A stretch of 64,000 nucleotides of DNA from Phycisphaerales bacterium (GTDB lineage Bacteria > Planctomycetota > Phycisphaerae > Phycisphaerales > UBA1924), in assembly GCA_027019265.1 (NCBI GenBank), contig JALUWX010000029.1:1-64000 (forward strand), read 5' to 3'. Positions 1 to 64,000 of this stretch are shown piece after piece; the stretch's first letter is position 1; each line of letters starts with the position of its first letter. The notes beneath the pieces are model-generated. The model made no database searches. It was not told the DNA's origin and saw only the letters and a list, made by a program, of their open reading frames with translations. A program made the translations under genes and the position numbers.

Positions 1-94
<94 letters not shown>

Positions 95-107
95 GCGTGG
101 GGCGGCG

Positions 108-2651
108 ATGGTGGCGATGCGGGCGTTGTTGTATGAGCTTTCGGAACGGGATCCGGGGGCTTTTGCGCTCACGGGGATGACGGTCGAGGGTTTGGACTCG
201 GGGGAGTCGGAGGGGGTGATGGCGCTCCGGGCCGCGCTGGCGCTGACGATGTCGGGATCGACGAGGGAGGAGATGGAGCGCGCGATGGGGGTGTGTGCGC
301 GGATCGCGCGTGGGGGATCGGTGGGGGATCGTTCGATCGAGCGAGCGTTGGAATCGGTGCGTGTATCGATCGAGACGCGCGAGCGCGAGGATGTGGGGAT
401 GCATTTGCGCGCGGGATGGCTCGAGGACTTGATGGGTGGGTCGGGGCTCGCGCGGGTGTCGGAGCCGACGGCTGAGGTGTTCGAGGGGCTGACCCTGGGC
501 GCGGTCCGTGGGTACATGGGGCGCGCGTGGCGCGCGGGGGCGATGACGGTGCTCGTGGTGGGGGATGTGGATTCGGGGTGGGTGGTAGATCGCGCGGGGT
601 CGGTGTTCGGGGATGTGGTGCGCGATGATCGGGGCGCGTTCGAGGGGGTGGATCTCGGGGCCGCTCGGGTCGGGGGTCGGATTGCGACGGCGCATGATGC
701 GCGGCTCGATGGGACGGAGCTCGGTCTTGTGTGGTTCGGGGAGAACACGATCGAGGTGCTGGACGAGGGATCGCTCGATGAGCTGGTGACGATCGCGTTG
801 GCCGGTGAGGCGATGCGCTCGAGGGTGAATCGTGTGGTTCGTGCGGAGCTCGGGGAGGTGACGATTGCGGGTGTGCAGGTGGGGGACATCACTTCGGAGG
901 CGCGGTTTGCGCAGATGGTGGTGCAGATGGAGGGGGATGGGTGGGAGGAGGCGCTTCGGGCGCTGATCGTGGAGCGGACCCGGCTCGTGCGCGACGGGGT
1001 GGTGGGGGAGGAGCTCGATCGGGCTCGCGCTTCGCTGACCCAGCGGTTGGTGTCGGAGGGAGAAGCGTGGTCGAGGTCGTCGGCGCGGGATCGGGCGCGT
1101 TCGCTTGTGTGGATGATGAGCGCGGGGCGTGAGCTTGTGGATCTGGGGTCGGTGCTCTCGAGTGCGCCGGGGTGTGTGGATCGGGTGTCGGAGTCGGATG
1201 TTCATGCGATGATCGTGTCGCTTATCGGGGAGGGTGAGCCCGGGGTGGTGGTGGCGCTGGATTCGAGGGAGGGGGTGTCGAGGGACGAGGTCGCGCGTGT
1301 TGTGCGCGCGGCGATGCGGGAAGACCCGGAACCCATCGGTGAGCGCTGGGTGGAAGCGATGCACGGGTCGATCGTGGAGAACATCCGCGCTGGGGGTCGG
1401 GTGGAGGAGGTTCGTTCGCACGGGGCTTCGGGGGTGGTCGAGGCGCGGCTGAGCAACGGGGTGTGGGTCCGTCATCGGTCGATGGGGTCCTCGGGGGATC
1501 GCGCGACACTCGCGGTGCATGTGTGGTTCGGGGAAGCGCCGGACGAGTCGATGGATGGGGTGGAGGATGTGCTGGTTCGTGCGATCGAGGGGACGACGAT
1601 CCGGTCCCGGCTCGATCCGGAGATGCGCACGCTGATGCGTGAGTACGGGCTTTCGGTGCGCGTGGAGCATTCGGTCCGGTCCGTGATGATCGAGATCGAG
1701 GGTCCGGGTTCGTCGCTCGAGCGGTGCGCGGAGCTCGCGTTTGCGTTGCTGATGGATCTTCGGGTGGACCCGTCGCTTGTCGGGGCGGTGCGCGGTGAGG
1801 CGGAGCGCGGGGAGATTGCGGTTGGGATGTCGAAGAGCGCGCTGGAGCTCGGGATCGCGCGGGCGATGGGTGAGGATCCGGGGGTCCGGTCGGCGCGGGT
1901 GCTCGGGGAGGGGGTGGATGCGCGTTCGGCGTTGTCGTTCTGGAGGGATGCGGTCCGGGACGGGCTCGTGGAGATCGGGCTCGTGACGGGCGAGGATGCG
2001 GAGTCGTCGCTCGGGGTGGTGGCGCCGATTCTGGGCGCGGTGGTGGACAACGAGCACGGGGTGTGTGCGGTGCACGAGTTGGAGCACGGCGCGGCTCGGC
2101 GCGGTGTGGTCCGGGTGGAGGATCCCTCGGGGTGGTCGGGGGTGGCGATGGGGTTCTCGGCCGGCGATGCGCGGGACTTGGCGCAGGTGCGGACGCTCGT
2201 GGTGGGATCGATGGTGCTCGGGGAACGGGTGCGGAAGGCGGCGGAGTCGGAGGGGCTCGGTGATCGGGTGTACGGGGTGCTGGTGTTGTCGGATCTGACA
2301 CCGGGGCACGCGTATGTGGCGGTCCGTGTGGGGTGTGAGCCCGGGGATGCGGAACGGGCGTTGGGGTTGATCGGGGAGGTGACGGCGGAGCTGGTGGATA
2401 CGGGGGTGACGGAGGGAGAGATGGGGTGGGCTCGGGATCGGATCACGAGATCGCTCGCGCGGACTTCGGAGGAGCCCTCGTACTGGGCGCGTCGGTTGGC
2501 GATGCTCGGGATGTTCGGTCAGGACGTGGAGACGCTGTGGTCGATCGGTGAGGACTATGCGCGGATCGGGGGCGCGGAGGTGGACGAGGTGATGCGCTCG
2601 TGGTACGCGCGGGGGGCGCATTTCTCGATCGAGTTTGTGGGTGGGGAATGA
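108..2651 (+). CDS. M16 (insulinase/pitrilysin-like) zinc peptidase, 5' truncated
   Basis: This is an 847-residue C-terminal part of a two-repeat M16 peptidase. Around residues 130-156 it has the family pattern in which an aromatic/Arg-rich segment is followed by a beta strand ending V-V-G-D-V-D. A second M16-like half follows from about residue 440. No H-x-x-E-H zinc motif is visible. In a full protein it would lie in the missing N-terminal domain, so the ATG at 108 is probably internal and the gene is cut by the poly-G edge. Third codon positions are overwhelmingly G. The family degrades peptides, often in the periplasm. A non-catalytic M16B partner subunit is the alternative. The gene converges on the low-complexity gene downstream and shares a terminator with it. 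Confidence 0.75.
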   Translation: MVAMRALLYELSERDPGAFALTGMTVEGLDSGESEGVMALRAALALTMSGSTREEMERAMGVCARIARGGSVGDRSIERALESVRVSIETREREDVGMHLRAGWLEDLMGGSGLARVSEPTAEVFEGLTLGAVRGYMGRAWRAGAMTVLVVGDVDSGWVVDRAGSVFGDVVRDDRGAFEGVDLGAARVGGRIATAHDARLDGTELGLVWFGENTIEVLDEGSLDELVTIALAGEAMRSRVNRVVRAELGEVTIAGVQVGDITSEARFAQMVVQMEGDGWEEALRALIVERTRLVRDGVVGEELDRARASLTQRLVSEGEAWSRSSARDRARSLVWMMSAGRELVDLGSVLSSAPGCVDRVSESDVHAMIVSLIGEGEPGVVVALDSREGVSRDEVARVVRAAMREDPEPIGERWVEAMHGSIVENIRAGGRVEEVRSHGASGVVEARLSNGVWVRHRSMGSSGDRATLAVHVWFGEAPDESMDGVEDVLVRAIEGTTIRSRLDPEMRTLMREYGLSVRVEHSVRSVMIEIEGPGSSLERCAELAFALLMDLRVDPSLVGAVRGEAERGEIAVGMSKSALELGIARAMGEDPGVRSARVLGEGVDARSALSFWRDAVRDGLVEIGLVTGEDAESSLGVVAPILGAVVDNEHGVCAVHELEHGAARRGVVRVEDPSGWSGVAMGFSAGDARDLAQVRTLVVGSMVLGERVRKAAESEGLGDRVYGVLVLSDLTPGHAYVAVRVGCEPGDAERALGLIGEVTAELVDTGVTEGEMGWARDRITRSLARTSEEPSYWARRLAMLGMFGQDVETLWSIGEDYARIGGAEVDEVMRSWYARGAHFSIEFVGGE

Positions 2652-2666
2652 GTGTGGTGGGCGCAT

Positions 2667-2698
2667 GAGAAACCCGCGCCTTTGGGGGCGCGGGTCTC
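2667..2698. terminator. Bidirectional intrinsic terminator
   Basis: A GC-rich stem pairs CCCGCGCC with GGCGCGGG, extended by GAG/CTC at the base. It lies between the convergent ends of the M16 peptidase and the low-complexity protein gene. The T-tracts are weak on both sides. Confidence 0.6.
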
Positions 2699-2721
2699 GA
2701 TGATCGCGGAGTGGTCGCGGA

Positions 2722-3171
2722 TCAGGCGGCTTGGGGGACGGGGGTGTTGTTGGTGGCGGGGGCGCCGGCAAAGGGGTTGAAGCCGAAGGGGGTGTTCGGG
2801 AAGTTGGACTTGGCGGATTCGGGGCTTTCGTTGTTCCAGTAGTTGAAGGCGTAGGGGAAGTTGAAGCCGAACCCGAAGGGGGTGTTGTAGCCGGCGAAGG
2901 GGAAGGCGTTGTTCCAGCTGGAGGACTGGGCGAAGAAGGGGTTGTTCCAGTTCCAGTTGAAGGGGGTGTTCCAGTTCCAGTTCTGGAAGCCCTGGAAGCC
3001 GGGGAATGAGTTGAAGCCGGGGAAGCTGTTGTACCCGGAGAAGTTGAAGGGGGTGTTCCAGTTGTAGCCCTGGTTCCAGGATTGGTTCCAGCCCTGGTTC
3101 CAGCCCTGGTTCCAGTTGGAGAAGCCTTGGAAGCCGGGGAAGGAGTTGAACGGGGTGAAGAAGTAGCTCAT
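2722..3171 (-). CDS. Asn/Trp/Phe/Gly/Pro low-complexity protein
   Basis: This is a 149-residue protein without a signal peptide, made almost entirely of N, W, F, G, P, Q, S and Y. Short units repeat: W-N-Q-G occurs several times near residues 19-36, N-T-P-F recurs four times, and F-P-G-F recurs three times. An AAAGG Shine-Dalgarno eight bases before the ATG and a terminator after the stop support a real expressed gene. No catalytic domain is recognisable. The composition resembles aromatic prion-like sequences that self-assemble or phase-separate, but that role is inference. It is a single gene with no obvious operon partner. Confidence 0.75.
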   Translation of the reverse strand: MSYFFTPFNSFPGFQGFSNWNQGWNQGWNQSWNQGYNWNTPFNFSGYNSFPGFNSFPGFQGFQNWNWNTPFNWNWNNPFFAQSSSWNNAFPFAGYNTPFGFGFNFPYAFNYWNNESPESAKSNFPNTPFGFNPFAGAPATNNTPVPQAA

Positions 3172-3361
3172 GGTGTGGACCTTTCGATGCGTGGTTCGGG
3201 TGTTCGGGACACGGCGTTGTGTCCTGATGCGCGCATGAGATCGACACCCGATCGGGGTGGGTTTTGTGTGAGTGTGGGGTTGGGTGTGTGTCTTGGCGCG
3301 TTGTGAATGAAGAGGGCGCGGAATGTGCGCGTGGGGTGCTTATCGGAGTTGGGAGAGGGGG

Positions 3362-3736
3362 TTAGTCCCGGGTGTAGGTCGCGACGCAGGCCGGGGCTTC
3401 GGTGACGGAGACGGAGTGGACGCGCGCGGGGGCGATGGCGCTGTCGAGTCGGTCGGCGAGTTCGTCGGCGATGAATCGCGCGATGTATTCGGCGCTGGGG
3501 TTGGTCCGGTCGAAGGGGAGGATCTCGTTGAGGTTGTTGTTGTTGAAGGGTTCGCAGATATCGACGAGGGTTTCGTGCGCGGTGTGGAAGTCGCAGACGA
3601 GCCCGTCGTGGTCGAGTTCTTTGGTTTCGATCCGGGCTTTGACTTTGAAGTTGTGGCCGTGGATGGGTTCTTTGGACCCGGCGATGGTGAGGGCGTGGGC
3701 GGCGCAGAACTCGTGCGCGACTTGGATGGCGTACAT
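3362..3736 (-). CDS. 6-pyruvoyltetrahydropterin synthase family protein, PTPS-III-like
   Basis: At 124 residues this is a typical length for the QueD/PTPS fold. Zinc ligands are visible at His14 and in the H-G-H at residues 26-28. The Cys that lies four residues before H-G-H in QueD is Lys here, and Glu23 produces an E-x-x-H-G-H motif. That motif defines PTPS-III enzymes, which replace dihydroneopterin aldolase (FolB) in folate synthesis in some bacteria. A folate role is therefore more likely than queuosine, and a canonical QueD is encoded at 31869-32336. The start lies 2 bases after the stop of the small membrane protein gene, so the two are probably co-transcribed. Confidence 0.8.
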   Translation of the reverse strand: MYAIQVAHEFCAAHALTIAGSKEPIHGHNFKVKARIETKELDHDGLVCDFHTAHETLVDICEPFNNNNLNEILPFDRTNPSAEYIARFIADELADRLDSAIAPARVHSVSVTEAPACVATYTRD

Positions 3737-3738
3737 GG

Positions 3739-4020
3739 TCAGGACTCGCTTTGGGGTTGGTTGGGGGTGTTGGGTTTGTTCCAGAGGAAGAGGGAGCGGA
3801 AGGCCATGGCGGCGATGATGGCGTTGGCGATGACTCCGGCGGGGGAGTCGGCGAGGATGTTGAAGGCGATCCAGCAGATGGAGGCGAGGGCGCCGAGGGC
3901 GAAGCCGTCCTTGTGGTGGTGTCCGAGGCGGTACATGGAGAGGAACATGAAGGTGGCGGCGGCGATGTCGAGGCCGAAGTATTTGTTGAGGGAGAGTGCG
4001 TTGATGATGGTGTCGATCAT
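3739..4020 (-). CDS. Small integral membrane protein
   Basis: This is a 93-residue protein with about three hydrophobic segments (residues 18-30, 42-56, 60-80) and a charged R-L-G-H-H-H-K loop between the first two. The open frame extends further upstream, but the ATG at 4020 fits the hydrophobic core and leaves a short divergent intergenic region with the phosphohexomutase gene. The next gene, the PTPS-like enzyme, starts 2 bases after its stop, implying an operon. A distant similarity to PnuC/YgjV-like transport proteins is possible but not demonstrated, so the function is unknown. Confidence 0.6.
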   Translation of the reverse strand: MIDTIINALSLNKYFGLDIAAATFMFLSMYRLGHHHKDGFALGALASICWIAFNILADSPAGVIANAIIAAMAFRSLFLWNKPNTPNQPQSES

Positions 4021-4092
4021 GGGAGCGCAGGATAGGGGCGATCTTTGGGTGGGAGGTGCCGTATGGTTCGGGACGATCAATGGAGGTGCGAG

Positions 4093-5607
4093 ATGGGCGA
4101 TGGTTCGGGTTTGATTCTGGGTGTGAGTGGTTTGCGGGGGATTGTGGGGGAGGATCTGACGCCGGAGGTTGCGGTTCGGTATGCGGGGGCTTTTGGATCG
4201 TGGTTGCGCGAGAAATCTGGGGATGAGATGCCGCGGGTTTTGGTTTGTCGGGATGGTCGTGCTGGGGGTGGTGTCTTTTTGGATGCCGTATGCGCGGGGC
4301 TGCGATCGGTCGGGTGTGATGCTTGGGATTGTGATGTGCAGATGACGCCTTCGGCGGGTGTGATTGCGGCAGCGAAAGGGTGTGTCGCTGCGATGATCGT
4401 TACCGCGAGTCACAATCCTGGTGAATGGAACGGGTTGAAGTGTTTGCTTGCGGATGGTGAGATGTTCAATGCTCCATTTGCTGCTGAAGCGGTTGAGATT
4501 GTCAATGCGTTCCAGAGCGATGAGATCCGCTATGTTGAGCCTCATGATGTTGGTGAGCGGATTTTCGAGGACAGCGGATCGTGCGCGATCCATGTCGGCT
4601 TAGTTTCTGACAAGATTGCAGAAGTTGGGCTTGGGATCAACGATCGCGCAACGGCTTTCACTGGTAAGCGGGTCGTGCTCGATTCGGTGAATGCTTCTGG
4701 GAGTGTTGCAGTCGAGAAGTTGATGCAGATGCTGTTGATCGATTCGGTCCAACTTCATGGTGATGATTCAGGGATCTTTCCTCACACCCCTGAGCCGACG
4801 AAGGAGAATCTGTCGGGTGCGGGTGGGTTGTGTGATGTGGTGCCCGGGATCAAGGCGGATGTGGGGTTTGCGCAGGATCCGGATGCGGATCGGTTGGCGA
4901 TTGTGGATGAGACGGGCGCGTACATCGGGGAGGAGTACACGTTGGTGCTGTGCGCGATGGCGCTTATGGAAGCGCGGATGGGGAAAGGCGCGGGTGCGGG
5001 GAAGCCGGTGTTTGTGGTGAACTTGTCTACGTCGAGGATGATCGACGATGTGGCGAAGCACTACGGGGGGGAGGTTGTGAGGACGGCCGTCGGTGAGGCG
5101 AATGTGGTGGAGGCGATGAAGCGGCTCAAGGGTGAGGGTCGGGATGTGGTCTTGGGGGGTGAGGGGAACGGCGGGGTGATCTGGCCGGAGGTGACGTATG
5201 TGCGCGATTCGTTGTCGGGGATGGGGTTGGTGCTGTCGCTGATGGCGCGGACTGGGAAGTCGGTGTCGGAGCTGGTGGGGATGGTGAACGGGATGGGTCC
5301 GACGGATGAGGTGCGGGCGCAGGGGTACACGATCCTGAAGTCGAAGTCGGGGCTGGCGAAGAAGGAGGATGCGCGGCCGGTGGTGGAACACCTGGCGGAG
5401 GTGTACGGGGGGGATCCGTCGGCTCGGGTGGATCTCCAGGACGGGATCCGGGTGGATTGGGACGAGAAGGGGGTGTGGGCGCATGTGCGGGCGAGCAATA
5501 CGGAGCCCATTATGCGGGTGATCGTGGAGGCGCCGAGCTCGGGGGAGGCGGAAGCGACGGCGGCGGCGATCGGGGCGGAGATTGGTCGGCTGGGTGAGGT
5601 AGAATGA
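4093..5607 (+). CDS. Phosphohexomutase (phosphoglucosamine/phosphomannomutase family)
   Basis: This 504-residue enzyme interconverts hexose 6- and 1-phosphates through a phosphoserine. The catalytic T-A-S-H-N-P is at residues 104-109 (Ser106). The Mg-binding D-P-D-A-D-R follows near residue 260, the sugar-specificity loop G-E-G-N-G-G near 358, and the phosphate-binding R-A-S-N-T-E-P near the C-terminus. The ATG at 4093 is chosen because GGAGG lies six bases before it. The G-E-G-N-G-G loop fits GlmM-like enzymes, which supply glucosamine-1-phosphate for cell envelope sugars, but substrate cannot be fixed from sequence. The first half up to about 4800 is clearly less GC-biased than the second. 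Confidence 0.88.
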   Translation: MGDGSGLILGVSGLRGIVGEDLTPEVAVRYAGAFGSWLREKSGDEMPRVLVCRDGRAGGGVFLDAVCAGLRSVGCDAWDCDVQMTPSAGVIAAAKGCVAAMIVTASHNPGEWNGLKCLLADGEMFNAPFAAEAVEIVNAFQSDEIRYVEPHDVGERIFEDSGSCAIHVGLVSDKIAEVGLGINDRATAFTGKRVVLDSVNASGSVAVEKLMQMLLIDSVQLHGDDSGIFPHTPEPTKENLSGAGGLCDVVPGIKADVGFAQDPDADRLAIVDETGAYIGEEYTLVLCAMALMEARMGKGAGAGKPVFVVNLSTSRMIDDVAKHYGGEVVRTAVGEANVVEAMKRLKGEGRDVVLGGEGNGGVIWPEVTYVRDSLSGMGLVLSLMARTGKSVSELVGMVNGMGPTDEVRAQGYTILKSKSGLAKKEDARPVVEHLAEVYGGDPSARVDLQDGIRVDWDEKGVWAHVRASNTEPIMRVIVEAPSSGEAEATAAAIGAEIGRLGEVE

Positions 5608-5610
5608 GCT

Positions 5611-5910
5611 ATGAGCACGACTGAGATCGATCACGGCGGTGTGGAGAACGGGATGCATCACGAGGCGCGCGAGGGGGGGTACGACATCGGGTCGCGCGTT
5701 CGGGTGGTCCAACAGATCGTTCGTCTGCGCGGGACGGAGACGACGAGTGTCGAGGGGGTGATCCTCCGGATGGGTCAGCAGAAGACGGGGTCGTGGTTCG
5801 CGCACGCGAAGGACAAGAAGCTGTGGCTCGATCGTCTGGAGCTGAAGAAGGATGACGGGGAGCTGGTCACGGTGAATCTGGATCAGTACTCTCGGGTCGA
5901 GGTGCTCTGA
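5611..5910 (+). CDS. Conserved-looking small protein of unknown function
   Basis: This is a 99-residue soluble protein starting 3 bases after the phosphohexomutase stop, so it is probably translationally coupled to it. The N-terminal 25 residues are acidic and His-rich. The rest reads as a small beta-rich domain with alternating hydrophobics (V-V-Q-Q-I-V, then L-V-T-V-N-L). No signal peptide or catalytic motif is visible. It is not recognisably phage-related and appears to belong to the operon upstream rather than to the capsid module downstream. Confidence 0.6.
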   Translation: MSTTEIDHGGVENGMHHEAREGGYDIGSRVRVVQQIVRLRGTETTSVEGVILRMGQQKTGSWFAHAKDKKLWLDRLELKKDDGELVTVNLDQYSRVEVL

Positions 5911-5935
5911 TCGGGTGTGATCGGTCTGGGGAGTA

Positions 5936-6075
5936 ACCCGGTTTGTGCGCACAGATTGGTGCGCGGGACGGGTGCGTTTCTGAGAAGTTGAAAAGAATCT
6001 TTAGTGCGTGCGGCTCATGGGGTTGCGCGTTTTTTCTGCGCGCGCAGTGACGGGGATTGTGCGCACAAACCGGGT
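5936..6075. repeat. 18-bp inverted repeat pair framing the capsid-module leader
   Basis: The arm ACCCGGTTTGTGCGCACA (5936-5953) recurs exactly inverted at 6058-6075, separated by 104 bases. Each arm contains the palindrome TGTGCGCACA. Between them lies a T-rich loop flanked by TGCGCG/CGCGCA (6024-6046). The arrangement fits paired operator sites for a dimeric regulator, or a large stem in the leader, in front of the portal gene. A related palindrome, GTGTGCGCAC, occurs at 11262-11271 where the module ends. Confidence 0.65.
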
Positions 6076-6130
6076 CGGGTGCGCCATGGGGTGAACGTGC
6101 GATGTTGCACGGAGGGAAGTGGAGGCGGGA

Positions 6131-7630
6131 ATGTCTGATCAGCTCGGGGCGGTGTTGTCGAAGGATTCGGATCGGGTGGATACGGCGGTTGCGGCGCTTG
6201 TGGGTGCGCACCGTGCTCGGGGTCTGCCGGTGATGGAGCGGCTTTGGTCGTACTTTCGCAACCCGCTCGAGCTGGTCGGGCGATCGGGGTCGGCGGTCGG
6301 GGGGGACTCTCAGGTCGGGTGGTATCGGATGGCGCAGGAGATCGGTCTCCCGAGGCGCGTGAGGGGGGCCCGGGTCGATGGGGTGGGGGCGGAGCGCCAT
6401 CGTCGTGAGGTGGTGATCGAGAACGACATCGGGTGGCGCATCGCGGCGATGGTGGACTTCATGTTCGGGGAGCCCGTGCGGATCGGGTCGTTGGCTTCGA
6501 GCAAATGGATGCGCGACATGATCGAGGGGGTGCTCGAACGGGTGTGGGAGCGGAGCGGGGGGATTGCGCTGATGCAGGACCTGGCGACGCTCGGGCACGT
6601 GTTCGGTCATGTGGATCTGGTGGTCCGGGTGGACGAGGCGAAGCTTGCTGGCGCTGGGGTGGAGGACGCGCACGAAGCGGTGTCGATTGAACTCGTCGAA
6701 GCGCGGCGGGGGATCCCGGTGCTGGATGAGTCGGACTATCGGGAGATCGGCGCGTATGTGGTGCATGTGGATCGGGGATCAGGGGAGGATGAGAGAGGTT
6801 CGGTGTCGAGGTCGGCGTTGGCGCGTCTCCGGGGGCGCGGGAAGAAGGACGGTGGGGGATCGATCAAGGGATCGACGGAGCTGATCACACGCGATGGGTC
6901 GGTGGTGTACGAGGACGGGGTGCGCGTGGGGTCGGGGGATCGGGTGTATCTGCGCGGGGTTGTGCCGGTGGTGCATATCCAGAATGTGAGCCAGCCGTTT
7001 GTGTATTCGGGGCTCGGGGAAGTGGAGGCGTTGATCCCGCTTCAGGACGAACTGAACACGCGGCTCAGTGATCGCGCGAATCGGGTGACGCTTCAGAGTT
7101 TCAAGATGTATCTGGCGCGGGGGATCGAGGGGTTCGATGGAAGCGCGGTGGGTCCCGGGACGGTGTGGAGCACGGACAATCCGGACGCGACGATCGTGGG
7201 GTTCGGGGGGGATGCTTCGAGCCCGAGCGAGGATCGTCATATCGAGGAGATCCGGGAGGCGATGGACAAGGTGTCGGGGGTGCCTCCCTTGGCTGGGGGT
7301 GTGGTGAAGGCGAAGCTGGGGAACCTGTCGAGCGCGAACGCGCTCCGGGTGACCCTGATGGGGCTGATCGCGCGGACGAAGCGGAAACGGGTGACGTACG
7401 GGCGCGGCTTGGAACAGGTGAGTGCGTTGGTGCTGAGGGCGCTCGATGAAGCTGGGGTTCTGAGGACGAAGGAATCGGAGCGCGGGGTGCGCGTTCGGTT
7501 CGGGGCGTTGGGTCCGATCGGGGACTTCGAGGAGCTCGAACGGGCGCAGCAGCAGCTTGATATTGGTGCGGATGAGGAAGCGGTGCTCGATGCGCTGGGG
7601 CTCGATGACGAGGACCCGGGTGTGGTTTGA
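6131..7630 (+). CDS. Phage-type portal protein
   Basis: At 499 residues this matches the SPP1 gp6-like portal family. The protein has the expected mixed alpha/beta body. Its late segment, in which a proline-rich loop precedes N-L-S-S-A-N-A-L and the basic helix T-K-R-K-R-V-T-Y-G, corresponds to the portal stem and crown helices. Portals form the dodecameric DNA entry pore of capsids. The ATG at 6131 has GGAGG five bases upstream. A GTG at 6119 in the same frame is an alternative. It is the first gene of a co-oriented cluster, and no terminase precedes it. Confidence 0.85.
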   Translation: MSDQLGAVLSKDSDRVDTAVAALVGAHRARGLPVMERLWSYFRNPLELVGRSGSAVGGDSQVGWYRMAQEIGLPRRVRGARVDGVGAERHRREVVIENDIGWRIAAMVDFMFGEPVRIGSLASSKWMRDMIEGVLERVWERSGGIALMQDLATLGHVFGHVDLVVRVDEAKLAGAGVEDAHEAVSIELVEARRGIPVLDESDYREIGAYVVHVDRGSGEDERGSVSRSALARLRGRGKKDGGGSIKGSTELITRDGSVVYEDGVRVGSGDRVYLRGVVPVVHIQNVSQPFVYSGLGEVEALIPLQDELNTRLSDRANRVTLQSFKMYLARGIEGFDGSAVGPGTVWSTDNPDATIVGFGGDASSPSEDRHIEEIREAMDKVSGVPPLAGGVVKAKLGNLSSANALRVTLMGLIARTKRKRVTYGRGLEQVSALVLRALDEAGVLRTKESERGVRVRFGALGPIGDFEELERAQQQLDIGADEEAVLDALGLDDEDPGVV

Positions 7631-7665
7631 GTGGGTGAATGTACACGGAGTGATTGGAGGATCTG

Positions 7666-8193
7666 ATGATTAAAGATTCGGGTGGTGGTGGATTGCTCGG
7701 GGGGAACGGTGGGGGTGAAGCGCCGGAGGCGCAGGACCCTCCGGAGCTGAGTGAGGAGCTGGTCTGGAAGGCGCGGGCGCAGGAGGCGGAGTCTCAGCTT
7801 GGCGCGTGTCACGATCGGATCGATGAGCTCGAGACGGAGCTGGCGCGGGCGCAGGAGACGGTCGCGATGACGGAGCGGAGGGCGATGATCGAGCGCGAGC
7901 TGACGTCGGCGCAGGCGATTGATCTGGAGACGGCGCATCTGTTGACGGAGGCGGCGATCTCGGAGATGGATGAGCCGGATGTGGCGATCGCGGTGCGGGA
8001 GCTTCGGGCGCGGAAGCCGTTCCTGTTTGTGTGCGATGATCCGGCGCATCGGGGTCGGGGATCGGGGGCGATGAGTGCGTTCGAGCGCGGGACCCGATCG
8101 GAGGATGACCTGGGGGACCTGGCGCAGAGTGCGCGTTCGTCCGGGGATCGGAACGAGCTGCTCCGGTATCTGCGGGCTCGTCGTCGGGGTTGA
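7666..8193 (+). CDS. Probable capsid scaffold-like protein
   Basis: This is a 175-residue acidic protein with a Gly-rich start (residues 5-17) followed by a long predicted coiled coil of charged heptads (about residues 27-90) and an Arg-rich C-terminus. Position between portal and major capsid, length and coiled-coil character match phage scaffolding proteins, which guide shell assembly. There is no sequence motif that proves this. GGAGG lies five bases before the ATG at 7666. No capsid maturation protease is seen next to it. Confidence 0.55.
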   Translation: MIKDSGGGGLLGGNGGGEAPEAQDPPELSEELVWKARAQEAESQLGACHDRIDELETELARAQETVAMTERRAMIERELTSAQAIDLETAHLLTEAAISEMDEPDVAIAVRELRARKPFLFVCDDPAHRGRGSGAMSAFERGTRSEDDLGDLAQSARSSGDRNELLRYLRARRRG

Positions 8194-8257
8194 GGGATCG
8201 GGTGTTGAAGGGATTGGACTGAGGACTTGATGCGCGAGGAGCGCGGGGAGGTTTTGC

Positions 8258-9433
8258 ATGGCGTTTACTGGGAAAGCGACGTATGGGGGCGGGGCGGATC
8301 TGCCGGAGCTGGTTGAGGATGTGAGCGACATCATCGGGATCGTGAGTCCGTTCGAGACGCCGTTGCTGGATCATCTGGGTGATCCGAAGCGAGCGGCGAT
8401 GTCCACGGTGCACGAGTGGATCGAGGATTCGCTCTTGGCGAACTCGGGGCGGATCAACCAGTCGAGCTTTACGCCGGACGCGCAGAGCGCGACGGGGATC
8501 ATCGTGGACGACACGGGGGTGTTCCGGGTGGGGGATCTGGTTCGGCCGCAGGGGTCGAGCGAGGTGATGCTGATCGATGAGGTGAACACGGGTGGTTCGT
8601 TCATCGGGGTGGTGCGCGGGTACGGGGGGACGACGGCGGCGACGCTTGTTGACAACATGGTGCTCGAGATTCTGGGGAACGCGGCGCTGGAGGGTGATGA
8701 TGCGCCGGCGGCACGGTTTACGACGCGCGTCCGGAAGAGCAACTACACCCAGATTTTCACGAGCGGGATCGAGGTGTCGGGTTCGCTCCAGGCGAGCCGC
8801 GCGTATGGGATCAGCGATGAGGTGGACTACCAGAAGCAGGAGCGGATGCGCGAGCTCTTGCGTGATCTGGAGAACTGTGTGATCAACGGGGTTGCGCCTT
8901 CGAGCACGCAGCAGGGGTCGGGGTCGGTGCGCCGATCGATGAACGGGATTCTTCATTCGCTCGAGACGAACGTGTTCGAGCCCGGGGTGGGCGCGATCCC
9001 GGACGGGGAAGGTGCGGGTGATGACGAGTTGAGCGAAGCGGTGCTGAATGCGGCGCTCAAGGCGATCTGGGACAACTCGAGTGGGGGTGTGGACACGATC
9101 GTGGTGGGTGGTGCGCAGAAGCGGAAGATCAACTCGTTCGCGACGGGGTCTCGCGCGTATCTCCCGGATGACCAGACGTACTCGGACATGATCAGTGTGT
9201 ACGAGAGTGATTTCGGGGTGTGCCGGGTGATCATGTCGCGCTGGATGCCGACGGATTCGGTGCTCTTGCTCGATTCGTCAAGGGTCGGGGTGCTCCCACT
9301 CCAGGGGCGCAGTTTCCATTACAAGCCCTTGGCGGCGACGGGGGATGCGATCAGCGGTCAGGTGATCGGGGAGTACACGCTCGAGTTCAAGAACGAGAAC
9401 GCGCACGGGGTGATCTCCGGGCTCGGTGTGTGA
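8258..9433 (+). CDS. Major capsid protein, SU10-like (DUF5309)
   Basis: This 391-residue protein has the features of the SU10 major capsid family. The N-terminal region has S-P-F-E-T-P-L-L-D, a pattern shared by these capsid proteins. The middle has an aromatic-poor domain around I-F-T-S-G-I-E-V-S-G, and a late segment F-G-V-C-R-V-I-M-S-R-W-M is typical of the HK97-fold A-domain in this family. It should self-assemble into an icosahedral shell. A good Shine-Dalgarno (GGGGAGG) precedes the ATG. A strong hairpin follows the stop, consistent with higher expression of this gene than those after it. Confidence 0.88.
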   Translation: MAFTGKATYGGGADLPELVEDVSDIIGIVSPFETPLLDHLGDPKRAAMSTVHEWIEDSLLANSGRINQSSFTPDAQSATGIIVDDTGVFRVGDLVRPQGSSEVMLIDEVNTGGSFIGVVRGYGGTTAATLVDNMVLEILGNAALEGDDAPAARFTTRVRKSNYTQIFTSGIEVSGSLQASRAYGISDEVDYQKQERMRELLRDLENCVINGVAPSSTQQGSGSVRRSMNGILHSLETNVFEPGVGAIPDGEGAGDDELSEAVLNAALKAIWDNSSGGVDTIVVGGAQKRKINSFATGSRAYLPDDQTYSDMISVYESDFGVCRVIMSRWMPTDSVLLLDSSRVGVLPLQGRSFHYKPLAATGDAISGQVIGEYTLEFKNENAHGVISGLGV

Positions 9434-9462
9434 TCTGATTGGTGCGTCCTGAGAGGGGCGCG

Positions 9463-9546
9463 ATGAACGTGGGGGCTCCGGTTGGGGGACCGGGGCGCTC
9501 GGGGCGCGCTTCAAGGCGCGTCCCGGGTTTGAACGGTGTGTTCTGA
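9463..9546 (+). CDS. Possible 27-residue micro-ORF
   Basis: A 27-codon frame starts at an ATG preceded by GAGAGGGG and ends one base before the ATG at 9548. The product is Gly/Arg/Pro-rich with no recognisable motif. It overlaps the hairpin at 9500-9525 and may be a chance frame or a leader-type translation element between capsid and neck genes. Confidence 0.25.
   Translation: MNVGAPVGGPGRSGRASRRVPGLNGVF
9500..9525 (+). terminator. Strong hairpin after capsid gene, attenuator-like
   Basis: A 10-bp stem (one G-T wobble) with loop TTCAAG is followed by GGGTTT. A second small hairpin, CCGGT/ACCGG, lies at 9478-9493. The position right after the major capsid gene suggests partial termination or RNA stabilisation, a common way of making capsid more abundant than downstream proteins. 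Confidence 0.55.
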
Positions 9547-9562
9547 TATGAAGGGGGTGAGG

Positions 9563-10192
9563 ATGTTCGCGAAGGATCGGGATCTGGTGGCGATGGAGCC
9601 CGGGCTGCTCCGGGATGTGGCGTGGTCGGGTCAGCGGCGATTGAGCACGACGGGGTCGGTGAGCGGGACGACGCTGACGATCGGGTCGGGTTCGTTTGTG
9701 GACTCGGGGATTGCGCAAGGGGACATCGTGAGTGTGGACTCGACGGTGGTCGAGGTCGTGGAGGTGCTGAGCGCGACGACGGCGACGGTGTCGCTGGTCC
9801 TGGGGGACGGGGAGTCGGACCCGATCGGTCCCGGGTCGATGACGGGGGTGGGGGTGGAGGTGTACACGTTCCGGCCTCAGCTGGGGATCGTGCATCGTCA
9901 GGTGCTGGCGATGCTCGGGATCGATCCGGACGATCCGCAGGGTTTGGATGCGAGCGCGGTGCTGAACCCGGAGTCGTTGGTGCGATTGGAAGCGCTGGGG
10001 GCGCTGCACCTGATCTATGCGAGCGCGGGGGCGCCGGGTCGTGGGGGCGAGGGGTTCGCGGATCGCGCGGCGCGGTACAGGGAGCGGTTTGCGAACGAGC
10101 GGGGTCGGGTGAGTGTGCTGATTGATCTGGATGGGGACGGGGTCGCGGAGACTCGTCGTCATCCGAACACGTTTGTGCTGACGAGGGGGTGA
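9563..10192 (+). CDS. Phage neck/head-tail connector-like protein
   Basis: This is a 209-residue protein in two parts. Residues 20-105 are Thr/Ser/Val-rich beta strands. The C-terminal half is helical and ends with Y-R-E-R-F-A-N-E-R and then L-I-D-L-D-G-D-G-V-A, a combination seen in small phage adaptor proteins that dock on the portal. ATG 9563, preceded by AAGGGGGTGAGG, is preferred. ATG 9548 and GTG 9536 in the same frame are alternatives. The L-D-G-D-G-V-A end may bind metal. Assignment rests on position and pattern, so confidence is moderate. Confidence 0.5.
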   Translation: MFAKDRDLVAMEPGLLRDVAWSGQRRLSTTGSVSGTTLTIGSGSFVDSGIAQGDIVSVDSTVVEVVEVLSATTATVSLVLGDGESDPIGPGSMTGVGVEVYTFRPQLGIVHRQVLAMLGIDPDDPQGLDASAVLNPESLVRLEALGALHLIYASAGAPGRGGEGFADRAARYRERFANERGRVSVLIDLDGDGVAETRRHPNTFVLTRG

Positions 10193-10195
10193 GCG

Positions 10196-10597
10196 ATGGT
10201 GGTGCTTCGGCCGAGCTCGGTGGAGTTCGATGGTCAGAGGTTCGGGGATGTGGAACGGGTGACGATCGATTCGTTCTCGCTCGATATGGCGGAGTCCTGG
10301 GGGGAGGAGGGTCCCGAGCTGATGTTCGCGGATTCGGTCCGGAGGAAGACGACGGCGACGGTTGTGCAGTCCGTGTCGAGGACGGAGCTGGAGGTTCCGG
10401 AGCTCGGGTCGATGGGGGAGCTTGTGGTCGAGGTGACCCCAGGGAGTGATGCGCTCGCGCGCCGGATCGAGGTGGATGTGGTGGTGCAGAGCGTGGGGTA
10501 TGCGGTGCTCGGGGATCGGACGAGGCGCGAGATCCGGTTCGTCGGGGTGAGTTTGGACGGCGAGAGTTCGCCGATCCGTGTGATCGGGGGTGGATGA
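10196..10597 (+). CDS. Phage-like structural protein, unknown role
   Basis: This is a 133-residue soluble, beta-rich protein with alternating Val/Glu strands and no signal peptide or cysteines. It starts 3 bases after the neck-like gene with GAGGGGGTGAG before the ATG, and its last codons overlap the next start. Length, strand pattern and place in the cluster are compatible with a tail-tube or connector protein, but no diagnostic motif was recognised. If it is a tube protein, the cluster would encode a minimal tail without a tape measure. Confidence 0.45.
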   Translation: MVVLRPSSVEFDGQRFGDVERVTIDSFSLDMAESWGEEGPELMFADSVRRKTTATVVQSVSRTELEVPELGSMGELVVEVTPGSDALARRIEVDVVVQSVGYAVLGDRTRREIRFVGVSLDGESSPIRVIGGG

Positions 10598-10986
10598 TGT
10601 CGTCGAGCTTTCGTGGGGATGATCTGTTCGGGAGCGGGCCTCATTCGTTTGTGGTGTGGAGACAGGGGCGCGTGGTGCTCCCGGATTCGATCGCGAATAA
10701 CGATGTGTTCGATACGGGGTCGATCATCATCGGGGAGCGCGAGCTCCGGATCGAGGTCCGTGGTCGGCTCGTGTCGTCGAGCGAATCCGGGTTGTGGTCG
10801 GAGCGCGACGCGATCCTGGACCATGCGGGGTTCTCGGATCCGTCGGGGACCCTGGAGGACCAGCACGGGCACGAGTGGGACGATGTGTATCTGATCGAGT
10901 TCGAGCCCATCGGGTCGGTCGAGCGGGGTCGGGTGTACTCGATGTCGTACCGCGCGCTGTTCGGGGTGGTGGAGACGGGGCCTTGA
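10594..10986 (+). CDS. Phage-like structural protein, unknown role
   Basis: This is a 130-residue protein beginning in an ATGA overlap with the previous stop, so it is translationally coupled. It has aromatic segments (H-S-F-V-V-W near residue 17, E-W-D-D-V-Y near 95) separated by a charged middle with an I-I-I-G-E-R-E-L-R strand. No membrane segment is present. The genes before and after it are phage-like, so a minor virion or tail-completion role is likely. The family was not recognised. Confidence 0.45.
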   Translation: MMSSSFRGDDLFGSGPHSFVVWRQGRVVLPDSIANNDVFDTGSIIIGERELRIEVRGRLVSSSESGLWSERDAILDHAGFSDPSGTLEDQHGHEWDDVYLIEFEPIGSVERGRVYSMSYRALFGVVETGP

Positions 10987-10997
10987 TGGAGGACACG

Positions 10998-11255
10998 ATG
11001 ATGGAGACATTGGCGCAGTTCGGGGTCGCCGGGGTGATGGGGGCGATGTGGCTCATCGAGCGTCGCGCGAGCGCGAAACGGGAGGAGCAGCTGACCCAGG
11101 CGCACGAGAAGCTGATCGGTCAGCTCGACGATCGGGGGGCGCTGATCGAGATCGTGAGAGACAACACCCGCGCGCTTTCCCTGCTCGAAGCGGGGCAACG
11201 GGGTTTGGTGGAGGCGCTGAAGTCGCGCGTCGTCGGGTCGGGTGAGGGGGTCTAG
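10998..11255 (+). CDS. Holin-like small membrane protein (BhlA/UviB type)
   Basis: This is an 85-residue protein with one N-terminal hydrophobic helix (residues 5-20, F-G-V-A-G-V-M-G-A-M-W-L-I) followed by a charged coiled coil that ends in a basic tail. This layout matches small BhlA/UviB-type holins of phages and bacteriocin loci, which permeabilise the membrane for release. GGAGG lies five bases before the ATG at 10998. An ATG at 10986 overlapping the previous stop is an alternative. It is the last phage-like gene of the cluster. No endolysin is adjacent. Confidence 0.55.
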   Translation: MMETLAQFGVAGVMGAMWLIERRASAKREEQLTQAHEKLIGQLDDRGALIEIVRDNTRALSLLEAGQRGLVEALKSRVVGSGEGV

Positions 11256-11263
11256 CATCGTGT

Positions 11264-11779
11264 GTGCGCACGCTTCCTGTGATCCCGGTCCTGATCTCGT
11301 GTCTCGCGATGTCGTCGTGTCAGCGCGGGCTCGTGATCCGGGAGGAGTACGTGCGCGGGGACGAGGGGATGACGATCCCGGGGCCGTTCTCGACGGCTCG
11401 GATGCGGGTCCATCCGTTGACCCACACGGAGCGTGTGGAGGGCGAGACCCGACTGGTGCTCCACATGGAACTCAACGACGGGTGGGGGGACACGATCAAG
11501 GCGCTGGGGACGGTGCGCGCGACGATGGAGCCCGTGGGGGGGCAGGGCGGACGCGGGGTGACCTGGGATGTGGATATCCGGGACTCGAAGACGAACGTGT
11601 CGTACTTCGATTCCGTGACGCGCACCTATCGGTTCGTGTTCAGCGGGGTCCCGGGGTGGTTCGAGACGGAGGGACGCGGGATGGTGCGCCTCCAGTTCCG
11701 GACGGCTCGCGCGGACGGATCGGTCAACGCGATCTCCGACTCGTTCGAGGTCGAGGTCGGGATGTCCGAGCAGAACTGA
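11264..11779 (+). CDS. Predicted secreted lipoprotein
   Basis: This 171-residue protein starts at a GTG that lies inside the palindrome GTGTGCGCAC (11262-11271), 8 bases after the holin-like gene. Residues 4-18 form a hydrophobic signal ending S-S-C19, a weak lipobox. The mature part is beta-rich with W-D-V-D-I-R and F-R-T-A strands and no known catalytic motif. It may be the last gene of the capsid operon, for example an envelope partner of the holin, or an unrelated neighbour. The next gene converges from the other strand. Confidence 0.55.
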   Translation: MRTLPVIPVLISCLAMSSCQRGLVIREEYVRGDEGMTIPGPFSTARMRVHPLTHTERVEGETRLVLHMELNDGWGDTIKALGTVRATMEPVGGQGGRGVTWDVDIRDSKTNVSYFDSVTRTYRFVFSGVPGWFETEGRGMVRLQFRTARADGSVNAISDSFEVEVGMSEQN

Positions 11780-11787
11780 TCGGGGGA

Positions 11788-13086
11788 TCAGTCTTTGAGT
11801 TTCCCGTCCTCGACGATCCCGAGCTGCTCGTACTTCTCCATGTAGGTATCGCGGAGTTCGGTCTGTTTGTTGGACAGGTCGATGGAGCGCCCGTGGATGT
11901 ACGCGCCGCTGAGGGTGGTGCGGACATCGAGGATGTCGCCGTCGGCGATGATGAGGGTGGCGTGCTTGCCCTGCTCGATGGACCCGATCTGTGCATCGAC
12001 CCCGAGGATCTGCGCGGCGCTCAGGGTGATTCCCTTGAGCGCTGCTTCGTGGTCGAGCCCGTGCGCGACGCAGATGGCGGCGGCGTCGGGGAGGTTGCGT
12101 TCGTGCGCGAAACGTCCCGACATGGTGAGCGCCCACTGGACCCCGGCGCTCTCGAGCTTGTGCGCGAGAGAGTAGGGCTCGTCGTAGGGGGAGTCGGCGC
12201 GTTTGGGGAAGTTGAATGCGCCCCCGATGATGACGGGGGTGTCGGTCTCGATGAGGAGGTCCGTGCACAGGTGCGCGTCGCGTCCCCCGACGATGACGGG
12301 GTCAAGATCGCGCGACTGCGCCCAGCGGATCGCGCCGGTGATCTGGTTGAAGGAGTTTGCGAGGACGAAGATCGGGTTCCGGTTCTCGGTGCTCGGGAGC
12401 ACGGTGGTGAGCGCTTCGAGCTTCTGATCGATCCCGTCGTGGTGCTGCGCGTAGGAGACGGCTTGGTCGAAGATCCGGTCGAGCTCGTCGGTGTTGTCGG
12501 GGTCGAAGTTGATGATGACCCCGGCGTCACGCTTAAGCGCGAGGTCTTCGGTGGTCCATCCATCAGCGACGAGGATGGACGCGCGACCCGGGATCCGGCC
12601 TCCGGTCGGGAAGACCCCGAAGGAGAGGACCCCGTTCGTGCGCGCTGTGGGGATGACGGTCGAGTCCGGGTTCACAGCGACGTACGCGCGGACCTCGGGG
12701 GTCATGGACCCGACTTCGTTCTTGTCGAGGGTCGCGCGGACGGCGGAGACTTCCTCGAGCCCGAGCACGGTGACGGAGTCGATCAGACCCGGGTAGATGT
12801 GATGACCCGAGAGATCGATGATCTGGGTATCGGGTCCGAGCGAGATGCGCGGCATGATCTCCTCGGCGCGTCCGACGAGCCCGATGATCCCTTCGTTGAA
12901 GGAGACGACCCCGTTCTCGATCGTGTCTCCCGAGATCGTGTGCACGGTCGCGCCGACGAGGAACACGGGGTGCTCCTGCGCGGGGGCGGCCGGCGCGAGG
13001 TCCTGCGCGAACGCGCTGCTCGTGAGGAGCGACGCGGCGATGGTGGTTGCGAAGCGTGTCATGGTGTGGGTTCCGTGGTGGTTCAT
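11788..13086 (-). CDS. Secreted amidohydrolase-family protein lacking the HxH metal motif
   Basis: This is a 432-residue protein with a signal peptide if started at Met9 (13062: T-R-F-A-T-T-I-A-A, ending A-F-A-Q). It has the amidohydrolase layout: an N-terminal beta domain, P-G-L-I-D, then a barrel, and a C-terminal G-S-I-E-Q-G-K-H-A-T strand typical of the family. Where active enzymes have D-x-H-x-H it reads D-S-V-T-V, so two metal ligands are missing and hydrolase activity is doubtful. It starts 3 bases downstream of the larger amidohydrolase gene and is probably co-transcribed with it. Confidence 0.75.
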   Translation of the reverse strand: MNHHGTHTMTRFATTIAASLLTSSAFAQDLAPAAPAQEHPVFLVGATVHTISGDTIENGVVSFNEGIIGLVGRAEEIMPRISLGPDTQIIDLSGHHIYPGLIDSVTVLGLEEVSAVRATLDKNEVGSMTPEVRAYVAVNPDSTVIPTARTNGVLSFGVFPTGGRIPGRASILVADGWTTEDLALKRDAGVIINFDPDNTDELDRIFDQAVSYAQHHDGIDQKLEALTTVLPSTENRNPIFVLANSFNQITGAIRWAQSRDLDPVIVGGRDAHLCTDLLIETDTPVIIGGAFNFPKRADSPYDEPYSLAHKLESAGVQWALTMSGRFAHERNLPDAAAICVAHGLDHEAALKGITLSAAQILGVDAQIGSIEQGKHATLIIADGDILDVRTTLSGAYIHGRSIDLSNKQTELRDTYMEKYEQLGIVEDGKLKD

Positions 13087-13088
13087 GC

Positions 13089-16000
13089 TCAGTACCCCGT
13101 GTGGTAGTGGGAGAACAGGTCGTTGCAGCCGCAGTCGCCCTGGTTGGAGTGGTTGTATTGCTCGATGAAACGTCCGATCCCGCGCCGGGTGTCCGGATCG
13201 ACCAGGTCGTCGGGGTCCCCGCTGGTGCTCGCGCCGTTGTCGGCCGGTTTCCCGTCGCGCAGGACGAGCTGGATCAGACGTTCGCGCTCCGCGCGGATGC
13301 GCTCACGATGGGCTCGATCGTCGTCGATCGAGAAGTACGTCCGGCCATCGACGAAGGTGCGTTCGCAGCGCGAGAGGGAGGAGAGGGGGTTCCCGCTCCA
13401 GATCGCGATGTCGGCGTCCTTCCCTTTCTCGAGGGTCCCGACCCGGTCGATGATCCCGAGCTGGATCGCGGGGTTCGTCGTCACGAACGCGAGCGCGTCC
13501 TGTTCGGACATGTCGATCCCGGACATCTTTGCGTATTTGAAAGCCTTCCCGGCTTCGACGTTCATCCGACGCGCGAGGTCGTCGGAGTCGGAGTTGAACG
13601 AGGTGTTCAGACCCACGGCGTAGTTGATCGGGCCGGCGAAGGGGATCGCGTCCTGGACTTCGACCTTGTAGGCCCACCAATCGGAGAAGATGGAGGCGCC
13701 GATCGCGTGTTCCTTCACGACCTCGGCGACCTTGTAGGTCTCGAGCCCGTGCTGGAAGGTCCCGATTTTGAAATCGAACTCTTCTGCGATCCGGCAGAGC
13801 ATCAGGATCTCATCCTGACGGTACGAGTGGCAGTGCACGAGACGCTCGCCGGCGATGATCTCTTCAAGGGCCTCGAGCTCGAGGTCGACGTGCATGGGCT
13901 TGTAGCCATCGAACCCCGCACGTTTGAACTCACCATCAAGCCATTCGATTTGAAGATCGTCCAGGGTGACGCTGGACATCGTGTATCGGTTCCCTTCTCC
14001 TGCGCCGCCAAGTCGCCCGTAAGGAGCGAAAGCACTCTGCGCGTCGGAACCCATCTGCTTCATGAGTTTTGTGCACAGCTCCCAACGCTCGGCGTACTCG
14101 CGCGCCTTGGTGAAGCGATCACGGAACATGGTCTCGACACCCATGCGCGTCTGGGGGTAGCGCGTGGTTTTGTCGTCGCCCCAGTTGGATTGCTTGACGT
14201 TCTCACCCAGCGCGAACTTGATCCCGGGTTTGGCATCCTCGAAGTGCATGTCCCCGGGTCGCGCCGAGTTCCAGCGGAGCTTGATCGTCTGGGACTGTCC
14301 CCCGATGGGGTTCGCGGATCCGTGGAGGAGATTGGCGGCGGTCAGACCACCCGCGAGCTCCCGGTAGAACCCGATGTGTCCCGGGTCGAGGGAATCCGCG
14401 ATCCGGCACTCGGACGTCACGGCTTGACCCGACTCGTTGACCCCGAAACGGAAGAGCCCTGTGTGGGAGTGCGCGTCGATGAGGCCCGGGGTGACATGGA
14501 GCCCTTCGCCATCGATGGTTTCGTCCACGGCGATCTTCGGATATTCCCCGGCCCCGACGGAGTGGATGGTCCCGTTCCGGATGAGGATCCATCCGTCTTC
14601 GAGGACCCCGTCGTCGCTCTGGGTCCAGATCGTCGCGCCCGTGATGAGCACGGACTTCTGCGCGGGGATCTCGTCGAAGGCGTAGGGGCCGAAGGGCGCG
14701 TCGGGGAGATCGGGGAGGGTGTGGACGGGTTTGGGTTCGTCCTGCGCCTTGGTGGCCGTCAGCGCGAACGCTTGCTTGTCGGGTCGTTCACCCGCCCCGA
14801 AGAGCGCGTCGTCCTTGGGCGCGTTGAGGACGATCTTGAACGTTCCTTTCATCCCGAAGGGGGTGTGGTCGAACTCGAACAGGAGTGTCCCGGAATCGAA
14901 CACGACCTCTTCTGCGCTCTGGGTGATGTCGTCTCCGTCTTCGATGTGCTCGATGACGGTGACCTTCTTGCCCTTGATGTCGAAGCTCAGCTCGAACTTC
15001 TCAGCGAGGGTCGCGTTCCAGGTGCCGCTGAAGTCCTTGATGGAGACCACATCCCCGGTCCGGTTCGCCGTCCATTGGAACGGGGATTGATCCGGCGCGA
15101 GCCCGCTCCCCCGGATCGTGCCGTCGGGGAGGCGCGTGCCGCTCATGACGTAGATCCCTGTGCCGTCGTCTTTGTCCTCCGTGGTGAAGGAGATCGCGCC
15201 GTCCTTGATGGAGACGTGCTTCGCGTCGGCGGAGTAGGGAGGGTCGTTGTCGGTCCCGTCCCCGGGGTCCGTGATCGAGACGGAGTCGCCGTCGATGGAC
15301 ATGGTCATGGTGAAGAAGGCGCCGGGGATCGAGACGAGCCATTCGCCGTCGAGACTGGTGTCCGTGTCGTCCTTGATCGTGTGCTGTCGTCCGTCGATCC
15401 AGGTGTCGATGATGAACGCTTTGGATTCGGGATCGAAGAGATCGCCGTTCGAGACGACGAGGTTCGCGATGTTCCCGTTCTTGATCGTGCCCTGGTTCTT
15501 GAGCTCGAGGATCTCAGCGGGGTTGGTGGTGAGCATCGCGAGCGCGTCGTCTTCGGGGAGACCCTTCTCGATGGCGCTGCGGAGGTTGGTCCAGAACTTC
15601 TCGCCCTTCCGGAGCTTGCTCGAGGTGAGCGCGACCGGAACACCGGAGTTGTGGAGCCAACGCGCGTTGGCCGGGGCGCGTTCCCAGTGCTGGAGCGCGG
15701 CCAATCCCACCCGGTCCGAGTCCTCGATCGTCATGACCTTCGGGGTTTCGGGGAAGTGGAGGGGAACGATGACGGGGTGACCCATCTCGACGAAGGCGCT
15801 CAGTCGGCGATGTTCCGCGCCGTTCCCGACGATGACGAGGTTCTTGTGGTCGAACTCCTGCGCGACCTTGTCGGCGAGGAGGGCTTCGAGTTCCTGATTC
15901 GTGTCGTAGAAGAGGATCGTGTCTTTAGGATTGATGCTGTCCAAGCACGAGTCGTCGCTGCGGTTCTTCGTGTTCCCCGCGCGGGTCTGCGCGTCGGCGA

Positions 16001-16658
16001 AGGTCTGACGGAGCAGTGCCATCACACCCATGTGCGAGGTCGGGTAGTCCGCTTCGCGCCAGCTTGTCCGATCGAACCCGTGCGCCTGTCCCGCGCGGGC
16101 TTTGTGGACCGGGGGATTTCCGAGGGACGGATCGCTCAGGGGGGAACCCGTCGAGACGACGGCCGTCCACCCACGGAAGACCCCGTCACGGGGCGCGATC
16201 ATCGCGCTGGTGAAGCCGTCCTTGCGGAGCGATTCGAGCTGGTCGTTCGTGAGCCCGGAGCCGTCGAGCACGTCGCGCTGGGGGGTGACCATCCGGTTCC
16301 AGTGCGCGCCGGGGGACGAACGATCGATCGAGGGCGCTTCGACCTCAACATACGAGTCGATGAACCCGGCGTAGATGTGGTGGTCCTTGGTGAGTTCGTG
16401 GACCTGGAAGCCCGGCTTGAGGCGCGCCGTGTCGGCCGACTGAAGGACCCCGACGATGACCCCGTCCTCGATGAGGATCGCTGGGTTGCGCTCGGGATCG
16501 AGGGTTTCCCCCGGAGCGACATGGATCGTCGCGCCCACGAGCATGTGGCGCGTGGGCCGGTCGTGCGCCATCCCGTTGGGGCGGGGCGCGATGGGGGAAG
16601 CGGCGGTCATCGCGAACGCGCACAGCGCGAGCGAACACAGGGCGAGGATTCTCTTCAT
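13089..16658 (-). CDS. Secreted tandem amidohydrolase, inactive N-half and active-looking C-half
   Basis: This is a 1189-residue protein with a signal peptide (hydrophobic residues 4-20). The first amidohydrolase-like domain (about 35-440) has G-F-I-D-S-Y-V-E instead of D-x-H-x-H. A beta-rich linker domain (about 450-640) resembles a metallo-dependent hydrolase insert. The second domain (about 655-1110) keeps P-G-L-I-D-A-H-S-H, then L-V-H-C-H-S and F-Q-H-G-L, consistent with a bound metal pair. The last residues are rich in Cys and His (D-C-G-C-N). The substrate is unknown. AAGGAG precedes the ATG by ten bases. Confidence 0.8.
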   Translation of the reverse strand: MKRILALCSLALCAFAMTAASPIAPRPNGMAHDRPTRHMLVGATIHVAPGETLDPERNPAILIEDGVIVGVLQSADTARLKPGFQVHELTKDHHIYAGFIDSYVEVEAPSIDRSSPGAHWNRMVTPQRDVLDGSGLTNDQLESLRKDGFTSAMIAPRDGVFRGWTAVVSTGSPLSDPSLGNPPVHKARAGQAHGFDRTSWREADYPTSHMGVMALLRQTFADAQTRAGNTKNRSDDSCLDSINPKDTILFYDTNQELEALLADKVAQEFDHKNLVIVGNGAEHRRLSAFVEMGHPVIVPLHFPETPKVMTIEDSDRVGLAALQHWERAPANARWLHNSGVPVALTSSKLRKGEKFWTNLRSAIEKGLPEDDALAMLTTNPAEILELKNQGTIKNGNIANLVVSNGDLFDPESKAFIIDTWIDGRQHTIKDDTDTSLDGEWLVSIPGAFFTMTMSIDGDSVSITDPGDGTDNDPPYSADAKHVSIKDGAISFTTEDKDDGTGIYVMSGTRLPDGTIRGSGLAPDQSPFQWTANRTGDVVSIKDFSGTWNATLAEKFELSFDIKGKKVTVIEHIEDGDDITQSAEEVVFDSGTLLFEFDHTPFGMKGTFKIVLNAPKDDALFGAGERPDKQAFALTATKAQDEPKPVHTLPDLPDAPFGPYAFDEIPAQKSVLITGATIWTQSDDGVLEDGWILIRNGTIHSVGAGEYPKIAVDETIDGEGLHVTPGLIDAHSHTGLFRFGVNESGQAVTSECRIADSLDPGHIGFYRELAGGLTAANLLHGSANPIGGQSQTIKLRWNSARPGDMHFEDAKPGIKFALGENVKQSNWGDDKTTRYPQTRMGVETMFRDRFTKAREYAERWELCTKLMKQMGSDAQSAFAPYGRLGGAGEGNRYTMSSVTLDDLQIEWLDGEFKRAGFDGYKPMHVDLELEALEEIIAGERLVHCHSYRQDEILMLCRIAEEFDFKIGTFQHGLETYKVAEVVKEHAIGASIFSDWWAYKVEVQDAIPFAGPINYAVGLNTSFNSDSDDLARRMNVEAGKAFKYAKMSGIDMSEQDALAFVTTNPAIQLGIIDRVGTLEKGKDADIAIWSGNPLSSLSRCERTFVDGRTYFSIDDDRAHRERIRAERERLIQLVLRDGKPADNGASTSGDPDDLVDPDTRRGIGRFIEQYNHSNQGDCGCNDLFSHYHTGY

Positions 16659-16763
16659 CGTTCACAAGCTCCTTGAGCGGAGATGGTACACGGAACGATG
16701 GGTGAGCGGAAGAACGGTTCTGGAATCGCCTGAAAACTGAGGGGTCCGCTCGGGCGCAACGAA

Positions 16764-16789
16764 AGAACCCCGACCGAAGCCGGGGTTCT
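16764..16789 (-). terminator. Intrinsic terminator of the PEP-CTERM gene
   Basis: A 9-bp stem pairs AGAACCCCG with CGGGGTTCT. Read on the minus strand it is followed by TTTCGTT. It lies just past the 3' end of the gene at 16826-17530. Confidence 0.75.
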
Positions 16790-16825
16790 CTGCAACGTGG
16801 GGGGGGTCAGCGCTGACGCGCGGGA

Positions 16826-17530
16826 TCAGCGACGACGGCGGGACACACCGAGCGCGCCGAGACCGAGCAGCGCCATCGCGCCGGGGGCCGGGACGACCTC
16901 GACGACGATGTCCGTCCGCGCGAGCAGCGATCCGGCCGGGTTGTAGAGCTCCATGTTGATGTCGTACTCCCCGAGCGCATCAGCATCGAACACGATGTGA
17001 CCCGACGCGTCGAGATCGAGCATCAGGGGTCCGGAGGTGGTGGTCCCCCAGAATCCGAAGTCGAGGTTCTGCGAATCGCCGCCGGAGCTGACGTTTTGGA
17101 AGAAGTTCTCGAGCGATTGGGTGATGTCGAGGGTCACGAAGCTCGTGGATCCGAACCCGGCGTCGAAGTCCACGTTCAGGAGCAGGGTGTAGTTGGAGGG
17201 GAGCGCTGCTTGGGGGAGCGCGAACCCGTAGTCGATGTTCCACGAGGCGCGTCCGTCGTTGTTGGGCGAACCGACCTCCGCGAAGTAGCGGCTCCCGACA
17301 TTGCTGATCGGGCCGACGAAGCGTTCCTTGGCTTTGAGCCCGATCTCGATATCACCGAACGAGTCGGTGGTGCGCGCGATGGTGAAGTTCTCGTTCAGGT
17401 TCCCGTCCCCGTAGGGCATCTCGGCGCCGAAGCTGTTGAACGAATCGTCGGTCGTGACGACCCAGGGATCGCCCCCGAGCGCGCCCGTGCTCAAGGATGC
17501 GATAGCGATCGTCGTCAGTGCGATTTTCAT
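16826..17530 (-). CDS. Secreted PEP-CTERM-type protein
   Basis: This is a 234-residue protein with an N-terminal signal peptide (I-A-L-T-T-I-A-I-A, cleaved after G-A-L-G-G) and a C-terminal sorting tail of V-P-A-P-G-A, a hydrophobic helix and R-R-R-R. The tail is the PEP-CTERM-like signal handled by an exosortase/archaeosortase-type system and suggests export to the cell surface or matrix. The middle is a beta-rich domain with no enzyme motif. A long leader with a hairpin lies upstream. Confidence 0.85.
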   Translation of the reverse strand: MKIALTTIAIASLSTGALGGDPWVVTTDDSFNSFGAEMPYGDGNLNENFTIARTTDSFGDIEIGLKAKERFVGPISNVGSRYFAEVGSPNNDGRASWNIDYGFALPQAALPSNYTLLLNVDFDAGFGSTSFVTLDITQSLENFFQNVSSGGDSQNLDFGFWGTTTSGPLMLDLDASGHIVFDADALGEYDINMELYNPAGSLLARTDIVVEVVPAPGAMALLGLGALGVSRRRR

Positions 17531-17550
17531 GGGTTCTCCCTCGTTCTCTC

Positions 17551-17578
17551 AAGCTCCGGAGACCTTTGGGTCCCGGAG
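17551..17578 (-). promoter_or_regulatory. Leader hairpin of the PEP-CTERM gene
   Basis: CTCCGG-A-GACC pairs with GGTC-CCGGAG around a short TTTG loop within the 5' leader of the minus-strand gene. CTCTC-type pyrimidine repeats lie on both sides on the + strand. Function unknown; it could stabilise the mRNA. Confidence 0.35.
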
Positions 17579-17652
17579 CGGGTCTCTCTCCGGTGTCTCT
17601 CACGCACCGGTTCCCGGATTGTATACCAGAGTAAGGTGAAGCCCCTAGCGGC

Positions 17653-17675
17653 GATCCGGAAAAACAATCCGGATC
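17653..17675. promoter_or_regulatory. Perfect 8-bp hairpin upstream of phosphofructokinase
   Basis: GATCCGGA and TCCGGATC flank a 7-base AAAACAA loop between the divergent PEP-CTERM and phosphofructokinase genes. It could be an operator or a leader stem. It has no terminator-like T tract. Confidence 0.4.
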
Positions 17676-17736
17676 CGGGGCTACCCTCCTTAACTCCTAC
17701 AGGAACACGGTCTCAATCGGAAGGGATGGAGCGGAC

Positions 17737-18993
17737 ATGGGCGATCTGGTCAAGGGCGCAGCCGTCATCGGGCAATCGGGCGGACCCACCGCGGTCATCA
17801 ACGAGTCCCTCGTCGGGGTGATCGAAGGGCTCCGGCGCGCTGGCGCGGGGACCCCCGGGAACCCGATTACCAAGATCCTCGGGATGCGCCACGGGGTCAC
17901 GGGTCTCGTCAACGACGACCTGTACGACCTGACGGACTACCCCCACGATCGTCTCCAGATCCTCGCGCGGACCCCGAGCGCGGGTCTGGGTTCGACGCGC
18001 GACAAGCCCAACGCGGAGTACTGCGAACGGATCTTCGAAGCGTGCCGGAAGCACGGGATCCACTACTTCTTCTACATCGGGGGGAACGATTCGAGCGACA
18101 CGTGCCGGATCGTGAACGAGCTCTCGAACCAGCAGGACTACGAGCTGCGCTGTTTCCATATCCCGAAGACGGTGGACAACGACCTGATGGTCAACGACCA
18201 CACCCCCGGGTTCCCCAGCGCCGCGCGCTTCGTCGCGAAGGCCTGTATGGCCGACTTCCTCGACAACATCTCCCTCCCCGGGATCAAGATCAACGTCATC
18301 ATGGGTCGTCATGCGGGGTTCCTGACGGCCGCGGCCGCGCTCGCGCGTCGTGACGATCGACCCCTGAGCGCGGGTCCCTCGACCGACGGGCCTCAGCTCA
18401 TCTACCTCCCCGAGGTCCCGTTCGAGACGGAGCGTTTCGTCGAGGATGTCGCGAAAATCTACGATGAGAAGGGTCGTTGTCACATCGCCGTCTCCGAGGG
18501 GATCTCGGATCCCGAGGGGACCCCGATCGGCGCGAAGCTGATCCAGAACGCGCAGACGGACGCGCACGGGAACGTGCAACTCTCCGGGTCGGGCGCGCTC
18601 GGTGACGCGTTGTCGAACCTCCTCAAGGAGAAGCTCAAACCGGCCGGGGGGAAGGCCCCGCGCGTCCGCGCAGACACCTTCGGGTACGTCCAGCGCTGTT
18701 TCCCCGACCAGTCCCACGTGGACCAAGCGGAAGCCCGCGGGGTCGGGCGCTACGCGGCGAAGCTCGCAACCTCCGGCGATCTCGACGGGTCCGTCGCGAT
18801 CATCCGGACCTCCCCGATCGGTGAGGACCAGCCCTACGCGTCCAAGTACGAACGGATCGATCTCGAGCAGGTCGCGGCGAAAACCAAGCACATGCCCGAC
18901 GAGTTCATCGACGGGCACAACAACGTTTCGCGCGCGTTCCTCGACTACTGCCGACCCCTGGTCGGGCCTCTCCCCCTCTACGAACGGATCTGA
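17737..18993 (+). CDS. 6-phosphofructokinase, PPi-dependent type
   Basis: This 418-residue enzyme phosphorylates fructose 6-phosphate in glycolysis. The phosphate-donor loop Q-S-G-G-P-T is at residues 13-18, G-G-N-D-S at 115-119 and the catalytic P-K-T-V-D-N-D at 143-149. Lys in P-K-T and Asp following G-G-N are features of the pyrophosphate-using group rather than the classical ATP enzyme (G-G-D-G-S, P-G-T-I-D). The V-D-N-D end is shared by mixed subgroups, so donor choice is inferred. GGAG lies five bases before the ATG. An intrinsic terminator follows. Confidence 0.88.
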   Translation: MGDLVKGAAVIGQSGGPTAVINESLVGVIEGLRRAGAGTPGNPITKILGMRHGVTGLVNDDLYDLTDYPHDRLQILARTPSAGLGSTRDKPNAEYCERIFEACRKHGIHYFFYIGGNDSSDTCRIVNELSNQQDYELRCFHIPKTVDNDLMVNDHTPGFPSAARFVAKACMADFLDNISLPGIKINVIMGRHAGFLTAAAALARRDDRPLSAGPSTDGPQLIYLPEVPFETERFVEDVAKIYDEKGRCHIAVSEGISDPEGTPIGAKLIQNAQTDAHGNVQLSGSGALGDALSNLLKEKLKPAGGKAPRVRADTFGYVQRCFPDQSHVDQAEARGVGRYAAKLATSGDLDGSVAIIRTSPIGEDQPYASKYERIDLEQVAAKTKHMPDEFIDGHNNVSRAFLDYCRPLVGPLPLYERI

Positions 18994-19023
18994 TCGGACC
19001 GGATCCCCGGATGATCCCCCCAG

Positions 19024-19047
19024 AAGCCGCTTCAGGGCGGCTTTTTC
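19024..19047 (+). terminator. Intrinsic terminator of the phosphofructokinase gene
   Basis: AAGCCGC and GCGGCTT form a 7-bp stem around TTCAGG, followed by TTTC. The structure is typical of rho-independent termination. Confidence 0.85.
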
Positions 19048-19071
19048 GTTGGTCGGGGGCCGGAGCGCGTT

Positions 19072-19077
19072 TACACT
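19072..19077 (+). promoter_or_regulatory. Leaderless -10 box TACACT
   Basis: TACACT sits six bases before the ATG at 19084 and no Shine-Dalgarno is present. TTGGTC lies 17 bases upstream as a possible -35. It matches the window-wide TA(C/G)NNT pattern. Confidence 0.6.
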
Positions 19078-19083
19078 CCTTGC

Positions 19084-20466
19084 ATGCGAGATCCCCGATC
19101 GATCGTTGTGGTGTTGTGCGCGCTGGTTCTGATGTGCTGGTGTGCGCCGGGCGCGGGGGCGCAGTCGCTCGGCCCGGGGACGCGCGACCCGATCGACTCG
19201 GACATCCGTCCGATCGATCCCAACAACTTCCGTTGTATCTTCCTGGGCGACTCCCAGATCTCGGCGCCGGCGACGACCCGGATCCGGGTCCAGATGCGCC
19301 GATGGGATATCCCGGTGGCCGGCGCGGTCTTCGCATTTGACTTCAGCTCGGCCGGGCAGGACGTGGAGTACAACATCGACGGGGTGGACTACATCCGGAG
19401 CAGGATCATCGGGAACCCCGGGGGATGGTCGGGGGGAGGCCCGCGCGATTTCATGAACTACCGGGGGTACGAATGGCTCTTCGTTCAGGATGTCGAGGAT
19501 ACCCGGATCTGTCTCGCGCGGTTCCGTCTGTACAACGCGTTCGGGAACACGGTCCCTTGGCGCACGAACTGGATCACCACGGGGGACCCGCTCGTCGTCC
19601 GGATCGCGCTTCGCACCACACCCAACACGGTCCCCCTGATCGAGACCCGCGCCCTGCGCGGACAGGTCGATGACGAAGCGAACAAGGTCATCCACACGCT
19701 CAACCAGGACTACGGGTATCAGATCATCGAGCAGCCGCTCGATCCCTCGTTCTTCCCCACGACCGACGGGGTCGGGGTCGCGTTCTATCTCCCCGAGGGG
19801 AGTGTCGAGTCCTACGGCGACACCCTCCAGGTCCTCAGTGTCGCCGTCATGCGCACCGATCGGGACGGGAATCTCCTCCCCGGCATGGTCGTGGGAGCAC
19901 AGGCCTACCCGGGGTGGAGCATCGACAACCACCTGGACCTCACCGATGCGAGCCGGGAGGCGCTCATCGATCTCATCGATGCCAACGCGCTCATGGTCAT
20001 GCTCGGGCACAACACCGAGCCCGCCGGGAGCGATGTCGATGCGATGTACCTGGACCTGATCGGGCGCTGGATGGATGCGTTCAACAGCACCGGGCGCCCG
20101 CGCCCGTCGAACATCCATGTCGTCCCCTGGATGATCGGGGTGGACAACGCCGGGGTCAGGCTCCGGGACATGCTCGACGCGATGAGCGACGCCGCGGAGG
20201 TCTACAAGGGCGCGGTTGTCTCCCTCCTCGGGCACTTCCACGGGGTGACCCCGAGCGAGTACGACCCCGCGCGCTACCAGCTCGACGGCCTACAGGTCCA
20301 TCCGCTCAACTCATCGACGGCTCGGAATCTGTCCGAGGACCTCGAAGCGCTGATCTTCTCGAATCCGCGCATTGTGCGTCCAACGGACAACCCCGCGCGG
20401 TACATGAACGAGCCCGCGTCCGAGCCCGCGCAGCACGACTGGCGCGAAGGCACCACATCACCCTGA
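19084..20466 (+). CDS. Secreted SGNH-hydrolase-like protein
   Basis: This is a 460-residue protein with a signal peptide (V-V-V-L-C-A-L-V-L, cleaved after G-A-G-A-Q). Residues fitting an SGNH/GDSL catalytic centre are in the right order: G-D-S-Q at 55-58 (nucleophile Ser57), L-G-H-N at 307-310 (oxyanion Asn310) and D-G-L-Q-V-H at 401-406 (Asp/His). An insert of about 200 residues between blocks is longer than in most family members. It would be an extracytoplasmic esterase, lipase or acetyl-transfer enzyme; the substrate is unknown. The family call is inference from the motif order. Confidence 0.55.
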   Translation: MRDPRSIVVVLCALVLMCWCAPGAGAQSLGPGTRDPIDSDIRPIDPNNFRCIFLGDSQISAPATTRIRVQMRRWDIPVAGAVFAFDFSSAGQDVEYNIDGVDYIRSRIIGNPGGWSGGGPRDFMNYRGYEWLFVQDVEDTRICLARFRLYNAFGNTVPWRTNWITTGDPLVVRIALRTTPNTVPLIETRALRGQVDDEANKVIHTLNQDYGYQIIEQPLDPSFFPTTDGVGVAFYLPEGSVESYGDTLQVLSVAVMRTDRDGNLLPGMVVGAQAYPGWSIDNHLDLTDASREALIDLIDANALMVMLGHNTEPAGSDVDAMYLDLIGRWMDAFNSTGRPRPSNIHVVPWMIGVDNAGVRLRDMLDAMSDAAEVYKGAVVSLLGHFHGVTPSEYDPARYQLDGLQVHPLNSSTARNLSEDLEALIFSNPRIVRPTDNPARYMNEPASEPAQHDWREGTTSP

Positions 20467-20508
20467 GATTGTCGAGCCCGGGTCGATCGATCCGGATCGG
20501 GCGCGTCG

Positions 20509-21162
20509 TTACTCGCGTGTGAACGTGATCACACCCGAGTTGAACCACGAGCCGTCGGGAAGCTGGTCGTAGAACGTCTCGGACCACGTGTCCGTGCCGT
20601 CCCATTCGTAGACGATCTTCATCATGTACTCACCCATCCCGGGCATGAAGGACTTGCCCTTCATCACGAGCTGGTCCCGGTCGTTCATCTGCCCGGTCAT
20701 GTGCATGATCTGGGTGGACATGGAATCGCGCCAGGTCATCACGTAGCACTCGCGCCCGTTGTCGTAGCCGGCCATCGCGACACCCTCGAAGGGCATCCCC
20801 ATGAAGTCCATCGTGAACGTGGACTCGAAGAAGCGTCCCCCCATCGTCGATTCGATCACGCACCTCCCCTCGCCCTCCGTCCATACATCGGGCTGGGTCG
20901 GGTCCATCGCGAACTTGGTGTGCGCCTTCCACGTCCCGACATCCCTGGCCATCCGTTTGTGATGCTCTCCGGGGTTCCCGGCTTCCATCCACATCGCCAT
21001 CATCTCGTCCGGGCTCATCTCCATCGGATCGGGCGCCCCCGTGTGCGCGTCCTGCGTGTGATGGTCGTGCTTCGTCTCCTTCGGGCCGGCGGCGATGAGG
21101 GTCGCGAGCGAGCCCGTCGTGATGACACCAGCAGCGAACGCGGCGATGGTCGTGGTCTTCAT
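20509..21162 (-). CDS. DUF1579-family protein with N-terminal signal
   Basis: This is a 217-residue protein with an N-terminal hydrophobic segment (residues 5-27, signal peptide or anchor), a His/Asp-rich linker, and then the DUF1579 beta-barrel-like domain with many Met/Phe/Gly strands (F-M-G-M-P-F-E-G, Y-D-N-G-R). The domain family is widespread and uncharacterised. AGGAG lies seven bases before the ATG. It is convergent with the SGNH-like gene. Confidence 0.75.
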   Translation of the reverse strand: MKTTTIAAFAAGVITTGSLATLIAAGPKETKHDHHTQDAHTGAPDPMEMSPDEMMAMWMEAGNPGEHHKRMARDVGTWKAHTKFAMDPTQPDVWTEGEGRCVIESTMGGRFFESTFTMDFMGMPFEGVAMAGYDNGRECYVMTWRDSMSTQIMHMTGQMNDRDQLVMKGKSFMPGMGEYMMKIVYEWDGTDTWSETFYDQLPDGSWFNSGVITFTRE

Positions 21163-21369
21163 GGTCGATCTCCTGCGTGGATCTCAGTGTGTGTCCCGTC
21201 GGCGATTCCTGTCCCCGCCGACGATGGGGAGCGCCATTGTCCTCGGACAGACACACAGAAGCGAGCCCAATTCTCGGACTTCCGACAAAAATCCGAACAA
21301 AGTGGAATGATTCTCGGCTCGGACCGTGTTTCTGACCCAGAAATGGGGGGCGGGGAGTGGGGGGTGGGC

Positions 21370-22644
21370 TCAGCGCCGCTTGAGCTCGACCTTCTTGGGC
21401 TCGGGGAGGGGGACCCGGGTGATCCCGCGCCTGGTGAGGAAATCCACGCGCTGCTTCGCGCGATTGAGCTCGTGTTCGAACGGGCTGTTGGTGTGCTCGA
21501 TGTACAGCTCCCACGCGCGGAGCGCCATTCCGTCCTTGTTCCGGCGCTCGAGCGACTGCGCGATGAACTCGTACTGACGGCTCAATGACCGAGTAAGGAC
21601 CGTGTCCATCCCGGACTTCCGATCCGACTCGTCCAGATGTTCGATCCGTTCGCGCCCCTTCTCGATCGCCCAGAGATGCAGCGCCACCCCATCACGCCAT
21701 CGCCCGCGCGACCCGAGCGCTTCCGCCGCTTCGCCCACGGCCCAGAACCACGCCGCGGAACCCTGGAGGCGCTCGTCGTCGATGATCGTGTTGACCATCG
21801 CGATCGCCGCGGGATCGTTGTCCTTGGCGCTGATCCCCATCGCTTGGAGGAGCTGCATCCCCGCGCTCGCGCGTTCGCCGATCGGGCCGATCCCCCAGTT
21901 GGGGAACGTGGAGAGGAGCGATCTGAAGTACCCGGCCGCGCGATCGTTCATCCCGAGCCGGAGGGCTTGCTGCCCGGATTCGGAGAGCGCTTGGGCTCGT
22001 CGTTCCTCGGGGTACGTATCTTCGGAGCTGATCCGTTCAGCGAGCTCGAACCCGGACTCGTGCTCCCCGCTCATATGCGCGAGCCCGATCGCGAATCCCC
22101 CGAGCATGCCCATGTGGGATCGCATCCCTGAGACAAAGGCTTCGGGATCGCTGCTCGTCCACAGCGGATCCTTCTTGCGTTGTTCGAAGAGCTGCTCGGA
22201 GAGCTCGAACGCGAGCTTGAAGGACTCGAATCCGCGCTGGTGGTTCATCGCGGATCGCCAGGATCGTCCGCTCCACTCGGCCGCTCGGATACGTTTGTCG
22301 AGATCAACATTCATGAGGAGCGCCGCATCGGCGAGGTAGGCCGCGTGCTCGAAGTCGTCGAGATTCCAAGCCCCGGCCTGGGCGTGCATGAGACCCTCGT
22401 AGCGTGCATCGTCTGTGAGCGGCGATCCCGGATCGAGTGCCCGCTCTTCGATCACTCTGAGAAAGGTGGCGTGATCGGGCGCGCCCCGTGCGAGCTTGAG
22501 CAGTTCGATCACATCATCCCACGCGATCGTGCTCGGGTTTGCCCACGCTTCCGTGTTCGGGGTGGTGTCGAAGTGCCCCGAGTCCTGCGCGTGGACACAC
22601 GAGACCCCGAGCACGAGCGCGAGCATGGTTGAGCGGATGTGCAT
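21370..22644 (-). CDS. Secreted helical-repeat (TPR-like) protein, function unknown
   Basis: This is a 424-residue protein. ATG 22644 is chosen because GGAAGGGG precedes it and it gives a clean signal peptide (L-A-L-V-L-G-V-S-C, cleaved after V-H-A-Q). The mature part is almost entirely helical with repeated A-x-x-x-x-L-x-x patterns spaced about 34-40 residues apart, suggesting TPR-type repeats, and a basic C-terminal tail. No enzyme motif is visible. It is monocistronic. Confidence 0.6.
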   Translation of the reverse strand: MHIRSTMLALVLGVSCVHAQDSGHFDTTPNTEAWANPSTIAWDDVIELLKLARGAPDHATFLRVIEERALDPGSPLTDDARYEGLMHAQAGAWNLDDFEHAAYLADAALLMNVDLDKRIRAAEWSGRSWRSAMNHQRGFESFKLAFELSEQLFEQRKKDPLWTSSDPEAFVSGMRSHMGMLGGFAIGLAHMSGEHESGFELAERISSEDTYPEERRAQALSESGQQALRLGMNDRAAGYFRSLLSTFPNWGIGPIGERASAGMQLLQAMGISAKDNDPAAIAMVNTIIDDERLQGSAAWFWAVGEAAEALGSRGRWRDGVALHLWAIEKGRERIEHLDESDRKSGMDTVLTRSLSRQYEFIAQSLERRNKDGMALRAWELYIEHTNSPFEHELNRAKQRVDFLTRRGITRVPLPEPKKVELKRR

Positions 22645-22796
22645 GGGTTCCCCTTCCGATCGGAGTGTGACCGATCTCAAATGGATACGCAACCCCGCTC
22701 CCGGAGTTTCAGGGCTTCACCCGTTCGCACATCCGTCTGCTTATCGCTCGTGGAGCCCGTCGTTGGGGTCCGGTTCGGCTCAATATCCCCGATATC

Positions 22797-22811
22797 CGGG
22801 CAATATGCCCG
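22797..22811. promoter_or_regulatory. Palindrome in 250-base divergent region
   Basis: CGGGCA-ATA-TGCCCG is a perfect 6-bp inverted repeat, preceded by the related near-palindrome CCCGATATCCGGG at 22788-22800. A TACGAT box follows at 22843. The pair looks like an operator for the LVIVD-repeat gene or its divergent neighbour. Confidence 0.4.
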
Positions 22812-22895
22812 TTTCGGAGCGCCGTTCCGCTCCGAGTTTCGATACGATCGGTGGGGTTGGATTCTGGACGTTCAGGAAGAGAGAGGGCTTGTGTT

Positions 22896-25034
22896 GTGCG
22901 TGATGTGTTGAAGACGTGGGGTGGTGTGGTGCTGTCGTTGGGATTGGTTTCACAGACCTTCGCCGATGGCGGGGTCGGGTGTGTGCTGGAGACCTACTTG
23001 GATCAGGTCGATTTCGGGACGGCCGTTCCCGGGGACTTCGAGGCGCGCGACATGGTCGTCCGAGACGGGATCGCGTATGTCGCCGCGGATGAGTCCGGGC
23101 TCCAGATCTTCGATGTGAGCGATCCCACGAACCTCACGCGCCTCTCCCAGCTTTCGCTCGGGGGTGTGGCGCAGGGGATCGACCTGTTCGTCGGCGAGTT
23201 CGCGACCCTCGCGTTTATCGCTTGCGACGACGCCGGGGTCCGGATCGTCCGGGTGACGGATCCGTCGAATCCGGAGTTCACGTTCATCTCGACCCTGAGT
23301 CTGAACGATGCGCGCGATGTCGCCGTTCTCCCGTCTCAGCTCCCGGGGCAGATCATCCTGGGTGTCGCCGCCGGGAGCGAGGGGTACCGCGCGTACGACT
23401 TGACGACCGTCTTCCCATCTCAGATCGAGTTCGAGTTCGGGTCCGATGTCGCACGATCCATCGAGGTTCAAGAGTCCGGGGGCGAGGTGTATATCTACGT
23501 TGCTGTCGGGACGGCCGGGGTGGATGTGTACACCCCGGGGGCCTCGGGGACGAACGATCTGGTCACCACGCTGAGCACCCCGGGGACGGCGTACGAATGC
23601 GAAGCGGTCGGAGACGTGCTCTATGTCGCCGACGGTTCGTCGGGTGTGGAAGCGATCGAGCTCCTCCCGGATCGGAGCGGGGGGTCGATCGAGGACAACG
23701 TCCCGATCTCTTTCGCGCGTTCGCTCACGCTGGAGGATGATCGGCTCTACGTGACCAACACCCAGAGCCTGGTCTCCATCATCGACACCTCCGATCCCAC
23801 TTCGCCCGATGTGGTGGGGACGATCCGCTCACTCGGGGACGCGGTCTGCGTCGGCGCGAGCGGGACCGATGTGTTCCTCGGGACGCGCGATTCGGGTGTG
23901 GTCTCCGTGGACATGAGCGATCCGGCCGCGCAGGTCAGCTCGGCCGAGCTCGGGTCGTATGAATGGACCGACGGCAACATCTCCAACCCCCATCGGACCA
24001 AAGTGGTGGGGGACATGGCGTATGTCCCGCGTGCGATCCTCGAGATCTTCGATGTCAGCACGGGTGTCCCCGTCCTTACGGGGTCGTTCGATTCGGGGGC
24101 GACCATCATCGACGTCGATGTCGTCGGCACGATCGCGTACGCCGTGGACCGGCAGGCGCTTTCGATCATCGATGTCTCCGATCCATCGAGCCCGGTGTTG
24201 TTGGGCTCCGTCACGACCCCGGGAACCGCGCTCCATGTGCTCGTCGATGAGGGGAAAGCGTACATCGCGGATCGCTCGAACGGGATGCAGATCGTGGACG
24301 TCTCGGATCCCACCTCCCCGACGATCATCGGGACCTTCGCGACGGGGAGCGATGCCAAGGAGATCCTGTACGTCGGGGACTCCGTGTTCATGCGCCTCGC
24401 GCACATCCTGACGGATGACAAGGTCGAGGTCGTGTCGCTGCTCGAAGAGACGACCCCCGTCGCGCTCGGCCCGGGGATCGCGATCGACGGCTCCGTGCTC
24501 TACGGCGCGGTCAGCGACGGGACCCGGCTCGATCAGATCAACTACGACATCGCCGAGGAGCGCTACCAGCTCCGCTCCATCGATGTCACCAACCCCCTCC
24601 TCCCGAGCGTGATCACCCAGACGGGCGCCGTCGGGTACCTCACCGATTTGATCCAAAGCGGGGACGATCCCATGCTGGAACGTTCCGGGGACATCCTGAG
24701 CATCTCGACGAGCGAGAGCGGGGTGGTTATGTTCGATCTCTCGGACCCATCGGTGATCCGGTTCCTCGGGGTCTTCAACGAATCCGACGACTACGCGATG
24801 TCGTGGACCATCGATTCGGGGCGCGGCTACCTCCGGATCCCGGGCAAGTTCCGGATCTACGACATGAGCGCGTGCACGCCCGTGTGCGCCGTTGATCTCA
24901 ACGGGGACACAAACGCGGACTTCTTCGATCTGACCCTGTTCCTCTCGGGGATGCTCGACTGGGACGGGAACACCGTCTTCGACTTCTTCGATGTGTCGAG
25001 CTTCCTCCAAGCTTTCAGCGCGGGGTGTCCCTGA
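22896..25034 (+). CDS. Secreted LVIVD-repeat beta-propeller protein with GC-type dockerin
   Basis: This is a roughly 712-residue exported protein. The start is uncertain; GTG 22896 follows a GAGAGGG sequence and yields a signal peptide (V-V-L-S-L-G-L-V-S). The body repeats about every 40-45 residues the pattern I-x-D-V-S-D-P-T-x-P, the LVIVD repeat that folds as a propeller. The C-terminus (last 50 residues) has D-L-N-G-D, two D-F-F-D segments and terminal A-G-C-P, the GC-type dockerin found in planctomycete exported proteins, probably for surface anchoring. A similar tail ends the gene at 37083. Confidence 0.8.
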   Translation: MRDVLKTWGGVVLSLGLVSQTFADGGVGCVLETYLDQVDFGTAVPGDFEARDMVVRDGIAYVAADESGLQIFDVSDPTNLTRLSQLSLGGVAQGIDLFVGEFATLAFIACDDAGVRIVRVTDPSNPEFTFISTLSLNDARDVAVLPSQLPGQIILGVAAGSEGYRAYDLTTVFPSQIEFEFGSDVARSIEVQESGGEVYIYVAVGTAGVDVYTPGASGTNDLVTTLSTPGTAYECEAVGDVLYVADGSSGVEAIELLPDRSGGSIEDNVPISFARSLTLEDDRLYVTNTQSLVSIIDTSDPTSPDVVGTIRSLGDAVCVGASGTDVFLGTRDSGVVSVDMSDPAAQVSSAELGSYEWTDGNISNPHRTKVVGDMAYVPRAILEIFDVSTGVPVLTGSFDSGATIIDVDVVGTIAYAVDRQALSIIDVSDPSSPVLLGSVTTPGTALHVLVDEGKAYIADRSNGMQIVDVSDPTSPTIIGTFATGSDAKEILYVGDSVFMRLAHILTDDKVEVVSLLEETTPVALGPGIAIDGSVLYGAVSDGTRLDQINYDIAEERYQLRSIDVTNPLLPSVITQTGAVGYLTDLIQSGDDPMLERSGDILSISTSESGVVMFDLSDPSVIRFLGVFNESDDYAMSWTIDSGRGYLRIPGKFRIYDMSACTPVCAVDLNGDTNADFFDLTLFLSGMLDWDGNTVFDFFDVSSFLQAFSAGCP

Positions 25035-25063
25035 TTCGGAACACTACCCCCCGTCCTGTCCGT

Positions 25064-26251
25064 TCACGCTTTCACGGGAACGCGCTGGGAGATCGTCAGC
25101 CCGAACGCTTCGAGCTGGGGGTATTCCGCGGCCGAGTTTGTGATGAGCTTCAGGTTGCTCAGCCCGAGGGCCCTCAGAATCTGTGATCCCGTCCCGTACT
25201 CGAGTGTGGTGCCGCTCATCGTCTCGTGGACCGTGTCCTCGTCGCTCGCGCCGAAGGGGCGCGTGAGGCGCGCGGAGAGATCGGAGTTCTCCGCGCCCAT
25301 GGGGCGCAGGTAGATGATCGCGCCCCGACCCGCTTGCTGGATCATGCGCATCGATTCGTGGAGGATCATCCCGCTCGGAGGGCGCGCGGGGTCCGTCCCG
25401 AAGTCCTGGAAAATGTCCCCGAGCAGATCGCGCCGATGGACACGCACCAACGTCGGGGTGTCGTCCTCGATCGGGTTCCCCTTCTCGTCGACGGCCCCGA
25501 CATCCCCGACCGTCAGCGCGAGGTGGGGGAGCGCATCCACAGGAGAACGGAACGCGAAGAGTGTGAACGACCCCAGCGGGGTCCGGATCGGTGTCCCCTG
25601 CGCGGGCTCGAGGCGCTGGACGATCATGGACTTTGCGAGCCGGTGCTCGATGATTTGCTTGATCGAGCACATCTTGATGTCGTGCTGCTCCGCGAAGACC
25701 TCGAGGTCCGGGACGCGCATCATGCGCCCCTCCGGGTGGACGATCTCGATCCCCACGCACCCCGGGGTCAGACCCGCGAGTCGGCACAGGTCCACGATCG
25801 CTTCCGTGTGCCCGATGCGCACGAGCACCCCGCCGTCGCGCGAGCGGAGCGGGTTGATGTGCCCCGGGCGCACGAAATCGTCGGGACCCGTGCTCGGGTC
25901 GATGAGCATCTGGATGGTCCGCGCGCGTTCGTGCGCGCTCACCCCCGTCGTGAACCCGTGCTTGGGGTGCCCATCGACGGACACGGTCAGCGGGGTCCCC
26001 CGCGCCGAGGTGTTGACGGCCGACTGCCCGTGCAGGTTCAGCCGATCGCAGTCCGCTTCCGTCAGCGACACGAACATGTACCCCGACGCTTCCTTGAGCA
26101 TGAACATGATGGCTTCGGGGGAGATGAACTGCGCGGGGAGGATCAGGTCCCCCTCGTTCTCGCGCGACTCATCGTCTGTGACGATGGCCATCTTCCCTTG
26201 TCGGAGGTCGTCGAGCACATCTTCGATCGGTGAGAACGGGGCTTCGGGCAT
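25064..26251 (-). CDS. ribB: DHBP synthase fused to degenerate GTP cyclohydrolase II domain (RibBX-like)
   Basis: This is a 395-residue riboflavin-pathway protein. The N-half contains the DHBP synthase signature D-D-E-S-R-E-N-E-G-D at residues 26-35 and S-A-R-G-T-P, so it should convert ribulose 5-phosphate to 3,4-dihydroxy-2-butanone phosphate. The C-half keeps the RibA frame (V-R-V-H, then G-R-G-A-I-I-Y-L-R) but where RibA has the three zinc Cys it reads H-R-R-D-L-L-G-D-I-F-Q-D-F without any Cys. GTP cyclohydrolase activity is therefore unlikely. The ATG at 26251 is leaderless-type. Confidence 0.85.
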   Translation of the reverse strand: MPEAPFSPIEDVLDDLRQGKMAIVTDDESRENEGDLILPAQFISPEAIMFMLKEASGYMFVSLTEADCDRLNLHGQSAVNTSARGTPLTVSVDGHPKHGFTTGVSAHERARTIQMLIDPSTGPDDFVRPGHINPLRSRDGGVLVRIGHTEAIVDLCRLAGLTPGCVGIEIVHPEGRMMRVPDLEVFAEQHDIKMCSIKQIIEHRLAKSMIVQRLEPAQGTPIRTPLGSFTLFAFRSPVDALPHLALTVGDVGAVDEKGNPIEDDTPTLVRVHRRDLLGDIFQDFGTDPARPPSGMILHESMRMIQQAGRGAIIYLRPMGAENSDLSARLTRPFGASDEDTVHETMSGTTLEYGTGSQILRALGLSNLKLITNSAAEYPQLEAFGLTISQRVPVKA

Positions 26252-26259
26252 GGGAGGGG

Positions 26260-26265
26260 ATGGTA
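26260..26265 (-). promoter_or_regulatory. Leaderless -10 box TACCAT (ribB)
   Basis: TACCAT lies eight bases before the ATG at 26251 on the minus strand, with no Shine-Dalgarno. A divergent TATGCT (26273-26278) could serve the small membrane protein gene on the other strand. Confidence 0.55.
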
Positions 26266-26295
26266 GATCTGATATGCTGGGAACGGGAGGGACCC

Positions 26296-26583
26296 ATGGA
26301 CGAGCCAAAGAACCACGAGAAACCCGAGCCCAGCGGATTCTGGAAGACCTACACGGAGGGCAAGCCCGAGACCCCGCTCCAGTGGGTTCAGTTCGTGCTG
26401 TTGAATATCGGATATGTGATCATGATCATCATGGGGACGATCGCGTTTGTCATGATCGCGATCTATGTCATCCCGATCCTTATTGCCGGCGCGGTGCTGT
26501 TCTTCCTCTTCATCATCTTCTTTGGCTCAGGCAGCGGCGGCGGTGGGGGGCCGCCCGACGTGCGCGGGCCGACACCCATGTGA
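26296..26583 (+). CDS. Small double-spanning membrane protein
   Basis: This 95-residue protein has a polar start (K-N-H-E-K-P-E-P), two long hydrophobic segments (about 32-57 and 59-78) and a Gly-rich tail ending in P-T-P-M. GGGAGGG precedes the ATG by five bases. No family recognised. It is divergent from ribB and followed by the O-methyltransferase gene, which has its own promoter-like box. Confidence 0.6.
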   Translation: MDEPKNHEKPEPSGFWKTYTEGKPETPLQWVQFVLLNIGYVIMIIMGTIAFVMIAIYVIPILIAGAVLFFLFIIFFGSGSGGGGGPPDVRGPTPM

Positions 26584-26618
26584 TCACCTCAGCGGGATCA
26601 CATCAGTTGATCCGGGTC

Positions 26619-26624
26619 TACCCT
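26619..26624 (+). promoter_or_regulatory. Leaderless -10 box TACCCT (O-methyltransferase)
   Basis: TACCCT lies five bases before the ATG at 26630; the spacer is all C and has no Shine-Dalgarno. Confidence 0.6.
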
Positions 26625-26629
26625 CCCCC

Positions 26630-27292
26630 ATGGACATGACCCCCCAGCGCTGGATGAACACCTGCACCTACCTCGACGACGTCTTCGGGCGCGCCGACGA
26701 GCACCTCGAAACCCTCATGGAACGCGCCATCGCGGAGGGGATCCCGGATATCGCCGTCTCGTCGAGTGTGGGGCGCTTCCTGAACCTGCTCGCGATCATG
26801 AGCGGGGCACGCACGATCGTCGAGGTCGGGACTCTCGCTGGGTACTCGGGGATCTGGCTCGCGCGGGCGCTCCCCGACAACGGGCGATTCATCACCATCG
26901 AGCCCAACGAACTCCACGCAAACTTCGCCCAGCGCATGTTCGACGAAGCCAAGGTTGCGGACCGAGCCGAGATCCGGCGCTCGACCGGGCTCGCCGAACT
27001 CCCCAAGCTCGTCGAGGAGCTCGGGCCGAACTCGGTCGATGTCGTCTTCCTCGATGCGATCAAGACCGAGTACCCCGACTACATGCCCCACGCGCGGACC
27101 CTGCTCCGTCCCGGGGGGCTGCTGATCGCCGACAACGTGCTGGGCGCGGGGTGGTGGATCGACATGCCCGAGGGTGAGAACCCGTCGAGGGACGCCGCGG
27201 ATCGGTTCAACCGGATGGTCGTGGACGATCCCGCGTTCGATACGGCCTGCGCCCCGATCCGCGAGGGTGTCCTCGTCGCGCGGAAGCGCTGA
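26630..27292 (+). CDS. COMT-family O-methyltransferase
   Basis: This 220-residue SAM-dependent methyltransferase has motif I V-E-V-G-T-L-A-G-Y-S-G at residues 64-74, then the acidic I-E-P-N-E, and F-L-D-A-I-K at about 142-147 followed by D-N-V-L, the metal-binding set of catechol/caffeoyl-CoA O-methyltransferases. It probably methylates a small hydroxylated aromatic or other acceptor; the acceptor is unknown. The start is set by the leaderless-type box and the M-D-M-T N-terminus. Confidence 0.85.
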   Translation: MDMTPQRWMNTCTYLDDVFGRADEHLETLMERAIAEGIPDIAVSSSVGRFLNLLAIMSGARTIVEVGTLAGYSGIWLARALPDNGRFITIEPNELHANFAQRMFDEAKVADRAEIRRSTGLAELPKLVEELGPNSVDVVFLDAIKTEYPDYMPHARTLLRPGGLLIADNVLGAGWWIDMPEGENPSRDAADRFNRMVVDDPAFDTACAPIREGVLVARKR

Positions 27293-27313
27293 ACCGGAGC
27301 GGGAGTGGGGCGG

Positions 27314-27319
27314 TACAGT
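27314..27319 (+). promoter_or_regulatory. Leaderless -10 box TACAGT (redoxin gene)
   Basis: TACAGT lies five bases before the ATG at 27325. No Shine-Dalgarno is present in the 32-base gap after the O-methyltransferase gene. Confidence 0.6.
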
Positions 27320-27324
27320 TGGGC

Positions 27325-28632
27325 ATGCGTCCAATCATCGCAGTTCTCGGATCCGCGATCGCGATCACACTCATTGTGGCTGCGTTTCTTCCCGCACCTG
27401 ATTCTGGGCGCTATCGGTACACGTTCGATGTCACGATCCAGACTCCGGGCGGCGAACTTCCGTTCCATATCGTGATGCAACGGAACAGCAGCGCCTTCCC
27501 GAAGGATGCTCGGATCTACCCGGGCCCGATCGGTGTACCACGGCCGCTCGAAGAATCCGCGATCCATGTTCTGCTCCCGGACTTCGACCCGGAAGATCTG
27601 TCCGAAATCGTGATCCCGTTCGAGCACTACGACTCAGAGCTCAAACTGACCCAAACCGAGGGTCATCGCTACAAGGGTGCCTGGCGCAAAGTTCGCGGCT
27701 CAGGTGTTGCTGAGTTGCCTGTAAAGGCGACTCGTGTGATCGGAAGCGACAATCTGAGCGGAGTCGATCCCGACGCGGGTCGTTCCCACCAAGTGGTTGC
27801 CAATAGCGAACGGTTCTCGGGCAGATGGCGGGTCCAGTTCGAGTCGTCCGATGACACAGCGATCGGTGACTTCTCCGCTTGGGGCAATCTTGTCATCGGG
27901 ACATTCCTCACCACGACCGGAGACTACAGGCATCTTCGCGGGGTGATCGACGGCGACCTCATGCGCCTCTCCACCTTCGACGGCGCGCACGCCTTCCTCT
28001 TCCACGCGCGTCTCCAGCCCGACGGCACCATCGCCGGCGACTTCTGGTCCGGGGACTGGTGGCACGAGACATGGACCGCGACGCGCGACGACGACGCGCA
28101 GCTCCCCGATATGTTCGCGCAGACGAGCGCTCCCAACGAGGACGCGCTCGACGAGCTCGTCTTCACCAATCTCGAAGGCGAACCCACGCGCGTCGTCGAT
28201 GCGCTCAACGCAACCAACGCACCCGTGCGCATCATCGAGGTCTTCGGGTCCTGGTGCCCCAACTGCGCCGACGCCGGGCGCGAACTCGCCGAACTGAAGA
28301 AGACTTACGGCGACAAGCTCGGGATCCTCGGGCTCGCCTTCGAGCTCACCGACGACCACGAGCGCTCGTCCACCCAGGTCAAACGCTACCTCGAGCGCTT
28401 CGGTGCGGACTGGGACGTCCTCATCGCGGGACTCAACAACAAAGACGCGGCCACCGAGGAACTCGCGATCCTCGACCAGGTCCGCGCGTACCCCACGACG
28501 ATTTTCCTGAACTCGGACAACGAGATCGTCGAGATCCATACCGGATTCACAGGACCCGCGACCGGGGACGCATACACCGAGCAGCACGAGCGCTACGTTT
28601 CGATCATCGAATCACTGATCCACGGCGAATAA
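27325..28632 (+). CDS. Secreted or anchored redoxin (TlpA/thioredoxin-like) with long N-domain
   Basis: This is a 435-residue protein with an N-terminal hydrophobic segment (I-A-V-L-G-S-A-I-A, residues 5-24), a beta-rich N-domain (about 30-270) and a C-terminal thioredoxin fold with W-C-P-N-C (Cys311 and Cys314) and the cis-Pro A-Y-P-T-T. It probably acts in envelope thiol-disulfide exchange. DNA up to about 27930 is less GC-biased than the rest of the gene, with an abrupt switch inside the coding region. The alpha/beta hydrolase gene begins 23 bases downstream. Confidence 0.8.
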   Translation: MRPIIAVLGSAIAITLIVAAFLPAPDSGRYRYTFDVTIQTPGGELPFHIVMQRNSSAFPKDARIYPGPIGVPRPLEESAIHVLLPDFDPEDLSEIVIPFEHYDSELKLTQTEGHRYKGAWRKVRGSGVAELPVKATRVIGSDNLSGVDPDAGRSHQVVANSERFSGRWRVQFESSDDTAIGDFSAWGNLVIGTFLTTTGDYRHLRGVIDGDLMRLSTFDGAHAFLFHARLQPDGTIAGDFWSGDWWHETWTATRDDDAQLPDMFAQTSAPNEDALDELVFTNLEGEPTRVVDALNATNAPVRIIEVFGSWCPNCADAGRELAELKKTYGDKLGILGLAFELTDDHERSSTQVKRYLERFGADWDVLIAGLNNKDAATEELAILDQVRAYPTTIFLNSDNEIVEIHTGFTGPATGDAYTEQHERYVSIIESLIHGE

Positions 28633-28655
28633 AGATCGATAGGGAGTTTGAACGG

Positions 28656-29816
28656 ATGAAGATCACCACCACGATCCTGACCCTCGGGCTCTGCGCCTTC
28701 AGCGCCCTCGCGCAGCCCAGCCGTCCCCAGACCCCCGAAACGCCCTTCCCCTACGAGTCCATCGACATGCTCATCGATGCAACGGACGAGGGGATGGACC
28801 AATCGCCCTGGTCCCCCGTGTACGACGGGTTCACCCACGTCCTCGGCGCGACCCTCACCCTCCCCGATCCCGAGCAGTTCGGGGAAGGCCCGTACCCCGG
28901 GGTCGTGATGATCACGGGGTCGGGTCCTCAGGACCGGGACGAGACGATCATGGCGCACAAGCCCTTCCTCGTCATCGCGGATCACCTGACGCGCCACGGG
29001 ATCGCCGTCCTCCGGATGGACGACCGGGGGATCGGGAAGTCCACGGGGGTGTTCGGGCTCACGAGTGTCGAGCAGCACGCGCGCGATGCGTGGTTCGGGG
29101 TGCGATACATGATCGAGCACCCCAGGGTCCATGCGTCCCAGGTCGGGATCATCGGGCACTCCCAGGGGGGGATGGTCGCGCCGTACCTCGCGCTCCACGA
29201 CCCGGATGTCGCGTTCATCGTGATGCTGGCCGGGACCGGGGTGAGCGGCGCGGAGGTGCTCATCGACCAGACCGAGCTCATGTACACGAAGACCGATCTC
29301 GACGAGGACTATGTCAACGCCGCCATCGAGCGGAGACGGGTGCTCTTCGATCGGATGTGCGCCGGTGCGGAGAAGGACGAGCTCCTCGATCTCGTCAAGC
29401 AGATCGCGATCACGGAGTTCCGGGTCCCCGACGACGACAACGCGATGAAGCTCGCTGAGCAGATGCTCCCCCAGTTCAACAGCGCCCCGATGCGCTCGTT
29501 TATCTGCCACGACCCGCGTGACTACCTCCCCTGGATCAACATCCCCATCCTCGCGCTCAACGGGTCCCTCGACACCCAGGTCACCCCCCGGCTCAACCTC
29601 GATACGATCCGAGAGACCCTCGAGAAAGCGGGGAACCGTCAGTCCACGATCATCGAGCTGGGCGGGCTCAACCACCTCTTCCAGCACGCCAAGATCGGAG
29701 CCGTCGGGGAGTACGGGACCATCGAGGAGACAATCGCGCCCGAGGTGCTCGGGATCCTCTCGTCGTGGATCAACGCGACGAGCGAACGGATCGCGCCCGC
29801 GCCCGACGAGGAATGA
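28656..29816 (+). CDS. Secreted alpha/beta hydrolase
   Basis: This is a 386-residue protein with a signal peptide (L-T-L-G-L-C-A-F-S-A-L-A-Q). The nucleophile elbow is G-H-S-Q-G-G (Ser169). L-N-G-S-L-D supplies the Asp and G-L-N-H the His of the triad. M-I-T-G-S-G-P-Q and D-D-R-G provide the oxyanion region. It resembles secreted DUF3887/peptidase-like alpha/beta hydrolases. The substrate is unknown. AGGGAG lies nine bases before the ATG. The close position after the redoxin gene suggests co-expression. Confidence 0.82.
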   Translation: MKITTTILTLGLCAFSALAQPSRPQTPETPFPYESIDMLIDATDEGMDQSPWSPVYDGFTHVLGATLTLPDPEQFGEGPYPGVVMITGSGPQDRDETIMAHKPFLVIADHLTRHGIAVLRMDDRGIGKSTGVFGLTSVEQHARDAWFGVRYMIEHPRVHASQVGIIGHSQGGMVAPYLALHDPDVAFIVMLAGTGVSGAEVLIDQTELMYTKTDLDEDYVNAAIERRRVLFDRMCAGAEKDELLDLVKQIAITEFRVPDDDNAMKLAEQMLPQFNSAPMRSFICHDPRDYLPWINIPILALNGSLDTQVTPRLNLDTIRETLEKAGNRQSTIIELGGLNHLFQHAKIGAVGEYGTIEETIAPEVLGILSSWINATSERIAPAPDEE

Positions 29817-29820
29817 TCGA

Positions 29821-31212
29821 TCAGAGCAGGGTCCCGCGCAGCATCAGCAGCGCGAGCGCGAAGTAGATCGACAACCCCGACACGTCCATCAGGGTCGCAA
29901 CGAGCGGCGACGACGAGGTCGCAGGGTCGAGCCCGATCCGTTCGAGGATGAGCGGGAACATCGACCCGATCAACGTCCCCCAGATCACGATAAAGAGCAC
30001 GGCGATCCCCACCGTCCCGGCCAGGAGTGGGCCGTGTTCCCCGACGTCGATGAACCCGATGCTCGACATCACGAGGACCGTGGTTGCGCCCATCAACCCG
30101 AGCGCGCACCCGAGCGCGAGACCCGTCAGGATCTCCTTGCGCATGATCGCCCACCACTGCGCCAATCGCACATCCTCGACAGCGATCGCGCGCACGAGCA
30201 GACTCGCGGCCTGGGTCCCCGTGTTCCCCCCGCTCGCAATAATCATCGGGACGAACACCGCGAGCACGACCGCTTTCCCGAGCTGCTCGTCGAAGAACCC
30301 CATCACTCCGATCGTCAACAGCTGGAGCATGAACAGCCCGACGAGCCACACCCCGCGCTTCCGGATCATCGAGCGCACGGGTGAGTCCACGTACGGCGCA
30401 TCGAGCGCCTCCATACCACCGAGCTTCTGCACGTCCTCCGTGAACTCTTCCTGCGCGACATCCGCGACGTCGTCGAACGTCACGATCCCGACGAGCAGAC
30501 CCAGCGAGTCCACCACGGGCAGCGCCGTCCGGTTGTATCGGTCCATCATCCGGACCGCTTCCTCCCGGTCGTCGATCGCGCGGAGCGCGAGGAACTGCTT
30601 GTCCATCAGCTCCTCGATCGTCGTCTCCGGATCCGCGAGCAGGAGCACCCGGATGTGGAGGTCGTCCACCAGGGTCCCGTCGTGGTCGATGACATACACC
30701 CAGTTGACGGTTTCCGCGTCTTTCCCGTATCGACGGATATGCGCGAGCGCGTGCTCGATCGTCCATCCCCGCCGGACGCGCACGTAGTCCGGGGTCATCA
30801 ATCGACCCACGCTCTCCGCCGGGTACCCGAGGATCCCCTGGGTGATGCGCCTCGTCTCCGCGCTCATCCGTCCCATCAGGGGGGTCGCGACCTCGACGGG
30901 GAGCTCGTCGAGGATCGCCGCCCGGTCGTCCGGTTCGAGCGATTCGATCAATCGCGCGGACCGTTCGTCCCCGAGCTCGTCGAGCAGCTTCTCTTGGTCG
31001 CTCAGCTCGAGCTCCGCAAACGCATCGCTGGCCAGCTGTCTCGGAAGGACCCGGAAGATCACCGAAGCGTGTTCCGGCGCGATCGACGACAGCAGATCCG
31101 CGATGTCCGCCGGCTCGAGCACCGTCAGCGCGGTCCGAACCGTCCGATAATCGCGGTCCTCGATCATCCGGATCAGATCGGGCTCAAGCAGCTGGGTCGT
31201 GGGGGAGTGCAC
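29821..31212 (-). CDS. mgtE: MgtE magnesium transporter
   Basis: This is a 463-residue Mg2+ channel/transporter. The order is a soluble N-domain (about 1-130, with the L-P-x-E-V-A-T-P-L-M-G-R-M-S motif), two CBS domains (about 135-260) that sense Mg2+, and a five-helix membrane part (about 285-463) with the conserved G-G-N-T-G-T-Q segment. It starts at GTG 31212 with a TACCAT box six bases upstream and no Shine-Dalgarno. Being leaderless, it has no room for an Mg2+ riboswitch. It is convergent with the alpha/beta hydrolase gene, leaving only 4 bases between stops. Confidence 0.93.
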   Translation of the reverse strand: MHSPTTQLLEPDLIRMIEDRDYRTVRTALTVLEPADIADLLSSIAPEHASVIFRVLPRQLASDAFAELELSDQEKLLDELGDERSARLIESLEPDDRAAILDELPVEVATPLMGRMSAETRRITQGILGYPAESVGRLMTPDYVRVRRGWTIEHALAHIRRYGKDAETVNWVYVIDHDGTLVDDLHIRVLLLADPETTIEELMDKQFLALRAIDDREEAVRMMDRYNRTALPVVDSLGLLVGIVTFDDVADVAQEEFTEDVQKLGGMEALDAPYVDSPVRSMIRKRGVWLVGLFMLQLLTIGVMGFFDEQLGKAVVLAVFVPMIIASGGNTGTQAASLLVRAIAVEDVRLAQWWAIMRKEILTGLALGCALGLMGATTVLVMSSIGFIDVGEHGPLLAGTVGIAVLFIVIWGTLIGSMFPLILERIGLDPATSSSPLVATLMDVSGLSIYFALALLMLRGTLL

Positions 31213-31218
31213 GGGGGG

Positions 31219-31224
31219 ATGGTA
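31219..31224 (-). promoter_or_regulatory. Leaderless -10 box TACCAT (mgtE)
   Basis: TACCAT lies six bases before the GTG start at 31212 on the minus strand, with a run of six C in between. It overlaps a small GGGATGG/CCATCCC inverted repeat. Confidence 0.6.
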
Positions 31225-31315
31225 GAACCCATCCCGGCGTGATCCTCACAGACCGCGCAGACGGATCCGCTCCGCCCGGGGATTCCTCAACCCAACCCCA
31301 CCCCGACCCGATCCA

Positions 31316-31337
31316 AGGGGGAGAACACCCTCCCCCT
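31316..31337 (+). promoter_or_regulatory. Leader hairpin next to the pilin-like gene's ribosome site
   Basis: AGGGGGAG pairs with CTCCCCCT (8 bp, loop AACACC). The stem ends directly against the TGGAG of the ribosome binding site for ATG 31350, so it could influence translation initiation. Confidence 0.45.
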
Positions 31338-31349
31338 GGAGCGATCCCT

Positions 31350-31820
31350 ATGGAACGAATGCGCCGTGCCTTCACGCTCGTTGAGCTCATCGTTGTCATC
31401 ATCGTGATCGGGATCCTCGCCGCGATGACCATCCCCAAGCTCGCGAACGCCGCCGGAGAGACCAATATCACCGCGACGTCGCAGGATCTCAAAGCGATCG
31501 CCAACGCCGTGGTCATGTACCGCGCCGAGCACGGGGTCTTTCCACGGGATGTGAACCGGACCCAAGCCGTCGGTGTCCTCGCTCCCTACTTCAAGCAGGG
31601 CAACCCGTTCGAGAAGGACGCGCCCATCGGGGGCGCGTACGACTACGAGGGACCCCCCAACTGGGACCCCGTCCAGATCTCGATCCGTCAGAACGGGTCC
31701 AACCGATTCACCCAGGACATGGCGCTCGAGCTCGATCGCTACATGGATAACGGGGATCTCCGCTCGGGGTCCCTGATCCTCCACGGGAGCCGGTTCGCGT
31801 ACTACTTCCTGGACCACTGA
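31350..31820 (+). CDS. Type II/IV pseudopilin-like protein
   Basis: This 156-residue protein has a textbook prepilin start: basic M-E-R-M-R-R-A followed after the cleavage site (Ala7/Phe8) by F-T-L-V-E-L-I-V-V-I-I-V-I-G-I-L. Glu12 is the conserved +5 Glu of mature pilins. A GspG-like N-terminal helix is followed by a short C-domain with N-P-F and G-G-A-Y-D-Y segments seen in planctomycete pseudopilins. It would be a subunit of a type II secretion or type IV pilus-like filament. No secretion ATPase gene lies next to it. Confidence 0.85.
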   Translation: MERMRRAFTLVELIVVIIVIGILAAMTIPKLANAAGETNITATSQDLKAIANAVVMYRAEHGVFPRDVNRTQAVGVLAPYFKQGNPFEKDAPIGGAYDYEGPPNWDPVQISIRQNGSNRFTQDMALELDRYMDNGDLRSGSLILHGSRFAYYFLDH

Positions 31821-31857
31821 TCCCGTCCGATCCGCAAAGCCAGGCGCGGCCGGGGTC

Positions 31858-31863
31858 TACGAT
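31858..31863 (+). promoter_or_regulatory. Leaderless -10 box TACGAT (queD)
   Basis: TACGAT lies five bases before the ATG at 31869, with no Shine-Dalgarno. Confidence 0.6.
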
Positions 31864-31868
31864 CCTCC

Positions 31869-32336
31869 ATGCGCTACCGGGTCTGTAAATCGTTCGAGAT
31901 CGAGTCGGGACACATGCTCTCCAAGCACCCCGGGCGCTGTCAGTACCCCCACGGACACTCGAGGCGCGTCGATCTGGTCCTCTCGAGCGAATCCCTCGAT
32001 TCCAGCGACATGGTCTGCGATTTCAAAGCCCTGAAGCTCGCCGTCGAGGAGTACATCGATTCCTACGACCACGCGCTCATGGTCAACGACTCGGACCCGA
32101 TCCTCGATTCTCTGACCGAGAAGCAGAAGACGCGCATCATCGTGTGCAAAAACGAAGATCCCACGACGGAAGTCATGGCGCGGCGCATCTACGACCATGT
32201 CTCGGATCTCCTCCACGAAGGGGGAACCTACACGGACCCCAACGGGTTCGGGTTCACCCTGCGCGCCGGGCTCACCCTCGAACGGGTCCGGGTCACCGAG
32301 ACCTCGAGCTCCTGGGCCGAATACGGGATCGACTGA
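31869..32336 (+). CDS. queD: 6-carboxy-5,6,7,8-tetrahydropterin synthase (QueD)
   Basis: This 155-residue PTPS-fold enzyme makes 6-carboxytetrahydropterin in the 7-deazaguanine pathway (queuosine precursor). Zinc ligands are His15 and the H-G-H at residues 28-30. The catalytic Cys24 gives C-Q-Y-P-H-G-H, the QueD-type C-x-x-x-H-G-H motif. This contrasts with the Cys-less paralogue at 3362-3736. The pathway partners queC and queE lie 2.4 kb downstream, separated by the HtrA and zinc-ribbon genes. Confidence 0.9.
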   Translation: MRYRVCKSFEIESGHMLSKHPGRCQYPHGHSRRVDLVLSSESLDSSDMVCDFKALKLAVEEYIDSYDHALMVNDSDPILDSLTEKQKTRIIVCKNEDPTTEVMARRIYDHVSDLLHEGGTYTDPNGFGFTLRAGLTLERVRVTETSSSWAEYGID

Positions 32337-32467
32337 TCCCCAACAAAGCCCAGAACCGAGCCCGGATCCGGAAACATCCGGGCTCCTCGAGCGTTGGTAT
32401 GGGGAACGGCCGGGCGCGCCGAGCAGCAGCGGGCGCCCATGACAGAGTGAGAACAGGAGCGATCCGT

Positions 32468-33880
32468 ATGATGAGTTCCGCGCAGACGACTTCCGTGCTG
32501 TCCCGTGGTCTCCGAGCCCTCGCGCTCTCCTCGATCCTCACGATCGGGACGGGCGCGTCGGCGATGGACACCCTCGATCCGCCGACCAAAGAACAAGAAC
32601 GCGCGATGTCCTTCGCGAACGATCTCTCCCTCGCGTTCGAACACGCGAGCGAGACCATCGAGCCCAGCGTGGTCCACATCATCACCCAGGAGCAGACCCG
32701 GCACGGATTCAATCGACAGGTCGGGCTCGGGTCCGGGGTCATCGTCGATACGCGCGGGTTCATCCTGACCAACGCGCACGTCGTCGAATCCGGGAAGTCG
32801 CTCAGCGTACGACTCGCCGACGGGCGCGAGGTCGAAGGCGAGATCGTCGGGACCTTCGCGGAGTCCGACATCGCCGTCGTCAAGATCGAAGCCACCGGGC
32901 TCACCCCGGCCCAGTTCGGGGATTCCGAAGCCCTGCGCGTCGGGCAATGGGTCCTCGCGATCGGGTCCCCCTTCGGGTTCCAGCAGAGCGTGACGGCCGG
33001 GATCGTCAGCGCGAAAGGACGGGGCTCCATCGAAGGCCCGATGAGCACGGATTGGGACAACCCCCCCCAGCGCTTCCAAGAGTTCATCCAGACCGACGCG
33101 GCGATCAACCCCGGGAACTCCGGAGGACCCCTCGTCGATCTCAACGGGAAGGTCGTCGGGCTCAACACGGCCATCGCGTCACGCTCCGGCGGGAACAACG
33201 GGCTCGGGTTCGCGATCCCCATCGATATCGCGAAAGCCATCATGGAACGGATCGTTGACTCCGGACGGGTCGATCGGGGTTGGCTCGGGATCCAGATGGG
33301 TCGTCTCGAACCCGAACGCGCGATCAAGCTCGGGATCGACGGCGGGGTCGTGCTCGATCGGGTCATCGACGACGGCCCGGCGGACCGCGCGGGTCTGCAA
33401 GACGGCGACATCGTCGTCGCGATCGGCGGGCGCGCCACCGAAAACCTCGTCCGATTCAGCAACGCGATCATGCTCGCGCGACCCGGGGTCCCCGTCGAGA
33501 TCGACTACATCCGCGGGGACAGGAAACGCTCCACCAGCGCCGTCGTCGAGGACCGGGACGAACAGCAAGCGCTCGCATACGGCGGGGTCTACCTCGAGGA
33601 TCTCGGGATCACCCTCATCCCGCGTCAGATGAATATCACCCGGGGAAGGCGCGTCGTCGGATCGGTCGAAGGGTTCGAGATCCTCCGGATCGTTGACAAC
33701 TCACTCGCGGACGAATCCGGGTTCGAAGCGGGAGACTTCATCTACGAAATCGAAGGACGCTCCTTCGATGACGCGGAGTCCGTCGAACGCTTCTTCGATC
33801 GTGCGGATCTCGAGCACGGGGTGCGTATCAAGCTCCGGAGAGGAGACGCGAGCGGGTACATCGATCTCCGGAAGGATTGA
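32468..33880 (+). CDS. HtrA/DegP-family periplasmic serine protease with two PDZ domains
   Basis: This 470-residue protease has an N-terminal signal ([10 protein letters not shown]). The catalytic triad is His104 (T-N-A-H-V-V), Asp134 (E-S-D-I-A) and Ser218 (N-P-G-N-S-G-G-P). PDZ1 is about 270-360 (D-G-P-A-D-R-A-G-L) and PDZ2 about 385-470 (N-S-L-A-D-E-S-G-F). It probably degrades or refolds misfolded envelope proteins. The ATG at 32468 is chosen because AGGAG lies eight bases upstream; the open frame extends further but is non-coding in character. It converges with the zinc-ribbon gene, leaving 2 bases. Confidence 0.92.
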
Positions 33881-33882
33881 TC

Positions 33883-34647
33883 TCAGGACCCCGCGCGGAC
33901 CTTCTTGATCTTCGCGATGAGCTTGTCCGAGCGGATCCGGAACCCCGCTTTGATCCTCGAGCCCTGGAGCTCAGCGCGGATCCGCCGGATCTCTTCGCGC
34001 GACGGGTCCAGGGGCGCAAGCGACTGCGCCAACCACCCACGCACGCGCTTGCGCGGCGAATGCTTCGTCACCCAGTACAGCAGCGCCCCGAAGATCGTCA
34101 CCACCGCGCCGGCCGCGCCGACCAGCGCCCACACGTTCCCGGATTCGCGCCACCCCCAATACCCCAGCGCCATCACGAGCAGACACCCGAGCAGGATCAG
34201 CAGCTTCACGAAGGGGGTCAAACGCTCGAACGAGTCCTCGTCGTAGATCCGCGCGAAGCAGTACATCGCGTGACGGATGAGCTCTTCGCGCTGATCGGGC
34301 TTGAGCTTCCCCTCCCGTCGCGCCTGCTCCATCCGCGCACAGTCCTCGATCCGGGACCGAACGATCGGGAGCGCCTCGGGCTCGTGGGTCCCGACCGCGC
34401 CCTTCCCCGGGACGACCCGCACATCACGCTCGTCCGCGCTCCGCTCCACCCGCGCGGCGCACACCACGCACGTCAGCTCGTGATGGATCTGTCCCACAGG
34501 ACCCCGATCCAGACACAGGGTGTACCGGTGATGACCGGCCAGCGCGAGCTTGAACCTGCGTTCGCACCGACACACCGGACAGAAGTCCGACGTGACCCCC
34601 ACGGGGCGCACACGCAACACCTTCGCACTCAACAGCGAGAGCGGCAT
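33883..34647 (-). CDS. Zinc-ribbon membrane protein, function unknown
   Basis: This is a 254-residue protein. An N-terminal domain has C-P-V-C (residues 23-26) and C-V-V-C (about 60-63), a probable zinc ribbon. A helical linker follows, then two transmembrane helices (about 146-165 and 171-192) and a basic C-terminal tail. ATG 34647 is chosen over an upstream ATG because the leaderless-type box TAGGAT lies seven bases before it. The family was not recognised. It is transcribed divergently from queC. Confidence 0.65.
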
Positions 34648-34654
34648 AACTCGT

Positions 34655-34660
34655 ATCCTA
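34655..34660 (-). promoter_or_regulatory. Leaderless -10 box TAGGAT (zinc-ribbon gene)
   Basis: TAGGAT lies seven bases before the ATG at 34647 on the minus strand, with no Shine-Dalgarno. Confidence 0.55.
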
Positions 34661-34708
34661 CCAGAAACTTGGCGCTCAGGTTCCACAATCCGGCGCGTTG
34701 CGCCGAGC

Positions 34709-34714
34709 TACCCT
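34709..34714 (+). promoter_or_regulatory. Leaderless -10 box TACCCT (queC)
   Basis: TACCCT lies eight bases before the ATG at 34723; an overlapping TACATT lies three bases before it. Either would give a leaderless or near-leaderless transcript for queC-queE. Confidence 0.55.
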
Positions 34715-34722
34715 ACATTCCC

Positions 34723-35436
34723 ATGATCGTTGACTCCTCCAAAGCCGCCGTCTGTCTCCTCTCCGGGGGTCTCGACAGCGCCACCACCCTCGCGATCGCG
34801 CGTCACGAGGGGTACGACTGCCACTGCATCTCCTTCGCTTACGGGCAGCGCCACACGATCGAGCTCGAAGCCGCGCGCAGAGTCGCGGACTCACTCGGCG
34901 CAACCACCCACCAGATCGTGAACCTCGACACCACCATCTTCCAGGGGTGGAGCGCGCTCACCGGCGGCGAAGACGTCCCCAAGGACCGGGACCCGCGCGA
35001 GATGGAGCACGACATCCCGAGCACGTACGTCCCCGCGCGCAACCTCATCTTCCTCTCCATCGCCGCCGGGATCGCGGAGGGGTTCGGTGCGCGCGAGATC
35101 TATATCGGCGCGAACGCCGTGGACTACTCCGGGTACCCGGACTGCCGGGTCGAGTTCCTCGAGTCCTTCCAGACCACCATGAACCTCGGGACCAAAGCGG
35201 GGGTGTCGGGGGACACGACGCGCATCCACGCGCCCCTCGTGAACCTGACCAAAGCGCGGATCATCGAGCAAGGGATCGCGCTCGGGGTTGACTACGCGCT
35301 CACCCATTCGTGCTACGACCCCGACGACCAGGGGCGCGCGTGCGGGCGCTGCGATTCGTGCGCGATCCGTCGGGACGGATTCAAAAACGCGGGGGTCGAT
35401 GACCCGACGATCTACTCACCCGGAGCGATCCCGTGA
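34723..35436 (+). CDS. queC: 7-cyano-7-deazaguanine synthase (QueC)
   Basis: This 237-residue ATP-dependent enzyme converts 7-carboxy-7-deazaguanine to preQ0. The PP-loop S-G-G-L-D-S is at residues 14-19. The C-terminal zinc site is formed by the Cys in H-S-C-Y, then C-G-R-C and D-S-C. Y-V-P-A-R-N and [14 protein letters not shown] are family signatures. The stop overlaps the GTG start of queE by 4 bases, so the two are translationally coupled. Confidence 0.95.
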
Positions 35437-36140
35437 CCACCCTCCCGATCAGCGAGACCTTTGTCTCCATCCAGGGAGAGGGCAAGCTCACGGGCACCCC
35501 GAGCTGGTTCTGCCGACTCTCCGGGTGCAACCTCCGCTGCACCTGGTGCGACACCCCGTATGCGAGCTGGAACCCCGAGAAAGCAAACCGATCCATCGAC
35601 GAGCTCGTCACCGAAGCGCTCGCGCACCCCGCGCGTCATGCCGTGCTGACCGGAGGCGAGCCCATGATGTTCAAAGGGCTCATCCCCCTGAGCCAAGCGC
35701 TCGCGCACGAAGGGTTCCACATCACGATCGAGACGGCCGGGACCCTCACCCTCCCCGGGCTCGTGTGCCACCTGATGTCGATCTCCCCCAAACTCGCGAA
35801 CTCCACCCCCGTCGATGACCCGCGCGATCCCGGCGGCGCATGGGCGAAGCGCCACGAAGCGCGGAGACTCGACTACGAAGCGCTCAACGAGTGCATCGCG
35901 AGCGCCCCCGATCGTCAGCTCAAGTTCGTTGTGTCCACCCCAAGCGACCTCGACGAGATCGACGGCGTGCTCACCAACCTCCGGGGGTACGCGCCGAGCG
36001 ACGTCATGCTCATGCCCGAAGGGGTCACCCTCCCCGAACCCTCGCGCGTCGATTGGATCGTCGAAACCTGCATGAAGCGCGGCTGGACCTACTGCCCGCG
36101 CCTCCACATCGCGCTCTTCGGCGACACCCGCGGCACCTAA
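35433..36140 (+). CDS. queE: 7-carboxy-7-deazaguanine synthase (QueE), radical SAM
   Basis: This is a 235-residue radical SAM enzyme acting one step before QueC on the QueD product. The iron-sulfur motif is C32-N-L-R-C36-T-W-C39, followed by D-T-P-Y. V-S-I-Q-G-E-G near the N-terminus is the family hallmark and L-T-G-G-E-P marks the SAM site. GTG 35433 overlaps the queC stop as GTGA. Together with queD and queC, all steps from a pterin to preQ0 except GTP cyclohydrolase are in the window. Confidence 0.95.
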
Positions 36141-36156
36141 CGCCCCCCCGTCCTCA

Positions 36157-36516
36157 TCAGTCGCGCCATTTCTTGATCACCACCCCGTCCTCATCGAACT
36201 TCACGTGCACGCTCTGCTCGATCTGTTTCTTCGATGCGCCGTTGAAGATCAGGAACACCCGACCCGCGCCCGCATCCGTCCGGGTCCAGTGCCAGGACCA
36301 GGTCTCGCACCCGTCGTCGTGCACTTCCTTCGAGCTGGGCTCGCTCAGCGCGTGGAGCACGTCCTCCTTCGTCGATCGACGCTCGTCCACGCTCGCGATC
36401 GCCGAGGGTTGCACGTACGCGCCGTCGATCCGGGTCGCGCTCGCGCTCGAAACGAGGCACCCCCCCATCGGGAGGATCGTGAGCAAAGAAGCGAGAATCA
36501 GCGCGGCGCGTGTCAT
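36157..36516 (-). CDS. Small lipoprotein, SmpA/BamE-like
   Basis: This 119-residue protein has a lipobox ending P-M-G-G-C20 after a hydrophobic signal. The mature part (about 45-119) has S-T-K-E-D-V-L-H-A-L and a strand pair ending V-K-F-D-E-D-G-V-V, the helix-hairpin/beta pattern of SmpA/OmlA (BamE-like) domains. GAGGGG precedes the ATG. An outer-membrane assembly role is suggested only by fold resemblance. Confidence 0.65.
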   Translation of the reverse strand: MTRAALILASLLTILPMGGCLVSSASATRIDGAYVQPSAIASVDERRSTKEDVLHALSEPSSKEVHDDGCETWSWHWTRTDAGAGRVFLIFNGASKKQIEQSVHVKFDEDGVVIKKWRD

Positions 36517-36606
36517 GGGTGTTCCCCTCGGGGGTTGGTGGTTTCCATCGGTATTCGGATCCAGACCGCACAAGTTGCACACCCCTGACACGATCCACGA
36601 GCGACC

Positions 36607-36612
36607 TACACT
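36607..36612 (+). promoter_or_regulatory. Leaderless -10 box TACACT (AhpD-like gene)
   Basis: TACACT lies five bases before the ATG at 36618, with no Shine-Dalgarno. Confidence 0.6.
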
Positions 36613-36617
36613 CGCGC

Positions 36618-36977
36618 ATGAGCGACACCCCATCCCGATACGACGAGTTCCAGCGCTTCCGATCCGAGCTCAACGACAAGATCCTCGCGCGAGGGACCAC
36701 GACCACGAAACGCTTCTTCACCCTCGACACCAACGCCTACAAAGCGGGCGCGATCGACGAGAAGACCAAGGAACTCCTCGGACTGAGCGCCTCCATGGTC
36801 CTGCGCTGCGATGACTGCATCGCGTATCACGTGGATCAAGCCGTCAACGCCGGCGCGACCGACGAGGAGCTCTTCGAGACATTCGACATCGCGCTCATCG
36901 TGGGTGGGTCGATCGTGATCCCCCATCTCCGGAGAGCCGTGTCCTTCCTCGAGGAGTGCCGAGCACGGAATCCCTGA
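36618..36977 (+). CDS. AhpD/carboxymuconolactone decarboxylase-family protein
   Basis: This 119-residue all-helical protein has the peroxidatic motif C64-D-D-C67-x-x-x-H71 typical of AhpD-like alkylhydroperoxidases. It probably reduces peroxides or acts as a small thiol oxidoreductase; the reductant is unknown. A start at 36618 is set by the TACACT box. Confidence 0.85.
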   Translation: MSDTPSRYDEFQRFRSELNDKILARGTTTTKRFFTLDTNAYKAGAIDEKTKELLGLSASMVLRCDDCIAYHVDQAVNAGATDEELFETFDIALIVGGSIVIPHLRRAVSFLEECRARNP

Positions 36978-37019
36978 TCCAAACCCCCGATTCCAGCCCC
37001 GAATCACCGATTCCCCCCT

Positions 37020-37047
37020 TTGGGAATCGCCCGGATTCTGATACGAT
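37020..37047 (+). promoter_or_regulatory. Candidate -35/-10 promoter of the FG-GAP dockerin gene
   Basis: TTGGGA (37020-37025) and TACGAT (37042-37047) are separated by 16 bases. The same TACGAT sits ahead of the other dockerin gene at 22843. Unlike leaderless cases, a GGAGAGAG ribosome site precedes the ATG at 37083. Confidence 0.5.
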
Positions 37048-37082
37048 CGATCTCCACACACCATCCGACCCGGAGAGAGATC

Positions 37083-38513
37083 ATGCACAACCAGACCACG
37101 CTCAACGCCGCCCTCCTCACCCTCCTCGTCGGTTCAGCGTCGGCCGCCGAACCCACCCAGCGCATCGAGATCTCCCCCGACGGGCACACCCGCGCCCAGC
37201 TCCCCCTGAGCGACCAAGCCCCCCAGGGCGCTGTCATGGTCGGCGCCCCCTTCGGCGCGACCCCCGACTACACACTCAACGAGCGCCGTCCCATCGGGGG
37301 TCTCGCGATCGCCGACCTCAACGGGGACGGCTACAACGACCTCGCGGCCTGCGCGTACACCGCGAACTCCTTCCCCCCCTACGACGACTCGCGCGACTTC
37401 ATCCTCTTCGGGTCCGCAACGGGTCTCGAAGCTACCCCCTCCTGGTTCACGAGCAACGAAACACACACGGCCGACATCCAGATCGGGGACATCAACCTCG
37501 ACTCCTTCCCCGACCTCGTCACCGTCCACGGCGGGGGTCTCCGGAGCGACTCCGTCCGGGTCTACTTCGGTTCCGCTTCGGGCCCCTCGAACAGCGCCGG
37601 GTGGACCTCCTCCACGAACCCCTCTGTCTGGGGAACCGACGGGCTCCTCGTCGATACAGACAACGACGGCGACCTCGATGTCGTCACCACCAACCAGGGC
37701 TCCTCATCACCCAACCACCTGCGCCCCAACTTCATCTTCACGAACAACGCGGGGACCCTCGAGACGGACCCCTCGTGGGAAACGAGTGTGTGGGAGATCT
37801 CCAACGGGGTCGCCGCGCGTGACATCACGGGGGACGGGTACCCCGAGATCGCGTTCGCGAAGTGGGTGAACTTTGCCTCGGGGGTCCACTTCAACACCAC
37901 GGGCACACCCGACACGGTCCCGTTCATGCAGGTCAGCAACACCAACGCCGACAAGGGCGCGGTGTTCATGGATGTCGAGGGTGACGGGAACAGCGAAGTC
38001 GTCTTCGGCGGCGAACCCACCACCGTCTACGCCGCCGTCCACGGATTCCTCGATCCCCTCACCTCGACCATGCCCCCCTTCGATTCGATCAGCGAGGTCG
38101 AATCCGCCGACGTCGATCTCGACGGCGACGACGACCTCCTCGAAGTCCACTTCGCCGACGGACGCGCCCACATCTACCTCAACAACGACGGGGTCCTCGA
38201 CCAGGTCCCCTCCTGGACCTTCGACGCAAGCGAAGTCGGGAACGCGATCGCCGTCGGGGACCTCAACAACGACGGGACCCCGGACCTCGCGATCGGATAC
38301 GCGGGGAACACGTGCATCCGTGTGTTTTATGGGATCCCCCAGTCCTGCGCCGCCGACTATAACGGAGACAACGAAGCGGACTTCTTCGACATCAGCGCGT
38401 TCCTCATGGACCTCGCAAACGAAGCTCCGACGGCCGATATCAACGAGGACAACGCCTGGGACTTCTTTGATATCAGCGCTTTCCTCGCCATCTTCGCCGA
38501 CGGATGCCCATAA
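37083..38513 (+). CDS. Secreted FG-GAP/VCBS-repeat protein with GC-type dockerin
   Basis: This 476-residue exported protein has a signal peptide (A-A-L-L-T-L-L-V-G-S-A-S-A). The body contains integrin-like calcium repeats of the form D-L-N-G-D-G-Y-N-D-L, D-I-N-L-D-S-F-P-D-L, D-N-D-G-D-L-D-V and D-L-N-N-D-G-T-P-D-L, predicting a calcium-bound propeller. The last 60 residues have two D-F-F-D-I-S-A-F-L segments and end D-G-C-P, the GC-type dockerin. It probably is a surface protein; no enzymatic motif. Confidence 0.85.
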   Translation: MHNQTTLNAALLTLLVGSASAAEPTQRIEISPDGHTRAQLPLSDQAPQGAVMVGAPFGATPDYTLNERRPIGGLAIADLNGDGYNDLAACAYTANSFPPYDDSRDFILFGSATGLEATPSWFTSNETHTADIQIGDINLDSFPDLVTVHGGGLRSDSVRVYFGSASGPSNSAGWTSSTNPSVWGTDGLLVDTDNDGDLDVVTTNQGSSSPNHLRPNFIFTNNAGTLETDPSWETSVWEISNGVAARDITGDGYPEIAFAKWVNFASGVHFNTTGTPDTVPFMQVSNTNADKGAVFMDVEGDGNSEVVFGGEPTTVYAAVHGFLDPLTSTMPPFDSISEVESADVDLDGDDDLLEVHFADGRAHIYLNNDGVLDQVPSWTFDASEVGNAIAVGDLNNDGTPDLAIGYAGNTCIRVFYGIPQSCAADYNGDNEADFFDISAFLMDLANEAPTADINEDNAWDFFDISAFLAIFADGCP

Positions 38514-38520
38514 TGGAGTC

Positions 38521-39114
38521 ATGACCACGACCTCGCGCGAACCTGCGCTTGAGCCGATGATCCTGCGCGACGGGAGAACCCTCACCCTGCGCCCCATCTG
38601 TATCGACGACGCGGAGCTCTTCCGGGTCTTCATGCTCACCCTCACGAGCGACACCCCCTGGATCGGCTCCAACCCCGACGAGGTCCACGACGTCGATTGG
38701 TACCAGGACCGGATCGAACAGGTCCTCGAACGGACCGGGTCGCGCTGGGAGATCGCCGTCTCCGAAGAACACAACGCGATCGTCGGGGACTGCATGGCGC
38801 TCCCCGGGAACCGCGCCAAGTTCGAGCACGTCGCGATGATCGGGATCGGGATCATCGAGCCCTGGCGCGGCGCCGGGCTCGGACGCATGCTCATGGAGCG
38901 CACCATCGACTGGGCACGAGAATCCGCGCTCATCGACAAGCTCGAGCTCGGGGTCTTCGAGCACAACACCAACGCCCGGAACCTCTACACATCGCTCGGG
39001 TTCCAGATCGAAGGGGTCCGGACCCGCGCCATCCGTCAGCCCGACGGGTCCTACCACGACGACGTCCTTATGGGGCTCTGGGTCGGGGACGACCTTTCCG
39101 ACGAGCCCATCTGA
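38521..39114 (+). CDS. GNAT-family N-acetyltransferase
   Basis: This 197-residue protein has the GNAT acetyl-CoA loop G-I-I-E-P-W-R-G-A-G-L-G-R (about 115-127) and the C-terminal Y-T-S-L-G-F. It resembles RimJ/RimL-type acetyltransferases; the acceptor is unknown. CATAAT lies six bases before the ATG, close to the bacterial -10 consensus, and suggests a leaderless transcript. The short gap after the dockerin gene would otherwise permit read-through. Confidence 0.85.
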   Translation: MTTTSREPALEPMILRDGRTLTLRPICIDDAELFRVFMLTLTSDTPWIGSNPDEVHDVDWYQDRIEQVLERTGSRWEIAVSEEHNAIVGDCMALPGNRAKFEHVAMIGIGIIEPWRGAGLGRMLMERTIDWARESALIDKLELGVFEHNTNARNLYTSLGFQIEGVRTRAIRQPDGSYHDDVLMGLWVGDDLSDEPI

Positions 39115-39136
39115 ACGAAACCCGTGTCATGAATCC

Positions 39137-40621
39137 GTGAAGTTCGAGCCCCCCCGTCCTCCCGGGTCCGTGCGCGATCAATACTTCAACATGGACCACC
39201 TGACCCGCCGCCACTTCATCGTCCGCTCATCCAGTGTCGCGATCGGGTTCGCCTCGCTCAAGGCCTCCCTCGCGCACGGCGCGGTATCGCGCGTCCTCGA
39301 ACAAGCGCCCACCACCACGGGCTTCGGCGCGCTCATCCCCGACCCCGACGGGGTCCTCGATCTCCCCAAGGGCTTCACCTACCGGATCATCGGCGCGATG
39401 GGCGAGACCATGACCGACGGGCTCGTCTGTCCGGGCAAGCACGACGCGATGGCCGCCTTCCCCTACACCAACCCCGACAACTCAACCGACCCCGATCGCT
39501 GCATCCTCGTCCGGAACCACGAGATCGAGGATGCGCACCGAACCCCCGGCCCCTTCGGACCACACAACGAACGGCTCCACCTCGTCGATCGCGCCTCCCT
39601 CTACGACCACGGGCACGGCCGACCCTCGCGCGGTGGATGCACCACCGTCGTCTACAACATGCGCACCAAGGAGGTCGAACGCTCCTGGCTCTCGCTGGCC
39701 GCCACCGAGCGCAACTGCGCCGGAGGGCTCACCCCCTGGGGCTCCTGGATCTCCTGCGAAGAAACCGTGTCCACGAAGTCCGATCGCTTCGAACAGAACC
39801 ACGGGTACGTCTTCGAGGTCCCCGTCACCACCGAGCCCGAACTCGCACAGCCCGTCCCCCTCAAAGCGATGGGGCGCTTCAACCACGAAGCCGTGTGTAT
39901 CAATCCCGAGACCGGGATCGTGTACCTCACGGAAGACCGACACGACTCGCTCCTCTACCGATTCGTCCCACAGACCAAGCCCACCAAGCCGGGAGACCTC
40001 CGCGGACCCGGGAAGCTCCAAGCCCTGCGCGTCCTCGGACAAGACGGGCTCGACACCCGGAACTGGGACGAACAGCGCATCGAAGCGGGGGACCCCCTCG
40101 CGATCTCCTGGATCGACCTCGACGACATCGACTCCCCCAACGATGACCTCCGCACGCGCGGATTCGCGAAGGGCGCCGCCCGCTTCGCGCGAGGCGAAGG
40201 CATGTGGTGGGGCGCAATGGACAACCCCAACGGAAAGAACCAAGGCGCGGCCTACTTCGCCTGCACCAACGGCGGCAAAGAAGGCGCAGGACAGATCTTC
40301 CGCCTCACCCCCGGCGGGCGCGGCGCACCCGACACCCTCGAACTCTTCATCGAGCCCAACGACCGATCCGTCCTCGAAAACGCGGACAACATCACCTTCT
40401 CCCCCTGGGGCGACCTCGTCGTCTGCGAAGACGGCCAATCCCCCCAGCACCTCGTCGGCGTCAAACCCGACGGGTCCCTCTACACCATCGCCAAAAACGC
40501 CTACTCGGGATCCGAGTTCGCCGGCGCGTGCTTCAGCCCCGACGAATCGACCCTCTTCGTCAACATGCAAGGCATGGGCTGGACCCTCGCGATCACCGGC
40601 CCCTGGAACACGCGCGTCTGA
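39137..40621 (+). CDS. PhoX-family alkaline phosphatase (Tat-exported)
   Basis: This 494-residue protein is of the PhoX (DUF839) family of calcium/iron-dependent alkaline phosphatases. A twin-arginine signal, T-R-R-H-F-I followed by a hydrophobic stretch, lies at residues 21-45. The hallmark G-G-L-T-P-W-G-S-W-I-S-C-E-E is near residue 197, and F-N-H-E-A-V and F-A-G-A-C-F-S-P-D provide further ligands. It releases phosphate from organic esters outside the cytoplasm. The GTG at 39137 is tentative; ATG 39191, just before the Tat motif, is an alternative. There is no Pho box evident. Confidence 0.88.
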   Translation: MKFEPPRPPGSVRDQYFNMDHLTRRHFIVRSSSVAIGFASLKASLAHGAVSRVLEQAPTTTGFGALIPDPDGVLDLPKGFTYRIIGAMGETMTDGLVCPGKHDAMAAFPYTNPDNSTDPDRCILVRNHEIEDAHRTPGPFGPHNERLHLVDRASLYDHGHGRPSRGGCTTVVYNMRTKEVERSWLSLAATERNCAGGLTPWGSWISCEETVSTKSDRFEQNHGYVFEVPVTTEPELAQPVPLKAMGRFNHEAVCINPETGIVYLTEDRHDSLLYRFVPQTKPTKPGDLRGPGKLQALRVLGQDGLDTRNWDEQRIEAGDPLAISWIDLDDIDSPNDDLRTRGFAKGAARFARGEGMWWGAMDNPNGKNQGAAYFACTNGGKEGAGQIFRLTPGGRGAPDTLELFIEPNDRSVLENADNITFSPWGDLVVCEDGQSPQHLVGVKPDGSLYTIAKNAYSGSEFAGACFSPDESTLFVNMQGMGWTLAITGPWNTRV

Positions 40622-40682
40622 TCGCTGCCGCCGACGAGGTTTGGCGTTGCTGCATCTACAGAGCGGACTTGAGAGTGATGCG

Positions 40683-41198
40683 TCAGCGTCGCAAGAGTTT
40701 GTCAGGCGTAGAGCGTTTAAGTAGATCTGACATGAGGAATCTAGAGAGCCATGAACTATTTGCCAACTCATACTCGCTTCTTCGTAGCTTCTCGTATTGC
40801 TGGCGAGTCTTGTAAGTCCTTTGGGCAGCTCTGTTTAGTGCCGCCTGTTCGTCCTTGGGGAGTTCGATGCCTTTGCCTGGCATGGCTACACCTGGGGTTT
40901 TGAACTCGATCACGCTCCCCAACTGGACCGTCGAGCTGGGGGCACTGATCGTCCCCTCATCGGCGTTCCAGTCTGAGTGCTGACCAAAAGATGCACCCTC
41001 AGAGGAACTCTGCATGACTTGGACATGAAAATCTTGCTTCATACTACTTACATATACCTGACATGGCTCAATTTGTTCCGTAAAAAGGCCAAATGTCGGG
41101 CTTGTTTGGAATTTGTTGTCTGACTCCACAGAGGCATGCCGAGGGGTGGCAGCAGATGACTTGGACTTTCTGGATCTGATTTTGTTGCCCTTCTTCAT
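40683..41198 (-). CDS. Island protein, unknown function, overlapping the membrane gene
   Basis: This 171-residue protein starts within the 3' end of the upstream minus-strand gene, overlapping it by 131 bases in another frame. GGAG seven bases before the ATG supports this start. Residues 1-17 are rich in Lys/Arg/Ser, the middle is Ser/Gln-rich, and the C-terminal third is a basic helix (Q-Q-Y-E-K-L-R-R-S-E-Y-E-L). No membrane segment or known motif is seen. It lies in AT-rich DNA unlike the host, suggesting transfer. Confidence 0.55.
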   Translation of the reverse strand: MKKGNKIRSRKSKSSAATPRHASVESDNKFQTSPTFGLFTEQIEPCQVYVSSMKQDFHVQVMQSSSEGASFGQHSDWNADEGTISAPSSTVQLGSVIEFKTPGVAMPGKGIELPKDEQAALNRAAQRTYKTRQQYEKLRRSEYELANSSWLSRFLMSDLLKRSTPDKLLRR

Positions 41199-41931
41199 CG
41201 TCCTTCTCCGGAATCACCATGTGAAGCGCTAGAGCAAATGGTAGCCAACTGACGATGAGCATGCAGAATGCGACTAGGAGTGCTTTCTTTGCATTGCTCA
41301 CACGCGAACTGAGCAGGGTGTTGCGTCTTCGCAAATTGATCGTTTCTGTCTCAAGATTTAGGGCCCAGATACCTTCGATCGTCGGCTTCGAGTACCCGAG
41401 CAACTGATCTGTAACTGAGGGTTCGTTCTCTAGTGTATCGGGCAGCACTACTGAATGTGATGGATTGTAATGCATTGGTGTGTATCGCTTGAGCCAAATG
41501 CGTTTAGCCAATTTAAATCGGTGTTTGAACTTTCTGCGTCTGCTCATCACATCAAAAAACTTGCCCAGCGCCAAGATCCTTCGTCGAATACGATCTTCTG
41601 TGCTCATAAGGTAATAAAGTGTCACGACAATCGCAGCGATGCAAAGCGTAAATGTCGTGGCTGATAGCCAAAGAAGTGCATAGCCATTCCAGGACATTTT
41701 GGGTGAGTGACTCGCTGATTCCTTGGCAAGAAGAACAACGCCGCCGATGACGATTGATAATGCGCCTAGTGTAAGTTTTCTGGCCTCAAGTAATCGATTG
41801 CGTTGATTCTTTTCTGTGTCGAAGGCGGACTTTACTAGCTCAAGGACAGTGGTGGCGGACTTCTCATTGTGAACATCGATTTCTGGTTCATATTCAGGTA
41901 CGCCGAAAAGCCATTGCTGAAAGTTGTTCAC
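41068..41931 (-). CDS. Membrane protein of an AT-rich island, effector-like topology
   Basis: This is a 287-residue protein. GTG 41931 is preferred because GGAGG lies eight bases upstream; GTG 41946 is an alternative. An N-terminal helix with E-K-N-Q-R-N-R-L-L-E-A-R-K precedes two membrane helices (about residues 46-64 and 81-107), a basic cytoplasmic domain of about 100 residues, and a third helix (about 224-243) after N-A-K-K-A-L-L-V-A-F. The layout resembles small 2-3 helix membrane effectors (SLATT or Pycsar-effector type) but no family match could be established. Confidence 0.6.
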   Translation of the reverse strand: MNNFQQWLFGVPEYEPEIDVHNEKSATTVLELVKSAFDTEKNQRNRLLEARKLTLGALSIVIGGVVLLAKESASHSPKMSWNGYALLWLSATTFTLCIAAIVVTLYYLMSTEDRIRRRILALGKFFDVMSRRRKFKHRFKLAKRIWLKRYTPMHYNPSHSVVLPDTLENEPSVTDQLLGYSKPTIEGIWALNLETETINLRRRNTLLSSRVSNAKKALLVAFCMLIVSWLPFALALHMVIPEKDDEEGQQNQIQKVQVICCHPSACLCGVRQQIPNKPDIWPFYGTN

Positions 41932-41946
41932 ATCACCGCCCTCCAC

Positions 41947-42271
41947 AAGCTTTGATGGACGTAGTTCAGTGATCGAAATTCTTGATGTTGAATTTGATCA
42001 CTGATTAATCAAAATCGATCCTCCACTATAGCAGTGTGTGTGAGGGAGGTTGGCTCACAGGCTGGGCTGTGAGTTGTTGGGCGGATCGGATAGATTGAGG
42101 CACATACGAAATGGCATGATCTGGCCTCAAGGGCCGCCAGCTCAAACTGTGAGGATTCCGGGATCCGATCCGCGCGGAGATGGACACCGAATCCCCCGAT
42201 CCGCTGGCCATTTCCCCCCCATGTGATAGGTTTCCGGACGTCACAGGAAACCACTCCAAGGGATATCACAC
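41947..42271. other. Non-coding edge of the AT-rich island
   Basis: About 325 bases without a supportable gene. The first half is AT-rich (TGATTAATCA, TATAGC) and belongs to the island, and the second half returns to host composition. Short open frames on the minus strand have no ribosome site or sensible composition. A TGATAGGTTT element (42221-42230) could be the promoter of the PEP-CTERM gene that follows. Confidence 0.5.
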
Positions 42272-42928
42272 ATGCGTACCACCACCCTCACGAGCGCCCT
42301 CGCGCTCACCGCCGCCGTCTCCATCGCGTCCGCCGAACCCGTCATCCTCAACGGGGACATGAACGGCGGGATCGGGATGGCCACCGCGCCCACCGACTGG
42401 ATGGTCGGCCAAGCGACCCCCGACGTCGTCAACGCCTCCGGCCCGTTCAACAACACCGGGACCCCCTGGACCGAGTCCCCCAACGGCGGCACCTTCGCGC
42501 GCATGAACGGGGTCGGGAACTTCCAGTCCGAATCCATCACCCAGAACGTCTCCGGGTTCGAAGTCGGACAGATGTACGAGCTCAGCTTCTACGCAACCAA
42601 CCTCGGATTCCGGGTCAACTCGACCGGGTTCTGGGACGGGTTCGACGGAGTCTTCGAGTTCTACGCCGACGGCCAACTCGTCGCGATCTCCGACGCGCTC
42701 AGCAAACAAGCCAACTCGGCCGACCCGATCGTCTGGACACTCCAGTCCGTGATGTTCGAAGCCAGCGCTTCCGACTTCCTCCTCGAGATCCGCGCCGAAA
42801 CGACCGCCGGGGCGCTCCAGATCGCCTACATGGGGATCGACGGGCTCGACGTCGCGCTCGTCCCGGCCCCCAGCGCCCTCGCGCTCATGGGTCTCATGGG
42901 ACTCAGCGCCACCCGGCGCAAGCGCTGA
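42272..42928 (+). CDS. Secreted PEP-CTERM-type protein with carbohydrate-binding-like fold
   Basis: This 218-residue protein has a signal peptide (A-L-A-L-T-A-A-V-S-I-A-S-A), a jelly-roll-like body (N-G-D-M-N at the start, then Y-E-L-S-F-Y-A-T-N and W-T-L-Q strands, typical of DUF642/CBM-like domains), and a C-terminal V-P-A-P-S-A, hydrophobic helix and R-R-K-R sorting tail. AAGGG precedes the ATG. A strong terminator follows. Confidence 0.85.
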   Translation: MRTTTLTSALALTAAVSIASAEPVILNGDMNGGIGMATAPTDWMVGQATPDVVNASGPFNNTGTPWTESPNGGTFARMNGVGNFQSESITQNVSGFEVGQMYELSFYATNLGFRVNSTGFWDGFDGVFEFYADGQLVAISDALSKQANSADPIVWTLQSVMFEASASDFLLEIRAETTAGALQIAYMGIDGLDVALVPAPSALALMGLMGLSATRRKR

Positions 42929-42958
42929 TCCGAAGCACACAACGCTGACCAAAGAGAG

Positions 42959-42992
42959 CACCCGCGCGGTTCTGGAGCCGCGCGGGTGTTTT
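42959..42992 (+). terminator. Intrinsic terminator after PEP-CTERM gene
   Basis: CACCCGCGCGG pairs perfectly with CCGCGCGGGTG (11 bp), followed by TTTT. Confidence 0.9.
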
Positions 42993-43015
42993 GATGTCGA
43001 GATGAAGAGAATCGA

Positions 43016-43813
43016 TCAGCGCCGACGACGTACGCCCACAAGCCCGCCCAGCCCGAGCAGCACCATCGCGCTCGGCGCGGGCACAGCGCTCCCGATCACA
43101 CCCCCGTTGGGCTGGATATCGAAGTCGATCGCGCCGACCTGCGCGAGCGAGAGCGCGTCGAGGTCCATCTCGAAGATCCGCCCCTGAGTATCGATCCCGT
43201 AGCGATCCCCGCCGTCCTCGAACATCGTGACCAGTTGATTCGCGACATCGAACTGCACCTGCTGCACCGTCGCCGCGCCCAGGTCCACGATGTAGGACCG
43301 ACCCTGACCCGTCACACCAAAGAACCGGTTATCCCCGATGAGCAGAAAGTCCGTGTAGAAATCCGGGACACCCCCGAACTCAACGAACTCCCCGGACCCA
43401 TCCGAAAGATCGTACACCACACCCGAGTTGCTCGAGAACGCCGTCGGCAAGCGCTGGAGCATGAAGAAGACTTCCCCCTCCCCCGCGTCCGCCAGCCCGA
43501 ATATCCCGTGCAGCCCGTCCCCGAGATCGGTGCTCGAGACGACATCGCTCTCCGATCCGTCCGAAAGATCGATCGTGAACAGCCGCTGCGTGTCGTTCAC
43601 CAGGAGCGTATCGCCGCCCTGATACAGCATCGACATCGAGAGCGGCATCGATGAGATGGAACGCACATACGTCGCTTCGAAGGTCTCCCCATCGACCTCG
43701 TAGATCCCGCCGCTGATGTCCGAGACCCAGAAGTCGCTGATCGCCCCGATCGACAGCGCCGACGGGCAAGCCAACGCGCACACGATCGCCGCGGATTTCA
43801 AACAGATATGCAT
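43016..43813 (-). CDS. Secreted PEP-CTERM-type beta-propeller protein A
   Basis: This 265-residue protein has a signal peptide (I-V-C-A-L-A-C-P-S-A-L-S) and a tail of V-P-A-P-S-A, hydrophobic helix and R-R-R-R. The body repeats short four-strand units (D-F-W-V-S-D-I-S-G-G-I-Y-E-V-D and similar), suggesting a propeller. It is paralogous to the next gene upstream (43957-44775): both open with A-D-F-x-x and I/L-Y-x-V-x-G-x-T-x-x-A-T. ATG 43813 is chosen to give the signal peptide. Confidence 0.82.
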   Translation of the reverse strand: MHICLKSAAIVCALACPSALSIGAISDFWVSDISGGIYEVDGETFEATYVRSISSMPLSMSMLYQGGDTLLVNDTQRLFTIDLSDGSESDVVSSTDLGDGLHGIFGLADAGEGEVFFMLQRLPTAFSSNSGVVYDLSDGSGEFVEFGGVPDFYTDFLLIGDNRFFGVTGQGRSYIVDLGAATVQQVQFDVANQLVTMFEDGGDRYGIDTQGRIFEMDLDALSLAQVGAIDFDIQPNGGVIGSAVPAPSAMVLLGLGGLVGVRRRR

Positions 43814-43909
43814 GGGGTTCTCTCTTTCCCGATGTGTCAACCCCCGGGTCTCTCATCCCGGGAAGAAGATTGTACGGGATCGTCACAATCCGAGATCATA
43901 AAAATGAAA

Positions 43910-43931
43910 AACCCCGGGAGAACCCCGGGTT
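43910..43931 (-). terminator. Intrinsic terminator of propeller gene B
   Basis: AACCC(C)GGG pairs with CCCGGGTT with one bulge. On the minus strand it is followed by TTTTTCATTTTTATG, a T-rich tail. It separates the two propeller genes. Confidence 0.7.
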
Positions 43932-43956
43932 GTGAACGAGTATCGGAACTGATCGA

Positions 43957-44775
43957 TCAGCGACGACGACGGGAAGCGGCGATCCCCGCAAACCCCAGCA
44001 CCATCGCGGAGCCCGGGGTCGGGAAGACACGCGCCGGATCCAGCACATCCGCGCCGATCAGAGAACCCTCGAACCCGGTGATCTGACCAACGAAACCCGT
44101 CGCGCCCGTCGTGATATCGAGCGTGTGGATCTCGCCGAACTGGGTGATCATGTAGACCTGGGACGAGATCTCGAAGAAGGAAACCGGTTCGATCCCCACA
44201 GCGAACTGGTTCTCGAGCAGCCCGGTCTGCGCATTGAGCACATCAACCGTCTGAGCGGAGATATTGGCGCTGAGGTACAAGTCCTGCCCGATCATGTGAT
44301 GATCGAAGTAGGCGCCGCCCGGGGACGAGTACTGCGCCATCCGGCTCACGGTCCCCGTCCCGATGTCGTACGTGTTCCCGTAGTACTGCGTCGCGGGTTG
44401 GCTCGGTGTGACCTGGCTCATCGAGAAGAACACGCCCCCGTTCCCGTCGTGCGCGAGACCCGAGAGCACCCCGAACGCGTGCGGATCCGCGACATCGCCG
44501 TGGCTGAACATCGACGTCGCTTGCTGGGTGTGGAAGTTGTACCGGTACATCTCAAAAGCCCGGTTGATCATCACCTCGCCGTTCCCGAGATCGAGCATCT
44601 CAACCACGCTCCCCCCGTTCGCGATCTGATGGTGCTCCGTCGCTTGGAGCGTGTTCCCGTTCACGCTGTACAGCTTGCCGGACGCGCCCAGCAGATAGAA
44701 ATCAGCGATCCCGCCCTGCGCCACGGATGTGCAGATCGATACCGCGCCCAACGTTATCATCATTCGAGTATGCAT
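43957..44775 (-). CDS. Secreted PEP-CTERM-type beta-propeller protein B
   Basis: This 272-residue protein has a signal peptide (I-T-L-G-A-V-S-I-C-T-S-V-A) and a tail of F-P-T-P-G-S-A, hydrophobic helix and R-R-R-R. The propeller-like body is paralogous to its neighbour. AGGAGG lies five bases before ATG 44775, and TATATT with a surrounding AT-rich stretch (44800-44815) is a plausible -10. The pair arose by tandem duplication, then each kept its own terminator. Confidence 0.85.
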   Translation of the reverse strand: MHTRMMITLGAVSICTSVAQGGIADFYLLGASGKLYSVNGNTLQATEHHQIANGGSVVEMLDLGNGEVMINRAFEMYRYNFHTQQATSMFSHGDVADPHAFGVLSGLAHDGNGGVFFSMSQVTPSQPATQYYGNTYDIGTGTVSRMAQYSSPGGAYFDHHMIGQDLYLSANISAQTVDVLNAQTGLLENQFAVGIEPVSFFEISSQVYMITQFGEIHTLDITTGATGFVGQITGFEGSLIGADVLDPARVFPTPGSAMVLGFAGIAASRRRR

Positions 44776-44854
44776 ATATCCCTCCTGTGCATAGGAACAT
44801 GGAATATACCATATCCGCACAAGAGAGCGCACGGTTTTATTGAACAGGCGTGAA

Positions 44855-46600
44855 TTACTCGGGAAGCTTCTCGAGCTCCGAGCGGACCCGCTCCACCAAT
44901 CGCCCAACCGTCTCAGCGCCGAAATCGAACGGAAGCCCCGCCGCTTCGAACAGCTCCGGGAGCGGCTTGGAACCGCCCAGCGACATCGCACGCTTGTACG
45001 CATCGAGCGCCGCCTGCTCGCCCTGCTCCAAGCTCATGAGCCACAGCCCGAGCGAGCCCAGCTGCGCGATCCCGTACTCGATGTAGTAGAACGGGACCCC
45101 GAACAGGTGACCCTGCTTCTGCCACACATACTTCCGCTCGTCCTCGAGCCCGTCCCAGTCGCAGTGGTGACCCATGTGCCCGAAGCGCTTCTCGATCTCG
45201 ATCCACTGCGCCGTGCGCTCGTCGCGCGTGTGGTTGGGGTTCTGGTACACCCAGTGCTGGAACGAATCGATCGTCGCGATCCACGGGAGCGTCGTCATCG
45301 ACCCCTCGAGCTGCTTCCGGCGCGCACGGTCCGCGTCCTCCTTGCTCGGGTAGAACGCATCCCAGTAGGGCATCGTCAGCAGCTCCATGCTCATCGAAGC
45401 CACCTCAGCAAACTCGATCGGAGCATGACGGTACCACACGTAGGGCTCATCCTTGCAGTACATCGAGTGGAACGCATGACCACCCTCGTGCACCATCGTC
45501 TCCACATCGCGATGAACCCCGGCCGCGTTCATGAAGATGAACGGACGGCGCGAGCGATCACGCATGTACTGATACCCACCCGACGCCTTCCCCTTCCGGG
45601 AATCGAGATCGAGCGACGCGCCGTCGGCCGTCCCGTTCGTGTTCGATCCGTCCCCCATCGTCGCGAACATCTCACCCAGCTCAGGGCTCAGGCGCGAGAA
45701 CGCATCCTGAGAACGCGAGATCAGATCGACCCCGCCGTCGAACGGCTCCAGCGCATCACGGTTCTGCGGATCGACGGCCACATCCCAGGGACGGAGCTTC
45801 TCGAGCCCGAGCTTCTCGCGCCGCTTCGCATCGAGCGCCTCGACGAAGGGCATCACGTGCTTCTCGATCGCGTCATGGAACGCGTACGCATGAGACGTGT
45901 CGTAATCGAACCGGTGCTTCGCCTTGTAGATGTACCCGACGAAGTCGTCGAACCCGGCATTGCGAGCGATCTCGTCGCGCAGCTTCACCTGCTTGTCGTA
46001 GATCCCGTCGATCGTGTCCTTGTCCTCGAGACGACGCTTCGACACCGTGCGCCACGCATCTTCGCGCACCGAGCGATCGCTCGACTCGAAGAACTTGCTC
46101 ATCTGGGGGAGCGTTTTCTCTTCGCCCTGGAACTCGACCGTCATCTTCCCGCAGACCTTGTCGTATTCCTGGTCGAGCTTCGCGACCTCGGTCTCGAGGG
46201 GGACGTTCTCGTCACGGAACAGCTCGACATCCGCCGCCGTCGATCGGTAGAGCACATCGTGACGACCCGTGGTCATCCCGAACTCCTCAGCGAGCGCTTT
46301 GAACTTCTGATCCAGCGCAAACCCGATGGGCTTGAGCTTCGGCGCGACGTTCTCCAGGTAGCTCGTCCAAGCCCCGGCCTTCTCCTCGTCGCCCGTGTCG
46401 CACGTCATATCGATGTACGTGTTCGCGACACTCTCGCTGATCGCCGCTTCAAGCTCCGAACGATCCAGGAGCCACTTCTCGAAGTCCTCCGCCGACCCGA
46501 CCTCACGCTCCAGGAGCTGGTTCAGGTAGGGCTCGACCGTCGTCCAGTCGGTCCCATCGAATGTCAGAGGCACAAAGTCCGTCACAGGCGCTGTCGTCAT
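44855..46600 (-). CDS. pepF: Oligoendopeptidase F-like M3 zinc peptidase (PepF)
   Basis: This 581-residue cytoplasmic peptidase has the M3 active site H-E-G-G-H (His371, Glu372, His375) within V-H-E-G-G-H-A-F-H. Downstream residues E-F-A-E-V supply the third zinc ligand. It cleaves short oligopeptides. ATG 46600 follows GGAG at seven bases. Confidence 0.9.
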   Translation of the reverse strand: MTTAPVTDFVPLTFDGTDWTTVEPYLNQLLEREVGSAEDFEKWLLDRSELEAAISESVANTYIDMTCDTGDEEKAGAWTSYLENVAPKLKPIGFALDQKFKALAEEFGMTTGRHDVLYRSTAADVELFRDENVPLETEVAKLDQEYDKVCGKMTVEFQGEEKTLPQMSKFFESSDRSVREDAWRTVSKRRLEDKDTIDGIYDKQVKLRDEIARNAGFDDFVGYIYKAKHRFDYDTSHAYAFHDAIEKHVMPFVEALDAKRREKLGLEKLRPWDVAVDPQNRDALEPFDGGVDLISRSQDAFSRLSPELGEMFATMGDGSNTNGTADGASLDLDSRKGKASGGYQYMRDRSRRPFIFMNAAGVHRDVETMVHEGGHAFHSMYCKDEPYVWYRHAPIEFAEVASMSMELLTMPYWDAFYPSKEDADRARRKQLEGSMTTLPWIATIDSFQHWVYQNPNHTRDERTAQWIEIEKRFGHMGHHCDWDGLEDERKYVWQKQGHLFGVPFYYIEYGIAQLGSLGLWLMSLEQGEQAALDAYKRAMSLGGSKPLPELFEAAGLPFDFGAETVGRLVERVRSELEKLPE

Positions 46601-46657
46601 CGTTCCGCTCCCCACGACGCGGGGGTGAAGAGGTCCGCGCCGAGTTTGTTGTTCATT

Positions 46658-47929
46658 CTACGCAGGATTTACAAACAGTTCCCGCGCCAGGTTGCAGGCC
46701 TCCTCCATCGAAGAAACCCGTCCCTCAAGCTGCGCATCATAGACCTCATCGATCACACGCTTGAAGCTCGGACCCGGGGTCAGCCCCATCGAGATCAGCT
46801 CGTCCCCCCCGATCCACGCCTCCGGCGCAACCCCGATCCCGTCACCCGAAAGCGCTTCAACATCCGCGATGTACCGCTTCGTATCCTTCGCCGAATACGC
46901 GCGAAGCAGCTTCCGCCCCTCCCCCTCGTGCGCGCTCGAAGCAACCCGCTTGCGCTGCGCCACCGACATCGTGTCCCACTCGCGCACCACGCGCCCCACG
47001 AACCCGAGCACCTTCGCGAAGTGCGTCGATTCGTCGTTGCTCATGTCCAGCGCCCCGCGCCACCCCGTCGCGTACGCGCTCGCTTCGTCCAGCACCCCGT
47101 CCCCGAGCCGATCCAGCGCCCACGCCGCGACCCCCGTCATCGCGTGCGCCCGCGCCCCGAGCCTCTTCAGCACCGGGAGCGCGTGCGCCCCGACCGCTTC
47201 CCCGAAGATCGCGTGATCGAGCTCCAGCTCGTGCATCAGCGTCGCCGCCCGATGACGGGACTTCCCGTGCCCCATCATCCGTTTGACCTCGTCCCCGATC
47301 CGCTCGACGCTCACCCCCTCGAGCTCCGCCGCGTGCTCGAAAATCGCGTCGCGCGTCCCCTCCTCCATCGTCAGCCCGTAGCGCGAAGCGAACCGCACCC
47401 CGCGCAGCGCCCGGAGATGATCCTCAGCGAGCCGGTCCTCCGGATCACCCACGGCCCGCAGCACCATCGCGTCCAGATCCTTCAGACCATCCACATAATC
47501 GATCACCTCCTCCCCGTCCTCCCCGAACGGATCGAGGAACAACGCGTTGATCGTGAAATCCCGACGTTGCGCGTCCTGATCCGCCGTCGAGAACTCGACA
47601 TGGTCCGGCCGTCTTGAATCCCCGTACGGCCCGTCCGCGCGGAACGTCGCGACCTCGATCGTCGCTCCGAAGTCCCGGACCAGCATCACCCCGAACGACG
47701 CGCCCACACTCGCCGTCCGTTCGAACATCGAACCGATGTCCTCCGGGTGCGCGCTCGTCGCGACGTCGTAGTCCTTGGGCTTCTCCCCCAGCAGCTCGTC
47801 GCGCACACACCCGCCGGCCAGATACGCCTCGAACCCACGCCCGCGCAGGATCTCGATGATCCGCACCGCCGCTTCGCGATCCTTCAAACGGGTCCGGCGC
47901 GTCACGACCTCACCCCACGCGCTCGTCAC
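46658..47929 (-). CDS. Class II CCA-adding/poly(A) polymerase-family nucleotidyltransferase
   Basis: This 423-residue enzyme adds nucleotides to RNA 3' ends without a template. G-G-C-V-R-D (about 40-45) and D-Y-D-V (about 55-58) form the catalytic nucleotidyltransferase core. R-R-D-F-T-I-N-A-L-F-L and E-D-H-L-R-A-L-R-G-V-R-F-A are class II signatures shared by tRNA CCA-adding enzymes and PcnB. Which of the two it is cannot be told here. The start is uncertain; it overlaps the gpsA stop by 20 bases if GTG 47929 is used. Confidence 0.85.
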   Translation of the reverse strand: MTSAWGEVVTRRTRLKDREAAVRIIEILRGRGFEAYLAGGCVRDELLGEKPKDYDVATSAHPEDIGSMFERTASVGASFGVMLVRDFGATIEVATFRADGPYGDSRRPDHVEFSTADQDAQRRDFTINALFLDPFGEDGEEVIDYVDGLKDLDAMVLRAVGDPEDRLAEDHLRALRGVRFASRYGLTMEEGTRDAIFEHAAELEGVSVERIGDEVKRMMGHGKSRHRAATLMHELELDHAIFGEAVGAHALPVLKRLGARAHAMTGVAAWALDRLGDGVLDEASAYATGWRGALDMSNDESTHFAKVLGFVGRVVREWDTMSVAQRKRVASSAHEGEGRKLLRAYSAKDTKRYIADVEALSGDGIGVAPEAWIGGDELISMGLTPGPSFKRVIDEVYDAQLEGRVSSMEEACNLARELFVNPA

Positions 47930-48977
47930 GCGGCGCCCGGCTCATCAGCATCGCGATCGCATCGACCGGGTCCATCGACTCGAACAGCACCGCGTGCACC
48001 GCGCTCGCGATGGGCATCTCCACCCGCGAACGCTCCGCGAGATCCATCACCGACCTCGTCGTCGCGACCCCCTCGACCACGCTCTTCGTCGCTTTCAGGT
48101 GCGCCTCGAGCGTCATCCCCTTCCCCAGCTCCTCACCGCACGAACGGTTCCGTCCCTCCGGAGAGAAGCACGTCGTCGCAAGATCACCCGCGCCAGCAAC
48201 CCCGAAGAACGTATCCGTGTGCGCCCCCATCGCATCACCCAGACGCGCGATCTCCGCGAGCCCTCGCGCGAGCAGCGCGCTCTTCGCGTTGTATCCCGCG
48301 CCCAAGCCGTCGATGATCCCCGCCGCGATCGCGATCACGTTCTTCGTCGCGCCCGCAAGCTCCACCCCCACCAGATCCGAGTTCGTGTACACCCGGAGCC
48401 ACGACGTCGTGAACAACCCCTGGATCCGATCCGCGAACCCCGGATGATCGCTCGCCGCAACCATCGTCGCCGGGAGATACCGCGCCAGCTCGCTCGCGAT
48501 CGTCGGCCCGCTCAGACACCCCAGCGCCCTGGGCTTCCCGTCCGGATCATCCCCGAGCACATCCGCAACGATCTGCGTCGGCCGGAGCAAGGTCTCGTTC
48601 TCGATCCCCTTCGACACCGAGATCACGCTCGCGCCCTCCGGCACATGCTTCTTCAACCGCTCGAACACGGGTCGGATGAACTGCGCAGGAATCGCGCACA
48701 CGATGATGTCCGCCCCCGACAACGCCTCCGGATCCTTCATCGCGATCCGGACCCCCTCGGGGAGCTCGAATCCGTTCAAACGATCCGATTTCCGGGTCTG
48801 CATCAGCGATCCCGACTCGTCCGGGTCGTGCCCCCACATCGTCACCCGCGCCCGGGGTGATTCCCCCGCGCCCTGAGGGTCCGGGGTCGCGAGCAGCGAC
48901 GCGCACACCAACCCCATCTGCCCCAGCCCAAGAATCGTGACATTGGGAACATCCGTGCTCGAATCGGGGTTGCTCAT
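47910..48977 (-). CDS. gpsA: NAD(P)-dependent glycerol-3-phosphate dehydrogenase
   Basis: This 355-residue enzyme makes sn-glycerol 3-phosphate for phospholipids. The Rossmann loop is G-L-G-Q-M-G near residue 20. L-S-G-P-T-I-A and K-N-V-I-A-I-A-A-G-I-I-D-G provide the catalytic Lys, and F-G-V-A-G-A-G-D-L-A-T-T-C is conserved. ATG 48977 has AGGA seven bases upstream. A TAGGAT box lies about 75 bases upstream. It forms an operon with the CCA-type enzyme. Confidence 0.93.
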   Translation of the reverse strand: MSNPDSSTDVPNVTILGLGQMGLVCASLLATPDPQGAGESPRARVTMWGHDPDESGSLMQTRKSDRLNGFELPEGVRIAMKDPEALSGADIIVCAIPAQFIRPVFERLKKHVPEGASVISVSKGIENETLLRPTQIVADVLGDDPDGKPRALGCLSGPTIASELARYLPATMVAASDHPGFADRIQGLFTTSWLRVYTNSDLVGVELAGATKNVIAIAAGIIDGLGAGYNAKSALLARGLAEIARLGDAMGAHTDTFFGVAGAGDLATTCFSPEGRNRSCGEELGKGMTLEAHLKATKSVVEGVATTRSVMDLAERSRVEMPIASAVHAVLFESMDPVDAIAMLMSRAPRDERVG

Positions 48978-49148
48978 GCTCGGATCCTGTGTGGGTCGAA
49001 CCGACGACCCGCCGCGTGCGTACCTCACGCGGCACACACTGGGTCTCAATCCTACAGTAGAGACCCCGCCAGCGCGGATCACGGGTCACACACCCACAGA
49101 TCCGCCTCCTCCCGCACGAATCGCAGCCGACGACGAGCGAGAATCCAC

Positions 49149-51221
49149 ATGAGCGATACCCACGACCACGCGCACAACCACACCCACACCCACGGCGGCG
49201 TGGAGTGCTGCACCCACCACGAGATCAACGACGACCGTTGGATCTTCCTCTACCTCATCGGGGGCGTTCTCGCCGCCGTCTCCTGGCTCGCGCACCTCAC
49301 GGGCTCCGCGAACGAACTCGTCGCGACCCTCCCCGCCGTCGCCGCCGCCCTCCTCCTCGGATGGAAACTCTTCTATGCCTCCGTCAAGGAAGTCATGAAC
49401 GGGCGCGTCTCCTCCTCCTCCCTCGCCGCACTCGCCATCCTCGCCGCCATGGCCGTCGGCAAGTACGGCACCGCCGCCTTCCTCGCCTTCATCCTCCTCG
49501 TCGCCGACCAGATCGTCTCGCGCACCGCCGACGGCGCGAAACGCGCCATCGAACAGCTCATCTCCCTCACCCCCGACGACGCGCGCATCGTCAACGACGA
49601 CGGCTCCGAATCCATGTCCCCCGTCGGACAGGTCCGGGTCGGTCAACGCGTCCGGATCCGCCCCGGCGAGAACCTCCCCGTGGACGGGCGCGTCATCTCC
49701 GGCGAAACCACCATCAACCAGGCCTCCCTCACGGGTGAATCCATGCCCGTCGAAGCCCAGCTGGGGTCCGACGTCTACGCCGGGACGTCCAACCTCACCG
49801 GCGCGATCGACATCGAGGTCACCCAGGTCGGCGCGGACACCACGATCGGGAAGGTCTCTTCCCTCATCCACGAAGCCGAGTCCACCAAGACCCAGCGCCA
49901 GCTCCTCATCGAACAGGTCGCGCGTTTCTACGTCCCCGTCGCGATCTGCGTCGCCGCCGTCGTCTTCTTCCTCTTCTCCCAGTCCGACGACCCCAACGTC
50001 CGTGAGGGCGCCGCCCTCCGCGCCGTCACCGTCCTCGTCGTGACGTGCCCCACGGCGCTCCTCCTCTCCTCCCCCTCCGCGATGGTCGCCGCGTTCGCGT
50101 CCGCCGCGCGTCTCGGGGTCATGATCAAGCGCACCAACTACCTCGAAGCATCCGCCAACATCGACGCCGTCGTCATGGACAAGACAGGCACCCTCACCAC
50201 CGGACAGTTCGGGGTCTCCCGTCTCGCCCCCGCTGAGGGCGTCGAAGGCGCGGACCTCCTCAAAGCCGCCGCCTTCGCCGAAGCCCAGTCCAACCACCCC
50301 CTCGGACGCTCCATCGTCCGCACCGCCGAACAAGCCCGGATCGACATCACCACGGACGGCGAATACGAAGAACACCACGGCGCCGGGGTCAAAGCCAGAA
50401 CCTCCATCGGCGAGATCGTCGCCGGGCGCGGCACCTGGGTCCGCCAGCTCGCGCCCGGATCCCTCACCCAGATCGAAGCCGTCGAGAAACGCATCGAAGG
50501 CATGTCCGGGGTCCACATCATCAAGGACGGCACCTACCTCGGCGCCGTCGGGCTCGAAGACAAACCCCGCGCCAACGCCAAGCAGGTCGTCGACCGTCTC
50601 CGTGAACTCGGAGTCAGAATGGTCGCGATCTTCACCGGCGACCGCCTCTCCGTGGGCAAGCGCGTCGGCCAAGTCGCCGGCGTGGACGCCGTCGAAGCCG
50701 AGTGCCTCCCCGAAGAAAAACACCAGCAGATCAAGCAGCTCTCCGAAGACGGGCTCCACGTCATGATGGTCGGCGACGGCATCAACGACGGCCCCGCCCT
50801 CGCCGAAGCCGACGTCGGCGTCGCGATGGGCCTCTCCGGGTCCGACATCGCCGCAAACTCCGCCGGCGTCGCGCTCATGACCGATGAGCTCAACCGCATC
50901 CCCTTCCTCATCGAACTCGCGCGGAGAACGCGCGTCATCGTCACCCAGAACATCGTCGTCTCGATCCTCATGGCGATCGGCGGCCTCGTCCTCGCCGCTT
51001 CGGGCTCCTTCCAAGCCATCGGCGGCGCCAGCATCGGTGTCGGTTTCGCCGCCTTCTTCCACTTCGTCCCCGACGTCTTCGTCATCGGGAACTCCTTCCG
51101 CCTCTTCCGCTTCGGCGAAGACTTCCTCGAAGCCGAATCCATCCAGCGCGAACAAGAACAAGCCGCCCAGAAGCGAGTCCGCCGAGAACAATCCGTCCGG
51201 CTCGCCGCCGAACCGGCGTGA
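49149..51221 (+). CDS. P1B-type heavy-metal ATPase with unusual CPT motif
   Basis: This 690-residue metal pump has a His-rich N-terminus (seven His in residues 5-20) followed by C-C-T-H-H, presumably metal-binding. After the membrane helices comes L-T-G-E-S. The transmembrane metal site is C300-P-T302 in V-T-C-P-T-A-L, where Zn/Cu pumps have C-P-C. D-K-T-G-T is at Asp344, then G-D-G-I-N-D. Cation choice cannot be assigned; loss of the second Cys argues against a normal Cu+/Zn2+ site. It is divergent from gpsA and followed by an intrinsic terminator. Confidence 0.88.
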   Translation: MSDTHDHAHNHTHTHGGVECCTHHEINDDRWIFLYLIGGVLAAVSWLAHLTGSANELVATLPAVAAALLLGWKLFYASVKEVMNGRVSSSSLAALAILAAMAVGKYGTAAFLAFILLVADQIVSRTADGAKRAIEQLISLTPDDARIVNDDGSESMSPVGQVRVGQRVRIRPGENLPVDGRVISGETTINQASLTGESMPVEAQLGSDVYAGTSNLTGAIDIEVTQVGADTTIGKVSSLIHEAESTKTQRQLLIEQVARFYVPVAICVAAVVFFLFSQSDDPNVREGAALRAVTVLVVTCPTALLLSSPSAMVAAFASAARLGVMIKRTNYLEASANIDAVVMDKTGTLTTGQFGVSRLAPAEGVEGADLLKAAAFAEAQSNHPLGRSIVRTAEQARIDITTDGEYEEHHGAGVKARTSIGEIVAGRGTWVRQLAPGSLTQIEAVEKRIEGMSGVHIIKDGTYLGAVGLEDKPRANAKQVVDRLRELGVRMVAIFTGDRLSVGKRVGQVAGVDAVEAECLPEEKHQQIKQLSEDGLHVMMVGDGINDGPALAEADVGVAMGLSGSDIAANSAGVALMTDELNRIPFLIELARRTRVIVTQNIVVSILMAIGGLVLAASGSFQAIGGASIGVGFAAFFHFVPDVFVIGNSFRLFRFGEDFLEAESIQREQEQAAQKRVRREQSVRLAAEPA

Positions 51222-51245
51222 ATCAATCTACTTTCTCTTGACTTG

Positions 51246-51273
51246 AAGCGCCTCACTTGCGTGGGGCGCTTTT
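51246..51273 (+). terminator. Intrinsic terminator of the P1B ATPase gene
   Basis: AAGCGCCTCAC pairs with GTGGGGCGCTT (11 bp, one wobble) around TTGC, followed by TT then G. Confidence 0.88.
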
Positions 51274-51307
51274 GTTGACGTGATCCACTCGTACAGAGTG
51301 AGCCAAA

Positions 51308-51313
51308 TAGAAT
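51308..51313 (+). promoter_or_regulatory. Leaderless -10 box TAGAAT (DMP19-like gene)
   Basis: TAGAAT lies six bases before the ATG at 51320, with no Shine-Dalgarno. Confidence 0.6.
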
Positions 51314-51319
51314 CAGCGC

Positions 51320-52033
51320 ATGATCACCAAAGTTATCCTGGTTCTCTTTGGATTGTTCTTTCTCGCTGCTCTCTGGTGGTTCCTCCGCCGCGCGAAGTCG
51401 AGGCAGGATAAAGCACGCACGCCAGTGGGTACTTATGGAGAGATCAAGAAGCAGATCATTGGAGAACTCCGATCGGATCATCCCGAGAATCGAACTCTCC
51501 CCGTGAGACCCGAAGGGATTGACACTCGGCTGCCCATCGAAACGATTGCCGAGCATGATTCGATCTCTGATTTCGATTCGGCTCGAGCGCACGAGATGCT
51601 CTCCGCCGTTCTAGGAAGTCTGTATGAAGAACTGCGGGCAATTGGTCCGGGCTGTGATCCGGTGCAACTCTCATTTCCCAGGCGAGCCGTTGTCATTGCG
51701 GATAGATTTGAAGCGGAGGTCAACAACGGAGGGTTGTCGCAGTACTATCTGAATGTGTCGGGGGATCATGCATCGATCGCGCCTGGCATTCTCCGTGAGA
51801 TCGGGTTGGATGATGTCGCCGAGAAGCTGGAACATGCGAACTCGTTCTTCCCCGATGGCGAGCCGCCGAGTGATCGGGGAGTCAGGCTCAACATGCTTGA
51901 GTCTGTGGAGGTAAGGGCTGAAAAAACATGGTCGGAGATCGAAGACTGGTTCTATCAGTCGAATACCGCATTCTTGCCGTTCATGATCAAGTACATCCGG
52001 TTCAACCGCGAAGAGTTCTATCGCACTGGCTGA
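51320..52033 (+). CDS. Membrane-anchored DMP19-like (DUF4375) protein
   Basis: This 237-residue protein has one N-terminal membrane helix (residues 5-25), a basic linker, and a C-terminal DUF4375/DMP19-type domain with the hallmark F-E-A-E-V-N-N-G-G-L-S-Q-Y-Y near residue 135. Neisserial DMP19 is a soluble DNA-mimic protein that titrates a repressor; an anchored form would need a different role. Codon use is less GC-biased than neighbours, suggesting a recent arrival. It is next to the duplicated trmB end described below. Confidence 0.75.
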   Translation: MITKVILVLFGLFFLAALWWFLRRAKSRQDKARTPVGTYGEIKKQIIGELRSDHPENRTLPVRPEGIDTRLPIETIAEHDSISDFDSARAHEMLSAVLGSLYEELRAIGPGCDPVQLSFPRRAVVIADRFEAEVNNGGLSQYYLNVSGDHASIAPGILREIGLDDVAEKLEHANSFFPDGEPPSDRGVRLNMLESVEVRAEKTWSEIEDWFYQSNTAFLPFMIKYIRFNREEFYRTG

Positions 52034-52070
52034 GTTTCTTTTCCAGTAGCCGGGTCGGTTGGTTTTAAGC

Positions 52071-52141
52071 TCAGCCAAGCTTCCGCAACACCCCGGCATT
52101 GAACCCCCGCCCCTCGCATCCAATCCCCCGTTCGAATACGC
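52071..52141 (-). pseudogene. Remnant of a trmB 3' end
   Basis: Read on the minus strand this encodes F-E-R, then E-G-R-G-F-N-A-G-V-L-R-K-L-G and a stop. The live TrmB ends F-E-R-K-F-R-R-E-G-R-G-F-N-A-G-V-L-R-K-L-S. The last 39 bases differ at six positions, all silent within the shared codons, so this is a diverged copy that evolved as coding DNA. No upstream part of the gene remains. Confidence 0.75.
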
Positions 52142-52172
52142 TACACACACGCAACGGAAGAGAGATCGTCCA

Positions 52173-52748
52173 ATGGGAACTCAAGCCAGCAACACAGGAC
52201 AGGTGCTCGAATACCGCGTCAAGCATCTGGGATCCATGTTGGTCTTCCTCTTCCTCTCGACGTGTGTCGCATCGCTCATCGGGCTCCGGAATGCCTCAGC
52301 CGATCCCGACTTCTTCCGCGAGATGCTGCTGTTCGTGTCGATGCTTCAGGGATTCGTGATCATCCTCTTGATTTTCGGGTACCGGTATCTGAAGCCGCAA
52401 CTCGTCCGGATCGACCACGGCACCCGATCCATCACCCTCATCAACTGCCCCTCTCGAAACCCGCTCTGGTCGTTCTTCAAACGATCCGAGCACGACATCC
52501 TCTTCGAAGAAGTCATCAAGCTCGACCACAACGACAACCTCGTCACCGAGCAAGGCCGATTCCGTCTCGGGAAGTTCATCTTCAACGGCGCGGAAATGCA
52601 GGGCGTCCTCGCTTCGATCGCGCGTGACGGCGCGGACAGCGCCCCCCGTGTCCCCTGGAAGTTCTTCCTCGTCATCGCCGTCATCGTGCTCGGGCTGCTC
52701 GGGTTCTTCTTCCTGCAGCTCGAGTCGATCTTCAACTCAGTTTCCTGA
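52173..52748 (+). CDS. Three-helix membrane protein, function unknown
   Basis: This 191-residue protein has hydrophobic segments at about 23-40, 52-73 and 164-184, with a cytoplasmic-looking domain between the second and third (R-I-D-H-G-T-R-S-I-T-L-I-N then F-E-E-V-I-K). GGAAGAG precedes the ATG. Its end overlaps the convergent trmB stop by 17 bases, and it lies between the two copies of the trmB 3' end, so it is probably the cargo of that rearrangement. The family was not recognised. Confidence 0.6.
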   Translation: MGTQASNTGQVLEYRVKHLGSMLVFLFLSTCVASLIGLRNASADPDFFREMLLFVSMLQGFVIILLIFGYRYLKPQLVRIDHGTRSITLINCPSRNPLWSFFKRSEHDILFEEVIKLDHNDNLVTEQGRFRLGKFIFNGAEMQGVLASIARDGADSAPRVPWKFFLVIAVIVLGLLGFFFLQLESIFNSVS

Positions 52749-53514
52749 GCACCCCAGCATTAAACCCCCGCCCCTCGCGCCGGAACTTCCGCTCGAAGTT
52801 CGTCCCCACAAGCTCCCCCTCACCAGCAGACTCCGGCCGATCAAAGCCGAGCCTCTCAAACGCCGGACGGTCGCGCCCCTCAAGGAACGCCGCGCACTCC
52901 GCCGGCAGTGGGGGGATGCTCGGGCGATCAGCGTTGGATTGATCCCCGCACCACACGTCAAAGTGCGCCTCGTCCCAAGCCCACAGCTCATCGTGGTCCG
53001 TCACCACGCGCAGCTCACCACCCTCCCCGAGCACGCGCCAGACGTCGTACAGCACCCGATGCTGCACCACCCGTTTCTTGTGATGCCGCTTCTTCGGCCA
53101 AGGATCCGAGAAATACAAATGCACCACCCGCGCGATCCCCTCCGGGAAACGCCAACGCAGCAGCTCCGTCGCGTCGTGGTTCATCATCCGCACATTCGTG
53201 TACGTCCCCTCCGTCTCGCGCTTCCGACGGATCCGGTCCGCGCCATACGCCGCAAACTCCCCGGCCCACTCGATCCCCAGAAAGTTCGTCCCGGGTTCCA
53301 AGCCCGCTTGCTGGATCAGGAACGTCCCCTTCCCCGACCCGATCTCGATCTCAAACGGCTTCTCAGGATCCACAAACCACCCGCGCGGATCCACCCAGCC
53401 CGATCTCGGGTCCGTCGCGATGGAGTCAGGGAGAGCCCCCAGCTCCTCCGAGCTGACCATCACCACACCCAATCCAGGATCGAGCGCCCGTCCATGTCCG
53501 AGTCCAAACGACAT
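52732..53514 (-). CDS. trmB: tRNA (guanine-N7-)-methyltransferase (TrmB)
   Basis: This 260-residue enzyme methylates G46 of tRNAs. The SAM motif is E-I-G-S-G-K-G-T-F (about 65-73), then F-L-G-I-E-W, and the family signature F-S-D-P-W-P-K-K-R-H. A TACGCT box six bases before ATG 53514 selects this start over an upstream ATG. The 3' end is repeated at 52071-52141. Confidence 0.93.
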   Translation of the reverse strand: MSFGLGHGRALDPGLGVVMVSSEELGALPDSIATDPRSGWVDPRGWFVDPEKPFEIEIGSGKGTFLIQQAGLEPGTNFLGIEWAGEFAAYGADRIRRKRETEGTYTNVRMMNHDATELLRWRFPEGIARVVHLYFSDPWPKKRHHKKRVVQHRVLYDVWRVLGEGGELRVVTDHDELWAWDEAHFDVWCGDQSNADRPSIPPLPAECAAFLEGRDRPAFERLGFDRPESAGEGELVGTNFERKFRREGRGFNAGVLRKLS

Positions 53515-53520
53515 GGGTGA

Positions 53521-53526
53521 AGCGTA
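53521..53526 (-). promoter_or_regulatory. Leaderless -10 box TACGCT (trmB)
   Basis: TACGCT lies six bases before the ATG at 53514 on the minus strand, with no Shine-Dalgarno. Confidence 0.6.
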
Positions 53527-53609
53527 GGGATCAGCCACCAGCCATCAGCCACCACCACCACCCAATTTCTGCCGCCCACACCACCAACCACGCTCCTGTC
53601 TTTCCCCCC

Positions 53610-53686
53610 TTCGAGCCCTTCGCGATCTTCGCGTTCAACCCCTCTTGCCTTCTCTGCGCCCTCCGCGCTCTCTGCCACCTCTGCGT
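53610..53686 (+). repeat. Iterated intergenic CTCTGCG-type repeat
   Basis: A degenerate tandem of short CTTCGCG/CTCTGCG/CTCCGCG units fills most of the gap between trmB and the thioesterase gene. I recall similar intergenic tracts, usually giving spurious frames rich in Ala-Lys, in unrelated bacteria. I see no coding or known regulatory role. Confidence 0.6.
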
Positions 53687-53709
53687 ACCAAAAGGAAACA
53701 CCAAACCCC

Positions 53710-53715
53710 TACCGT
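53710..53715 (+). promoter_or_regulatory. Leaderless -10 box TACCGT (thioesterase)
   Basis: TACCGT lies seven bases before the ATG at 53723, with no Shine-Dalgarno. Confidence 0.55.
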
Positions 53716-53722
53716 TCCCCCA

Positions 53723-54160
53723 ATGACAACCCCCCCATCCCACACCACCGAGATCCGCGTCCGCTACGCCGAGTGCGACCCCATGAACGTCGCCCACCAC
53801 GCAAGCTACCTCCCCTGGCTCGAGATCGGGCGCACCGAAATGCTCAGAGCCCAAGGCGGCTCCTACGAACAGATGGAACGAGACGGCTTCTTCCTCGTCA
53901 TCACCCGCTGCGAAGTCAAATACCGCAGACCCATCCGCTACGACGACGTCCTCGACATCCGCACCACCCTCGACAGCGCCAGCAAGATCAAACTGCGCCA
54001 CACCTACGAGGTCGTCCTCAAAGAACGCCGAGCCCAAGCCCCCGACCCCACGGACCCGAGCGTCCCCAACGACTTTGTGTGCGCCATCGCCACCACCGAA
54101 CTCGCCTGCGTTGACCGCAACGGCAAACCCACCCCGCTCCCCGACTTCCTCGCGGGTTAA
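53723..54160 (+). CDS. Hotdog-fold acyl-CoA thioesterase (YbgC/4HBT type)
   Basis: This 145-residue protein has the family start V-R-Y-A-E-C-D-P-M-N-V-A-H-H-A-S-Y, with the catalytic Asp16 region and aromatic W-L-E. It hydrolyses a thioester of CoA or acyl carrier protein; substrate unknown. Start 53723 is set by the TACCGT box and the domain start. Its stop overlaps the convergent next gene by 4 bases. Confidence 0.85.
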   Translation: MTTPPSHTTEIRVRYAECDPMNVAHHASYLPWLEIGRTEMLRAQGGSYEQMERDGFFLVITRCEVKYRRPIRYDDVLDIRTTLDSASKIKLRHTYEVVLKERRAQAPDPTDPSVPNDFVCAIATTELACVDRNGKPTPLPDFLAG

Positions 54161-54570
54161 TCCGTGATCACCCGCGCGCTGACGAGTCGGCCATCCTCGT
54201 CGAAACTGACATGCAGAAACTGGAGCCCCATGCCAAGAAACCCGGGCTCTGATCCCAACTGGTAGTAGTAGATTCCCTCTGGCGGGTAGTCTTCACCTGG
54301 CGGTCCCAGAAGATCCCAGACCTCCAGCTCCGTCATCCCAACCTTGAGATGGTTGTCGAGGATGTCATCGCACATCCGTTGCCGGGTCGTCGGGGCATCA
54401 AGCTCACGAACACTCGCGTCCCACCGATCCCGATCAAAGTCGAGATCCCGATGGGTCCACCATCGCCAAAGCCCCAGCACACCAGCCAACACGAAAATCA
54501 CCGCAATACCGATGAGCAAGGCCCGGTCGAACCGGTTCAACCACCATTGCTTTGTACGCTTCTCACTCAT
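54157..54570 (-). CDS. Single-pass membrane protein with SmpA/OmlA-like domain
   Basis: This 137-residue protein has one N-terminal membrane helix (about 18-36) and a C-terminal domain (about 75-137) with H-L-K-V-G-M-T-E-L-E-V-W-D-L-L-G-P-P and V-S-F-D-E-D-G-R-L, the SmpA/BamE-type pattern also seen at 36157-36516. GGAGG lies before the ATG. It follows radA by 13 bases and is probably co-transcribed. Confidence 0.65.
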   Translation of the reverse strand: MSEKRTKQWWLNRFDRALLIGIAVIFVLAGVLGLWRWWTHRDLDFDRDRWDASVRELDAPTTRQRMCDDILDNHLKVGMTELEVWDLLGPPGEDYPPEGIYYYQLGSEPGFLGMGLQFLHVSFDEDGRLVSARVITD

Positions 54571-54583
54571 ACCCCGCCTCCGC

Positions 54584-56035
54584 TCACATCAACCGCTCAA
54601 TCGCCCCCTGCACGTTCTTCACCGCCACCACCTTGATCCCCTTCACCCTCGGAAGCTCTCCCCGTCTCACCGTCGGCACCATCGCATGGGTAAACCCCAG
54701 CCGCGCCGCTTCCCGTAAACGCTGCTCCAGCTGCGCCACAGGGCGCAACTCCCCACCCAGCCCGATCTCCCCGATCGCCAACGTCGTCGGGGGGAGCGAG
54801 CGCTTGTAATGCGCCCCAGCAATCGCGAGCGCCAGCGCCAGATCACTCGCCGGCTCCGTCACCTTCAGCCCGCCCACACTCGACGTAAACACATCCCGAT
54901 CCGCAAGCCGCAGCCCCGCGTGCTGCTCCAAAACAGCGATGATCATCGCGAGCCGATTCGCATCGAGCCCCGACGACTTCCGCTTCGCGCTCCCCACGAA
55001 CCCCGTCGCCGTCAGCGCCTGGATCTCGACACACACACAGCGCGACCCGTGCATCGCCGCGCTCGCAACAGAGCCCGGGCGATGCTCGTCCCCGTTCGTG
55101 AGCGACGCAATGCTCAGCCCCCCCGGAAGCTCCGCCAAACCCTTCCCCGTCATCTCGAAGATCCCAAGCTCCAAGGTCGTCCCGAACCGGTTCTTGATCG
55201 CGCGCACCAACCGAGCCGCATGAGACCGATCCCCCTCGAAATACAGCACCGTGTCCACCAAGTGCTCCAAAAGCCGAGGCCCAGCAAGCGACCCCTCCTT
55301 CGTCACATGACCCACCAGCACAATCGCGATCCCCGACGACTTCGCGAGATACACCAGCTCCGACGCGCACCGTCGGAGCTGCGACACCGAACCCGGAGCC
55401 GCATCCATATCCGCTTTGTAGATCATCTGGATCGAATCGATGACCACCACATCGGGCTTGACCTTCCGCATCTGCTCCACGATCCGCGCCAGGTTCGTGT
55501 CAGCAAGCACGAACAACGAATCCGAATCCTCCACCCCCAAGCGCTCCGCGCGAAGCCGGATCTGCTCCGCGCTCTCCTCACTGGACACATACAAGACGGT
55601 GCTCGTCCAGTCCTTCTTCGTCGCATTGAACTTCACGGGAGAAGCCCACGCCCCCGCCGCTTGAAGCATCAACGTGGACTTCCCGATCCCGGGCTCCCCC
55701 CCGACCAAAATCACCGACCCGGGAACCAACCCCCGATTCCCGTCCTCACCTCCCAAGACCCGATCCAGCTCATCGATCCCCGTCCCCAAACGCTTCGTCA
55801 CCCCCGTCGAGCGCACGACCTCGCTGATCGCAACCGCGCCCATCGACACCTCACCCGCTTTCCCCTCGACCCACCCCGTCCCCGCCGATCCCCGCTGCGG
55901 ATCCTTCAGACTCGAAGCATCGAACGACGACTCCTCCAGCGCATCCCACGTCCCGCAATCCGGGCACTTCCCGGCCCAGCGCGTCTGCACAGCCCCACAC
56001 TCCCGGCACACAAACTGGGTCTTCGCTTTCGCCAT
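54584..56035 (-). CDS. radA: DNA repair protein RadA
   Basis: This 483-residue RecA-like ATPase processes recombination intermediates. The N-terminal zinc finger uses Cys10, Cys13, Cys24 and Cys27. Walker A is G-G-E-P-G-I-G-K-S-T, the RadA signature K-N-R-F-G-T-T follows near residue 265, and the C-terminus carries the Lon-type P-domain (D-V-F-T-S-S-V-G-G). AGAGGA lies five bases before the ATG; a TAGGAT box further upstream is a plausible promoter. Confidence 0.94.
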   Translation of the reverse strand: MAKAKTQFVCRECGAVQTRWAGKCPDCGTWDALEESSFDASSLKDPQRGSAGTGWVEGKAGEVSMGAVAISEVVRSTGVTKRLGTGIDELDRVLGGEDGNRGLVPGSVILVGGEPGIGKSTLMLQAAGAWASPVKFNATKKDWTSTVLYVSSEESAEQIRLRAERLGVEDSDSLFVLADTNLARIVEQMRKVKPDVVVIDSIQMIYKADMDAAPGSVSQLRRCASELVYLAKSSGIAIVLVGHVTKEGSLAGPRLLEHLVDTVLYFEGDRSHAARLVRAIKNRFGTTLELGIFEMTGKGLAELPGGLSIASLTNGDEHRPGSVASAAMHGSRCVCVEIQALTATGFVGSAKRKSSGLDANRLAMIIAVLEQHAGLRLADRDVFTSSVGGLKVTEPASDLALALAIAGAHYKRSLPPTTLAIGEIGLGGELRPVAQLEQRLREAARLGFTHAMVPTVRRGELPRVKGIKVVAVKNVQGAIERLM

Positions 56036-56121
56036 CACAATCCTCTTTCCTTCGCGCAACACGATCCTATCGCAAACAGGGATCTGTTTGGTATACCGAA
56101 GGCGTAAAGTTCACCATCTCC

Positions 56122-59100
56122 ATGACCAACACCCCATCCCCATCCAACACACCGACCCCCAAGCGCCGGCGCGTCTGGTTCAAGCGCTGCACCATCACCC
56201 TCGCCGTCCTCGCGCTCCTCCTCATCGCCGGGGTTGTCATCATCGGGCGCACCGCCGCCCTCACCGCCATCATCTCCCCCATCATCGAGAAGGAAACCGG
56301 GCTCGACCTCGTCTCCGGGCGCATCGTCCTCGGCCCCTCGGGAGACATCGAGGTCCACAACGCCGTCCTCCGCGCCCCCGACATCGACGGCCCAGCAGGA
56401 GAACTCCTCACCCTCACCCGCGCCGACATCACCATCGACTGGACCAGGATCCTCTCCGGCGCCGGCGCGATCGAGAAAGTCCGACTCGACCAACCCCACC
56501 TCCGGGTCTCCCAGGACACCCAGTCCCGGGTCGTCAACCTCTCCGCGCTCACCCTCCGAGACTCCGGATCCGGCGCGGCCACCACCCCCCAGCTCATCAT
56601 CACCCGAGGACTCGTCGAGATCGGAGAACACACCGGACCCGACTACACCCAGCTCAAACGACTCTCCATCGTCGGCCAGCTCAGCGCCCCCAACGCCGAC
56701 GGCTCAGCCCCCTTCTCCTTCGGCGCCTCCTCCGCCATCGACTCCATCTCCTCGGGAATCGAACCCGTCACCAACGAGTTCGAGATCTCCGGCGCCATCC
56801 ACCCCGCCGGGGTCCGCGCCCAGCTCACCGGGCTCTCCCTCGAAGACTGGCCCCCCTCCATCGTCCCCTCATCCATCCGGGATGTGTACCAGTCCCTCGA
56901 CCTCTCCGGACAGCTCGCGCCAACCAGACTCGAACTCGGAGAGAAGGGACGGGTCTCCGTCACCCTCACCCTCGAAGGGGTAGACCTCACCCTCCCCTTC
57001 GATCCCCCCGGAGCCAACCCCGGCGAAGTCGAGCACCTTCGGATGCGCGGGACCAGGGGAACCATCACCTTCGGATCCTCCCAACTCACCGCCGACCTCA
57101 CGGGGCGCATCGACCAGCTCGATTACCGGGTCGAGCTGACATACAAGGGCTACGCGCCCACCTCCGCCCTCGAGTGCACCCTCCGGACCGCGTTCCGATA
57201 CGACGACAGCTTCCGTCCCCGACTCTTCCTCCCCGAAGCCGCCCTCGACCCCATCAACCGATTCGCCGGGCTCAGCGCCGACATCGACGCCTCCGTCCAG
57301 TTCACCCGCGCCGCGCCCACGGGGGATCAAGCCGCGCCCCTCGAAGTCTCCGGACGCGCCCAGATCCGCAACGGCCGAGCCCAGTACACCGAGTTCGCCT
57401 ACCCCTTCGAGAACATCAGCGGGTCCGTCCGATTCGCGCCAAGCAGCGCCTCCTTCGACAACCTCACCGGGACCGGACCCACCGGAGCCAAACTCCGCGC
57501 GTCCGGTTCCGTCAGCGGCTTCGGGGACGATTCACGGATCCACCTCGAGATCGCCGTGGACGAACTCCCCATCGACACCCACCTCCTCAACGCGATGGAC
57601 GACGACCAACGCGCCCTCGTCCGCACCCTCTTCTCGCGCCAGCAATACGCAAACCTCCTCGAATCCGGGTTCGTCCGGACCCCCGGAGTCCGAGGCCCGC
57701 TCATGGCCGAACGACGCGCCCTCTACGACGAGCTCGAACTCCGCAAAGACGACGAACCCACTCCAGAACTCCTCAACCAACGCGCACAACTCCGCAAACT
57801 CGACCGCGCCCTCAGCGCCCCCGAGTTCACCTTCGGCGGCGCCGTCTCCGTCGTCGTCGATGTCAAACGCGACCCCACACGACCCAAGGGCTCCCGCTGG
57901 CCCGTCGCCATCACGGCCAACATCCCCGAAGCCGGGATCGTCCCCGAGCAGTTCCCCCTTCCCATCATCGCCCAGGGTGTCACGATCTCCATCGTGGACA
58001 ACAAGGTCGAACTCAAGGGCGGGTCCTACGCCGGGCTCTCAGGCGGATCCGCCTCCGTCGATGCAACCATCCAGGAACAGAACGGCAAAACCCTCCCGTA
58101 CGTCACCATCAAAGCCCGCGACATCCCCATCGACGACCGACTCATCGCGGCCATCCCCGGGTACTACACCAAGCAACCCCAAGACCCCAACGAAACCACA
58201 CTCCGGCGCATCCTCGACCGACTCCAGCTCCGAGGGCTCGTCGAGTGCAACGCCACCATCGGACCACGCTCCGACAACTCCATCGGGTACGAAGTCGAAG
58301 CCGGGGTCCTCTCCGGATCCGCGACCCCCATCGACTCCGTCCTCGGACCCACACCCGATTCCATCACCCTCGACCAGCTCCGGGGAACCATCTTCGTCAC
58401 CGAGTCCCTCATCGTCGTCGATATCGCCGGCCAGCTCGTCGCGCAGGGACAGACCCAACAAAGCGACTCCCCCGTCCGTCTCCTCACCCAGCTCACCCTC
58501 CCCCAAACCCCCAGGTTCGGGAACGTCGATCGCGCCGATGGGCTCCTCCCCTTCGAGTTCGGACCCCCGACCCCGGGACCCGCGCTCTACACGCGCGTCA
58601 CCGCAACCAACGTGGACCTCACCCTCCCCCTCGAAGACGCAATCGGGATCGTCTCCAAATCACAAGCCCGGACCCTCAGCGACTGGCGCGACGACTTCCA
58701 GATCGACGGCAACGTCACCCTCCGCACCCTCCTCGAAGGCCGGGTCGGCGGCGCACTCGATATCAAACTCCAACTCAACAAGATCCAACGACTCGGATTC
58801 ACCCTCGAAGACCAACGCTACGACCTCGGGCAATCCTGGGGACGACTCGCGCTCGACCTCGGGACCAACCCCAAAATCGACGCCGACGGCTTCCGTGTCC
58901 CCATCCTCGTCGAAAGCGACGAGTCCGGACAGATCGCGCTCGACGGCGTCCTCCCCCTCGCACGAGGAGGAACCCTCCTCGAACTCCAGAACGAACCACC
59001 CATCCGACTCGAACTCCGCAGCGCCCGTCTCGGATCCGCCGGGGTCAAAGCCGCCGCGAAAGCACTCTCCGCAAACGCCGTCGGAAAGTTCATCGAAGAC

Positions 59101-60645
59101 TACAGCGTCAAGGGACGCGCCGACGCGCTCATCGACCTAACCCCGATCGACACCACACGCATCATCGACGCGCCCCGGGGCGCGCTCCGGATCCCCACAG
59201 TCACCCTCGACGGCTCACTCTCCCCCAAATCCCTCACCCTCACACGCAACGACCACACCCTCGATCTCCACACCATCGAAGGCCAAGTCATCTTCTCCGG
59301 GCTCTCCGGACGCGCCGATTCCATCCACGCAACCGCCCCCGACCACGAACTCTTCATCGACGGGCTCTTCTCCGTGGATCTCGAACGGGGCGCCACCATC
59401 GACATGAGCATCGGCGCAACAGGCGACGTCCTCGCCGAACCCATGCGCGCCGTCCTCCCCCAAGCGCTCACCGACACCGTCGAACAGCTCGACCTCCACG
59501 CACCCTCGGGGGTCTCCCTCGGGGACCTCCACATCAGCGCGACCAACCTCGGACGAGACGACCCCCGATTCGATATCCGCGGAAACGCAAGCGTCATCGG
59601 CGCGGACCTCAGCGTCGGGCTCCCCATCACCGAGCTCGATACCGGGATCGGGTTCCACGTCTCCTCCGCCGAAGACCAAGGGCTCCAGTACACACTCAAT
59701 CTCGAAGCCGACCGACTCCGCGCCGGGCTCCTCCGGGTCCACAACGCACGCGCCTCCATCATCTCCGAACCCGGAGAACCAAGAAACCTCGCCGTCCCCG
59801 ACCTCCGCGCCGGAATGCACGGCGGCATGGTCACCGGGACCGCGCAGGTCCGGGTCGATCCCCAAGGCACCCCGCGCTACGCCACCGAGATCCAGTGCTC
59901 GGGTGTCCGCGCCGCGCCCATTTTCGACGACCTCTTCCTCCCCCCCCAAGGCCTCGAAGGCCCCCCCCGACCCGGGGCCTCCGCCGTCCGCTCCGCATGG
60001 AACGTGGACGACGACCTCTCCCGGGGTGTCCTCACCGCCGACCTCTCGCTCCAGGGCATCGTCGGACGAACCGCCCAGCGCGAAGGACGGGGCTACGTCC
60101 GGGTCTCCGGCGGGCGCGTCGTCGCGCTCCCCGGGCTCATCAACCTCATCGAGGCCTCCAACCTCACCCTCCCCACGGGCTCCAAACTCAACCTCGCCGA
60201 AGCCGAGTTCTACATCGACGACGACCGGATGGCCTTCGAAAGGCTCTCAGTCAGCTCCGATGCCATCGAGATCCTGGGCTACGGGATGATGGACTGGACA
60301 TCCCGAGCGATCGACCTACGCTTCCGATCACGCGCGATCGAGCCCATCCCCGTCCTCTCCGATCTCCTCGAAGGGATCCGGGACGAGCTCATCACCACCC
60401 GCGTGACCGGGGCGCCGGGGTCCATCGACTACACCGCCGAACAGTTCGGCACCACCAAACGCCTCATCCGCGCCATGCTCGGCGAAAAAGAAACCGAGCA
60501 GCAACGACGACTCCGAGAAGTCGAAAACAGAACTCGCGTAGGTTCGGGCTACTACCGAACCCAGTCGCAGGATGAAACGCTCATCGAGCCCACGCCCGAT
60601 CCGAGCACGCGCCAGGAAGCAAGCGCCGCATCTACCGACGAGTAA
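56122..60645 (+). CDS. Very large AsmA/TamB-like envelope protein
   Basis: This 1507-residue protein has a basic N-terminus, one membrane helix (about 25-45), and a long beta-rich periplasmic region ending with a short AsmA-like C-domain (about 1360-1450, G-Y-G-M-M-D-W-T then I-D-L-R-F-R-S). The predicted topology and repeats of amphipathic beta strands resemble AsmA-type proteins that bridge the envelope and may move lipids. The C-terminal 30 residues are Arg/Gln-rich. It contains no cysteine-rich or catalytic motif. Confidence 0.75.
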   Translation: MTNTPSPSNTPTPKRRRVWFKRCTITLAVLALLLIAGVVIIGRTAALTAIISPIIEKETGLDLVSGRIVLGPSGDIEVHNAVLRAPDIDGPAGELLTLTRADITIDWTRILSGAGAIEKVRLDQPHLRVSQDTQSRVVNLSALTLRDSGSGAATTPQLIITRGLVEIGEHTGPDYTQLKRLSIVGQLSAPNADGSAPFSFGASSAIDSISSGIEPVTNEFEISGAIHPAGVRAQLTGLSLEDWPPSIVPSSIRDVYQSLDLSGQLAPTRLELGEKGRVSVTLTLEGVDLTLPFDPPGANPGEVEHLRMRGTRGTITFGSSQLTADLTGRIDQLDYRVELTYKGYAPTSALECTLRTAFRYDDSFRPRLFLPEAALDPINRFAGLSADIDASVQFTRAAPTGDQAAPLEVSGRAQIRNGRAQYTEFAYPFENISGSVRFAPSSASFDNLTGTGPTGAKLRASGSVSGFGDDSRIHLEIAVDELPIDTHLLNAMDDDQRALVRTLFSRQQYANLLESGFVRTPGVRGPLMAERRALYDELELRKDDEPTPELLNQRAQLRKLDRALSAPEFTFGGAVSVVVDVKRDPTRPKGSRWPVAITANIPEAGIVPEQFPLPIIAQGVTISIVDNKVELKGGSYAGLSGGSASVDATIQEQNGKTLPYVTIKARDIPIDDRLIAAIPGYYTKQPQDPNETTLRRILDRLQLRGLVECNATIGPRSDNSIGYEVEAGVLSGSATPIDSVLGPTPDSITLDQLRGTIFVTESLIVVDIAGQLVAQGQTQQSDSPVRLLTQLTLPQTPRFGNVDRADGLLPFEFGPPTPGPALYTRVTATNVDLTLPLEDAIGIVSKSQARTLSDWRDDFQIDGNVTLRTLLEGRVGGALDIKLQLNKIQRLGFTLEDQRYDLGQSWGRLALDLGTNPKIDADGFRVPILVESDESGQIALDGVLPLARGGTLLELQNEPPIRLELRSARLGSAGVKAAAKALSANAVGKFIEDYSVKGRADALIDLTPIDTTRIIDAPRGALRIPTVTLDGSLSPKSLTLTRNDHTLDLHTIEGQVIFSGLSGRADSIHATAPDHELFIDGLFSVDLERGATIDMSIGATGDVLAEPMRAVLPQALTDTVEQLDLHAPSGVSLGDLHISATNLGRDDPRFDIRGNASVIGADLSVGLPITELDTGIGFHVSSAEDQGLQYTLNLEADRLRAGLLRVHNARASIISEPGEPRNLAVPDLRAGMHGGMVTGTAQVRVDPQGTPRYATEIQCSGVRAAPIFDDLFLPPQGLEGPPRPGASAVRSAWNVDDDLSRGVLTADLSLQGIVGRTAQREGRGYVRVSGGRVVALPGLINLIEASNLTLPTGSKLNLAEAEFYIDDDRMAFERLSVSSDAIEILGYGMMDWTSRAIDLRFRSRAIEPIPVLSDLLEGIRDELITTRVTGAPGSIDYTAEQFGTTKRLIRAMLGEKETEQQRRLREVENRTRVGSGYYRTQSQDETLIEPTPDPSTRQEASAASTDE

Positions 60646-60685
60646 TACACACGGGGCTCCCCCCACAGACAGAAAGACCTACACC

Positions 60686-61816
60686 ATGACCAACGAACCC
60701 AACCGAGTCGAACTCGACCCGCCCACCACCACACAACCGAAGACCGAAGCCGCAGCGCCACCCGAATCCATGAGCGTCCGCCGCGCCGACGACGGCGAGA
60801 TCCAGGACCGGATCATGGAACTCATCGACATGGTCACCCACACCACCGATGAGTTCGACGCCAAGCTCGTCCGCGAACTCATGACCGCCGCCCTCAAACT
60901 CATCCCCGACGGCCGAGGGACAGGCGAACTCAAACTCATGACCGCCGCCATGAAAGAGCTCCGATACGCATACCGCGTCTTCGGTCAATACCCCGAGCCC
61001 CACAAGGTCACCATCTTCGGATCCGCACGGACCCCCGAAGACCACCCCGACTACGCCGCCGCCGTCGAGTTCTCCAAACTCATGGCCCAAGCCGGATGGA
61101 TGTCCATCACCGGCGCCGGCGACGGGATCATGAAAGCAGGGCACGAAGGCCCCGGGCGCGAATCGAGCTTCGGCGTCGCCATCCGACTCCCCTTCGAAAC
61201 CACCGCGAACGACATCATCACGGGTGACGAAAAACTCATCAACTTCCGCTACTTCTTCACACGCAAGCTCATGTTCCTCTCCCAAGCCGAAGCCGTCGTC
61301 TGTTTCCCCGGAGGGTTCGGGACCCTCGACGAATGCTTCGAAGCCCTCACCCTCATCCAGACAGGCAAGGCCTCCATCGTCCCCGTCGTCTACGTGGACG
61401 GCGACACCACCGGAGACCACGGCTCCTACTGGGACGGATGGATCCACTACGTCCAGACCCAACTCGCCGCACGCGGGTGGATCTCCCCCGAAGACCACAA
61501 CCTCTACTACCACGCCAAGGACCCCCAGGACGCCGCCGACCACATCACCAGGTTCTACTCCGTCTACCACTCCTCCCGCTACGTCCGCGACGACCTCGTC
61601 ATCCGTCTCAAGAAACCCCTCAACGACGAGCAGGTCCAGATCCTCAACGACGAGTTCGGATCCCTCGTCAAGAAGGGCTCCATCCAGATGCGCGAGCCCT
61701 ACCCCCAGGAGAAGGACCACCTCGACCTCCCGAGACTCGCCTTCACACACACCCGCTACCACTACGGGCTCGTCCGCGCCCTCATCGACCGCATCAACTC
61801 CTTCGCGGATGCCTAA
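60686..61816 (+). CDS. LOG-family (TIGR00730-like) protein
   Basis: This 376-residue protein has the LOG signature P-G-G-F-G-T-L-D-E near residue 211 and G-S-A-R-T near residue 113, a Rossmann fold once labelled lysine decarboxylase. Related proteins are cytokinin-activating phosphoribohydrolases or nucleotide-monophosphate glycosidases (YgdH/PpnN-like). An N-terminal extension of about 100 residues resembles PpnN. The ATG at 60686 is chosen because it begins the conserved N-terminus; its ribosome site is weak. Confidence 0.82.
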   Translation: MTNEPNRVELDPPTTTQPKTEAAAPPESMSVRRADDGEIQDRIMELIDMVTHTTDEFDAKLVRELMTAALKLIPDGRGTGELKLMTAAMKELRYAYRVFGQYPEPHKVTIFGSARTPEDHPDYAAAVEFSKLMAQAGWMSITGAGDGIMKAGHEGPGRESSFGVAIRLPFETTANDIITGDEKLINFRYFFTRKLMFLSQAEAVVCFPGGFGTLDECFEALTLIQTGKASIVPVVYVDGDTTGDHGSYWDGWIHYVQTQLAARGWISPEDHNLYYHAKDPQDAADHITRFYSVYHSSRYVRDDLVIRLKKPLNDEQVQILNDEFGSLVKKGSIQMREPYPQEKDHLDLPRLAFTHTRYHYGLVRALIDRINSFADA

Positions 61817-62744
61817 CCCCCGATTCCTCATCCTGACCGCGCTCGCGCTCCTCCTCAGCGCCTGCGCCGCGCCCTGGGACCACCCCGAAGAGCCCCCCAA
61901 GCTCACGGACATCGCCGCGCCCGAACCCTTCGTCGATCAGCGCCCTGATCCCGACCCGTCATCGCGCGGGGTCGAGATGAAGCTCCTCACCGTGGACGAC
62001 TCGGGCGCGCGCGTCGCGCGATCCCTCGCGCCCTACGCCGAGCAGACCACCATCGCGCACGACGATCTCCAACGCTGGCGCAGCTGGGGGATCCGCTGGG
62101 TCCAGATCCCCATCGAGGACCTCGAGCCCCTCCTCCAATCCCAGAAGTCCGTCGGCGTCATCGAGAACCGCTGGCTCGGAGAGTTCCCGCGCTGGCGCGC
62201 CCTCATCCGCGCGGGCGAACTCAGCAACCAAACCGTCCGGGTCCAGGGCTCGCGTGATCGCGCCATCACCGGCCGACCCCGCCTCCTCGCCCGCGCCTGG
62301 ACCACCCCGCGCATCGACGACGAAGGGCGCCCCACCTCGCGCATCGCCATCGACCTCGCGCTCCAACTCATCGACCCCAACAACCGACCCGCGCTCGGAC
62401 AGCTCGCGCCCACCCAGCCCATCGACCAGGGCTCATTCCTCGGCCCGCGCTCCCTCCACCTCGAACTCGACGATTCCCACGCGCTCCTCCTCGTCGCCGA
62501 CGATCCCGACAACACCTGGGACACCGCCGACAACCCCACCGACAACCCCGATCAAACCCCCGGCCCAAACGCCCCCAACCTCCGCACCCTCGGTGAACGC
62601 ATGCTCTCCACACGAGGATCCGGGACCGTCGCGCCCGGGGATCGCTACATCCCCCCGCGCAAGGTCCTTATCATCCTCGTCCCCAACACCGACCCCGGGT
62701 ACACCCTCCTCCCCAAAGCACGCGCGCAGGAGACCACCCCGTGA
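61809..62744 (+). CDS. Predicted lipoprotein, function unknown
   Basis: This 311-residue protein starts in an 8-base overlap with the LOG gene. The signal ends L-L-L-S-A-C19, a clean lipobox. The mature region is rich in Pro/Asp and has a regular beta-rich core (about 70-220) with no enzyme motif. Its stop overlaps the GTG of the exchanger gene, so all three genes form an operon. Confidence 0.7.
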   Translation: MPNPRFLILTALALLLSACAAPWDHPEEPPKLTDIAAPEPFVDQRPDPDPSSRGVEMKLLTVDDSGARVARSLAPYAEQTTIAHDDLQRWRSWGIRWVQIPIEDLEPLLQSQKSVGVIENRWLGEFPRWRALIRAGELSNQTVRVQGSRDRAITGRPRLLARAWTTPRIDDEGRPTSRIAIDLALQLIDPNNRPALGQLAPTQPIDQGSFLGPRSLHLELDDSHALLLVADDPDNTWDTADNPTDNPDQTPGPNAPNLRTLGERMLSTRGSGTVAPGDRYIPPRKVLIILVPNTDPGYTLLPKARAQETTP

Positions 62745-63688
62745 GTCTCCCCATCGCCATCATCCTCATCCTCGTCGGGCTCGCCGTCCTCATCGTCGGC
62801 GCCGACGCGCTCGTCCTCGGCGCGGCCCAACTCGCCAAACGCCTCGGGCTCTCCCCCTTCGCCATCGGGGTCACCGTCGTCGCCTTCGGAACAAGCGCCC
62901 CCGAGCTCTTCGCCTCCGTCGGCGCCGCCCTCCAGAACGTCACCGACCTCGCCATCGGCAACGTCGTCGGCTCCAACATCGCCAACATCATCCTCATCCT
63001 CGGAGTCAGCGCCCTCGTCTCCACGATCCCCATCAACAAACGGGTCCGCTTCGTCGAGATCCCCATCATGGTCGCCATCACCGCGCTGACCACCATCCTC
63101 CTCATCGACCACGAGCTCGCGCGTCTCGAAGGCGCCCTCCTCGTCGTCGGGCTCCTCGCCTTCGTCCTCTACGTCGTCAAATCGCACAAGGAAGACATCC
63201 TCCACGAAGCCGACGACAAAATACACAACCCCAAGCCCCTCTGGATCGACCTCGTCTACATCACCGCCGGGGTCGCCGGGCTCGCGCTCGGCGCCAAGGT
63301 CCTCGTCGAAGGCGCCCAGAGCGTCGCGATCAGCGCCGGGGTCCCCGAAGGCGTCGTCGGCGCCACCATCGTCGCGTTCGGGACCTCCGTCCCCGAACTC
63401 GTCACCACCATCCGAGCCGCCGTCAAAAAACACACCGACATGGCCGTCGGCAACATCGTCGGCTCCAACATCTTCAACCTCCTCTCCGTCCTCGGGATCA
63501 CCTCGCTCATCAAGCCCCTCACCATGGACACCCAGATGGACTTCCACGTCCTCTTCATGCTCGGTGTCGCGCTCGGGTTCATGATCTGGACCCTCCTACG
63601 TCCGAGAATCGCCAAGCCCGGCGCGATCCTCTTCCTCCTCCTCTACACCGGGTACGTCGTCTATGCGTATTCCCCTCAATCCGCCTGA
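62741..63688 (+). CDS. CaCA-family Na+(K+)/Ca2+ exchanger (YrbG-like)
   Basis: This 315-residue membrane protein has ten hydrophobic segments in two halves. The alpha-1 repeat has G-T-S-A-P-E-L-F with G-S-N-I-A-N, and alpha-2 has G-T-S-V-P-E-L-V with G-S-N-I-F-N, the ion-coordinating motifs of the family. It exchanges Ca2+ against Na+ or H+. It is coupled to the lipoprotein gene by a GTGA overlap. Confidence 0.92.
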   Translation: MSLPIAIILILVGLAVLIVGADALVLGAAQLAKRLGLSPFAIGVTVVAFGTSAPELFASVGAALQNVTDLAIGNVVGSNIANIILILGVSALVSTIPINKRVRFVEIPIMVAITALTTILLIDHELARLEGALLVVGLLAFVLYVVKSHKEDILHEADDKIHNPKPLWIDLVYITAGVAGLALGAKVLVEGAQSVAISAGVPEGVVGATIVAFGTSVPELVTTIRAAVKKHTDMAVGNIVGSNIFNLLSVLGITSLIKPLTMDTQMDFHVLFMLGVALGFMIWTLLRPRIAKPGAILFLLLYTGYVVYAYSPQSA

Positions 63689-63766
63689 TCGCCCACCCTT
63701 TCCGTACACATCCCCCCCGATCCATCCGATCCTCTCTCTGTCCACGCGCGAACTCAGAGAGGATCA

Positions 63767-64000
63767 ATGCTCCGCGTCCCGATCTCCCAAGCCAAGCCCG
63801 GGATGACCCTCGCCCTCCCCGTCCACCACCCGAAAGCCGCCTCGGGCACCATCCTCCTGCGCGCCGAAGTCGAGCTCTCCGAGAACACCATCACCCGACT
63901 CCAGGACATGCACATCCCCGAGATCTGGATCCGCTATCCGAACATGGAGCTCGTCAAGCAATACATCAACCCCCACGTCTTCGAATCCAGAGCCGCCGTC
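63767..64000 (+). CDS. N-terminus of a probable HD-GYP-type signalling protein (partial)
   Basis: Only 78 residues are visible before the window ends. They resemble the DUF3391-like N-domain that precedes HD-GYP phosphodiesterases: V-P-I-S-Q-A-K-P-G-M-T-L-A at the start, I-L-L-R-A-E-V-E-L, and W-I-R-Y-P. AGAGAGGATCA precedes the ATG. The catalytic domain lies beyond the edge, so the call is tentative. Confidence 0.6.
   Translation, partial: MLRVPISQAKPGMTLALPVHHPKAASGTILLRAEVELSENTITRLQDMHIPEIWIRYPNMELVKQYINPHVFESRAAV

Follow-up and report, generated by a model that had tools for sequence, protein, structure and literature searches.

The best-studied gene transfer agents (GTAs) are those of the Alphaproteobacteria, and members of the RcGTA family have a major capsid protein of the HK97 type (Phage_capsid). 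RcGTA itself, from Rhodobacter capsulatus, is encoded by phage-derived head and tail genes that the host has kept and that are spread over several loci, the genes for lysogeny and replication being thought lost (excerpts of PMC11409702). Another phage-like structure kept by the host is the encapsulin nanocompartment, whose shell has the HK97 fold (excerpts of PMC8346489). Regarding Phycisphaerae, searches of the open-licence PMC literature listed no report of a GTA, and the only related item in excerpts of PMC7947584 is a prophage terminase that lies near RcGTA's and comes from the planctomycete Zavarzinella.

The gene cluster described here probably encodes the head and tail portion of a DNA-packaging particle, most likely a GTA, that derives from a phage, is old, and has for the most part been inherited vertically. 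It resembles RcGTA in kind: the head and tail genes are host-kept and dispersed, and there are tube-fold proteins (Foldseek matches to 6tba and 6toa, E 0.004-0.035). Nevertheless, it falls outside the RcGTA family as recognised by an HK97-type capsid and a prohead protease within the cluster, since the capsid matches SU10_MCP (PF17236) only and none of the eight proteins matches a protease. It also differs in having no tape-measure match in the cluster, a separate terminase locus with an S24 repressor, and what appears to be a very reduced tail, and in belonging to another phylum. Phages with SU10-type capsids have the capsid family in common with it; those are phage records, and the terminase (TerL) found here is 22-29% identical to the proteins of the 20 phage records among the matches listed. 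As in encapsulins, an HK97-fold shell is kept by the host; unlike in encapsulins, where the shell stands without portal and terminase, both of these are present here and are co-conserved together with tail-fold proteins.

The gene cluster and its surroundings

The window is a stretch of 64,000 nucleotides from contig 29 of a genome of 3.04 Mb (122 contigs, 91.5% complete), and the cluster occupies its positions 6131-11779 (Table 1). A previous inspection of the window, hereafter the sequence-only reading, had described seven tightly spaced, co-oriented genes; the spacing and the orientation hold, and the number rises to eight with the addition of the lipoprotein-like P8. The intergenic gaps are 35, 64, 114, 3, -4, -1, and 8 bases, values that depend on the start codons chosen. 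Profile searches agree with the portal and the SU10-type capsid of that reading, the portal match being to SPP1_portal, and give no confident Pfam or PHROGs family for the other six proteins. Searches of solved structures with the profiles of P4, P5, and P6 returned nothing of weight, the best match of P4 (0.0053) covering only some 20 residues of a calcium-binding loop. P7 has no Pfam match at 0.01, and phrog_2429, its weak match, is a family that we take to be holin-like. The gene for P8 also adjoins the holin-like gene in other families.

Table 1. Features of the cluster and of the region ahead of it (positions in the window).
Feature	Position	Strand	Evidence and remarks
Putative operon control region	5942..6069		Two TTTGTGCGCACA copies upstream of the portal, at 5942-5953 (+) and 6058-6069 (-)
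Portal, 499 aa	6131..7630	+	PF05133 1.3e-12; phrog_104 4.1e-12; full length in 47/51 loci
Scaffold-like protein	7666..8193	+	Start 7654 or 7666; between portal and capsid; homologue in 47/51 loci
SU10-type major capsid, 391 aa	8258..9433	+	PF17236 3.4e-89; phrog_1328 2.5e-81; PDB 9ny2 2.1e-23
P4, head-tail connector-like	9548..10192	+	Putative role, from position; full length in 49/51 loci
P5, predicted tail-tube fold	10196..10597	+	AlphaFold pLDDT 85.9; Foldseek matches
P6, predicted Dit/baseplate-tube-initiator fold	10594..10986	+	AlphaFold pLDDT 88.9; Foldseek matches
P7, small, holin-like	10986..11255	+	One hydrophobic N-terminal stretch (by eye); phrog_2429 weak (0.015); in 30/51 loci
P8, lipoprotein-like	11264..11779	+	Signal and Cys by eye; 22 members aligned; in 21/51 loci, one partial

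The surroundings are those originally described, with a phosphohexomutase upstream and amidohydrolases downstream, and so is the host-like codon use, the RSCU distance of the cluster being 0.10 to the two same-strand genes just upstream vs 0.17 to the window's remaining called genes. The same applies to the missing integrase, protease, and tape measure, for which the eight cluster proteins gave no match in Pfam or PHROGs. Taking together nine window proteins and three from the terminase locus described below, there was likewise no integrase, and no replication protein as best match, as would be expected of a GTA. A phosphohexomutase lies inside the fetched capsid locus in 13 of the 51 genomes, including families f1, f5, and f6, and this neighbourhood points to a single ancient chromosomal position within the order.

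A terminase locus elsewhere in the genome

The absence of a terminase, as claimed in the sequence-only reading, is true of the cluster and not of the genome. The remedy proposed there, to look for TerL elsewhere in the same genome, was successful: the search with a phage terminase family gave one good match, on contig 106 (3.2e-16), followed by a second at 7.6e-5, and a lone head module without terminase is thereby ruled out. The gene, P0011 (G000:C106:14119-15606), matches eight PHROGs terminase families (best 4.8e-15). Because its matches to the Pfam terminase models stay below the cut-offs (best 0.027), a point counted against the GTA reading, the assignment rests on PHROGs and on motifs: Walker A, Walker B, and three acidic residues of the nuclease are conserved in 18 of 18 sequences. 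Upstream of TerL and on the same strand are P0009, an ABC-ATPase of which one half looks, by eye, like an acetyltransferase, and P0010, with helix-turn-helix (HTH) matches in two places. The choice of P0009 as TerL, made by eye, proved wrong, TerL being the neighbouring P0011. Divergent from these genes lies that of a repressor in which HTH_3 and Peptidase_S24 domains are combined (phrog_4, 5e-27), whose cleavage site, Ser, and Lys are kept in 15 of 16 sequences, the exception (L083) being a short gene call; the residues of TerL and of the repressor presumably have their usual roles. In relatives, some members of this gene set turn up at the majority of the terminase loci retrieved.

Co-occurrence and separation of the two loci

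Among 101 genomes, comprising this one and its relatives, the capsid was matched in 75 and TerL in 76, with both in 68, the capsid only in 7, TerL only in 8, and neither in 18 (Fisher p 1.0e-8). Leaving out the weak, phage-like capsid matches of G008 and G011, the strict count becomes 66/7/10/18 (p 7.0e-8). These counts were made by hand, and the p-values overstate the independent evidence, the genomes being related. Since 7 of the 15 one-sided genomes are at least 90% complete, not all of them are assembly gaps.

In a sample of the class, taken to be Phycisphaerae, 107 of 248 genomes (88 of the 194 good ones) gave a capsid match with an E-value no higher than 1e-60. The 141 genomes without a capsid at this cut-off were counted against the GTA reading, as was family f2, where, among the genomes listed, only G086 has one. 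The sequence-only reading had named patchy, strain-specific occurrence as evidence against domestication; at the scale of the class the presence is indeed patchy, but capsid and terminase tend to be absent together. TerL was present in 25 of 26 capsid-positive genomes picked from the class list, the miss being G109. The phylum sample yielded the capsid in 39 of 294 genomes, 20 of them outside the class (49-53% identity); there, TerL was matched in 14 of 16 capsid-positive genomes (16 of the 20 being tested) vs 1 of 6 capsid-negative ones, as a rule through the nuclease half only of the TerL alignment. The clusters outside the class differ downstream of the capsid. One of the families, f47, had been considered as anammox, and this was dropped on its GC content of 64-68%, set against that of anammox bacteria.

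In locus L254 (genome G108, from another order), TerL immediately precedes the portal, at a distance of 1.5 kb, and for this reason the gene order indicates that one ancestral block came apart into two loci. The order there is ABC, a 194 aa gene, GNAT-like, a 126 aa gene, TerL, portal, scaffold, capsid, P4, P6, c30, and c26, followed by a LamG protein (PF13385, 1.2e-17) and by proteins of 698 aa and, hub-like, 575 aa, these last two without a family match; no integrase-like gene was noticed in the 20 kb fetched. A TerL adjacent in related strains had also been named as evidence against domestication; such adjacency exists in this one other order, where the genes form a module and not a complete prophage. 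In G068, a stretch of about 8.5 kb that holds other genes separates TerL from the capsid. In genomes of one contig, the distance is 0.98 Mb (G117), 0.69 Mb (G158), 168 kb (G152), 128 kb (G130), or about 40 kb (G091); the gene set is therefore dispersed in the manner of a GTA, yet the distance is about 9 kb in G163 and the genes are adjacent in G108. Because the loci can sit hundreds of kilobases apart, a single particle would probably not hold all of these genes, a situation that would suit a GTA but not a virus.

Predicted tail proteins

The sequence-only reading had listed no baseplate gene and considered a tailless particle; a lack of tail and baseplate genes is probably not the case, given that the two proteins that it called structural-looking are predicted to have a tail-tube fold (P5) and a Dit/baseplate-tube fold (P6). 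Their AlphaFold models, built on alignments of 17 and 22 sequences, were matched by Foldseek to neck and tube proteins of phage 812, R4C, diffocin, RcGTA, and lambda gpV in the case of P5, and to baseplate proteins of Pa193, E217, Mu, and Milano, as well as SPP1 Dit, in the case of P6. The values are modest (best E-values 2.0e-4 and 4.2e-4, TM-scores 0.5-0.6, rmsd 4-8 A), so the assignment is one of fold and not of family.

Within the class, the core consists of portal, scaffold-like protein, capsid, and P4, with P5 and P6 present in the family of the window and in part of the others. Several other families have extra genes between the Dit-like and the holin-like genes, and their loci add c30, c26, more long genes, and a hub-like protein (named by eye) of about 550 aa. 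Of 24 genomes searched with the alignment of this hub-like protein (A5), six have it, five of which had contributed rows to the alignment, and it is in none of the nine genomes of the window's family, which was counted against the GTA reading. The f18 loci (Sedimentisphaera by guess) hold little past P4, and among the gene calls inspected at these various loci none stood out as resembling a tape measure. The best reading of these gene sets is that the proposed particle has a very reduced tail.

Inheritance, selection, and the case for decay

Tree distances correlate with those of RpoB, with values of 0.887 for TerL (18 genomes) and of 0.775, 0.696, and 0.557 for portal, capsid, and P4 (19 genomes; p 0.0001-0.0008). 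The capsid tree departs from RpoB in grouping G086 with G056 (support 0.81), both of which have a split capsid. In the closest pair, G005/G006, omega is 0.094 for P6, 0.101 for P7, 0.125 for the capsid, 0.145 for P8, and 0.148 for the portal, with the scaffold in the range 0.09-0.15, P4 at 0.19, TerL at 0.237, P5 at 0.32, and the HTH protein at 0.40; deeper pairs give higher values, with synonymous sites near saturation. The dN/dS comparison across relatives, which had been suggested beforehand, thus gave low values, indicating that the particle genes are under purifying selection. The fast evolution of P5 and of the HTH protein (omega 0.32-0.84) was counted against the GTA reading.

Integrity was assessed in 51 capsid loci, selected by capsid match, with a gene regarded as full when at least 80% of its profile is covered. 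On this basis, besides portal and P4 (Table 1), the scaffold is full in 42 loci, the capsid in 48, P5 in 20, P6 in 29, P7 in 30, and P8 in 20. The capsid is nevertheless whole in 43, because five of the 48 (L045-L048 and L258) are split copies in which the longer part passes alone. Altogether, these comparisons indicate a gene set that is conserved, mostly intact, largely vertically inherited, and often found at two loci.

The structural genes could instead be phage remains on their way out, which we consider unlikely. Such decay would agree with the deletions in G042 and G080, with the in-frame stop (or sequence error) in the portal of G015, with the hub-like gene missing from the window's family, and with the absence of an integrase match in the cluster or in the three terminase-locus proteins. 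The deletions and the in-frame stop, the partial portal of G130, and the capsids interrupted by an inserted element in several genomes were counted against the GTA reading. As a general state, however, decay is hard to reconcile with full-length portals and P4 genes in nearly all of these capsid-selected loci, with low dN/dS, kept catalytic residues, and distances that track RpoB, or with the joint retention of two loci that are often unlinked. Nor is the arrangement that of a complete prophage, TerL and capsid being on different contigs in this genome and the scanned proteins giving no integrase match.

Relatives among viruses

No capsid at least 60% identical was found among 280 phage records, the top-ranked named phage being Sporosarcina phage Lietuvens (31%). 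Scans of IMG/VR with single proteins found no relative, whereas the alignment scan returned 150 stretches with a capsid relative; in the best 80 of these 150, three are at 55-61% identity and the next at 42%. Of these three, L284 and L285 each have a lone capsid (55-61%) in a phage-like gene context, which in L284 includes a different terminase-like gene, and both were counted against the GTA reading. In L286, where the capsid is 59% identical, the module is preceded by small-terminase-like genes (by eye) on the opposite strand. Given the capsids on the two phage-like contigs and the tree position of G086 and G056, the capsid gene may have been exchanged. Several relatives have a second, distant capsid (28-38% identity), presumably belonging to ordinary phages.

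A functional family of viruses or prophages, common in these bacteria, would account for L286, for the lone capsids, and for the phage-type S24 repressor, and is nonetheless very unlikely: nearly all the genomes listed have one close copy, further matches being distant and phage-like; the distances track RpoB; the terminase is often remote from the capsid; and L286 bears an upstream hsdM-like gene (by eye) and may be chromosomal rather than viral. Least likely of all is a tailless particle or nanocompartment that has lost DNA packaging, since the very short gene set without a noticed tape measure and the reduced distal tail of the window's family, which would suit it, are outweighed by a portal and an intact-looking terminase kept together with motor and nuclease residues and by the tube-fold and Dit-fold proteins.

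A proposed gene transfer agent and its control

From the gene order, the RpoB-tracking distances, the purifying selection, and the co-conserved TerL with its catalytic residues, a domesticated particle, and a GTA especially, is what we favour, so that of the domesticated capsids envisaged in the sequence-only reading it is the GTA that gains, at the expense of the nanocompartment and the tailless particle. Head, tail, and packaging genes are all retained in the host genome, and the best reading is that of an old GTA lineage, separate from the RcGTA family and very reduced in its tail. Its activities would include induction of the SOS type, the packaging of DNA, the transfer of host DNA, and release through the holin-like protein. 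DNA damage would relieve the S24/LexA-type repressor beside the terminase genes, and the portal operon would be switched on via the paired palindromes. Scaffold, SU10-type capsid, and portal would then form a procapsid, to be filled with chromosomal DNA by TerL and the HTH protein, a candidate small subunit. Rings of connector, tube, and Dit-like proteins would close a very short tail, and the holin-like protein, perhaps with the lipoprotein-like one, would release the particles.

The palindromes are copies of the exact 12-mer TTTGTGCGCACA, which has three sites in the genome, two of them being those of Table 1. A pair of copies spaced by 109-115 bases occurs in 10 of 13 upstream regions from loci with a capsid identity of at least 77% (L100, L109, and L156 were excluded for missing upstream sequence or portal); L102 has a single copy, and L105 and L115 have one copy plus one on the opposite strand. 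We infer from this a putative control region of the portal operon. A similar word is found upstream of both the portal and the HTH gene in G000, G005, and G006, and a shorter version in G037; in the other 14 genomes compared, no such word is present at both places. An operator shared by the two loci was kept as a lead only. A scan of the genome itself with this word placed hits in genes and in intergenic stretches with about equal frequency.

If the GTA reading is right, this would be an independently domesticated GTA, kept across the class and probably further in Planctomycetota, meaning that phages have been tamed for DNA packaging more than once and the product kept over very long times. 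Some genomes having lost both loci and others having an element-interrupted capsid, the class would offer a natural test of GTA persistence. Two cultured species, Mucisphaera calidilacus (Pan265) and Poriferisphaera corsica (KS4), appear to be the sources of genomes G091 and G098, which carry the genes, and this makes the claim testable.

The element in the capsid gene

A wider proposal, which we put forward as possible but doubtful, is that the GTA lineage predates the class and perhaps extends over several classes of Planctomycetota, that it is under SOS-type S24 control, and that its capsid gene has repeatedly been the insertion target of a serine-integrase element, 11 kb long, with a protease-capsid fusion of its own. 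Insertions in several genera interrupt the capsid at a single conserved codon, so the element may be a parasite of the particle or its on/off switch. The integrase seen at other loci, as read from gene calls, is part of the inserted element.

Interruption of the capsid gene

In several relatives, the capsid gene is split, and its break point is one conserved codon, at about residue 57-59. The split gene is found at loci L045, L046, L047 and L048 (from genomes G056, G086, G037 and G022, respectively), with further cases at L049, L258 and in genome G024. The inserted element spans approximately 10.9-11.6 kb, its sizes and both of its junctions being taken from L045-L048. The insert of L046 codes for a large serine recombinase (phrog_95, 2e-82) and a protease-capsid fusion (phrog_4523, 4.8e-75), along with three further proteins: AAA_25 primase/helicase-like, HARE-HTH and sigma-like.

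Apparently damaged and rearranged copies

Other copies of the cluster are apparently decaying: G080 (L084) retains the TerL, holin-like and lipoprotein-like genes, with the portal reduced to a remnant; G042 (L052) carries a deletion affecting portal-capsid; and in the portal of G015 (L038) there is an in-frame stop, unless the sequence is in error there. The capsid locus L049 (G072) is rearranged, with the C-terminal part of the portal and the N-terminal part of the capsid inverted relative to the rest, which would represent either a real inversion or an assembly error.

Related capsids on phage-like contigs and outside the class

Lone capsid genes with 55-61% identity to the window capsid are present on two phage-like IMG/VR contigs, and no related portal was found in the stretches of these contigs examined. 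A related capsid cluster, in the order portal-like, scaffold-like, capsid, is also found at loci L364-L373, outside the class, where in most cases the capsid is followed by genes of approximately 220, 435, 220-380 and 640-1490 aa. The cluster adjoins a divergent gene, which by eye looks ArgS-like in L364 and L365 and is of similar length at seven other loci. This cluster is perhaps a second GTA-like design.

Candidate control sequences

The paired palindromes ahead of the portal gene have one further exact site in the 3.04 Mb assembly of the same genome, a perfect palindrome upstream of the gene for a B12-binding protein, which is followed by a sigma factor gene. A different inverted repeat, GTTCAC-N6-GTGAAC, was recognized by eye in the divergent promoter region of the terminase locus of this genome, and is, also by eye, identical or almost identical in G005, G006 and G015; it may possibly act as the operator of the S24 repressor.

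Coordinates of the individual features
Feature	Position	Strand	Remarks
Paired palindromes TTTGTGCGCACA	window 5942-6069		ahead of portal gene
Further exact TTTGTGCGCACA site	L227:8269-8282		
GTTCAC-N6-GTGAAC	L035:13598-13830 region		between repressor and HTH gene; by eye
Lone capsid gene	L284:7023-8183		IMG/VR contig
Lone capsid gene	L285:5970-7124		IMG/VR contig
Small protein	window 2722-3171	-	many N/W/G/F repeats (NWNQGWNQGWNQ)

Composition of the window

GC skew is very strong (0.2-0.5) on the + strand of window positions 1-12000, where the codon bias of the genes matches it, and falls to about zero by 17 kb.
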